DNA of 34,714 bases from a virus. The stretch is taken from positions 1 through 34,714 of the IMG/VR virus record IMGVR_UViG_3300010148_003052; one strand, written 5' to 3'. The notes under the pieces are model-generated. The model had not been told where the DNA came from. It worked only from the letters and a program-made list of their open reading frames with translations, and did no database searches. The position numbers were made by a program, and so were the translations under genes. This document shows, piece by piece, positions 1 through 34,714 of the stretch (positions are counted from its first letter, which is position 1; every line of letters starts with the position of its first letter).

Positions 1-960
1 AATGCTAATACAGATGATGGAAGTTGTTATTATGTAGGTTGTACTGACTCAACAGCACTTAACTATGATCCAACTGCAACTGTAAATAATGGTTGCGTAT
101 ATCCATTGAGTGGATGTACTGATCCAACTATGTTTAACTATAATCCTTCAGCCAACGTAGATGATGGTTCTTGTATTCCATTTATATATGGATGTATGGA
201 TGCTTCTATGTTTAACTATGATCCTATTGCTAATACAGATAACGGTTCTTGTGAGCCTTTTGTTTTTGGTTGTATGGACTCAACCATGTTTAACTTTAAT
301 CCTTTAGCTAATACAGATGATAACAATTGCATTCCTTTTATTTATGGTTGTACTGACCCTAGTATGCTCAACTACAACCCACAAGCTAATACAGAAGACT
401 TTAGTTGTATTACTTACGTTTATGGTTGTACTGATAGTACTGCCCTTAATTATGATCCGTTGGCTAATACTGACAACGGCACGTGTATTGAAGTGGTTCC
501 AGGATGCATGGATCAAGGTGCGTGGAACTATGAACCACTAGCAAATGTTAATGACTCAGCATCTTGTTTGTATAATGCTGGTTGTATTACTGGACCAGGT
601 AATCCTTATTGGTTAAATGATGGTTGTTATGCTTGGGTAATTGATGTAGATGTATACTGTTGTGAGAATGATTGGGATGCTTCATGTCAATCAATGTATG
701 ATTATTGTGAGCAAGGTTGGCCAACATCTGTTGATGAGCTTGGTATAAATGGCATTATGATATATCCTAATCCTACTGAGAATATTTTAAATATAGATAC
801 AAGATTAGACATAGAGATAAACGTTTATGATATGATGGGTAGACTTATGATTAATACAGAAGACAAAAGAATAGACTTTTCTAGTTGGTCAAAAGGTGCA
901 TATAACTTAGTTATAATAAAAGATAAGATAAGAATTTCTAAAAGAATTATTAAACAATGA
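1..960 (+). CDS. Partial Cys-repeat protein with C-terminal T9SS type A sorting domain
   Basis: The reading frame is open from base 1, so the gene is cut by the left edge; 319 residues are visible. They begin with about seven copies of a 26-residue unit of the form GC(T/M)D..(M/A)(F/L)NY(N/D)P.AN..(D/N)GSC, each with two Cys. A Cys-rich segment follows (GCYAWVIDVDVYCC), then a C-terminal domain of about 75 residues with IYPNPTENILNI, INVYDMMGR and a final basic stretch. That last domain matches the type A (Por) sorting signal that sends proteins through the Bacteroidetes type IX secretion system and anchors them at the cell surface. The repeats resemble those of secreted marine Bacteroidetes proteins. 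A signal peptide would lie outside the window. The stop overlaps the next start (ATGA), so the two genes are probably translationally coupled. Role in the phage is unknown: surface remodelling or a captured host adhesin are guesses. Confidence 0.85.
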   Translation, partial: NANTDDGSCYYVGCTDSTALNYDPTATVNNGCVYPLSGCTDPTMFNYNPSANVDDGSCIPFIYGCMDASMFNYDPIANTDNGSCEPFVFGCMDSTMFNFNPLANTDDNNCIPFIYGCTDPSMLNYNPQANTEDFSCITYVYGCTDSTALNYDPLANTDNGTCIEVVPGCMDQGAWNYEPLANVNDSASCLYNAGCITGPGNPYWLNDGCYAWVIDVDVYCCENDWDASCQSMYDYCEQGWPTSVDELGINGIMIYPNPTENILNIDTRLDIEINVYDMMGRLMINTEDKRIDFSSWSKGAYNLVIIKDKIRISKRIIKQ

Positions 961-2054
961 AAAGGTCTCTAGATATAACACCATTTGTTTATGTTGTCTT
1001 AATGATACTAATATTTATATTAGGAACAACAAATGCACTTGGCCAAGAAAATAAATTTAAAAATAATCTTAAGAAAACATTTAAGTTTGCTACATTCTAC
1101 GGTGCTATAAATGGTAGTAACTCTATTTCAGATATAGATGTGTTTTCAGTTACGAATGGTTTAGAAACTACAACTATTAAAACGCCATTTGATTATTCAA
1201 TGTCAGTAGGTGTAAGAAAGATTGCTAGATTTGGATACGAGAACAGAGCTAATGCATTCTATGACGGTACAGAAAAAACATATAGTGATGCTGCTACGTT
1301 AGGTAAAGTTAAAGGATTTGAATTTCTTTTTGAATTAGATTACGCTAGACAACAAGGTACGAACTTTCTTAACCAGCAACACTTTTTAAGATACGTTGCA
1401 GATAGATGGATAGCAAAAGTAGAATATGTACAGGATGGCTTTGCGGATATTAAGTATTACGAGTCATCACAAAGATACAGACAAAAGATAGGAAATAAAC
1501 TATCATTCAACATAGGAGCAGTACAAAGACTATCAGAACCATATGGATACGATCCATTGGAAGATTGGGTGCTAAACACGGGAGACATACACTATACAAA
1601 CCTTGCTTTACAGGAAGGGTACAATGTAGAATTTGATGGCTCAGGAGGAGTTACTTATATTGATCCAAACGGAAGTGTTGTAGCAGAGAACACCCAGGTG
1701 TGGGAAGCTGTAGTCATTCCAGAGGTCCTCTCTAACTTTGTAGAGAAGAAAAGAAATGAGTTGCCAACACAATGGAACCATTCTCTAGTAATAGGGTTAG
1801 ACTATTACCACTTTACAAAAGACTTTTGGGTTCATACCTGGGGAAACATAATGCCTTATCATTATGATGCAGGCAGTGAATACTCTTATCACAATATTAA
1901 TGAAGGAGAACAATGGTATGATTACTCAGGTGGATTAATATTTGGATGGAAAGCTAGCAAACACCTAGGATTCTTCTTAGAAGGCAAGTACAATAAGTAT
2001 TGGAATAGACAATGGCATGACTTTAAAATAGGCTTAAATTACGTGATATTCTAA
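957..2054 (+). CDS. Predicted exported outer-membrane beta-barrel-like protein
   Basis: 365 aa. The N-terminus is MKRS followed by a strongly hydrophobic stretch (FVYVVLMILIFILGTTNALG) ending near residue 30, which reads as a Sec signal peptide. The mature part is rich in aromatic residues with alternating polar/hydrophobic segments (for example FEFLFELDYARQ, WIAKVEYVQDGF, HSLVIGLDYYHF, YDYSGGLIFGWKAS). It ends in FKIGLNYVIF, with the terminal aromatic typical of outer-membrane barrels. No enzyme motif is visible. It starts inside the stop codon of the T9SS-tailed gene, so both may act together at the host outer membrane. A virion protein cannot be excluded, but a signal peptide argues for export from the infected cell. 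Confidence 0.7.
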   Translation: MKRSLDITPFVYVVLMILIFILGTTNALGQENKFKNNLKKTFKFATFYGAINGSNSISDIDVFSVTNGLETTTIKTPFDYSMSVGVRKIARFGYENRANAFYDGTEKTYSDAATLGKVKGFEFLFELDYARQQGTNFLNQQHFLRYVADRWIAKVEYVQDGFADIKYYESSQRYRQKIGNKLSFNIGAVQRLSEPYGYDPLEDWVLNTGDIHYTNLALQEGYNVEFDGSGGVTYIDPNGSVVAENTQVWEAVVIPEVLSNFVEKKRNELPTQWNHSLVIGLDYYHFTKDFWVHTWGNIMPYHYDAGSEYSYHNINEGEQWYDYSGGLIFGWKASKHLGFFLEGKYNKYWNRQWHDFKIGLNYVIF

Positions 2055-2058
2055 TTAT

Positions 2059-2073
2059 TTTTTTGTATATTAT
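2059..2073 (+). promoter_or_regulatory. Candidate phage promoter element (shared 15-mer)
   Basis: The 15-mer TTTTTTGTATATTAT sits 14 bases before the start of the next plus-strand gene. The identical 15-mer occurs at 33045-33059, ahead of the other plus-strand unit. It resembles neither a sigma-70 pair nor the Bacteroidetes TAnnTTTG box exactly. A late promoter is an inference from its two placements. Confidence 0.4.
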
Positions 2074-2087
2074 TATATAACCTTAAT

Positions 2088-2279
2088 ATGATTATTATGA
2101 TTAATTGGATTAATTCCTGGAAAGCAGGAAACAAAAAAGAGAAGTACGAGATAAATTTTAGATTAGGTAAAGTGACTGTGCTAGAAATTATGTTTTGCCC
2201 ATGTGAAATGTGTGAAAACAAAAAAGCAGCATGCTCAAAATTTAGATTTATGATCTTAAACTTTGGATTTGAATTATAA
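2088..2279 (+). CDS. Small Cys-containing hypothetical protein (63 aa)
   Basis: 63 aa, first gene after the candidate promoter. ATG at 2088 follows an A/T-rich leader; an in-frame ATG at 2097 is an alternative start. The middle carries CPCEMC plus a later Cys (KAACSKF), which could bind a metal ion. The N-terminal half is basic and Trp-containing. The C-terminus (FRFMILNFGFEL) is hydrophobic. Spacing of 12 bases to the next gene fits an operon. No family recognised. Confidence 0.55.
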   Translation: MIIMINWINSWKAGNKKEKYEINFRLGKVTVLEIMFCPCEMCENKKAACSKFRFMILNFGFEL

Positions 2280-2291
2280 AAAACTAACAAA

Positions 2292-2519
2292 ATGGAACTA
2301 GAAAACTTTGAAGGACTTAAAAATGTAAGTGTATCTGCAGGAAGATCACAAATGACATTCTGTGCTAATTGTAAATCATGTCCAGCAATTGACATTTCTA
2401 CTGACTCAGATAAAGTTGTAGTTGGTGGTGATGATGAAGGCTACACTGAATTTACAAAAGAACAGTTTAAGTTATTTGCAGACGTTGTTAAGTCAGGAGC
2501 ATTTGATAAATATTTGTAA
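2292..2519 (+). CDS. Small acidic protein with CxxCxxC motif (75 aa)
   Basis: 75 aa. Residues around 24-30 read CANCKSC, a CxxCxxC arrangement that may bind zinc or another metal. The rest is acidic (DSDKVVVGGDDEG) and ends with a short helical stretch (KEQFKLFADVVKSG). Preceded by an A-rich leader (AACTAACAAA). The last base of its stop codon is the first base of the next ATG, so the two are coupled. No family recognised. Confidence 0.7.
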   Translation: MELENFEGLKNVSVSAGRSQMTFCANCKSCPAIDISTDSDKVVVGGDDEGYTEFTKEQFKLFADVVKSGAFDKYL

Positions 2520-2788
2520 TGGCTAAGAATTGGATTAAAGATGCAATAAAAAAACCAGGATCTCTTACTGCAGCAGCAAAAAATGCAGGCAAGAGTATAT
2601 CTGAGTATTGTCAAAATCCACCATCTACAAAAGCAAAACAAAGATGTAATTTAGCAAAGACACTTAAAAGCTTTAAAAAGCAAGAAGGCGGAAGTGTGGT
2701 AAAATATAAAACAGGTGGACAAACAAATCAGTTGCAAGGCTGCGGTTGTCCTTATGGAATGGAAATGGGACCTAATAATATATTGTAA
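2519..2788 (+). CDS. Small basic phage protein (MAKNWI...KKPGSL type, 89 aa)
   Basis: 89 aa. The N-terminus MAKNWIKDAIKKPGSL is a pattern I associate with small basic proteins in marine phages and large viruses. The middle contains EYCQNPPSTKAKQRCNLAKTLK; the C-terminal third has a Gly-rich segment with GCGCPYG. Strongly basic and Cys-containing. Start shares one base with the preceding stop. The cluster of similar tiny basic genes (2519-3830 and 33816 onward) suggests DNA-binding or virion-associated roles, but none is shown by sequence alone. Confidence 0.7.
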   Translation: MAKNWIKDAIKKPGSLTAAAKNAGKSISEYCQNPPSTKAKQRCNLAKTLKSFKKQEGGSVVKYKTGGQTNQLQGCGCPYGMEMGPNNIL

Positions 2789-2790
2789 TT

Positions 2791-2931
2791 ATGCCGTATC
2801 ATACAAAGAAAAAAAAGAAAAAGAAAATTAAAAAGAAAGTCTACAAATGTGGAGGATCTAAAATGTACATGTGTGGCGGTGAATATCATAAACCAGTAAT
2901 GAGAGCTGTAGGACCCAACGGTGTACTATAA
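2791..2931 (+). CDS. Tiny Lys-rich Cys-containing protein (46 aa)
   Basis: 46 aa. It starts MPYHTKKKKKKK and continues with more lysines, then YKCGGSKMYMCGG, a pair of CGG motifs, and ends RAVGPNGVL. It lies two bases after the preceding stop and ten before the holin gene, in the same direction. Composition and position match the neighbouring basic proteins. Function unknown. Confidence 0.65.
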   Translation: MPYHTKKKKKKKIKKKVYKCGGSKMYMCGGEYHKPVMRAVGPNGVL

Positions 2932-2941
2932 AAAATAAATT

Positions 2942-3340
2942 ATGGGAATATTAGGAAAAATATTTAGTAGTGCTGGAGGTGAACTAGTAGAATCTGTAGG
3001 AGGAGTATTAGATGAGTTAATTACTTCTAAAGATGAAAAGCTAGAAGCTAAAAGAAAACTAAAAGAATTAATCCTGAAGCATGAAGCTGAAATGGATAAA
3101 CAAATAACAGACCGTTGGAATGCTGATATGGCATCTGACTCTTGGTTATCTAAGAATGTAAGACCAATGGTTCTTATATTTTTAATTGTTTGCACTATGT
3201 TGCTTATTTTTATTGACGCAGGTGCAATAAGTTTTGTTGTAGAAGAGAAGTGGACTGATTTACTGCAACTAGTATTAATTACAGTAATAGGTGCCTATTT
3301 TGGGGGCCGTTCTGTGGAAAAGGTAAAGAATAAAAAATAA
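2942..3340 (+). CDS. Holin, 3TM (GTA-type) superfamily
   Basis: 132 aa. A Gly/Ser-rich amphipathic N-terminus (FSSAGGELVESVGGVLDELI) is followed by a charged coiled helix (about residues 30-65). The sequence SWLSKNVRPMVLIFL then opens two transmembrane segments, about residues 78-97 and 106-124. The protein ends with a Lys-rich tail (SVEKVKNKK). The W.(S)K..RP entry into the membrane part is typical of the 3TM holin family of gene-transfer agents and many phages, which permeabilise the inner membrane at lysis. No endolysin gene is visible in the window. Confidence 0.75.
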   Translation: MGILGKIFSSAGGELVESVGGVLDELITSKDEKLEAKRKLKELILKHEAEMDKQITDRWNADMASDSWLSKNVRPMVLIFLIVCTMLLIFIDAGAISFVVEEKWTDLLQLVLITVIGAYFGGRSVEKVKNKK

Positions 3341-3359
3341 CTATTAAAAATTAGAAATT

Positions 3360-3689
3360 ATGCCAAACAATTTAAAAGGAGGCTTTAAAAGTAAAAATGG
3401 CCTTGTAACATACGGAATGGGTGGATCAAAGAAAAAAATGACCTATGGTATGGGTGGATCCATGAGAAAAAAACAAGATATGATGAGAGCTAGTAAAGGT
3501 TTAGAAGCTTTAGCTGCTGCAAATCCAGAACTTACTTATAAGAAGAAAGCTATGTATGGAGGTGGTATGAAAAAGAAATACCAAGCTGGTGGAATGACAG
3601 GAATGCCAGAAGAAAGAATGAAACGTCAAATGCGTGGAATGGGTTATGGTGGAAGCCATATGTCTAGATCTAAGAAAAAAGGAATGTAA
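3360..3689 (+). CDS. Basic Gly/Met-rich small virion-type protein (109 aa)
   Basis: 109 aa. Very rich in Lys, Gly and Met, with a near-repeat TYGMGGSKKK / TYGMGGSMRKK at about residues 18-39 and further GGGMKKKYQAGGMTGM and GMGYGG motifs. A short helical stretch (MMRASKGLEALAAANPELTY) interrupts the low-complexity parts. No enzymatic motif. Likely nucleic-acid binding by composition. Twenty bases separate it from the holin gene. Function unknown. Confidence 0.7.
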   Translation: MPNNLKGGFKSKNGLVTYGMGGSKKKMTYGMGGSMRKKQDMMRASKGLEALAAANPELTYKKKAMYGGGMKKKYQAGGMTGMPEERMKRQMRGMGYGGSHMSRSKKKGM

Positions 3690-3692
3690 TCC

Positions 3693-3830
3693 ATGGCTAG
3701 GAAAGTAACTATACATGTATTTAAGGGGAATAAAAAAAGAAAAAGACCTGGAGTACATGCCAAAACAAAAACAAGTAAAAGTAAACATTCTCAGAACTAC
3801 GTAAAGAAATATATAGGTCAGGGAAGATAA
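3693..3830 (+). CDS. Tiny basic protein (GVHAKTKTSKSK type, 45 aa)
   Basis: 45 aa, starting MARKVTIHVFKGNKKRKRPG and ending KKYIGQGR. The central GVHAKTKTSKSK followed by a Tyr/Lys-rich stretch and terminal GQGR is a pattern I recognise from small uncharacterised proteins near structural genes of marine phages. Three bases follow the previous stop. Very basic; possible role in DNA condensation or virion assembly is inference. Confidence 0.65.
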   Translation: MARKVTIHVFKGNKKRKRPGVHAKTKTSKSKHSQNYVKKYIGQGR

Positions 3831-3840
3831 ATATAATATT

Positions 3841-4215
3841 ATGGCAGCAACAATAACATCAACGTTTAGATTAGATAGCTTAACTGGCACAGATCCATTG
3901 TCTATTGCCATTAATCCTTCTTTTACTATTGGTGATCCTACAGGATCTGGTTCAATTACCACAGTAGCATCTCCTGCTACTGATTATGGAGTACTTAGCG
4001 GATCTGTTACAGCTGATACTTATGTGTTTATTAGAAATACTGGCAGCAGTACATCTGGTAATATCATTGTAACAGATGGATTAACTCCAAATAATATAGC
4101 ATTACTCAAGCCTCAAGACTTTTGCTTCTTTCCTTTAAAAGGATCTACAGGATTAAGACTTAAATATGATACAGCCGCTACAACAGTAGACTTTTTCTAT
4201 TGGACTAGAGCATAA
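3841..4215 (+). CDS. Putative virion surface/decoration protein (124 aa)
   Basis: 124 aa, with almost no charged residues and many Thr, Ser and Gly: it begins MAATITSTFRLDSLTG and runs through short beta-like segments (TYVFIRNTGSS, NIIVTDG, LRLKYDTAATTVDFFYWTRA). This composition is typical of beta-sandwich decoration or tail-fibre-associated proteins. It is followed 11 bases later by another structural-looking gene. No motif proves the assignment. Confidence 0.55.
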   Translation: MAATITSTFRLDSLTGTDPLSIAINPSFTIGDPTGSGSITTVASPATDYGVLSGSVTADTYVFIRNTGSSTSGNIIVTDGLTPNNIALLKPQDFCFFPLKGSTGLRLKYDTAATTVDFFYWTRA

Positions 4216-4226
4216 AAATCATAACT

Positions 4227-5303
4227 ATGAATTATGCTGAAGGTTGTAGAATATTATATTTTGACACGGGAGCTGGTAACAATGCACTTTTAGAGTCTGC
4301 TAGCTATCCAACCAATGCTTTTAGGGGTCTTGAACCTAAAGATGCTACACACGTTAATTTATACTTTGAGTCTGCAAAAGGTTGTAATGCAGTTGATACA
4401 GTTGAATTAGAAATAGTATCTGGTACACATACAGATGTTATAGTATCAATCACAAATGTAATAGCTGATCAAAAACATCCCATAGATGGTGTAACTGATT
4501 TCCAAACATCTATTTTTGATGGTACTTCTGGATTTAAAATTAATAATAATATTGTAGGGTGCACAATTATACAAGGAACTCCTTGTGCAGGAGGAAGTAG
4601 TGGAGATACTTATACTTTAGAAGCAAGTGCAAAAACAGGCTCTAACGTTCCGTTACTTTTGAATGCTGCTTCTGGGTCTGACTCTACAGTTAATCTAACT
4701 GAGGGTACAAATATTACTTTAACAAGAAATAGTCAAACACAAGTTACCATAGATGCATCTGTCCCTAATGTGTATCATCAAATAAATAATCATAACTTAA
4801 ATATAGAATCATGGAATTTAAGAGATGTGTACTTATTTCCTGTATTAGATGAAAGTGGTAAAGGTTTTTATACAGGTAAGCCTGTAGGAACTTCAACTAC
4901 CCCATTTGGATATTCAACGCCAGATGCTTTTAAATTTCAAACTAATCTTGAGAGAGCAACAACTGCATGGGATAAAATAAGTTGGTATAATATATCAATG
5001 GCTAATGCAAGTGCTGCAGCCATTGCTGCTATAGGTACTGGAGCTGAATTAAAACTTGTACTATATAGCTATACTCCATCTGCAGGAGACACTAATTTTA
5101 ATTATACAACACAAATATTAGGTAATATAGATTTTAATGCTGTGGCAAATAAAGTACAAATAAGTTCACAAACTAACAGTATAACACTTTCAGTAGGTGA
5201 TTTATTTTTCTTAGGTTATCAATTTACTGTAACATCAGGTAAGATAACAGGTACTATTAGAAATCTATCATTACAAACTACAGGTAGATTTTGGAAAGCA
5301 TAA
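4227..5303 (+). CDS. Putative virion structural protein (358 aa)
   Basis: 358 aa. The first 120 residues contain YFDTGAGNNALLESASYPTNAF and LYFESAKGC, apparently a beta-rich domain. A Ser/Thr/Gly-rich linker (CAGGSSGDTYTLEAS) leads to a repeat-like beta segment (GTNITLTRNSQTQVTIDAS) similar to phage fibre shafts. The C-terminal part (about 180-358) has hydrophobic beta strands (AELKLVLYSYTPS, LFFLGYQF) ending GRFWKA. Last plus-strand gene before the convergent junction. A fibre, spike or capsid-associated role is inference from composition and location. Confidence 0.6.
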   Translation: MNYAEGCRILYFDTGAGNNALLESASYPTNAFRGLEPKDATHVNLYFESAKGCNAVDTVELEIVSGTHTDVIVSITNVIADQKHPIDGVTDFQTSIFDGTSGFKINNNIVGCTIIQGTPCAGGSSGDTYTLEASAKTGSNVPLLLNAASGSDSTVNLTEGTNITLTRNSQTQVTIDASVPNVYHQINNHNLNIESWNLRDVYLFPVLDESGKGFYTGKPVGTSTTPFGYSTPDAFKFQTNLERATTAWDKISWYNISMANASAAAIAAIGTGAELKLVLYSYTPSAGDTNFNYTTQILGNIDFNAVANKVQISSQTNSITLSVGDLFFLGYQFTVTSGKITGTIRNLSLQTTGRFWKA

Positions 5304-5338
5304 AAAAAGACCAGCAGGAATGGGTAACCTGCCAGTCT
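5302..5338 (-). terminator. Rho-independent terminator (convergent junction)
   Basis: Stem AGAC + GCAGG pairs with CCTGC + GTCT across a symmetrical CA/CA internal loop, with a 9-base loop. On the minus strand it is followed by seven U. It closes the leftward unit ending at 5371. On the plus strand the same hairpin follows the 358-aa gene but has no clean U tract. Confidence 0.75.
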
Positions 5339-5370
5339 CTTAATATAAATATAAAATGTTGGTTTTATAT

Positions 5371-5703
5371 TTATAGTCTTTCTTTTAAAAGTCCTTCAAT
5401 TATAATTAAATAATTAATTGCATCTCCAATTTTTTCATCAATTACTTCTTTGGAAGGTTGTTCCTCTGGTAACTTTTCTAAAATTGACATTATTGATTCA
5501 AGATGTTTTGCAAGATAACTCCAAGCAACTTGTTCTTCTTCAGTATTAAATATAGATAATCTTATCCCATTTCTAATATTATCAAATACATCTATATTGC
5601 TAGCATACTCTTTTTGTTTAATTACAAAAGTATCTTCAATTTTCTTGAATCTTTCTTTTAAAAGATTTTTAAACTCACTTGGTGTCATGAGCTTTATCTG
5701 CAT
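5371..5703 (-). CDS. Hypothetical all-alpha protein (nucleotide pyrophosphohydrolase-like?, 110 aa)
   Basis: 110 aa, predicted almost wholly helical. It has KQKEYASNIDVFDNI near residues 28-42, a segment typical of a phage family whose members share K..(D/E)YA....F.N and a later KH..S motif (here LAKHLESIMSI), followed by an acidic helix containing D (EKIGDAINYLIIIEGLL). This resembles MazG/dUTPase-like all-alpha NTP pyrophosphohydrolases, but the full metal-binding ExxE pattern is not clear. Its start overlaps the upstream 53-aa gene by 29 bases. Confidence 0.55.
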   Translation of the reverse strand: MQIKLMTPSEFKNLLKERFKKIEDTFVIKQKEYASNIDVFDNIRNGIRLSIFNTEEEQVAWSYLAKHLESIMSILEKLPEEQPSKEVIDEKIGDAINYLIIIEGLLKERL

Positions 5704-5836
5704 TCATTATAGTTGATGCATTATTTCTAATAATTGCATCTTGATCTAAATCCACATTATTAATGTTTGGTTCTTGATCTAATTTTACATTTGAAAGATT
5801 AGGCTCTTCCTGATCCATTGGTTTTAAATTTTCCAT
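5675..5836 (-). CDS. Small acidic repeat protein (53 aa)
   Basis: 53 aa, starting MENLKPMDQ with ATG after an A-rich leader. It contains two imperfect copies of an acidic motif, EPNLSNVKLDQ and EPNINNVDLDQ, then DAIIRNNAST. No Cys and no membrane segment. Its 3' end overlaps the start of the 110-aa gene downstream, and the 46-aa membrane-protein gene lies 25 bases upstream. Function unknown. Confidence 0.5.
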   Translation of the reverse strand: MENLKPMDQEEPNLSNVKLDQEPNINNVDLDQDAIIRNNASTIMNADKAHDTK

Positions 5837-5861
5837 TTTTTTGAAATTTAAAGGTTAATAA

Positions 5862-6002
5862 TTATTTTTTTGATTTTTTATCATGTTTTCTCATGTTTTC
5901 TAATAACTTTTTATTTTGTTCAATTGACATACCTTCTTTAAGGGCGTGTTTTCCTAAAAAGAAAGTACCTATTACAAATGCTATTAATATAAATGTGCTC
6001 AT
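5862..6002 (-). CDS. Single-pass small membrane protein (46 aa)
   Basis: 46 aa. Residues 3-16 (TFILIAFVIGTFFL) form one transmembrane segment right after the start; the remainder is a charged helix (GMSIEQNKKLLENMRKH) with a basic end (KKSKK). Its ATG comes two bases after the TAA that ends the continuation of the SPL-like frame, which is the tight spacing expected if that continuation once was coding. Function unknown; a small lysis or membrane-anchoring role is only possible. Confidence 0.55.
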   Translation of the reverse strand: MSTFILIAFVIGTFFLGKHALKEGMSIEQNKKLLENMRKHDKKSKK

Positions 6003-6004
6003 AA

Positions 6005-6133
6005 TTAAAATATATATCTGATTGTGTTTAAATTAAAATATTTACTATATAACTTTTTGAAATTATCTAATGCTCTAGCTTTTTTTCTTACAGGATACCT
6101 AAGTGTACCACTAAGATTTTTAGGTTCATCAGA
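6005..6133 (-). pseudogene. In-frame continuation of the SPL-like gene beyond TAG
   Basis: Directly after the TAG the same frame stays open for 42 codons to a TAA at 6005-6007. It encodes SDEPKNLSGTLRYPVRKK, then ARALDNFKKLYSKYF and NLNTIRYIF. The pattern RY...K....F..L....N.IRYIF is what I expect at the C-terminus of SPL-family proteins. No ATG, GTG or TTG start lies in frame after the TAG, so it is not a separate gene. It ends two bases before the next ATG. Confidence 0.65.
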
Positions 6134-6841
6134 CTATTTCATAAGTTCACGGGCTTCTTCACTTGCTTTATTCATTTGAAATACATGATTAGTAAGTGCT
6201 ATTACTTCACACTTATTTTCACCTGCATATTTCTTTACAAATTTAAATAAATTTTCATATTCAATACTCCATCCAGGATAGAATATTAAAGGTGAATAGT
6301 TAAGATGTACTTCCCATCCAAGTTCTTTAAGTCTATTAACATCTTTTATTCTTGACAATATCTTTTGCATCTTTGGCTCAAGTATATTAGAATATTTTTG
6401 TGGCATTAAACTTACACGAACTCTAGGTTTTTTGTTAAAATGATTCACATCTAACTTCAATAAACCAGGATACTTAGTAGCCATAGTAGTATTAAGTCTA
6501 GGATGATCATCATACCTTTTTATATAGTCATGTAGTGACTCAGGCATTTTTCTTTGCATCAAAACTAAATCTGAATTGCATGCAATGTCTACCATTGTAT
6601 ATATTGGATCTTGTTGATTAGGAACTTTATTATAAGTTTTTTCCCATTTAACTACAGAGTTAAATATCTCATCAACATTTTCATTGACAAATACTCTGTG
6701 GCCATTGTATCTAGACATATAACAATATGTGTCTATACAACCCCCAAAACATCCGTAAATTATATTAGGAGCTATACAATCACTACTATTATTGTTAGTT
6801 TTAGTAACTAAAGTCTTTGTCTTTTGATACTTTATGGCCAT
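6134..6841 (-). CDS. SPL-family radical SAM protein, C-terminally truncated by TAG
   Basis: 235 aa to the TAG stop. N-terminal APNIIYGCFGGCIDTYCYMSRY is the cluster-binding region of the spore photoproduct lyase-like (SplB/COG1533) radical SAM family. Its Cys spacing is CX3CX4C rather than the common CX3CX2C. Downstream are the expected barrel strands: YTMVDIACNSDLVLMQ, RVRVSLMPQKYSNILEP, and LKELGWEVHLNYSPLIFYPGW. Characterised members use SAM and a 4Fe-4S cluster to repair UV-induced thymine lesions; for phage members the substrate is unknown. The frame continues after TAG for 42 residues that look like the normal C-terminus (next entry). The protein may therefore be non-functional, functional but shortened, or made by readthrough. 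Confidence 0.75.
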   Translation of the reverse strand: MAIKYQKTKTLVTKTNNNSSDCIAPNIIYGCFGGCIDTYCYMSRYNGHRVFVNENVDEIFNSVVKWEKTYNKVPNQQDPIYTMVDIACNSDLVLMQRKMPESLHDYIKRYDDHPRLNTTMATKYPGLLKLDVNHFNKKPRVRVSLMPQKYSNILEPKMQKILSRIKDVNRLKELGWEVHLNYSPLIFYPGWSIEYENLFKFVKKYAGENKCEVIALTNHVFQMNKASEEARELMK

Positions 6842-6853
6842 ATAACTACAATA

Positions 6854-6979
6854 TTATTGCCAGTAGATGAAGATTTGCTCACATTTTTGATCTTTTTCTT
6901 CATTTTTCTTTGGTTTTTTAACTTTTTTCTTACTATTTGATTTCTTTTCTTCTTTTTTTTTATGTTTTTTATTTTCCAT
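6854..6979 (-). CDS. Tiny Lys-rich protein (41 aa)
   Basis: 41 aa, starting MENKKHKKKEEKKSNSKKK; about half of the residues are Lys. The last ten residues, CEQIFIYWQ, are hydrophobic and aromatic. ATG follows a typical A/T-rich leader. It is 12 bases upstream of the SPL-like gene in the same direction. Lys-rich composition resembles the tiny basic genes elsewhere in the window, but low complexity makes the call uncertain. Confidence 0.45.
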   Translation of the reverse strand: MENKKHKKKEEKKSNSKKKVKKPKKNEEKDQKCEQIFIYWQ

Positions 6980-7000
6980 AATTAAAATATTAAAGTGCAA

Positions 7001-7045
7001 GAGAGCCTGTATAAGAAAATTACAAAAAGACTATACAGGACTCTC
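7001..7045 (-). other. Long stem-loop between DUF932 gene and downstream unit
   Basis: GAGAG + CCTGTATA pairs with TATACAGG + CTCTC, 13 base pairs with one bulged A and a loop of about 18 bases. It lies about 20 bases after the DUF932 stop. No U tract follows on the minus strand, so it is either an RNA processing/stability element or an imperfect terminator. Confidence 0.55.
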
Positions 7046-7065
7046 TAAACACCATCTGACATGAC

Positions 7066-7986
7066 TCAGATTTTAAATTCACCAAACATATCATCTTGTG
7101 CTTCCATATCAGCATCAAAGTCAAATGTTTCATTCATTGGCTCTGCTGCATCTAGTTCATCTATAATCCTACCATCTGGTAGTTCTATTTCATGATCTAG
7201 AATAGAAGTTTGATTTGGGTCAACATAATTATCTACAGTTGTTTGATCAAAGTTATGTAAATTCTTTTGACTCAATAACTCTGCAGTTATAAACTCATGA
7301 AATTTTTGTTGATCACTCATCCAAGATTTAGGGTGTGATAATTTTAATGCGTGTGTAACATGGTTATAGAAAGTCCATGCATTATTAGCATCTGCATTAT
7401 AACTAAAAGAAGGCTTATGCATTTCTTTCTTTATACAAGACATTTGAGTTGCATCTACTAGTTCTTCATCAAAGAATAACCTTCCTGCTAACTCAGACTG
7501 CTCTTTCTTAGATAAGAATACTTGTTTCATATCATTCTTATCTTTTACTAATTTAAGAAAATGTTTGTCAGCCTGTTTTATATGTGACGTAATATGCTTA
7601 AACGCCTGTTGATCTGCATCACCTGTATGCTTTCTTGCATATGATGCCATATCTCCAGAGATCATACCATTATCACAAACAAATACATATGCTCCTATTC
7701 CACATTGGAATCTAGTACTCTTATCATAAGAGTTTGTCCACGCAAACATCATCCCTAACTCAGGATCATGTTGTGAACGTATTCTATAAATGCCTTGTGC
7801 TACATTACAACCATAGTTTGCTCTGTATTGTTTATCAATTACATCAAATCCATGTGTTGATAATAGACTTTTAGTTGCATCTATAATAAATTTATGACGT
7901 ATAACAGTATACGTATCACCATGTGCTGGTAACTGTGCTGCAGATAAATCTTCTGCAGTAACTATTTTTGGTTTTTTATATCCCAT
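7066..7986 (-). CDS. DUF932 family protein
   Basis: 306 aa. Features of the DUF932 phage/plasmid family: N-terminal HGDTYTVIRHKFIIDATKSL, then RIRSQHDPELGMMFAWTNSYDK, FQCGIGAYVFVCDNGMISGD, a long helical middle (HITSHIKQADKHFLKLVKD), and NAWTFYNHVTHALKLSHPKSW. The C-terminus is acidic (FDFDADMEAQDDMFGEF). The family is widespread in phages and plasmids and often lies near replication genes, but its activity is not established. A TAnnTTTG promoter sits 23 bases upstream of the ATG, so it probably begins its own transcript. Confidence 0.8.
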   Translation of the reverse strand: MGYKKPKIVTAEDLSAAQLPAHGDTYTVIRHKFIIDATKSLLSTHGFDVIDKQYRANYGCNVAQGIYRIRSQHDPELGMMFAWTNSYDKSTRFQCGIGAYVFVCDNGMISGDMASYARKHTGDADQQAFKHITSHIKQADKHFLKLVKDKNDMKQVFLSKKEQSELAGRLFFDEELVDATQMSCIKKEMHKPSFSYNADANNAWTFYNHVTHALKLSHPKSWMSDQQKFHEFITAELLSQKNLHNFDQTTVDNYVDPNQTSILDHEIELPDGRIIDELDAAEPMNETFDFDADMEAQDDMFGEFKI

Positions 7987-8008
7987 TTTTTTAAACTTTA
8001 AATGTTTA

Positions 8009-8040
8009 CAAATATAATTAATTAATTTATGTCAAACAAA
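8009..8040 (-). promoter_or_regulatory. Bacteroidetes-type promoter for the DUF932 gene
   Basis: Minus strand reads TTTGTT (8040-8035), an 18-base spacer, then TATATTTG (8016-8009), matching the TAnnTTTG -7 element with a TTTG-type -33 element. The start codon at 7986 lies 22 bases further. The box overlaps the last codons of the polymerase gene region (stop at 8022-8024). Confidence 0.6.
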
Positions 8041-9938
8041 TTTAACTGATTTGTTTTGACTCCTATTATGTTATTTATCTCTTTTTCAATAGCTTCAAGA
8101 TAATACTTCTCATTAATATCATAAGTTGGCCATTCTTTTTTTATAATATCATTCATTACAGTTTGCATCCATCTTCCTGCTTCTAACTGTATTTCACGGC
8201 CATCATTTTTATTAACTTTAATTATCTTAACGCCTTTGTTAGAGATATAATACCTATTTATTTTTTGAAGCTTTTCTTCATGAGCTTCATTCTCTTTTAT
8301 AGATCTAGCAATTTGTTGCCAATTACCTTTTGATTTACCTCCAATACAATAGTCAAGTATATTTTTATTACTTTTTATTGTATCTTCTGGTAAAACACCA
8401 TCAACAAAGTATGCATACAATGCTTTTGGAATAATTAGCTTAGATTTGTTTTTATGAAGAGCAAGCCCATTAAATTCAAATCTACCTTTACACTTAGCCT
8501 TACCACTTTCATCTACAGCAATATAATTATTAACATCTGCAAGAATCAACTTCTTATAAGAGTCATGTTCTAAGACAAGGTTAGTTATCTCTTCCCATTT
8601 CTTACATATTTCTAAGTATAAGTTCTTTTTAGATCTAGGTATTATTGTCTCAATACCATCTGTATTTTGTAATAGTGGTATTGCTTCTGGAATAGCTTCA
8701 CAAATCATTTCATAAAGCATCATCAAAGTAAGTTGACCATTAATAGTAATAAACATAGTAAACTGTGGATCATATAAGAAAGAGTTCTTATCATTACTAA
8801 GACCATATGTACTGTTAAGTATAATTTTATATACATAGTTCATAGGATTACTCTTAGGAATCTTTTTTCTTTCTGTAAAGAACCACTCATATAGATTACA
8901 AAATGCTTTTTTATCTAAGTGTGCAGGTGCAATCTTGTTCATAATAGCAAGATTTGGATAAAAACTAGCAACATCTGATGACATAATAATATTATCTTCA
9001 TCTGACTCATATACACCAGATCTATTAGCACCGTGAGCACCACCTAAACCAAAATGAGTTTTAACACCTTTATAATTAACAGAGTATTTAAAACCTCCTT
9101 TAGTAAAGTTAGGATTAATTTCTACTGTTTTAAACTTCTCAAGCAAATTATTAAATTGCAATGAATCAAAGTTTATATAATCTAATATTATATCTTTGGC
9201 TTTTATTACATTTCTAAATGTTCTTAACTTTTTTAACTCATACTTTGGAATACCAAGTTCTTTACTAAGATAATAAGCAAATAATTCTTTACTAATTCTT
9301 GGTTCAGATGCACTGTATAAATTAATACCATACTGATCAGTTAAGTTTTTACGTAATGCAATTAAAGGTTTACACTGATTAAATATTTCTTTAGTTGAGT
9401 CAACATCATTAATACAATAACTAATTATCATATCTAACTCTTCACGATTTTTAATGTTATGATCATGAGGTAAAGGCATGTCAACCATATTATCCCAATC
9501 CATACTATACTGAATCCATTTAAGACTAGATCTTTTAGCCATATTATCCCAATGATTAAGCTTAAACACATCAATTTGTTTAATACTCATTTCCCATTCT
9601 GGAAACGTTTGAAATTCTTTATTGTTAGATCTTCTAATAGCTTCTTGAGCATATCCATATATCTCTTCTGCTATACTTTCTCCGTCCATGAGACGCAAGT
9701 TATCATGATCTTTAATTATATTATGAGTTACTTGGGCATCAAACGCTAAACCGTTATATGATATATGCCACTCATTATTGTCTATATTTTGTTTTAGGAA
9801 TTCTATAAACTTATCATAGTCATTCTGTAAATTACATACAGAAAATATATGTGTCTCATCAGTTTTGTAATGTTTAAACACGGCTACAAAACAATTTGAC
9901 AAAGTTTCATAATCCATTATCCAATGGTTCATAGTCAT
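8022..9938 (-). CDS. Family B DNA polymerase with 3'-5' exonuclease
   Basis: About 638 aa from ATG at 9938 (MTMNHWIMDYETL). The frame is open further upstream but that part spans a terminator, so the shorter start is chosen. Exonuclease motifs: DYET (Exo I), NGLAFDAQ (Exo II), YCINDVDS (Exo III). Polymerase motifs: SSDVASFYPN (A), KIILNSTYG (B), and LLQNTDGIE (C), where the usual DTD is NTD. The interval from A to B is short, about 55 residues, so there is no room for the TPR2 insertion of protein-primed enzymes; this agrees with the primase and DnaB-like helicase genes downstream. It is likely the phage replicative polymerase. Confidence 0.9.
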   Translation of the reverse strand: MTMNHWIMDYETLSNCFVAVFKHYKTDETHIFSVCNLQNDYDKFIEFLKQNIDNNEWHISYNGLAFDAQVTHNIIKDHDNLRLMDGESIAEEIYGYAQEAIRRSNNKEFQTFPEWEMSIKQIDVFKLNHWDNMAKRSSLKWIQYSMDWDNMVDMPLPHDHNIKNREELDMIISYCINDVDSTKEIFNQCKPLIALRKNLTDQYGINLYSASEPRISKELFAYYLSKELGIPKYELKKLRTFRNVIKAKDIILDYINFDSLQFNNLLEKFKTVEINPNFTKGGFKYSVNYKGVKTHFGLGGAHGANRSGVYESDEDNIIMSSDVASFYPNLAIMNKIAPAHLDKKAFCNLYEWFFTERKKIPKSNPMNYVYKIILNSTYGLSNDKNSFLYDPQFTMFITINGQLTLMMLYEMICEAIPEAIPLLQNTDGIETIIPRSKKNLYLEICKKWEEITNLVLEHDSYKKLILADVNNYIAVDESGKAKCKGRFEFNGLALHKNKSKLIIPKALYAYFVDGVLPEDTIKSNKNILDYCIGGKSKGNWQQIARSIKENEAHEEKLQKINRYYISNKGVKIIKVNKNDGREIQLEAGRWMQTVMNDIIKKEWPTYDINEKYYLEAIEKEINNIIGVKTNQLNLFDIN

Positions 9939-9952
9939 GTCATTTTTATACC

Positions 9953-9977
9953 AAAAAAAAGGGAGCACAAGGCTCCC
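9953..9977 (-). terminator. Rho-independent terminator before the polymerase gene
   Basis: Minus strand GGGAGC-CTTGT-GCTCCC followed by eight T. It lies between the stop at 10000 and the polymerase ATG at 9938, and supports that start. The polymerase must therefore be reached by readthrough or a promoter I cannot identify. Confidence 0.85.
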
Positions 9978-9999
9978 TCTTCCAATTTGGGGGTTAATA

Positions 10000-10452
10000 C
10001 TATACTGCAGTAATAATAGGTGTCTCAGCCGTAGCTCCAACTATATTACTTTCATCCATAAAGAATTCATCTAAGTCAATTGCATCTGGATTTACGGCAA
10101 ACATATTGATTAGATCTCTAATCTCTTCTTCTGTTACTATGTAGTGCTCTGCACACGTATCCATTGATCTTCTTTCTTCTTTAATTTTAGTGCCATTTGC
10201 TCTTGGCTTTCCTTTTACAGGAACTGGATCTCCATTATCATCTAGTTTTTGTACCATATGATAACTTTGTTTCATAAACTTTGATATTACTACGAACATC
10301 TTTTCCCTAGGTGAGAATAAACACTCAACATAAGGACAATCATCAGTAATAGGAATCATTTTGAAACTTTTCATTTGACCAAAAGCACTTTTAATTAATA
10401 GCATGCTCTTAGGATTATTTTCAATGTAGGTTTTTGTTTTTTTCTTTGTCAT
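10000..10452 (-). CDS. Hypothetical phage protein (150 aa)
   Basis: 150 aa, beginning MTKKKTKTYIENNPKSMLLI. A beta-rich first half (FKMIPITDDCPYVECLFSP, MFVVISKFMKQSYHMVQ) carries a short loop with basic residues (VKGKPRANGTKIKEERR). The C-terminal half is acidic (NPDAIDLDEFFMDESN). Ends with TAG and, two codons on, TAA. It has its own TAnnTTTG box upstream and a strong terminator downstream, so it may be a single-gene transcript. No family recognised. Confidence 0.7.
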   Translation of the reverse strand: MTKKKTKTYIENNPKSMLLIKSAFGQMKSFKMIPITDDCPYVECLFSPREKMFVVISKFMKQSYHMVQKLDDNGDPVPVKGKPRANGTKIKEERRSMDTCAEHYIVTEEEIRDLINMFAVNPDAIDLDEFFMDESNIVGATAETPIITAV

Positions 10453-10473
10453 ATCAATTGATTTTAATTTTTA

Positions 10474-10481
10474 CAAATATA
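10474..10481 (-). promoter_or_regulatory. TAnnTTTG -7 element
   Basis: Minus strand TATATTTG, 21 bases upstream of the ATG at 10452. I see no good TTG-type -33 element at the expected distance, so this is a partial promoter match. Confidence 0.45.
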
Positions 10482-10486
10482 TTAAT

Positions 10487-11038
10487 TTATTTAAATAATT
10501 CTACATTTACAAAGTCTTTTTTTAAATCTTCCTTTTGTAAATCAGGTTTGTCACATAGTTCTTTAACGTTCATTAGAGTATCAACATCAACGTTTAGAAA
10601 TTCTGCATAGTCTTCATAATAATGTTCTGGATATAAATAACTTTCTATATACTCAGCTATAGTCCCTTTTTCACCAAAAAAATTACTTATAAGGTTTTTA
10701 GTTCTTTGGCTAAATTCTGAGTATTGACCTCTATAAAAAAGTTTAAGATCTTTACTATATCTAGACATATCAAAAATATATAAATGATTATCATCATCTA
10801 TTTTATGATATTCATCATAATCATTATGAGTTTGCAAATACAGTTTTTCAAAATTTTCAAATGCTTTATTATCTTTTACATTATAAAGACATAAGAATTT
10901 GTTCATATCCTGAGTATAATATCCATTCCAGGACATATACGTTTGGATAGGAACAAACCTTACACCTTTTTTAATTCCTAATAAAGGGTATATAAACACT
11001 TTACTTTTTTGAAAATACTCTCTGTATAATTTTCTCAC
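10487..11038 (-). CDS. Hypothetical phage protein with GTG start (183 aa)
   Basis: 183 aa, starting (GTG)RKLYREYFQKSKVFIYPLLG. The stop TAG of the upstream nuclease gene overlaps this GTG (TAGTG), which suggests translational coupling and supports GTG as start. The first half is aromatic (VPIQTYMSWNGYYTQD); the second half is acidic with EYIESYLYPEHYYEDYAEF. The N-terminal YREYFQKSK..YPLLG pattern appears in uncharacterised proteins of Bacteroidetes phages as I recall it. Function unknown. Confidence 0.7.
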   Translation of the reverse strand: MRKLYREYFQKSKVFIYPLLGIKKGVRFVPIQTYMSWNGYYTQDMNKFLCLYNVKDNKAFENFEKLYLQTHNDYDEYHKIDDDNHLYIFDMSRYSKDLKLFYRGQYSEFSQRTKNLISNFFGEKGTIAEYIESYLYPEHYYEDYAEFLNVDVDTLMNVKELCDKPDLQKEDLKKDFVNVELFK

Positions 11039-12027
11039 TATAGAATTACATTATTCATTGCAAACTCATATGGCAAAGTATAATCTCTATTTGTGTAATG
11101 ATAATCAATTTGCTTTAGTACATCAACAAATCCACCGTACCAATCTCTTTTTGTATTATTACTTACATCAAATACATATACTTGATCATAGTTATCTATT
11201 ACTACAAATTTATAATTAATTATATAATTACTTATATCTTTTTCATTATTTTTTATCACCAATGTGCTGTAAATAACTGCTTGAATCCAGTAATTATAGT
11301 AATCCATAGTTTCTGCAAACTTATCTAAACCTTTAGATGTGGTCTTTAAATCTATAATTGTTATCTCTTTCTTGTCATGATCAACAATATATCTGTCAAT
11401 ATAACCTTTAAGGCCAAACTTATAGTCTTTTAACTCACATTCTAAATATTTTTCATTGTTTGCTTCTATTGGATCCATTTCAAAATCTGTAACAACATCT
11501 TCCATTAAAGACATAACATCTTTATTAGCCTTAAGTATTTCTACTCTTTCAGTTGCTTTTGCAAGCATATCATTATCTATAATATCTTTACCGCTAGTAT
11601 TACACATAAAAGCATAGTAATCCTCACATTCAGTAGTACGAACTTTAGCTATACGTTTAGCATCATCTTTAAGTGATTGATATAAACCAACCTCTTGCAA
11701 TGCATCTGAGATTACTTTATCATCTACAATAGATAACTCTGATATATTACAATCAGATATTACTTTTAATACCTTCTTTAACGATTCAGATGGTAGTTTA
11801 ATAGGAACTATAGAAAATTCATCATGAAATTTCTCAGGCTGTAATAATAATAGATGTAATAACTTACCTTCTATTAAATGTTTATCAGTCTTCAGTTCTC
11901 TTTCTTTAAGAATATAATCTTTATAAAATATACCAGGACTAAATAACAGTTTATTCATAGAAGAATAACTAAAATTGTAATCCTGATTGTAAAACTCTTC
12001 TTCTTTTATTGGGTCTTTTTTAATCAT
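11038..12027 (-). CDS. PD-(D/E)XK exonuclease, RecB/Cas4-like (DUF3799 type)
   Basis: About 329 aa from ATG at 12027 (MIKKDPIKEEEFYNQDY); the longer open frame crosses a hairpin. N-terminal YNFSYSSMNKLLFSPGIFYK is the usual S.S.l..ll.sP..F opening of phage RecB-like nucleases. The core has LKGYIDRYIVD (motif II Asp), EITIIDLKTT (D-x-K of motif III) and YYNYWIQAVIYSTLV (QxxxY). These enzymes resect double-stranded DNA for single-strand annealing recombination or repair. The Sak4-like ATPase and SSB-like protein elsewhere in the block are natural partners. Confidence 0.8.
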   Translation of the reverse strand: MIKKDPIKEEEFYNQDYNFSYSSMNKLLFSPGIFYKDYILKERELKTDKHLIEGKLLHLLLLQPEKFHDEFSIVPIKLPSESLKKVLKVISDCNISELSIVDDKVISDALQEVGLYQSLKDDAKRIAKVRTTECEDYYAFMCNTSGKDIIDNDMLAKATERVEILKANKDVMSLMEDVVTDFEMDPIEANNEKYLECELKDYKFGLKGYIDRYIVDHDKKEITIIDLKTTSKGLDKFAETMDYYNYWIQAVIYSTLVIKNNEKDISNYIINYKFVVIDNYDQVYVFDVSNNTKRDWYGGFVDVLKQIDYHYTNRDYTLPYEFAMNNVIL

Positions 12028-12045
12028 ATTATTTATTTTAAATGC

Positions 12046-12094
12046 AAAAGAAGCAACGGGCTTCCACAAGATATTATAACCTTACCCGTGCTTC
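12046..12094 (-). terminator. Hairpin, probable weak terminator
   Basis: GAAGCA + CGGG pairs with CCCG + TGCTTC with one bulged base; loop of 24 bases. On the minus strand four T follow, then GC. It sits between the stop at 12107 and the nuclease ATG at 12027. Confidence 0.5.
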
Positions 12095-12106
12095 TCCTGC
12101 AAGATG

Positions 12107-13330
12107 TTAGAATGGTAAATCATTAGGATGTGATCCTAAATCATCATTATGGCCTCCAGTTCCAACATATTCAGAAATGTTTTCATTTTCATCTTTAACA
12201 AGCTTTGCAGCTATTTCTGGTTTCAACTCAAGAGATTTTTCACTAATAATAAATGGACTTCTGTCAGTACCAACACCATAGTGTCCTTGTATTACACGAA
12301 CAAACATAGCATTAGCAATTTGTCTAGATGCCCATAGTGTCAACATATTTTCTTTTATCATATATTGAATTAAATTATCATAAGCTGCACCCCAGTTAGA
12401 CAACGTTATATCTATATACCGTTGGAATATTTTCCTAAGATACTTAAAATTAACTGTATTCCAAACTTTAGAGTTCTTCATCTCTTCAGAATGAAATGCA
12501 AATAATAAAGCAAGATATGTATTAGATTCTTTAACATTACAATTTGCCATTAATGTCAAACCAACACTTACATTGTCAGTATCACCTGATTTAATAATTT
12601 CTTGTATCCTACCAAAATCTTCTTTAGTAAGAGCAACAGAATCCTCCGTACAAAGTTTATTAACTTCTTCATCCATCATTATTTTATGAGAATTATTTAT
12701 AAGAAAATTATGATCAGACCTCATGATAGTTGCAACATAATTTTTACTACTACCCTGAATACGATCTAAAATCTCAAACCAACTAGTTAATGCAGTATAA
12801 CTTTGTAAATCTTCATCAAACCGTCCCCAACCAACATCAACTTGAATTGTATCTGTAGGATCTAACTGCTCTAACTCATGAATCAATGCAAATAAATGAC
12901 CATTTTTGTTGACATTATATATTTTATAACCTTTTTCAAAGGCTTCTATTGCAGCTTTTACTGAACAAAATGAACCCCACTCACGAGTAACAAGTTTATC
13001 TATATACTTTTTAGAACAAATTATTACATCTGCTTTATTTTTATCTCTAATAACATTAAAGTTACATCTTTCTTGAAATAATGCTAACTTGTCTCTTGAT
13101 AAAGTAAGATTAGGTAATCTGTAAACTGTATTTACATTATTAACAAAGTGATCTGAATCCCATTTATTTAAACTAAGCTTATTAATAAGAGGTTGCAACA
13201 TAGAAGAATCATTCCAACTAGAAGATTTACTAAGAAAAGCACCCCTTTTAATAAGTGTCCATTGATTTGTAAAAACACCCTCATGATTAATAATAGTGTT
13301 TTTATCTAATTTTAATTTATATACTTTCAT
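12107..13330 (-). CDS. Hypothetical protein, paralogue A of MoxR/VWA module (407 aa)
   Basis: 407 aa, starting MKVYKLKLDKNTIINHEGVF. Residues about 75-110 (LPNLTLSRDKLALFQE, FNVIRDKNKADVIICS) form a small alpha/beta segment that recurs in the next gene (LPNCPVSADRIKAALKE, ITVTKDLDKADLLLSH). It faintly resembles a BRCT-type fold, which is a guess. The second half is helical (KEDFGRIQEIIKSGDTDNV) and also aligns loosely with its neighbour. The end is polar (GGHNDDLGSHPNDLPF), like an SSB-type acidic tail. Overlaps the upstream stop by four bases. Probably works with the adjacent AAA+ and VWA proteins; function unknown. Confidence 0.7.
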   Translation of the reverse strand: MKVYKLKLDKNTIINHEGVFTNQWTLIKRGAFLSKSSSWNDSSMLQPLINKLSLNKWDSDHFVNNVNTVYRLPNLTLSRDKLALFQERCNFNVIRDKNKADVIICSKKYIDKLVTREWGSFCSVKAAIEAFEKGYKIYNVNKNGHLFALIHELEQLDPTDTIQVDVGWGRFDEDLQSYTALTSWFEILDRIQGSSKNYVATIMRSDHNFLINNSHKIMMDEEVNKLCTEDSVALTKEDFGRIQEIIKSGDTDNVSVGLTLMANCNVKESNTYLALLFAFHSEEMKNSKVWNTVNFKYLRKIFQRYIDITLSNWGAAYDNLIQYMIKENMLTLWASRQIANAMFVRVIQGHYGVGTDRSPFIISEKSLELKPEIAAKLVKDENENISEYVGTGGHNDDLGSHPNDLPF

Positions 13331-14379
13331 ATTAAATATTTTTTATATTCTGGTTTAACACTAACTTTAAATACATATAAGTCTCTGTTATCTATTCTTA
13401 TTTCTTTTCTAACAATAGATTCTAGATACTTAAATGATTTTTTATTCAAATGACCTTTATTTTCTAACCATTGAATCATATCTAATGCACTGTTATGATA
13501 AAAATCTTCAAAATTAGAAGCCTTTTTCCAATACTGAACATCTTTATTTCTATTTAAATTATACAAACCTGTATTAATTTCACATGATAATGCCCATAGT
13601 AAATGATGATTATATCTATAGTCTATGGTTGGTAATATAGCACCAATCATATTCCAATTTTCTGAACCACCTTCTTTAGCCATAGCTAATATATCACTCA
13701 TAAGTTGCTCGTCTAATGGAGTTTTAGTAGCTGATTGATGCATAATTTTATCTACATCAAATACTGCTAAACCATTTACTTCAACTTCATATGCTGCATT
13801 AACAGCAAGACCTGTCATCATATAAGAATCATAAGGCATTTCTTTATAGTCAGCATTATAATGACCAACATATCCTTCACGAACTTTGTCATCATATATA
13901 ACACGTGCTTTTTCACCACTTCTCATATTATCAGGATCTTCTGTATAATCTCTAATGACTTGACAACCATCTTCAATTGCGTCATAGTTCCATAAATGTG
14001 TAAACAAATAATTATGGTTAATATTGCCACCACTTTCAGAAGTATTTTCAAGATGCATATGTGATAACAATAGATCAGCTTTATCTAAATCTTTAGTAAC
14101 AGTTATCTTATGTTCTTTTAATGCAGCTTTAATTCTGTCAGCTGAAACAGGACAGTTAGGTAGTACAAATGCTTTTTTATATAATGTCATGTCAGGTTGA
14201 ACATCACAATCAGATTTATCTAGAATTTTAATTAACTTTTTTGTTGTGTAATCAGATTCATCTATATATACTGTTTCTATTGCACCACTCCTATCAACCA
14301 TGACCCCATAAGGGTCACAGTCAATAGAAAAGTGATCAATAGCATCAGGATTATAATCCTGGTGTATTGTTTTTCCCAT
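13327..14379 (-). CDS. Hypothetical protein, paralogue B of MoxR/VWA module (350 aa)
   Basis: 350 aa, starting MGKTIHQDYNPDAIDHFSID. It shares with the downstream 407-aa protein the segment around AFVLPNCPVSADRIKAALKE, followed by TVTKDLDKADLLLSH, and later a helical stretch (LMSDILAMAKEGGSENW, IGAILPTIDYRYNHHLLWAL). No catalytic motif is visible. It lies directly after the MoxR-type ATPase gene (one base between ORFs) and overlaps the next gene by four bases. Order ATPase, B, A in a tight operon suggests a common complex. Function unknown. Confidence 0.7.
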   Translation of the reverse strand: MGKTIHQDYNPDAIDHFSIDCDPYGVMVDRSGAIETVYIDESDYTTKKLIKILDKSDCDVQPDMTLYKKAFVLPNCPVSADRIKAALKEHKITVTKDLDKADLLLSHMHLENTSESGGNINHNYLFTHLWNYDAIEDGCQVIRDYTEDPDNMRSGEKARVIYDDKVREGYVGHYNADYKEMPYDSYMMTGLAVNAAYEVEVNGLAVFDVDKIMHQSATKTPLDEQLMSDILAMAKEGGSENWNMIGAILPTIDYRYNHHLLWALSCEINTGLYNLNRNKDVQYWKKASNFEDFYHNSALDMIQWLENKGHLNKKSFKYLESIVRKEIRIDNRDLYVFKVSVKPEYKKYLI

Positions 14380-14380
14380 A

Positions 14381-15643
14381 TTATTTAATTGTCATTTTGA
14401 TAATTTCTGGATTCATCATCATTTTATTAAACTTACTTTTATTACCATTAAAGATTGTACGCACTACCAAATACTTAAGATCATTAGTAAAATAATCTTT
14501 AGTACACAATGCAATCAATCTATCAGTAATTTTTTGTGAGACAGTATTTTCTTTAGAATACACAACAGAATAGTTTGCTAACCTTGTTGCCAAAGTAGAT
14601 GCAATGTCTGCTCTATATGTATCATCCTTACCAACACAGCCTCTCAGTTCACCAAGAATATAACTTTGATCATCATGAGTCAATAAATCCTTTGGTGTAA
14701 CCAGCTTGTCCAGTTTATTATTAATAAATGTAGTAAACATAGATGCAAATGCATCACCTACACTACCTTCACCAATCATTTGAATCATAGACAAGTTTTC
14801 TTCAAAAGAATCAAAACTAGATATAGCATTAAAGAATGCTGTAATAGATCTTGCATTGGTCTCTTGTGTCACAAGTTCTGGATGCAACAACAAAAAGTTA
14901 ATACATCTAGTATCTATACCTGCTTCCTCTGCCCAACGTGCCCATACTTCTACATCAAACTTTAGGTTTGCAGTAATATAACGAGTTTTTTGTGCTGAGT
15001 CAATACTATTTACCATATAGTCACCATTATCTGGATTACTAGTTAGTATAATATGCCAATCTTTTGGTAATGACCAAGAAATATACTGCTGACGATCAAC
15101 TAATTCCATAACAGCTTGTATAAATCTAACATCTGCACGGTTCCAGTCATCAAGAAGAAGTATACCACCTTCTTTCTTATCTGCAATCCATTCAGGTGCA
15201 CAGTAAGACATTCTATTCTTACCAGTCATCTTCCATCCTTGTCTTAAATACTCCTCAACTGCTAGTTCATCAACCCATTGGCCAACTTTCTTTGTTATAA
15301 CTGCATTACTTACTTGTGCAGCTGCTGCAGCCTTTTGTGCTGCTGTATACTGAAGATCATCCATCTTCTTTTGTACTTTTTTTTCTTTATACATTTGGAA
15401 TTGACGTACTGGAAAACCTACAAGGTCACCAAGCTCCTCAATTTGAGCCAAATTTAATTTTACAAAATTTAATTTATTTTCTTTAGCAAGATCTACAACA
15501 GCTGAAGTCTTACCAATACCAGACTCACCAACTACTTCAACTGCTACAGGATTTTTATTTCCTTCTTGCAAAAATCTATTGTTTTTTATAATGTGATTTA
15601 CAAATCCTTTTAGCTCATCAATATTTAAATTTACTTGTGCCAT
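14381..15643 (-). CDS. MoxR-type AAA+ ATPase
   Basis: 420 aa. Walker A GESGIGKTSAV at about 39-49, Walker B GILLLDDWNRAD near 160, sensor-1 region WHIILTSNPDNGDYMV near 200; arginine-finger region TRYITANLKFDVEVWARWA. An Ala/Lys-rich helix (AAQKAAAAAQ) lies between A and B. MoxR AAA+ proteins form hexamers that remodel protein or metal-cofactor targets, usually with a VWA partner; here the next gene upstream encodes VWA plus metallopeptidase domains. Substrate in the phage is unknown; virion assembly or host-protein remodelling are possible. Confidence 0.85.
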   Translation of the reverse strand: MAQVNLNIDELKGFVNHIIKNNRFLQEGNKNPVAVEVVGESGIGKTSAVVDLAKENKLNFVKLNLAQIEELGDLVGFPVRQFQMYKEKKVQKKMDDLQYTAAQKAAAAAQVSNAVITKKVGQWVDELAVEEYLRQGWKMTGKNRMSYCAPEWIADKKEGGILLLDDWNRADVRFIQAVMELVDRQQYISWSLPKDWHIILTSNPDNGDYMVNSIDSAQKTRYITANLKFDVEVWARWAEEAGIDTRCINFLLLHPELVTQETNARSITAFFNAISSFDSFEENLSMIQMIGEGSVGDAFASMFTTFINNKLDKLVTPKDLLTHDDQSYILGELRGCVGKDDTYRADIASTLATRLANYSVVYSKENTVSQKITDRLIALCTKDYFTNDLKYLVVRTIFNGNKSKFNKMMMNPEIIKMTIK

Positions 15644-15651
15644 AATTTATT

Positions 15652-16815
15652 TTAATTTAATTGTATTTTTAATCCTGGTAATTCTTCATTAATACTACAC
15701 TGAGTACTGTGAACCCAAAGAGTATTCTTTGGACAATCCTCTGGAGTATATGCTTCACCATCTGTTAGATATATAAGAGCTGTATACAACCCCTTCTTTT
15801 TATTGTATAGATCTATAACAGGTTGGAAGCAAGTACCTCCTCTACCTTTGATCTCCCAATCCTTTTTTGGATTGAATTCTTCTACAGAATTTATTTGAGT
15901 ATCACATTGTGCAACCGTGATCTTGTGACCAGTTTTATGCATATGTACTAATTCATTCATAAATTCCTTTAATTCTTTATTAGATACTGATCCACTTGTG
16001 TCAACACCAACAAGAATATTATTTTTAAACTTTATTTTTAAACCTGGGTTTTCAGTATATCTTTTGTTATACTTACGCCTAAGCTTTTTAGTGTATGATA
16101 CACTAGAATTACCAACAAATCTTCTTAAATAACCTTTCCAATCAAACTTTGCAGGCTCAATATGTCTAAGTCTTTGAAGTAGATCTGCTAATTCACCTGG
16201 TATATTACCACGTCTTTTCTCAGTTTGTTCTGCAGTTTCTTTTAGTTGATGCTCCACTTGCTTTTGTACCAACTTTTTTTCTGCTTCTGTTAGTTCATCA
16301 AACTCATCCCAAGTCATATGATCATACTGACTGTCACCATTCATCTCTGATAATACATTATCTAAAGAAGGACACTCACCATCTTGTTTGGCCTGTTGTA
16401 ATAATTCATAGTATTTAGAAGTACCTGCTTTCTTAGGTAATTTAAGTTCTGGGAATGTATCAAGTTTTAGACCACCTTCTGGTAAATAGCTATCATCTAT
16501 ATATTGATTAATTTCTATATCTGCAGCAATATTAAATAGCTTATGATCTTGAAATTTATCTCTCATTGTCATATGACCAAAAGACACATGTAACAACTCA
16601 TGTTTTAATAATCCTATTTGATGCTTATCATTAAGATTAGAAAAAAATTCTGGGTTAATAGATAACTGAATACCTATACCATGTTTACTGACTCCTGCTG
16701 TAGGTATGTCATTACGCATTACTTTATTTAAACCAACTAAAAAGAGCCCGTAAAAGGGCTCATTTAGTATAAGTGTTTTACTTGCTCTTGCAAGTTTATC
16801 TTGAACATTTACCAT
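15652..16815 (-). CDS. VWA-like protein with putative metallopeptidase domain (DUF2201 type)
   Basis: 387 aa. N-terminal domain: LNEPFYGLFLVGLNKV, PTAGVSKHGIGIQLSINPEFF and HELLHVSFGHM, which contains the zinc-protease signature HExxH followed by xxxGH. A charged helical linker (about 125-200) leads to a C-terminal VWA domain with MIDAS residues: VGVDTSGSVSN (DxSxS), GGTCFQP (Thr) and YLTDGEAY (Asp). VWA proteins of this kind pair with MoxR ATPases, as here with the gene nine bases downstream. A perfect terminator-like hairpin lies inside the first 25 codons. Its start overlaps the upstream stop by seven bases. Confidence 0.85.
   Translation of the reverse strand: MVNVQDKLARASKTLILNEPFYGLFLVGLNKVMRNDIPTAGVSKHGIGIQLSINPEFFSNLNDKHQIGLLKHELLHVSFGHMTMRDKFQDHKLFNIAADIEINQYIDDSYLPEGGLKLDTFPELKLPKKAGTSKYYELLQQAKQDGECPSLDNVLSEMNGDSQYDHMTWDEFDELTEAEKKLVQKQVEHQLKETAEQTEKRRGNIPGELADLLQRLRHIEPAKFDWKGYLRRFVGNSSVSYTKKLRRKYNKRYTENPGLKIKFKNNILVGVDTSGSVSNKELKEFMNELVHMHKTGHKITVAQCDTQINSVEEFNPKKDWEIKGRGGTCFQPVIDLYNKKKGLYTALIYLTDGEAYTPEDCPKNTLWVHSTQCSINEELPGLKIQLN
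16739..16761 (-). terminator. Terminator-like hairpin inside the VWA gene
   Basis: Minus strand GAGCCC-TTTTAC-GGGCTC followed by TTTTT. It lies within codons about 18-25 of the VWA/metallopeptidase gene, in a part that looks conserved in the family (EPFYGLF). It could act as an attenuator or be coincidental. Confidence 0.45.
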
Positions 16816-17159
16816 TTTAATTTAATTTTAAAATTCTTTATAAAACTGTAGTGCTCTTTAAGCATGCTTAAGTCTTTATTAATTATGTGCTCTACAATTT
16901 CTTTATCTATTTCATTACACTCATTTTTAATTGTTTCAAACATTGTATTCCACTCTGTTATTTCCAATTCAAAACCAAATGTTTGTGCAACAAAATCTTC
17001 AAATCTTTTTCTTTGATAACCTCTTAAAGACTTAGCAAATAAACTAAGTTTTACTTTACCTGGTTTTATGTTCTTAATGTTTTCTATACCTACATTGTAG
17101 TCTTCTTCATTAGATGTTACTAATAAATCTCTGATTGAAAAAAATTCTTTTTTAGTCAT
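16809..17159 (-). CDS. Hypothetical helical protein (116 aa)
   Basis: 116 aa, starting MTKKEFFSIRDLLVTSNEED. Mostly helical, with a basic stretch KSLRGYQRKRFEDFVAQTF in the middle and an aromatic/basic end FIKNFKIKLKW. Overlaps both neighbours by a few bases (ATGACTAA at its start, ATGGTAA at its end), so it is part of the MoxR/VWA operon. No family recognised. Confidence 0.65.
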   Translation of the reverse strand: MTKKEFFSIRDLLVTSNEEDYNVGIENIKNIKPGKVKLSLFAKSLRGYQRKRFEDFVAQTFGFELEITEWNTMFETIKNECNEIDKEIVEHIINKDLSMLKEHYSFIKNFKIKLKW

Positions 17160-17499
17160 TAATTTTCATTGTTTTTAAGGCCCATACAGGCATTTTTTTA
17201 CTATTTAAAATATCTATCCATTCTTTTGCAGAAGGTATGTAGTTATTACAATCTTCTCTAACATGCTGCTCTGCAACATATCTTGTATACACGGTTTTAC
17301 CATCAGAATTAGTAAACTCTGTACCAAATTTTCTTTCACACTCAAATATACCTTCACTATGATGACGAAACATTCTGTGCATTTGACTACCAAGCCAAGC
17401 TTTAGTTTCATCCATCCAATTATGTATATGCATGTAATCCTCTGGTACACCACCAAACTTCCTTACAGAAGACTTGGCATGTATATTAGGATGAGCCAC
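17152..17499 (-). CDS. DUF6915 family protein (115 aa)
   Basis: 115 aa. It contains HIHNWMDETKAWLGSQMHR, FRHHSEGIFECERKFG, TRYVAEQHVREDCNNYIPS and KEWIDIL, the order of His- and Glu-rich motifs I know from the DUF6915 family found in bacteria and phages. The conserved His residues (RHHSEG, EQHV.ED) could bind metal, but no activity is established. It overlaps the downstream 116-aa gene and the upstream DUF6878 gene. Confidence 0.75.
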   Translation of the reverse strand: MAHPNIHAKSSVRKFGGVPEDYMHIHNWMDETKAWLGSQMHRMFRHHSEGIFECERKFGTEFTNSDGKTVYTRYVAEQHVREDCNNYIPSAKEWIDILNSKKMPVWALKTMKIND

Positions 17500-17884
17500 T
17501 TAATAATTCTACTAATTTATTTGACTCATCTAAATCATAAGAATGATCTTCACTTACACGTTGTGTATGATCTATTGTAGACTCACCTGTTTCTAAATCA
17601 ACTCTTAATAAACCCCAGCCTCCATCATTATTGACCCAATCCCATTCAATATTTTCTGATAATAGGTTATAAAAATATTCATCTAGAACTTGTAATATAT
17701 TATTACGGTTTGCAATGTTTAAAATTTCTTCTTTATGATCATAACATTGAAGATCATCTATACAGCCATCATCTCCACCTCCTGAGTATGAGATTTCAAA
17801 ATAGCTTACGTTCATGTCCTTAAGTTTTTGTATTGCTATTTTTTCTTCTAGAGTTAGCTCTCTGTTGTGATTTCTTCCCCACAT
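17486..17884 (-). CDS. DUF6878 family protein (132 aa)
   Basis: 132 aa. Residues 30-42 read EISYSGGGDDGCI, and the second half has WDWVNNDGGWGLLRVDLETG followed by ESTIDHTQRV, the signature parts of DUF6878 proteins. Function unknown. If the first ATG is used, it overlaps the end of the RusA gene by 65 bases; an internal ATG at residue 24 would shorten the overlap but cut a likely helix. DUF6878 and DUF6915 genes side by side next to MoxR/VWA suggest a functional link. Confidence 0.7.
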   Translation of the reverse strand: MWGRNHNRELTLEEKIAIQKLKDMNVSYFEISYSGGGDDGCIDDLQCYDHKEEILNIANRNNILQVLDEYFYNLLSENIEWDWVNNDGGWGLLRVDLETGESTIDHTQRVSEDHSYDLDESNKLVELLSGSS

Positions 17885-18248
17885 TTTTTAAAATTTTAAT
17901 TTCTACACCTGGATTTTCTTTATCATATTTATAGGTTTCAAATCTTGGAATAATATATGTCATATTATCATCCTCAATCCATCCATGTTTGACCATATCA
18001 TCTTGCACTGTCTGTGCAGGATTAATATAATCAAACTTGTGACGGGTACCTCTTATAAATTTAAATGATACTATTACAGGAAGATCATGTTTAGATAATT
18101 CTTTAACAAAAGACGCAGCATGTTGTTTATAATACTTTGCTGTATCTTTTCTATACTTCATAACTGTTTTACTAGATATAAAATATTTACCAGTCCATCT
18201 TCTTCCATTTTTACTACTAGGAACATTCCCAGGTATAAACCACTTCAT
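17820..18248 (-). CDS. rusA-like: RusA-type Holliday junction resolvase
   Basis: 142 aa. Begins MKWFIPGNVPSSKNGRRWT, the typical substrate-binding N-terminus. Catalytic acidic residues are seen in HKFDYINPAQTVQDDMVKHG and WIEDDNMTY, matching the DxD...D...DD pattern of RusA. RusA dimers cut four-way DNA junctions in late replication and recombination, before packaging. The C-terminal 25 residues are basic and overlap the next gene. Its ATG overlaps the stop of the primase gene (ATGA). Confidence 0.85.
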   Translation of the reverse strand: MKWFIPGNVPSSKNGRRWTGKYFISSKTVMKYRKDTAKYYKQHAASFVKELSKHDLPVIVSFKFIRGTRHKFDYINPAQTVQDDMVKHGWIEDDNMTYIIPRFETYKYDKENPGVEIKILKNVGKKSQQRANSRRKNSNTKT

Positions 18249-19225
18249 GATTTTAAAGTTTTAATTAATAACTCTTTTAACTCATGATGCACTTTATCAA
18301 AACCATATTCACATACAGCATCTGATAGATCTTTACTTAAAGTTAGATGAAATCCATTAATGTCATACAAACTCTTGTATTTATTAATTGCATTTACACC
18401 CGCTGCATCATTATCAAACAAAGTTATAACTTTTTTGTACTTATTCTTTAAATTTTCAATTATATATGGTTTTATTACAGTATTTTCTGAGTCAGGAGCA
18501 ATAACTTCTAAGTTATAACCAAACTGTTTGAGACACATTGCATCTTTTAATGATGAACATATAACAAGATAGGGTTGATTATAACTAAGTTGGTCAAATC
18601 CCTGCAAATAAGCCTTCACCTTTATAAATTTATACTTCTTATGGCCTGGTTGATATATTTTATATACTTCACCATCCTTATCAAAGTATCCATATAGTTT
18701 AGGATTGCTAATCTGAAGAGTTTTTACACCGTCCTCATCATCTTTAGACATATTATAATATTCCAAAGCTTTTACATTATACTCATCTAACATAGATTTA
18801 CCTACATTAAATGATAACCAAAACCTTTGATCTAATTTATTCCATGATCTTTCATGACAATAATCTACTTTATACTTTGCCTGTTGTTTAAATACAGACT
18901 GGTTATACACACCTTTATCTAAAGTAAACTTATTATAATCTTGTACAATCTTAAATACTGCTTTAGAGTAATCTAGATTAAATATTTCTTTTATTAAATC
19001 TATCTTACTACCGTAATTACCTGTAGAAAAGTCCTTGTATTTATACTGATTATTAACTTGATCAAAAAAAATCCACATACTAGGTGTTCTTTCACCTGGG
19101 TTAAATATGGATTTTATCTTTACATTCTGACCGCTAAGTCTTTCTGGTAAATCTAGATAATATTCAAATACCCATGTGCTGGGTATATCATTTTCATTCA
19201 GTTTTAAATTCTTGGTACTTATCAT
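18245..19225 (-). CDS. DnaG-like primase with TOPRIM domain, no zinc-binding Cys
   Basis: 326 aa. The N-terminal part has KSIFNPGERTPSMWIFFD and YKYKDFSTGNYGSKIDLIKE, equivalent to the CHC2 region of DnaG but lacking the Cys/His set. The TOPRIM domain is recognised by YLVICSSLKDAMCL, followed by VITLFDNDAAGVNAINKY (DxD) and LSKDLSDAVCEYG. The usual Glu of TOPRIM motif 1 (EGxxD) is Ser here; some phage primases carry S/T-K-S-xKD at that place. It likely makes RNA primers for the family B polymerase and works with the DnaB-like helicase. Confidence 0.8.
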   Translation of the reverse strand: MISTKNLKLNENDIPSTWVFEYYLDLPERLSGQNVKIKSIFNPGERTPSMWIFFDQVNNQYKYKDFSTGNYGSKIDLIKEIFNLDYSKAVFKIVQDYNKFTLDKGVYNQSVFKQQAKYKVDYCHERSWNKLDQRFWLSFNVGKSMLDEYNVKALEYYNMSKDDEDGVKTLQISNPKLYGYFDKDGEVYKIYQPGHKKYKFIKVKAYLQGFDQLSYNQPYLVICSSLKDAMCLKQFGYNLEVIAPDSENTVIKPYIIENLKNKYKKVITLFDNDAAGVNAINKYKSLYDINGFHLTLSKDLSDAVCEYGFDKVHHELKELLIKTLKS

Positions 19226-19232
19226 AATAAAT

Positions 19233-19253
19233 GAGGGGGCATTACACCCCCTC
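19233..19253 (-). terminator. GC-rich hairpin upstream of primase start
   Basis: GAGGGGG-cattaca-CCCCCTC, 7 base pairs, seven bases downstream of the SSB-like stop and eight before the primase ATG. The minus-strand tail is ATTTATTAT, a weak U tract, so it may be a partial terminator or a structure that tunes primase translation. Confidence 0.5.
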
Positions 19254-19259
19254 TATTAT

Positions 19260-19970
19260 TTATAGTTCAAAATCAGAACCTCCACCGCTTTTTGCTTCAA
19301 AGCTCATGTTAGTCTGGTTTGGATCTGTTTTTTTAACTAAAGCTCTTACATGTGTAGCTTTGTCAAATGTCATCAATCTTGATTTTGTTGTGTCAACATC
19401 AACACCTTCAACAGGTACACCATCTTTAGATATTCTAGGTAAATAAAGATCATCATTTACATAACCTTCTTTATTTTCCCATTCTCTTGAACCAATACAT
19501 GCATTGAAAAAGTCACCATTTTTAAATACATCATTGCATTTAACCATAAAATCTTCAATAGTACCAGCTTCAATAGAATCTAGAGCATCTCTCTTACCTA
19601 ATTGTTCAGATAAAAATATCATAGATTTAAGAACTTCTTGATCTCTTTCAATTTCTCTACCACTTGGAAGTGTAGTATCTTTGAAAGGATAAGGACTGTA
19701 TCTAACTCTACCTACTTGACCTTCATATCTACCTTTAGACTGATCAGCCATATCTTTGAAGAAACCTTCAAAATCTCCACCTACTGGCTGTGTCTCAACA
19801 TGTAGCATAATATTATACGCTTCAGAATCATAAGGTGTTTTATCAAATGTAACAGAATTGATTCTAATTACATGATTACCTGGACCCAATACTGGTTTTG
19901 TGCGTCCGCCTCCAGCAGACATGTCTTTTGTACTTAACATAGTTTTACTTTTTAAATTTAATTCACTCAT
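19260..19970 (-). CDS. SSB-like single-stranded DNA-binding protein
   Basis: 236 aa. After GGGRTKPVLGPGNHVIRINSV comes a beta-rich part (YNIMLHVETQPVGGDFEGF, KDMADQSKGRYEGQVGRVRYS), consistent with phage SSB/DUF669-like OB-fold proteins. The C-terminus is a Gly-rich linker ending GGGSDFEL, like the acidic hydrophobic tails by which SSBs bind partners. It sits between the Sak4-like ATPase and the primase, the normal place for a phage SSB. No catalytic motif. Confidence 0.65.
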   Translation of the reverse strand: MSELNLKSKTMLSTKDMSAGGGRTKPVLGPGNHVIRINSVTFDKTPYDSEAYNIMLHVETQPVGGDFEGFFKDMADQSKGRYEGQVGRVRYSPYPFKDTTLPSGREIERDQEVLKSMIFLSEQLGKRDALDSIEAGTIEDFMVKCNDVFKNGDFFNACIGSREWENKEGYVNDDLYLPRISKDGVPVEGVDVDTTKSRLMTFDKATHVRALVKKTDPNQTNMSFEAKSGGGSDFEL

Positions 19971-19981
19971 AATTACTTAAT

Positions 19982-20662
19982 TTAGTTTTCATATTTGATT
20001 ATACAATCTTTTACAAGTTGTAGATCATTGTTTATAAACGGGTCATCAAACATACCCATTGGAGATTTACATGTGTTTTCTCCATTATTTTGTGTATCAA
20101 AGCCATATTCCAGGCCATCTTCTGTTTTCTTTACTCTACCAAATAGTACAATAGAAAACAAACCTTCCAAAGTTAAAGCATTATCTATCATTTTACCTAC
20201 AGTTTTTGCTTTTACTTTTCTGTGTCCATTAATATCAGTTGATTCTTCTGAATGAGTTAAGAAAAATATAGTCAGATCATCTCTCATATCTTTAGGCATC
20301 TTAGCAACCTGTGCTAAGTTTGCTGCAATTTGAGTAAACTTATCATAACCTTTTTCATTAGCTCTATCAAAATATTCAAAGCTGGACATATATTGCCAGT
20401 CATCAATAACTAATGTATTGATATGCGGCATCTTATCATTTACATGCTGCATAGCCTTAATAATACCAGGTGCAGTTGAAGCAGAAGTCATATTACCTTT
20501 TGGATTTTCTTTACTAATGTTTGTGTAATTCTTCTTCCAACCCTTAAATGGTAAAGGCTTGTTAGCAATGTTAATAATAAAAGTTTCTTTAGGAAGTAAG
20601 TTCCTAATTGATGTGGACTTTCCAGTCCCTGAGTCAGCAATGACTAATACACTCTGTGCCAT
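19982..20662 (-). CDS. Sak4-like P-loop ATPase (single-strand annealing/RecA-like)
   Basis: 226 aa. Walker A DSGTGKSTSIRNL at residues 9-21, Walker B INTLVIDDWQYM near 85, followed by a DLTIFFLTHSEES segment like the RecA-fold motif 3. Short length and lack of extra domains match phage nucleotide-binding proteins of the Sak4 type, which assist single-strand annealing with the phage SSB. The SSB-like gene is directly downstream (11 bases). Confidence 0.8.
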   Translation of the reverse strand: MAQSVLVIADSGTGKSTSIRNLLPKETFIINIANKPLPFKGWKKNYTNISKENPKGNMTSASTAPGIIKAMQHVNDKMPHINTLVIDDWQYMSSFEYFDRANEKGYDKFTQIAANLAQVAKMPKDMRDDLTIFFLTHSEESTDINGHRKVKAKTVGKMIDNALTLEGLFSIVLFGRVKKTEDGLEYGFDTQNNGENTCKSPMGMFDDPFINNDLQLVKDCIIKYEN

Positions 20663-20668
20663 ATTTAA

Positions 20669-21181
20669 TTATTTTAATTTTTTACTTATACTTAATAGTG
20701 CTCTTTCAATTCCTTTTAGCACATCTAACATATTTCTTTCTGTTTCTGGATTAGGAATAGTGAAGTCATCAATAGATGCTATCTTCTTTTCTTCTCTATC
20801 AGTAACATCATTCATTACTTTTAATTCAGATACAGGAATAATATGCCTTTCAAAACCAGAACTACTTGTTATTAATTCATATTCCTCTTTCCAATGAGGA
20901 TTATTTTTTATTAAATACAAGGTTCTTTTAGGATCTTCTGTTTCATATTCAATACTTACAAACTCTGTGTAAATATCTCTACCCTTTTCTAATTCACTTG
21001 GGAAGAATGATACATGCAGATCATCTTTACCTGTTGGCCTGTAAGCCATCTTAGGTATATATAAAGCATTTATAATTCCATTCTTTTGAAAGAAATCTTC
21101 ATGCTCTTCTCTGAGTTTAGCAACTCTTTTTTTGCGTTCAGCTGGAGTCATAACATTACATTTTATTTTAGTACTTATCAT
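20669..21181 (-). CDS. Hypothetical protein in replication cluster (170 aa)
   Basis: 170 aa, starting MISTKIKCNVMTPAERKKRV; an internal ATG at residue 11 is a possible start. A beta-rich centre (DDLHVSFFPSELEKGRDIYTEF) is followed by polar segments and a C-terminal helix (ERNMLDVLKGIERALLSISKKLK) likely to form a coiled coil. Lies between the DnaB-like helicase and the Sak4-like ATPase with two- and six-base gaps. Helicase loader or accessory protein is possible by position only. Confidence 0.6.
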   Translation of the reverse strand: MISTKIKCNVMTPAERKKRVAKLREEHEDFFQKNGIINALYIPKMAYRPTGKDDLHVSFFPSELEKGRDIYTEFVSIEYETEDPKRTLYLIKNNPHWKEEYELITSSSGFERHIIPVSELKVMNDVTDREEKKIASIDDFTIPNPETERNMLDVLKGIERALLSISKKLK

Positions 21182-21183
21182 AA

Positions 21184-22134
21184 TTATCTTCTTTCTTGTT
21201 GAGGTGGTGTGTCCATTTCATGTATCTCCATCTTTTCAAAAGCAGCTTTGAAAAAACTCATACGTGTATCACCATTTCTTGCTTTTAAGAAATGTAATAC
21301 TAATGTTTTATCATCTTGTATTATATATCTATCTGGTCCATACAATCTAATTTTTTGTTTAGCAGGACGGTTAATGCCTATTAAAGTATCAGCATGCTGT
21401 AGCATTGCATCTGAGCCAAATATATCTGACTCAAGTACATAGTTACCATACTTACCATCTATTGCTCTATCAGGATTATCAATATTTCTATTTAACTGTG
21501 ATAAACAAATAAACAAACATGGATATTCACGTTTTACTTGTGTAAAAAACTCACCTAATTCAAACAACATATCTAATCTATTATTTTGATATGGTGCTCT
21601 TTTAACTAGAATACTATGATCCAGTGTAATTATTGTTCTTTCACCTTTATGTTCATTCATATAATGATCAACAGTTTCTCTCATTTGATTAACTGTCATA
21701 GGTGTAGATACAATATCTACTGGATATTTAATTCTTTCTTTAGAGTATTCATGACATTTAGTAAATGTTTCAGAGTCAAGAACACTACCAGCACTACATA
21801 ATTCTTTATATGTTTTGCCTGTAATAGAACTAAACTCTCTTAATGCTGAGGTTCTACCCACCATTTCAAATTGAAATTCTAATACTCTATATTTTTCTGC
21901 AGGATTTAATACAAAAGATTCTCTTATTATTTGATCTTTAATTAGTGTTTTACCTGATCCAGGTCTACCACCAATAACTGTAAGAGTATTCCATTCTAAA
22001 CCATCAGTCACTGCATCATTAAATTTAGGCCACGGTGTTTGTATAGATTTTTCTTTACCGCTTTGCCTATCAAGCATATATTTAAGTGCTTCATTAAAAG
22101 CTGTGTATTGACCATTCCATGGTTTATTTTTCAT
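21184..22134 (-). CDS. DnaB-like replicative helicase (C-terminal domain only)
   Basis: 316 aa. Walker A TVIGGRPGSGKTLIKDQI near residue 55, then RVLEFQFEMVGRTSALRE (motif H1a/H2 region), Walker B ERTIITLDHSILV, and LFICLSQLNRNID, the motif H3 Gln region. A later LHFLKARNGDTRMSFFKAAF matches the R-finger/strand end of DnaB. The N-terminal primase-interacting domain of cellular DnaB is absent, as in several phage helicases. Overlaps the upstream gene (ATGA). Confidence 0.85.
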   Translation of the reverse strand: MKNKPWNGQYTAFNEALKYMLDRQSGKEKSIQTPWPKFNDAVTDGLEWNTLTVIGGRPGSGKTLIKDQIIRESFVLNPAEKYRVLEFQFEMVGRTSALREFSSITGKTYKELCSAGSVLDSETFTKCHEYSKERIKYPVDIVSTPMTVNQMRETVDHYMNEHKGERTIITLDHSILVKRAPYQNNRLDMLFELGEFFTQVKREYPCLFICLSQLNRNIDNPDRAIDGKYGNYVLESDIFGSDAMLQHADTLIGINRPAKQKIRLYGPDRYIIQDDKTLVLHFLKARNGDTRMSFFKAAFEKMEIHEMDTPPQQERR

Positions 22135-22679
22135 ACTACTTTCTCTTTAAAATGATTATCATCTAATTCAACACCATCTCTTATCATCTCTACATAATCC
22201 ATCAAATCAGATGTTTTTACTTTATTTTTATCAGTTTTAACTATAAAGTATTGACTAGTCTTCATATACATATAGTTCTGTGACTCAAAATTATTTACAT
22301 ACATTTTAGTTGCATCAATAATTTCATCCCAAGTCACATCATAATTTTCAAAAAACCATCTAAAAGAATTTTCTAATGATCTAGCATTTACTCTTGCAGG
22401 TTTACCACTTGGTAGTTTCCCTGCAGGAAATATATTCCTATATTCATCTATTCTTTTAGAAAACTCCTTACCCATAAGTTGGATATTAGTTCTTTTTTTT
22501 GCTTTTACAAAATAGTTCTCAAACTTAACAATTACTTTTTTACCTTCTGATGTTATACCACCAGTAACGTTAAGATATTTAAGTTCTTTCAACTTATTTA
22601 TCTCTTCTTTATACTTAGGTAAGGGTAATGATAGGCTCTTCTTTATTCCGTAAAGCACCAAGAACTGATTTGGTGTCAT
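22131..22679 (-). CDS. Winged-helix replication-associated protein (182 aa)
   Basis: ATG at 22679 (MTPNQFLVLYGI) is preferred over the one at 22715 because it starts a winged-helix-like domain: QFLVLYGIKKSLSLPLPKY, then NKLKELKYLNV and ITSEGKKVI. The C-terminal half is helical and aromatic (SLENSFRWFFENYDVTWDEI, KMYVNNFESQNYMYMKTS). It overlaps the DnaA-like gene by 65 bases and the helicase by four. Its position between an initiator-like protein and DnaB suggests a helicase-loading or origin function, by inference. Confidence 0.65.
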   Translation of the reverse strand: MTPNQFLVLYGIKKSLSLPLPKYKEEINKLKELKYLNVTGGITSEGKKVIVKFENYFVKAKKRTNIQLMGKEFSKRIDEYRNIFPAGKLPSGKPARVNARSLENSFRWFFENYDVTWDEIIDATKMYVNNFESQNYMYMKTSQYFIVKTDKNKVKTSDLMDYVEMIRDGVELDDNHFKEKVV

Positions 22680-23148
22680 CTTCAGTTTTAGTATCTGTTG
22701 TAGCAATTCCCACATATTCTTTAATTTTATTAATTATTAAACCATATACTTGTGTCATATCCCTATCATTGATACTTAACAGATCTTCAACCTGTCTTAT
22801 ACTGTGGATTACAGTTGCGTGATTTTTACTTATATGTGTTGCAATATAACTTTTAGTAAATCCTATTCTAAAACAGATATATGAAAAGCATTGTGCCCAT
22901 AATATATAATCTCTTCTTCTTAGTTTACAACTTAGTGACTTTATATAATGAAGTTCAGGGTAACAATCATGCATTGCATTTAGCACCAATTCTTCAATTT
23001 TTTTTAGCCTTGTTGATTTACCAATACTACTTGTATCAGCTTTCTCCTCAACTACTACAACTTGTATTTTTTTGCTGTAGTTTTTCTCAACTTTATTCAC
23101 AAAATTTAATACATCTTTTGTGAATTTACAATCTTGATCTTGTGGCAT
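22615..23148 (-). CDS. DnaA domain IV-like DNA-binding protein
   Basis: 177 aa. Residues about 75-140 contain RDYILWAQCFSYICFRIGF, then TKSYIATHISKNHATVIHSI and RQVEDLL. This matches the DnaA C-terminal domain: helix, then the signature (D/N)H(T/A)TV(I/L)H..R....L. There is no AAA+ part: the first 70 residues are polar and Lys-rich. A stand-alone DnaA box-binding domain in a phage could direct origin firing or compete with host DnaA. It is the first gene of the replication block with a strong promoter 20-50 bases upstream. Confidence 0.75.
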   Translation of the reverse strand: MPQDQDCKFTKDVLNFVNKVEKNYSKKIQVVVVEEKADTSSIGKSTRLKKIEELVLNAMHDCYPELHYIKSLSCKLRRRDYILWAQCFSYICFRIGFTKSYIATHISKNHATVIHSIRQVEDLLSINDRDMTQVYGLIINKIKEYVGIATTDTKTEDDTKSVLGALRNKEEPIITLT

Positions 23149-23169
23149 TTAGTTTTATTTTATAGTTGA

Positions 23170-23200
23170 CAAATATACTATTTTTTCTTCTTTTTGTCAA
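23170..23200 (-). promoter_or_regulatory. Strong Bacteroidetes-type promoter of the replication block
   Basis: Minus strand TTGACA (23200-23195), 17-base spacer, TATATTTG (23177-23170). This fits both the sigma-70 -35 box and the Bacteroidetes -7 TAnnTTTG. The DnaA-like gene starts at 23148. The promoter overlaps the end of the small 44-aa gene. Confidence 0.75.
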
Positions 23201-23312
23201 AGTTTTCTTGTATAGATTTTACTTTATTATAGTTGCCTACCGTGTGAACTGTTATACCATTCCTCCACATTGCATACTCTTTAACAAAGTGTTTTATATA
23301 TTTTTTGTCCAT
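23178..23312 (-). CDS. Small basic protein (44 aa)
   Basis: 44 aa: starts MDKKYIKHFVKEYAMWRNGI and ends in five Lys after ENFD, with TAG at 23178. A mixed, non-repetitive sequence with aromatic and charged residues makes coding plausible. It points away from the 43-aa gene at 23351, leaving 38 bases between the two starts, which must hold any divergent promoters. No family recognised. Confidence 0.5.
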   Translation of the reverse strand: MDKKYIKHFVKEYAMWRNGITVHTVGNYNKVKSIQENFDKKKKK

Positions 23313-23338
23313 GTGATTATTATTAATTAAATTTATTA

Positions 23339-23346
23339 TATATTTG
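23339..23346 (+). promoter_or_regulatory. TAnnTTTG -7 element, possibly for a leaderless transcript
   Basis: TATATTTG ends four bases before the ATG at 23351. If used, transcription would begin at or very near the start codon. No clear -33 TTG is seen. Confidence 0.4.
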
Positions 23347-23350
23347 CATC

Positions 23351-23482
23351 ATGACGTTTTTATTAACACAAGAAGAAATATATAATCATTATGAGGTTGT
23401 CTCATTAAAAAAGTTAAGGGCTTATAAAATCCCTAATAACAGAAAAAAATTAAAAGCATTAGTTTATGGCAAAAAAAAATAA
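23351..23482 (+). CDS. Small basic protein (43 aa)
   Basis: 43 aa: MTFLLTQEEIYNHYEVVSLK, then KLRAYKIPNNRKKLKALVYG, ending in KKK. The N-terminal half is acidic/aromatic, the C-terminal half basic. It overlaps the start of the next plus-strand gene by 17 bases, which suggests coupling. No family recognised; sequence complexity and the promoter box support coding. Confidence 0.55.
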   Translation: MTFLLTQEEIYNHYEVVSLKKLRAYKIPNNRKKLKALVYGKKK

Positions 23483-24119
23483 ATCAGTTATCTCAAGTGG
23501 AACACCTAAAGAGTTAGCTAAAGAATTAAAAAGATACAATGATCATTTAGCTACAGCTTATGTACCTATAACTGATTATACTCTAGAATCTTTAAAAGAT
23601 AATAAAGAATACCAAGAATTTACCAAAGCAATTGATGATGGTAAAGAAGTTACTGTAGCAGAAAATTCTGTAATAACTATACCGTTTGCTTCTAATTTTA
23701 TAGTTGCATTAAAAGATACACTTACATATTTATTTACCACTGTTAGTACAGAAGAATTAATTTATACAATGAATAAAGTTAAAACTAATTTTAAAGATGT
23801 ACCAGAAGAAGAAATAACTCCTGCTGATAAAGCAATCTGGACTTTGATGTCTATTACTAATGAAGTAAATAATCAAGCTGCACTACAAGGTAAAGTTGTA
23901 ATTCAAGATGCATTAGTAAAAGATAATATAAATGATATATTATCAAAAATGAATGATCAAGACATTGAATTATCTGAAACAGAAATGGAAGCTATCTTCA
24001 AGAGATATAAATCTGAAGATCCACGTACAGCTGCAGAAATTAATGAAGTTAAATTCAAAGAAGACTCAGAAGAAGATTATATAGGTGATGGTGAGAAAAA
24101 AACTTCTAGCGAAGATTAG
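23466..24119 (+). CDS. Hypothetical acidic helical protein (217 aa)
   Basis: 217 aa, starting MAKKNKSVISSGTPKELAKE. Mostly helical and acidic, with hydrophobic stretches (SVITIPFASNFIVALKDTLT) and a central helix bundle (EEITPADKAIWTLMSITNEV). The C-terminus is strongly acidic (EDSEEDYIGDGEKKTSSED). It is the only larger plus-strand gene between two minus-strand blocks, and it overlaps the converging NinB-like gene by 14 bases. Tail-assembly chaperone, packaging accessory or regulator are all possible; I recognise none. Confidence 0.7.
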   Translation: MAKKNKSVISSGTPKELAKELKRYNDHLATAYVPITDYTLESLKDNKEYQEFTKAIDDGKEVTVAENSVITIPFASNFIVALKDTLTYLFTTVSTEELIYTMNKVKTNFKDVPEEEITPADKAIWTLMSITNEVNNQAALQGKVVIQDALVKDNINDILSKMNDQDIELSETEMEAIFKRYKSEDPRTAAEINEVKFKEDSEEDYIGDGEKKTSSED

Positions 24120-24489
24120 ATCCTACCTCATCACCTAATTCTATAATCTCTTGTATTACGGAATTTAATTCCTCTTTACTACAATCACCAAAAGATTTGC
24201 AGTACTCAGTTCCATTTTTATTGAAACAGAGTCCTGCTTTTCTTTTAACCAGTAGTTTCATTTCACTAAAGCTATAGCCAAGATCATTTGCAAGTTGTCT
24301 TATACTTACATGGATCTTAGCTATTTGTGCATTAGTTCCATTATCACCTGTTACGCTTACAAATATTTCTATTTTAGCTCCTTCAGGTAAATCTTTTACA
24401 AACTGTTCATATATTCTTTCTTGTGCCTTAATATTGTATTCCAACTTACCATTACGTTTGGTTAGGTTGGCAAATAAATTTGCTTTCAT
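24106..24489 (-). CDS. NinB-like recombination protein
   Basis: About 127 aa from ATG at 24489, which overlaps the upstream stop (ATGA). The pattern KIHVSIRQLANDLGYSFSEM, then KLLVKRKAGLC and KSFGDCSKEELNSVIQEIIE matches phage NinB (Orf)-like recombination mediators, especially the RxLA...G.s..E.K...K...G and the Ser-rich helix at the C-terminus. Lambda Orf binds single-stranded DNA and SSB and replaces RecFOR. It ends with TAG inside the end of the opposing 217-aa gene. Confidence 0.65.
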   Translation of the reverse strand: MKANLFANLTKRNGKLEYNIKAQERIYEQFVKDLPEGAKIEIFVSVTGDNGTNAQIAKIHVSIRQLANDLGYSFSEMKLLVKRKAGLCFNKNGTEYCKSFGDCSKEELNSVIQEIIELGDEVGSNLR

Positions 24490-24866
24490 GACACATCCAT
24501 ACAATTACTCCAGTCTATCACGCAATGGCCTTCATGCTCTTCATTAAATTTTCCTACAATATTGTTAAGATCTAACACTGAATTATTAATTGATATAGAA
24601 TCAGGTATTGGTGTATCAATTCCCATTGACTTTAATACACCATTTGCTTCTGTTATGTTACTTAATTTAACATATCTTTGAGCATCATTGTGTATATACA
24701 TACCATAAAACATTCCACGTCCCTGTTCTACATATGATATATTGATTTTTGTAGGAGAAAGTCTAGTTCTCCTACTTAATCTAATTTCCATTTGTGATGT
24801 GATATACATACCTGCAGCAACACCTGTTGCAAATAGTATAATCATTAAAAGTGCATCTCCTATCAT
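24486..24866 (-). CDS. Small membrane-anchored hypothetical protein (126 aa)
   Basis: 126 aa. Residues 4-24 (DALLMIILFATGVAAGMYIT) form one transmembrane helix next to the start, followed by a basic segment (RLSRRTRLSPTK) and a soluble domain with KLSNITEANGVLKSMG and a polar end with two Cys (GHCVIDWSNCMD). No family recognised. It overlaps both neighbours by ATGA junctions. Confidence 0.6.
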   Translation of the reverse strand: MIGDALLMIILFATGVAAGMYITSQMEIRLSRRTRLSPTKINISYVEQGRGMFYGMYIHNDAQRYVKLSNITEANGVLKSMGIDTPIPDSISINNSVLDLNNIVGKFNEEHEGHCVIDWSNCMDVS

Positions 24867-25009
24867 TTATTTTTACTTTTTTTATTCTTAGAATTTTTTT
24901 TGTCTATTTCTTTAGCTTGTTGTTGTATCCACCATTTTAGATATTCCTCAGCAGTTCCTTGCCAGTCATCATCTTTCATAGCTTGAAAAACTTCTTTCAT
25001 TTTTCCCAT
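24863..25009 (-). CDS. Small helical protein (48 aa)
   Basis: 48 aa: MGKMKEVFQAMKDDDWQGTA, then EEYLKWWIQQQAKEIDKKNS and a Lys/Asn end. The EYLKWWIQQQ segment is amphipathic and aromatic. The stop overlaps the next gene's ATG (ATGA), and it begins three bases after the lipoprotein gene. Unrecognised, but operon spacing supports coding. Confidence 0.6.
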   Translation of the reverse strand: MGKMKEVFQAMKDDDWQGTAEEYLKWWIQQQAKEIDKKNSKNKKSKNK

Positions 25010-25012
25010 AAC

Positions 25013-25174
25013 TTAAGGTTTTTTATAATATTCAATATACAAAGAGTCTAAACTATACATATAGTCTGCTTGTAACATGTCAATTTCTTTTTGAATTAAT
25101 AATTGACGGTGTGTCATCTCTTGTGTCATACTACAGGATGTTAAAAATAATGCTAATACTAATAAATATTTCAT
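25013..25174 (-). CDS. Small predicted lipoprotein (53 aa)
   Basis: 53 aa. MKYLLVLALFLTSCSMTQEM is a classic short lipoprotein signal with lipobox LTSC; the mature part is a 38-residue helix (HRQLLIQKEIDMLQADYMYS). It starts two bases after the SF2 helicase stop. Size and layout recall Rz1-like spanins or entry-exclusion lipoproteins, but the Pro-rich Rz1 signature is absent. Confidence 0.65.
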   Translation of the reverse strand: MKYLLVLALFLTSCSMTQEMTHRQLLIQKEIDMLQADYMYSLDSLYIEYYKKP

Positions 25175-25176
25175 AA

Positions 25177-26271
25177 TTATCTATTTAATGGGTTATAAAA
25201 TTTAATTTTGTCTTGATCAAAAGTAGATAGTGCTGAGTTAACCCATTTAACATCTATTGTATTTGCATAACACAATATATGACATGTAGCTTTCTCATGC
25301 GGAGACAATCTTAGTAGTCTACCTATTCTTTGTGAAGTTTTTCTTTCATTACCATATGCATGCATAATAACACCTTGTTTTAACGCAGGTATTGTGACAC
25401 CTTCATTAAGTTGTAATACACATGACATTTGATCTATTCTACCGTCACTAAATAACTGCAGATTATCTTCACTATTTTTATTTCCAGAATGATAACTATG
25501 TTTACAGATCCTATCAGCTTGTTTTTGTGTATTAGCAAACACAAGACATTTCTGTCCTATATTTTTTAATAAACCTTTTACATATGCTTCTTTAGTTCCA
25601 TAATCCATCATAGCTTTCATTCTCATTATAGATGTAAATTGCTTTTGTTTTTGTGTTTGAGCATCTCCAACTCTTGCCGTAAAATAATCATAGTCTCCTT
25701 TTTCTGATGTAAACCAGAAACCACCATTCTTATTCTTTTTTTTATGACTCTTGAGTTTGGATAATTGTAGCTCATGCACAACAATTTGATAGTCATTAAG
25801 TATATCACTATCTGTTGCTTCATCTACACTAAAATTATATACAATAGGACAATACTTATTGACCATCTTGTATTTTTCAGTACCTTTTCTTGGCGGTGTA
25901 CCAGTTAAACCTAGTATTTTACCTTTAAATTCTGACAGAAACGTACTATGATTCTCTAATAAACTATGACACTCATCTAAATATACAATGTCATAATCAT
26001 TAGGCGTTTTCTTATTTAAAGAAAGATATGTTACAAACTCAATATGACCTATAAGTTTATCTGTAAGTCCCATCTTTTTTAATTCATTTAACCATGCATC
26101 CATTACAGTTAACTTTGGTATAACTACCAGTGTTCTTATAAATGGATCATAGTTTTTTTGTAAATGCTGTATTGCTATTCTAGTTTTACCTACACCCATA
26201 GATATACCAAGGCCACATCTTTTATTATTTATTGCTAAATCTAAAGCTTGTTTTTGAATTTCTTCTCTCAT
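25177..26271 (-). CDS. Superfamily 2 DNA helicase
   Basis: 364 aa. Motif I GISMGVGKTRIAIQHL at about 23-38; motif Ia TLVVIPKLTVMDAW; motif II VYLDECHSLL (DECH box); motif III ILGLTGTPPRKG; second RecA-like domain with KCLVFANTQKQADRIC (IV) and TSQRIGRLLRLSP (VI). Like UvsW/phage DEAD-type helicases it probably remodels branched or D-loop DNA during recombination-dependent replication. It heads the minus-strand unit containing the NinB-like gene. Confidence 0.85.
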   Translation of the reverse strand: MREEIQKQALDLAINNKRCGLGISMGVGKTRIAIQHLQKNYDPFIRTLVVIPKLTVMDAWLNELKKMGLTDKLIGHIEFVTYLSLNKKTPNDYDIVYLDECHSLLENHSTFLSEFKGKILGLTGTPPRKGTEKYKMVNKYCPIVYNFSVDEATDSDILNDYQIVVHELQLSKLKSHKKKNKNGGFWFTSEKGDYDYFTARVGDAQTQKQKQFTSIMRMKAMMDYGTKEAYVKGLLKNIGQKCLVFANTQKQADRICKHSYHSGNKNSEDNLQLFSDGRIDQMSCVLQLNEGVTIPALKQGVIMHAYGNERKTSQRIGRLLRLSPHEKATCHILCYANTIDVKWVNSALSTFDQDKIKFYNPLNR

Positions 26272-26291
26272 ATTAATTTAATTTTATTCCA

Positions 26292-26690
26292 TCACCGTGG
26301 TATACTAAAACCTAATTCTATTGCCTCTTTTGGATTTTCTTCTATCCAAGTATGACAATTTCTACATACTGATAACCATTTTGTTGTATCATTATGGTAC
26401 AGTCCTCTTCCTTTTTTATGATGAATGTCTGTTGATTGTTTATAACAATTTGGCAATGCTGCTTGACACATTGGATGTTTATTAAGAAATACCCTTCTTA
26501 ATTTAGTATACAGTGTATCAAGCTTTTGCATCTTTGTAGATTTAACCCTAATTGGTTTAACCTTTTTTTGTTTAAAAGGTTTACCTGCAAGTTTACCCCA
26601 GCAGTTTCTACAATATTTATAGCCTTCATGGTTTTTCCATATAAATTGTTCTGAGTCACAGCCACTACAAAGTTTCTTTTTTGCTTTCAC
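26292..26690 (-). CDS. HNH endonuclease with zinc ribbon
   Basis: 132 aa. N-terminal zinc ribbon LCSGCDSEQFIW...KYCRNC; middle basic (KPFKQKKVKPIRVKS). The C-terminal HNH core reads MCQAALPNCYKQSTDIHHKK, GRGLYHNDTTKWLSVCRNCH and TWIEENP, with DIHH, the N (HND) and CxxCH positions expected. The layout (zinc ribbon, basic hinge, HNH) resembles NinG/Rap-type recombination endonucleases. Overlaps the preceding gene by 26 bases. Confidence 0.8.
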   Translation of the reverse strand: MKAKKKLCSGCDSEQFIWKNHEGYKYCRNCWGKLAGKPFKQKKVKPIRVKSTKMQKLDTLYTKLRRVFLNKHPMCQAALPNCYKQSTDIHHKKGRGLYHNDTTKWLSVCRNCHTWIEENPKEAIELGFSIPR

Positions 26691-27177
26691 TTGGTTGTTT
26701 TATATTTAAAAAGTTCTTTGGTAGTAAGCCTTCATCAATAAATTTTATTATTAGATCTTCATAGGTTATATGAAGTTCTTTTAATGTAAACTTATTCCTG
26801 TAATCATGCATATAATAAAATGGAGCATCACAAAATGCTTTGCCAAGCTTACTATTAGCAAATATAGCAAATATTTGATTAGAATCTTTATAGCAAATCC
26901 ATTGTTTCCATTTGTTTATTACATGTTGGGAACGTTTCCAAACCTTTGTTATTCTCCTCTTCTTGTCCCAGTGCATTTTATTGACTTCTTCTTTATCATA
27001 CATCTTAAGTCCGTGTAACACTCTTTTAAACAAAAAGTGTTGTAAAGGATTAAGCTTAGTATAACAAAGAGATTGCCCTTTAGTAATTTTTTCATATAGA
27101 TTAGATATACCTATGTATTCTTTTCTATTTCTTTCTTTAGATTTTTTTAAAATTTGTATTTGTTCATCTGATAGCAT
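26665..27177 (-). CDS. Hypothetical basic protein (170 aa)
   Basis: About 170 aa from ATG at 27177 (MLSDEQIQILKKSKERN); the open frame extends upstream only across a terminator. Contains a basic, Trp-rich stretch (DKKRRITKVWKRSQHVINKW), then IFAIFANSKLGKAFCDAPFY and a helical end. Lys/Arg/Trp-rich sections suggest nucleic-acid binding. Function unknown. Confidence 0.6.
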   Translation of the reverse strand: MLSDEQIQILKKSKERNRKEYIGISNLYEKITKGQSLCYTKLNPLQHFLFKRVLHGLKMYDKEEVNKMHWDKKRRITKVWKRSQHVINKWKQWICYKDSNQIFAIFANSKLGKAFCDAPFYYMHDYRNKFTLKELHITYEDLIIKFIDEGLLPKNFLNIKQPSESKKETL

Positions 27178-27218
27178 TGTTTTAAGTGTTATTAAGTTAT
27201 TAAATAAGTGAGTGTAAT

Positions 27219-27250
27219 AAAAAAGGGAAGGCTGCGTTAACAGCCCTCCC
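27219..27250 (-). terminator. Rho-independent terminator
   Basis: GGGA + GGCTG pairs with CAGCC + TCCC (a single A/C mismatch between), loop of 6 bases; on the minus strand six T follow. It ends the unit containing the 205-aa gene. Between it and that gene (27251-27373) I see only a small 5-bp GGGTA/TACCC hairpin near 27325. Confidence 0.8.
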
Positions 27251-27373
27251 ATATATTGATATAAAGGCACTCCCTAAAGTATTCTAACCAGAATTTTGTT
27301 CATTTAATTCAGTTATAACCTTGGGTATGGTACCCTACGCTTGGATTTATACGTTTCTGAAACCTTTAATCAA

Positions 27374-27991
27374 TTAAAGTTCAAAGCTAGAGTCTTCCAC
27401 TTCTACTTCTTCAGCAACAGTTTCTTCAACTGTTACTTCATCAGCAGGTGTGTCATTCTTTTTCTTTGACTTTGGTTTTTCTTCTTCTGCAGGAGATGTA
27501 AATTCAGCTAGTTGTTCCTTAGAAATTGTAGTTTTCTTTGTTTCAACACCATTAGCTTCTCTAATTGCATTTCCATTTGTATGAGCAATCAATACATCTT
27601 GTTCAAAGTTATCCATAGAATAGAATGTCTTTCTGTATATTGGTGCATCAACTTCACCAGTCTCCTGGTTTACACCTACACATACAACACCTGTTTCACC
27701 AGCTATTTTAAGATCTCTATCTGGATTGTCAGAACTAAATGGTTCAAATTGTTCTTTAATCACAATCTGTCCAGGTAATTCTTTTTGATCTGCTATACCA
27801 ATAGCTTGCAGATCTTCTACAGTACCGTGTATTAAGGTACTTCTGTTTTGTTTTTTAACCCAGCTACCGTTGCCAATAGCTACTTTTTCCTGTACTAATC
27901 TAACGTGTCCAAATTCAGGATTATTTTTGGATACTCTAATTACATTACCGTGCTCATCTGGAGCTACGATTACTTTACCATTCTCAGTCAT
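27374..27991 (-). CDS. Conserved phage protein with acidic SSB-like tail (205 aa)
   Basis: 205 aa. The globular part has KVIVAPDEHGNVIRVSKNNP, EFGHVRLVQEKV, STLIHGTVEDLQAIG and PIYRKTFYSM; I associate this pattern with an uncharacterised family in Bacteroidetes phages. The C-terminal 45 residues are Lys/Glu-rich, then purely acidic (EETVAEEVEVEDSSFEL). The end FEL is shared with the SSB-like protein at 19260 (SDFEL). Nucleic-acid binding with a protein-docking tail is inference. Confidence 0.6.
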   Translation of the reverse strand: MTENGKVIVAPDEHGNVIRVSKNNPEFGHVRLVQEKVAIGNGSWVKKQNRSTLIHGTVEDLQAIGIADQKELPGQIVIKEQFEPFSSDNPDRDLKIAGETGVVCVGVNQETGEVDAPIYRKTFYSMDNFEQDVLIAHTNGNAIREANGVETKKTTISKEQLAEFTSPAEEEKPKSKKKNDTPADEVTVEETVAEEVEVEDSSFEL

Positions 27992-28036
27992 GTCTAAATT
28001 GGTTTTAAAAATTAATAAATATATTTAATGATTTGC

Positions 28037-28327
28037 TTAAATATCATCAGGATGATAATACTCATCAAGCAATTTGTCCATATCAGATATTTCATCTAAT
28101 GTTGGCTCACGTTCTTGTATGTAATCTGAGTCAGCATTTTTATCTGTTGGTTTATCTACCTTCCCTCTAGCTATATCTTTAAGAGAAGATTTATAAAAAG
28201 GATTAGGTGCTTCAGAACTAAATTCATTACCAAGGCCATTAAGTTCCTGTAACTCTTGATCATCCATTGATAGGAATTGTTCAAGAGACATTTCAATTAT
28301 TCTGCCATTTGGTAACTGATATATCAT
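28037..28327 (-). CDS. Small acidic phage protein (MIYQLPNGR type, 96 aa)
   Basis: 96 aa: MIYQLPNGRIIEMSLEQFLS begins a beta-hairpin plus helix pattern I have seen in small proteins of Bacteroidetes phages. The remainder is acidic and disordered (DMDKLLDEYYHPDDI). Its leader carries a TAnnTTTG-type box (TATTTTTG, 28339-28332), four bases before the ATG. It is 45 bases upstream of the 205-aa gene. Function unknown. Confidence 0.65.
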   Translation of the reverse strand: MIYQLPNGRIIEMSLEQFLSMDDQELQELNGLGNEFSSEAPNPFYKSSLKDIARGKVDKPTDKNADSDYIQEREPTLDEISDMDKLLDEYYHPDDI

Positions 28328-28331
28328 CTTA

Positions 28332-28339
28332 CAAAAATA
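28332..28339 (-). promoter_or_regulatory. TAnnTTTG box (TATTTTTG)
   Basis: The box ends only four bases upstream of the ATG at 28327, as for the gene at 23351, and could start a leaderless or very short leader transcript. No convincing -33 element. Confidence 0.35.
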
Positions 28340-28380
28340 AGAAAATATTGATCTATTTTACCTGATTTCCTTGTGTCAGT

Positions 28381-28423
28381 AAAAATAAAAAGCAGAAATA
28401 TAGCTATCATTAACTATATTTCT
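28381..28423 (-). terminator. AU-rich terminator
   Basis: A perfect 10-bp stem AGAAATATAG / CTATATTTCT with a 10-base loop, followed on the minus strand by GCTTTTTATTTTT. It lies just after the stop of the minus-strand lipoprotein gene at 28432. Confidence 0.7.
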
Positions 28424-28431
28424 TAAACTTT

Positions 28432-29025
28432 TTAATATAGTGATGTTAAACCACTGCTAAATACTGTCCAGTTACGTGCATACATGTCACTTTTTTTGAA
28501 CATTTCATTTGCCCACGTATTACACGTGTAATTTAATCTATACTTTCCTTTAGCCATAAAGTACAGTGTATTATCTGAATCCTTATTTAATCTATTGATA
28601 GGTAAACTATACCCCATTTCATTAGTAGCAAAACTATCATCTAGATTATTCATTAGTTTAGTATACTGTGCAAATGTACAGCCTACAGGTATCCAATTAG
28701 GATTCAGATTATCCATGTAAGTTAGCCGTAATGCAGGTTGATTATCATCAAACAATGCCTTATAAGCAATGTCTAATGTTAAATCATCCCAAGTTCCAAC
28801 TTCTTCAAAGAATAGTAAACTACCCCATCCAAAACTTACATACTTACCTTTATCAAAAATAACTATATCTACATGTGATCCATTATCTGCTAACCACACT
28901 GTATCAGTTATTGTTCTTGTGTCACCATAAATTAAATCTTTTTGGTGATTCACAGTTCTAGACTCACAACAACCAAATAAGGTCACTAAGCCTATTACTC
29001 CAAGTGTATAAAACAATTTTTTCAT
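28432..29025 (-). CDS. Predicted lipoprotein (197 aa)
   Basis: 197 aa. Signal MKKLFYTLGVIGLVTLFGCC with lipobox LFGC puts the mature N-terminus at Cys19. The mature protein has beta-like and aromatic segments (HVDIVIFDKGKYVSFGWGS, YRLNYTCNTWANEMF) and acidic loops. In the host it would sit in the inner or outer membrane. Superinfection exclusion or moron function is possible; no family recognised. Confidence 0.65.
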   Translation of the reverse strand: MKKLFYTLGVIGLVTLFGCCESRTVNHQKDLIYGDTRTITDTVWLADNGSHVDIVIFDKGKYVSFGWGSLLFFEEVGTWDDLTLDIAYKALFDDNQPALRLTYMDNLNPNWIPVGCTFAQYTKLMNNLDDSFATNEMGYSLPINRLNKDSDNTLYFMAKGKYRLNYTCNTWANEMFKKSDMYARNWTVFSSGLTSLY

Positions 29026-29026
29026 G

Positions 29027-29278
29027 CTATTTTAATTTTAATTTTCTATTAATCCTTATAATATATCCTTTGTCTTTTAATTCTTTTAACCTCCTATCTA
29101 CAGTACTACAACTAACATTAGCAATGTCAGCTATAGTACCAATAGAAGGAAAACAAGTACGATTTTTGTTTAAATACGTTGACAGAATTGAATATATACC
29201 TTTAGCACTTAATGATAACTCAGGATCTGTAACTACATCCTTAGATACAATACCAAATTTATAATTCTTTTTCTCCAT
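29027..29278 (-). CDS. Winged-helix DNA-binding protein (HTH_36-like, 83 aa)
   Basis: 83 aa from ATG at 29278 (MEKKNYKFGIVSKDVV). LSLSAKGIYSILSTYLN, then CFPSIGTIADIANVSCSTVD and RRLKELKDKGYI form the typical helix-turn-helix with a wing, as in replication-initiation HTH_36 proteins. It overlaps the previous gene's end by 20 bases. It may be a transcription regulator or a small replication protein. Confidence 0.75.
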   Translation of the reverse strand: MEKKNYKFGIVSKDVVTDPELSLSAKGIYSILSTYLNKNRTCFPSIGTIADIANVSCSTVDRRLKELKDKGYIIRINRKLKLK

Positions 29279-29762
29279 CTTGAAACACTTCACTGATTTG
29301 CCAATATGGAATATCATCCTTATTAATCACAATCAAGCCTTTAGTTTCAATAGATTCTTCTTTACTAGTTACAGTAAACTCTTTTTCACTGTGTAATGAA
29401 TGTAAAAAAACATTTACCTTCATCTTGTAATAATAAGAATCAAAGTTAGAAGATGAATAGCTATCATCATCCATCACTTGACCATACATATAGCCATCTT
29501 TGTATAAACCCATATCTTTCAATATATCTATTTGATATTCATCAAATCTATATAAAGGAGGTTTAAACTTCACGTGACAATATTGAGTCACTGGTGTATA
29601 TGCTTCTCTAGATACTAGATCTAAGAAAAACTCCAAGTTTGTTTCACCCAGCATATTCATCAAGGCATCAGAAACAAATTGTTTGTCTCTAACAGCCTTA
29701 ACAAATATTGGGTCCACAAGCTGCTTTACTAATTTCAATGGCAACTGTACTTTTTTACTCAT
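29259..29762 (-). CDS. Hypothetical protein (167 aa)
   Basis: 167 aa, starting MSKKVQLPLKLVKQLVDPIF. N-terminal half helical (NLEFFLDLVSREAYTPVTQY), then a beta-rich stretch with many Tyr/Asp/Ser (DGYMYGQVMDDDSYSSSNFD). Its start overlaps the stop of the preceding membrane-protein gene (ATGAGTAA). No family recognised. Confidence 0.6.
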   Translation of the reverse strand: MSKKVQLPLKLVKQLVDPIFVKAVRDKQFVSDALMNMLGETNLEFFLDLVSREAYTPVTQYCHVKFKPPLYRFDEYQIDILKDMGLYKDGYMYGQVMDDDSYSSSNFDSYYYKMKVNVFLHSLHSEKEFTVTSKEESIETKGLIVINKDDIPYWQISEVFQDGEKEL

Positions 29763-30192
29763 TCCAATCTATATTTTCAAAATCAATAATTATACTTAAT
29801 CCTTCAGTAGGATATGCAAAGTCCATACCTGCATAATTACTGTCTGACCATTGAAGTACTTTCATATCATCTGTTAAAGTTAATGATACTACTTGATTTA
29901 ATGCAAGTGTGTCAGCTTCATTCATAAACATATTAACATGATCATTAGTACCATCCCACATCTTAGCTGTTCCAGACATATAATAATTTCTGTCATCATT
30001 GTTTTGAATTTGTTCTTTGTAGTTCAATGTAACTTCAACGATGTTTTCATTAGGTACATCAATGTTGTTATTACAACTTGTCATTAAACATCCAAAGCCA
30101 AATATAACAGCAAAACATATTGCTATGCTACCTATCACAGCCTTCAATGTGAATCTCCACTCTTCTTTAAGAAACTTAATTACATTTTTCAT
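29755..30192 (-). CDS. Membrane-anchored hypothetical protein (145 aa)
   Basis: 145 aa. Residues about 15-38 (FTLKAVIGSIAICFAVIFGF) form a transmembrane helix that ends in GCLMTSCNNN, which could also be read as a long lipoprotein signal (lipobox MTSC). The rest is acidic and beta-rich (ALNQVVSLTLTDDMKVLQWS). First gene downstream of the tRNA. Function unknown. Confidence 0.6.
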   Translation of the reverse strand: MKNVIKFLKEEWRFTLKAVIGSIAICFAVIFGFGCLMTSCNNNIDVPNENIVEVTLNYKEQIQNNDDRNYYMSGTAKMWDGTNDHVNMFMNEADTLALNQVVSLTLTDDMKVLQWSDSNYAGMDFAYPTEGLSIIIDFENIDWNE

Positions 30193-30234
30193 TTTTTTAA
30201 TTTTAAATTAATATTCATTTTATTTGTTACTCAG

Positions 30235-30308
30235 TACACCCAGTAGGACTTGAACCTACAACCTACAGCTTAGAAGGCTGTTGCTCTATCCAGTTGAGCT
30301 ATGGGTGT
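30235..30308 (-). tRNA. tRNA-Arg (anticodon UCU)
   Basis: A complete 74-base cloverleaf on the minus strand: acceptor ACACCCA/TGGGTGT, D stem GCTC/GAGC with loop AACTGGATA, anticodon stem ACAGC/GCTGT with loop CTTCTAA, T stem GTAGG/CCTAC with loop TTCAAGT, discriminator A. It decodes AGA, which is common in this AT-rich genome. CCA is not encoded. Confidence 0.95.
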
Positions 30309-30449
30309 ATCAGATACAAGAGCAGTAGAATAAACTACCGCTCCTATATCATCTCACTCACTCAAACTTAATAATCCACTACAGATTACTAAATCAAATA
30401 AAGTTACTGGTGTTGTTAGTACGTCACCAGTGACGTTATGAGCCCAAAC
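30309..30449 (-). other. Structured non-coding stretch upstream of the tRNA
   Basis: 141 bases with no ORF. Contains GTATC/GATAC, GAGC + GTAG pairing with CTAC + GCTC (8 bp with one C-A mismatch between), ACTGGTG/CACCAGT and the overlapping ACGTCAC/GTGACGT hairpin. The last two compete for the same bases, which allows two alternative folds. Could be a tRNA-processing leader or part of the larger structured locus. Confidence 0.45.
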
Positions 30450-31001
30450 TTATAGATTTAACTTATAACCATGATCACCATTGGCAATTAAAAATCCATC
30501 AAGATCATTGTCTTTAAATCTTCTTTTAACTTTGTTCATTATACCATCTAATTCTTTTAAAGTATTGATGTTCTTATAATGATCCCAGAAGTTGATACCT
30601 GTATGTACAGAATTCATATCTATATGCATCTCACCTTGATGGATTACAATCTTTATAGATTTATCACCATCTTCCCATTCATCTTTATATTCAGCATATG
30701 GATTATTACCTAATGCATTTATAACATACTTAGGTGTCTTCCACCATTTATGTGTAGTTACTGCAGTTTTATTTGCATTAACAAAGAATGTTGCTTGAAC
30801 ATGTCCTTTAAAATAACTATTACAATACTGTATAGTAGGATTATCACCACCAGTTGTAAACATACATGATGTGTGTCCTTTAAAAGAATTACCGTGTTTT
30901 ATTTCATACACCTTTTTAAGTTGTTGAAAATCTAAATCACTACAGTCTATAGAAGCTGGCTTTTGGAACCAGCTTCTAATTTTATTAACCAAACTATGCA
31001 T
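30450..31001 (-). CDS. Hypothetical protein (183 aa)
   Basis: 183 aa, starting MHSLVNKIRSWFQKPASIDC. Contains TSCMFTTGGDNPTIQYCNSY, FKGHVQATFFVNANKTAVTT and VIHQGEMHIDMNSVHTGINF, a beta-rich domain, and a C-terminal KRRFKDNDLDGFLIANGDHG. No catalytic motif I can name. Its ATG overlaps the end of the 49-aa gene by eight bases. Confidence 0.65.
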   Translation of the reverse strand: MHSLVNKIRSWFQKPASIDCSDLDFQQLKKVYEIKHGNSFKGHTSCMFTTGGDNPTIQYCNSYFKGHVQATFFVNANKTAVTTHKWWKTPKYVINALGNNPYAEYKDEWEDGDKSIKIVIHQGEMHIDMNSVHTGINFWDHYKNINTLKELDGIMNKVKRRFKDNDLDGFLIANGDHGYKLNL

Positions 31002-31143
31002 ACTTTTCAGTTTTAACTATTATTACTTCATTTTTTCTGTCATAGTAGTGCTTACATACTATTCCTGTTTCTAATCTAATTGAGTCAACCAGTTTATATC
31101 TACCTATAAACAAGTATAAGATTGTATCTAATATATTTTTCAT
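30994..31143 (-). CDS. Small hypothetical protein (49 aa)
   Basis: 49 aa: MKNILDTILYLFIGRYKLVD, then SIRLETGIVCKHYYDRKNEV, ending IIVKTEKYA with TAG. N-terminus is hydrophobic, the rest a small charged beta-like segment. Overlaps the upstream stop (ATGA) and the downstream start, so it is well embedded in the operon. Function unknown. Confidence 0.6.
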   Translation of the reverse strand: MKNILDTILYLFIGRYKLVDSIRLETGIVCKHYYDRKNEVIIVKTEKYA

Positions 31144-31487
31144 AAGGCACGTAGTTTAAATTTATATACATCTCTAAAATCTATACCTATGCAAACATAA
31201 GGTAAAACAATACACCATATATCATCAAACACAATTCCAAATCCAATCATTGGTATGTGCTCTATATAAAATCTTGCTCTGTATCTCCTTGGTGGATTGT
31301 TATAAACTACATAGTTTATAAATACTAATGCCACTAAAAATACAGTTAGCATGATTAGCATAAATGGTTCTGACAAATGGCCACCAATAAATGCTAAGTA
31401 ACACAATAATAGATAAACTGCTGGAGCAAATACATGTGTTAGGTATTCACTTTTTAACTTCCAGACTTTTTTAAATGATTCTTTCAT
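31140..31487 (-). CDS. Multi-pass small membrane protein (115 aa)
   Basis: 115 aa from ATG at 31487 (MKESFKKVWKLKSEYLTHVF), preceded by an A-rich leader. Two clear transmembrane helices (APAVYLLLCYLAFIGGHL and PFMLIMLTVFLVALVFINYVVY) and a third amphipathic or weak one near the end (IWCIVLPYVCIGI). Downstream of the structured non-coding region in the same direction, so it may share its transcript. Function unknown. Confidence 0.6.
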   Translation of the reverse strand: MKESFKKVWKLKSEYLTHVFAPAVYLLLCYLAFIGGHLSEPFMLIMLTVFLVALVFINYVVYNNPPRRYRARFYIEHIPMIGFGIVFDDIWCIVLPYVCIGIDFRDVYKFKLRAL

Positions 31488-31509
31488 AATAATCTTTTGT
31501 TTAATTAAA

Positions 31510-32620
31510 CTTGAATGATGTGTGCTTTCACTCTGCATCTCTCAACTGGGCTTGTGACCAGATATTGCTGCATTAAAAGCACGGATTAGATGGTAATCAA
31601 CCATATGAAAATACTATCTGACTCACATCAGTTTGTCTCGGTAAACACTATAACTCTCCCAAGTTACTATTATATACACTCTTCCAGTTGGCCTTGTGTA
31701 TACATTTAGCAGTCTATTACAGACTATGTGTGTTATCTAGATGTTAAGCGACACCTATTAAGATAACCTATTACCATACTAACAGTAGATTTTCTGTCTG
31801 TTAATAAGATCCATAATCATGTCCACTATTAAGTGGTGAAGCATATCTATTTAGATATACTTATACGCCTGGATGGCTACACGATCCTATCCTCCCCTGT
31901 TAGCACAAGAGTTAACGATAGTTCTAATCCTAACCTGACTTGCAATTCAGGCTACGCTTATATTTTCCAGTATTTAGTTTCATTTGCATAATGGAGTTGC
32001 AAATTACTTACATTCTACGCCACGTGAAGGCAACTGTTTATTGTAGAACTTGTAGGACACTGTTTACAATCAAATGCTTATATCAAAGTATATCATTTCA
32101 GATAGTGGTTGATAGAACTGCAGATCCCGTTAAACCAAGTGTCAAGAGTATTATGATCATAGGTAACTCTATAGAACCTATTTATTTTAATATTGCGGAT
32201 ACATATATGCTCATCCTATAGAGAGAGAAGACAAACATTATGTATGAGTAACAGTAGTTGTAACTGTTGTTGAAATAACTATTATGATAGCTATATTATA
32301 TACTACTGTGTTTAACAGTTGTAAGTGTGTAACAAAGTGGTAATATGTGGGAAATATGACCTCACACACATTGTTTAACACACACAATTTTTTTTTAATT
32401 CCACACACTTTATTGTGGTTGTGTAACTATAATGGTTGTGGATGTGGTGTAACACTCACCGAATAGCTTACAATCTTGCCAAGTTGACTGCTTATCAATC
32501 AAGAATGCAGTGAGAGCTTGTAGTCTGTAGCTATTCAGTCTGAGTGAGTATAGTTGCATACTGATTTATAGAGTGTATGCAGACTCCAGTGACTATTCAA
32601 CCAGTGTCATGCTGGAACTG
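31510..32620 (-). ncRNA. Candidate large structured non-coding RNA (about 1.1 kb)
   Basis: No convincing gene in any frame (one plus-strand frame of 93 codons looks like chance). Hairpins follow one another almost without pause; stems are listed in plus-strand text: GTGCTTT/AAAGCAC (31522/31576), TAACT/AGTTA (31651), TATACAC/GTGTATA (31673/31696), AGTCT/AGACT (31711), GTTATCT/AGATAAC (31732/31761), TAACAG/CTGTTA (31780/31798), CCACT/AGTGG (31823), ATATCT/AGATAT (31843), CCTGA/TCAGG (31934), ATTTGCA/TGCAAAT (31982/31998), TTCTAC/GTAGAA around GCC/GGC (32013-32048), CACTCA + GAATAGCT with AGCTATTC + TGAGTG (32453-32546), TGCATAC/GTATGCA (32555/32575). Where stems extend beyond these cores, the next pair is usually A/C in plus text, a G-U pair only on the minus strand. 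Size and nearness to a tRNA recall GOLLD/ROOL-type phage RNAs; I cannot confirm a match. Confidence 0.55.
32307..32453 (+). repeat. Five TGTGTAAC-like repeats
   Basis: TGTGTTTAAC (32307), GTGTGTAAC (32325), TTGTTTAAC (32371), TTGTGTAAC (32419), GGTGTAAC (32446), all in the same direction, with an A/T tract (32387-32400) in between. Could be origin iterons or arms of the structured RNA. Confidence 0.5.
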
Positions 32621-32624
32621 AACC

Positions 32625-32921
32625 TTAATAAGATTCAGCCCAGAACATGCCTGTTTCAACTGTTGGATCATCTTGATCCATTACAGGTGAATCAGAAAGG
32701 CGTATGCCCTTCATGAGCTGGTTGGCTTTAAGCCCAAGTGATGATGGCGCAATAGCTTGTCCATTTGCGTCAATTAAACATAAGAGTCCGTAGGTCACTT
32801 GACCTTGTTCTCTTGTGTACACTTCTTGACCGTTGACCACCGTCTTACGTGTGGACAAAGGTTTAGACTTTACAATAATTGTATTATTTACAGTCTTGTG
32901 GAAAAAAACATCTTTTGACAT
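32625..32921 (-). CDS. Hypothetical protein (98 aa)
   Basis: 98 aa: starts MSKDVFFHKTVNNTIIVKSK; then VVNGQEVYTREQGQVTYGLL, PSSLGLKANQLMKGIRLSD and a C-terminal TVETGMFWAESY. Probably a small beta-rich domain. Visibly richer in G and C than its neighbours. It is the first minus-strand gene next to the divergence point and lies directly upstream of the structured non-coding region. A hairpin CTGAA/TTCAG (32618/32634) covers its stop codon. No family recognised; ssDNA-binding or regulatory function is only a possibility. Confidence 0.65.
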   Translation of the reverse strand: MSKDVFFHKTVNNTIIVKSKPLSTRKTVVNGQEVYTREQGQVTYGLLCLIDANGQAIAPSSLGLKANQLMKGIRLSDSPVMDQDDPTVETGMFWAESY

Positions 32922-33044
32922 AGTTAAAAGTTTTTAAGGTTAATATTATACACCAGGGGTGCTTACTGTCATAAATAAACTGGGGAGCTGAAACTTAGAA
33001 GGTTCCAAGCACTTCAAGCATACAAAACTTTAATTCCCCAAAAA

Positions 33045-33059
33045 TTTTTTGTATATTAT
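33045..33059 (+). promoter_or_regulatory. Candidate phage promoter element (second copy of the 15-mer)
   Basis: TTTTTTGTATATTAT, identical to 2059-2073, 56 bases before the ATG at 33116. The 194 bases from 32922 to 33115 contain no gene; apart from this box I see only an AAAGGAG at 33080 that is too far from the ATG to be its ribosome-binding site. Confidence 0.4.
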
Positions 33060-33115
33060 GTATATATGATCCTTTATAGAAAGGAGTTTGTTGAATTAAA
33101 AAAAATTAAAATAAA

Positions 33116-33463
33116 ATGGAAAATAATTTTGACAATGACGGATTAGGTGAGTTTGATGATAAGATGGACGGATTAACATTACAACAAAAACTAGCTCTAG
33201 AGGATCTAATAGTAGAAACAGCTTTTAATAATTCTTTTCTAGTTATAACGGGTAGGAAAAAGTTTGAAGATCTTTTAGATATGAAAACCGTAGACGGAAG
33301 TAGTGCCGTAATGGCCCATACTCCTGATGAAGAAATGTCTTTAGATACTTTAGAGAATATGATGGCTTATTTCGTGGACACTGAAGAGTATGAAAAGTGT
33401 GCTGAGATAAGAGATATAATTATTGATAGGCAGATAAAAGAACAATTAAATGTACGTATATAA
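33116..33463 (+). CDS. Acidic hypothetical protein with UVR-like C-terminus (115 aa)
   Basis: 115 aa, starting MENNFDNDGLGEFDDKMDGL. A helical N-terminal half (LTLQQKLALEDLIVETAF) and acidic middle lead to LENMMAYFVDTEEYEKCAEI followed by RDIIIDRQ, which resembles the UVR (UvrB/UvrC) helical hairpin motif (EYEKAAEIRD). It may mediate protein contacts. First gene of the rightward unit; overlaps the nuclease gene by 14 bases. Confidence 0.65.
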   Translation: MENNFDNDGLGEFDDKMDGLTLQQKLALEDLIVETAFNNSFLVITGRKKFEDLLDMKTVDGSSAVMAHTPDEEMSLDTLENMMAYFVDTEEYEKCAEIRDIIIDRQIKEQLNVRI

Positions 33464-33812
33464 AGCTAAAGTCTCAAGAGTAATTGATGGTGACACAATA
33501 GATGCTACTATAAATCTTGGGTTTGATATAACGGTTCACAAAAGAATCAGACTGGCGGGGATAAATACTCCTGAGTCAAGGACCAGGGATCTAGAAGAAA
33601 AGAAACGTGGTCTAGCAGCTAAAGATGCTTTAGTAAAGCTTCTGACTGAAATAAATGAAGAAGACTTTTTTATTCTAGAAAGTGAAAAAGTGGGTAAGTT
33701 TGGTAGAGTTCTTGGTAAGTTACATGTAGTAATAGAAGAAAAAGAATGCTGTGTAAATGATAAATTAATAGAAATGGGTCATGCTGTAGTATACCATGGC
33801 GGAAAAAGATAA
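33450..33812 (+). CDS. Thermonuclease (SNase) family protein
   Basis: 120 aa. VSRVIDGDTIDATINLGFDI, then KRIRLAGINTPESRTRDLEE and KVGKFGRVLGKLHV match the staphylococcal nuclease fold: catalytic Asp (DGDT), Arg in IRLAGINTPE, second Arg in the GRVLG segment. The C-terminal NDKLIEMGHAVVYHGG is the usual last helix and strand. No signal peptide, so it acts in the cytoplasm, perhaps degrading host DNA or RNA. Four bases precede the next tiny basic gene. Confidence 0.85.
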   Translation: MYVYKAKVSRVIDGDTIDATINLGFDITVHKRIRLAGINTPESRTRDLEEKKRGLAAKDALVKLLTEINEEDFFILESEKVGKFGRVLGKLHVVIEEKECCVNDKLIEMGHAVVYHGGKR

Positions 33813-33815
33813 ATT

Positions 33816-33977
33816 ATGGCAAAGAAAAAGAAAAAAGCTAAAAGAGACGCATGTTACAGTAAAGTAAGATCAAGATATAGCGTATGGCCATCAGCTTATG
33901 CGTCAGGGGCACTAGTAAGATGTAGAAAGGTGGGGGCTGCTAATTGGGGTAACAAGTCTAAAAAGAAAAAGAAATAA
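33816..33977 (+). CDS. Tiny basic protein (DUF5872-like, 53 aa)
   Basis: 53 aa: MAKKKKKAKRDACYSKVRSR, then YSVWPSAYASGALVRCRKVG, AANWGNK and a Lys tail. The ACYxKV.SRY.VWPSAYASGAL..CRKVGA.NWG pattern is one I recognise from giant viruses and phages. Basic, with two Cys. Stop and next ATG share one base. Probably virion- or DNA-associated; function not established. Confidence 0.8.
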   Translation: MAKKKKKAKRDACYSKVRSRYSVWPSAYASGALVRCRKVGAANWGNKSKKKKK

Positions 33978-34189
33978 TGGCTAAAGAAAGTTTACATAAA
34001 TGGTTTAGCAGAAACAAAGGTAAAGGTTGGATAGATTGTAAGACTGGTAAACCTTGTGGAAGAAAGTCAGCAAAAGGCGGATCTAAAAGACCGTATCCAG
34101 CTTGTAGACCAACTAAAGCACAATGTAATTCTTCTTCAAGTAAAAAAACTGGACCAAAAAGAATTAGTTGGAAAAAAAAGAAAAAATAA
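33977..34189 (+). CDS. Small basic protein (DUF5872-like, 70 aa)
   Basis: 70 aa: LHKWFSRNKGKGWIDCKTGK, PCGRKSAKGGSKRPYPACRP and TKAQCNSSSS. The W.dC.tG.PCGR......RPYPACRPT.aqC series is a conserved Cys-rich basic domain found in viruses. Four Cys may bind metal. The C-terminus is Lys-rich (KTGPKRISWKKKKK). Coupled to the preceding gene. Confidence 0.8.
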   Translation: MAKESLHKWFSRNKGKGWIDCKTGKPCGRKSAKGGSKRPYPACRPTKAQCNSSSSKKTGPKRISWKKKKK

Positions 34190-34213
34190 TATTAATAAAT
34201 TAAATTTAAAATT

Positions 34214-34477
34214 ATGCCTGCAAAGAATATTAAACCCGCAAAGAAAAAAGGCACAATGCCAAAAAGTGTAACAACTTATAAAAAGGGTGGTGAAAAATGT
34301 ATAGGAAAAGTAAAAGGTGTTGATGTATGTGCATTAACTATGAGACAACAAAAAACACTTAAAAAACATTCTGTACATCATAGTAAAAAACATATGCAAA
34401 TGATGGTTGATGCAATGAAAAATGGTGCATCATTTGGTGAGTCACATAAGATGGCACAGAAAAAAGTTGGAAAATAA
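34214..34477 (+). CDS. Small basic protein (87 aa)
   Basis: 87 aa: PAKNIKPAKKKGTMPKSVTT, then KCIGKVKGVDVCALTMRQQK and TLKKHSVHHSKKHMQMMVDA. Basic with a His-rich C-terminal helix and two Cys. The pattern of LTxRQxxTLKKHSxHHxxKHM is shared with small proteins of large dsDNA viruses as I remember them. Its last base pair set overlaps the next ATG (TAATG). Function unknown. Confidence 0.75.
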   Translation: MPAKNIKPAKKKGTMPKSVTTYKKGGEKCIGKVKGVDVCALTMRQQKTLKKHSVHHSKKHMQMMVDAMKNGASFGESHKMAQKKVGK

Positions 34478-34714
34478 TGGCTAGCAAGAAAAAAGGAGGA
34501 ATGAAGGGTTGCTCAATCAAGAATGGTTGTAAAAGCAAATCAGGTGGTCTTACAGCCAAGGGACGTAAGATGATCAACAGAAAGACTGGTTCTAAACTCA
34601 AGGCACCACAACCTGGAGGAGGACCACGTAAAAGATCTTTTTGTGCTAGAAATTTAGGTCAAATTAAAAAATTTAACATTGACTGCAGAAAAACTCCTAA
34701 GAAAAGAGCATGTC
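34477..34714 (+). CDS. Basic protein, DUF6321-like, cut by right edge
   Basis: Visible 79 codons: MASKKKGGMKGCSIKNGCKS, KSGGLTAKGRKMINRKTGSK and LKAPQPGGGPRKRSFCARNL. The SGGLTAKGR....tGS.LKAPQP.GGPRK.SFCAR pattern is typical of the DUF6321 domain in giant viruses and phages. No stop before the edge, so the C-terminus is missing. Fourth in a row of small basic genes. Confidence 0.85.
   Translation, partial: MASKKKGGMKGCSIKNGCKSKSGGLTAKGRKMINRKTGSKLKAPQPGGGPRKRSFCARNLGQIKKFNIDCRKTPKKRAC

Follow-up and report, generated by a model that had tools for sequence, protein, structure and literature searches.

Spore photoproduct lyases (SPL) are DNA-repair proteins, whose solved structures, 4fhc among them, are by sequence also the solved relatives of the protein studied here; bacterial proteins of the TIGR03886 family are further relatives. 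Genes with in-frame TAG codons are known from TAG-recoding phages such as the code 15 Crassvirales. Phages of Bacteroidota include recoding ones, and about half of the TAG-recoded phages carry a suppressor tRNA-CUA (PMC11210395).

The window analysed in this study, a virus contig of 34,714 bases in IMG/VR from an uncultivated marine phage, harbours an SPL-like radical SAM gene interrupted by an in-frame TAG. It resembles the code 15 phages in that an uncultivated phage, probably one infecting Bacteroidota, has such a codon, but differs from them because only one gene is affected, TAG is otherwise a real stop and a suppressor tRNA was not found. Among the explanations considered, a recent nonsense mutation which would remove an integral part of the fold is the best one, and we regard it as fairly probable.

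Organization of the interrupted gene

The SPL-like open reading frame (6134-6841, minus strand) encodes 235 residues and closes with ELMK-TAG. Past this codon the frame stays open over 42 codons, SDEPKNLSGTLRYPVRKK...NTIRYIF, up to a TAA; after two further bases the next gene, of 46 codons, begins with its ATG at 6002-6000 (Table 1). The frame coordinates therefore bear out the original prediction of an in-frame TAG after ELMK followed by 42 intact codons.

Table 1. Features of the interrupted SPL-like gene and its surroundings in the window.
Feature	Position	Strand	Basis
Full SPL-family radical SAM frame, 278 codons and TAA, broken at codon 236	6005..6841	-	TIGR03886, PF20903, homologues of 276-281 residues
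Stretch of 235 codons ahead of the stop, including every invariant cysteine (C31, C35, C40)	6137..6841	-	Alignment; dN/dS
In-frame TAG, codon 236; sense codon in 72/72 intact homologues	6134..6136	-	Homologue comparison
Orphaned C-terminal tail, 42 codons, with K241, R248, Y249, K254 and Y265	6008..6133	-	Family-invariant residues; strand-helix-strand in model
TAA, ordinary stop of the family	6005..6007	-	68/73 IRYIF-ending frames
Next operon gene, 46 codons, starting 2 bases after the TAA	5862..6002	-	Alignment to sisters

At positions 1-960 of the window (plus strand) a repeat-rich protein is encoded, with GCTDPTxxNYNPxAxxDDGSC repeats and a terminal T9SS type A sorting domain (PF18962, TIGR04183). 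Judged from these domains it is apparently a phage-encoded T9SS substrate, pointing to a host from the Bacteroidota.

Family identity of the protein

Both the short and the read-through form of the protein match PF20903 (spore photoproduct lyase) with 1e-16 and 61 bits, the cut-off being 27. Both also match the TIGR03886 profile (E 2e-37 for the short form, 1.7e-40 for residues 7-278 of the read-through form), but only the read-through form is aligned up to the final profile position (346/346), which answers the proposed alignment with full-length members of the SPL family. For TIGR03886 equivalogs the curated cut-off lies at 437.55 bits, which neither the window gene (139 bits) nor its phage relatives (134-163 bits) reach; on these scores all of them are to be classed as relatives and not as equivalogs. 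Bacterial members (L204-L208) belong to the same profile family and share with the window protein the C-terminal motif LRY...K...F...RYxF, but the window protein is without about 60 N-terminal residues. The C-terminal RY...IRYxF element is encoded in the window, yet it lies behind the TAG and would be missing from the translated product.

Comparing the predicted fold with SPL structures gives Foldseek values of 1e-08 and TM scores of 0.54-0.59; 4fhc, which accompanies the PF20903 profile match, is the best fold match (1.1e-08, TM 0.59). However, the identity to 4fhc is 18%, the window protein has two additional residues between cysteines 2 and 3, and the spore-specific lesion is not expected for a phage of a non-sporulating host. 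With PHROG no match at a useful E-value was obtained, and none of 50,697 records of named phages matches the protein. Taking profile and fold together, the gene is best described as a distant relative of the DNA-repair spore photoproduct lyases, and its product may, going by its family, repair thymine lesions or carry out another radical reaction on nucleic acid.

Homologues and the codon at the interruption

Relatives of the SPL-like protein are encoded at 75 IMG/VR loci, many of them on contigs of 110-120 kb. All homologues which reach the gene end (72/72) are open through codon 236 and end with IRYIF; their lengths vary from 276 to 281 residues, and none is as short as 235. Not a single one stops at the position of the TAG, in agreement with the original prediction of a split gene. 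If the residue at the site is counted as number 43 from the end, so that rows with a nearby insertion may be one residue off, it is Tyr in 38 of the 72 homologues and otherwise Arg, Leu, Phe, Met, Ala, His, Lys, Glu or Trp. Because of this variation the site is, as far as the alignment tells, tolerant of change, while the tail behind it contains residues invariant in the family (K241, R248, Y249, K254 and Y265). The comparison with sister phages, which had also been suggested, gave a sense codon in all intact homologues and TAT in the three closest relatives. As most homologues have a Tyr codon here, a single substitution accounts for the TAG. At the regular gene end, 68 of the 73 frames ending with IRYIF (the window's included) stop at TAA and five at TAG.

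Two pattern searches of IMG/VR for the TAG allele found it nowhere else; when the base in question was left free, four contigs matched the site, all with TAT or TAC. A second record of the same strain covering the SPL site was not found in IMG/VR.

The bacterial genome collection contains three matches, all in MAG contigs; we regard them as phage sequences that were binned with bacteria, not as hosts. One of them (L113; WLWP01000004.1), which at 114,697 bases has the size of a full phage and carries an SPL homologue, was assigned to a Pseudomonadales MAG and is probably a mis-binned phage.

The 42-residue tail

The tail is identical to that of the sister phages G001 and G003 in 41 of 42 residues. 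The bacterial TIGR03886 proteins show a corresponding tail (K..S....LRYRTGWKGRWLxRF...MPYCxVRYAF), and the similarity of the 42 residues to phage as well as bacterial C-termini is far beyond chance; by sequence they are the normal C-terminus of the family. The family C-terminus given in the original prediction was correct: the cellular members end with LRYRTGWKGRWLxRFxxLLAExMPYCxVRYAF. In the predicted structure the tail forms a strand-helix-strand block with pLDDT 80-96; residues 12-40, the region of the cysteines, are weakly modelled. An internal restart in the tail was ruled out because the tail contains no in-frame start codon (ATG, GTG or TTG).

Age of the interruption

On the DNA level the tail is 98.4% identical to G001 and 96.8% identical to G003, while the upstream part reaches about 85% (85.4% with G001). 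This highly similar patch (about 6180-6010, minus strand) covers the gene end with 97-100% identity to the two sisters and declines in the next gene, and the remaining sequence of these two phages is only about 80-85% identical to the window. Such a short patch suggests recombination among sisters. The dN/dS of the upstream part against sisters is 0.05-0.11 (about 0.08), within the range found between intact sisters. Because the tail belongs to a probably recombinant patch about 98% identical to a sister, there was little time for decay, and together with the normal upstream dN/dS the difference between 98.4% and 85.4% indicates a recent event. The intact tail thus speaks, by these comparisons, for a recent stop and not for readthrough.

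When nine related records were scanned pairwise, only one interruption, the stop at 6136, was supported by more than one intact homologue (8/8); the other matches rest on single queries and are interpreted either as shadow frames on the antisense strand or as starts that were extended too far. Generally poor sequence or general decay was rejected, as no other sense-strand gene of the window is broken with multiple support.

Possible explanations for the TAG

The gene shows the pattern of a recent nonsense allele (pseudogene): one stop breaks a frame that is intact in every other respect and open in the relatives. A single substitution would have changed a tyrosine-type codon into TAG, the gene staying intact in the rest of the phage lineage. 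Translation would then stop after 235 residues, and the product would be misfolded or inactive, since it would lack the strand-helix-strand at its C-terminus and with it the conserved motifs RY and IRYIF. Such an allele would be of very recent origin and might be a minor variant that became fixed in a single consensus; the gene would not be strictly needed in every infection. However, the intact downstream frame is also predicted by readthrough. A programmed or tolerated amber readthrough would give two products of 235 and 278 residues, and the intact, family-like frame past the stop fits to it; we consider it improbable, and slightly more so the version in which the codon, just acquired by the lineage, is read through usefully during infection. 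The stop is conserved in no relative, a suppressor tRNA is not known in the group, and the RNA around the stop is no more structured than shuffled sequences (z -0.24 and -0.35). Because the DNA past the stop is nearly identical to that of stop-free sisters, nothing there evolved for readthrough, and the intact tail is already accounted for by recency. That the short protein is a functional, selected variant is more doubtful still: the iron-sulphur residues and most barrel residues do precede the stop, but homologues are never this short and the tail residues are conserved throughout the family, in phages and bacteria, and modelled in the fold.

The strongest competitor of the nonsense mutation, although clearly less probable, is a base error, i.e. 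a TAG present only in the assembled consensus of an intact phage gene. It concerns a single base in a single record, no conspecific contig with TAG is available, and neither the tail nor the rest of the gene has decayed. On the other hand, the window has no other broken gene, and a second IMG/VR record (L124; 3300025101_001613), in which the same strain seems to be present, is 99.98% identical to the window over 17263-21349, short of the SPL gene. Within these 4,087 bases the two records differ at one base, which exchanges Asn and Asp in the product of gene 18245-19225, so that the consensus is reproducible and the assembly looks accurate in this region, though L124 may come from a related assembly. 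A recoding of TAG to sense, as in some Crassvirales, is the least probable of all and hardly worth considering, even if the T9SS sorting domain points to a phage of the Bacteroidota, a phylum with recoding phages (PMC11210395). Three conserved window genes ending with TAG (at 10000, 11038 and 24106) stop exactly at the homologue ends, with 0 residues over on either side and further stops soon after; outside the SPL gene, TAG acts in the window as a true stop. Homologue residues (43) are left unmatched past the TAG in the SPL gene alone, and no other conserved gene is interrupted, whereas code 15 implies TAG as sense in many genes. Because the TAG stops coincide with homologue ends, recoding is rejected, as the original prediction had done for the genome as a whole; going by the homologue ends only a use in one gene could survive. 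A tRNA with anticodon CUA was found neither in the 34,714-base window, to which the search in the phage's own genome applies, nor in five near-complete sisters (113-120 kb) and three partial relatives. The window encodes only tRNA-Arg(tct) and the five sisters Arg, Leu(taa), Met(cat) or none, so the suggested suppressor receives no support from the sister phages. Nonsense mutation, base error and readthrough, the three options originally offered, can therefore be ranked in this order, with readthrough as a poor third.

Relevance and the cysteine motif of the phage family

In itself the finding is a small one, a nonsense allele or base error in one metagenomic phage record. It serves as a warning, since annotation pipelines will truncate the SPL-like gene; should the stop be genuine, the phage may be able to do without this gene under certain conditions or in certain hosts. 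It also draws attention to a phage family of radical SAM proteins that is conserved and apparently has not been described.

The spaced-out cysteine motif of this family may deserve more attention than the stop codon. The window protein contains CX3CX4C (residues 31-40; 6718-6751, minus strand). Over the window protein and 70 homologous loci this spacing (GCFGGCxxTYCYM) is found in nearly all members; of 74 phage-family sequences 71 have it, while three (L056, L074 and L075) have CX3CX3C. The bacterial members and the solved SPL possess CX3CX2C, a spacing which is not found in the phage family. Nearly all of its sequences are thus, according to the alignment, characterized by a conserved two-residue insertion between cysteines 2 and 3.
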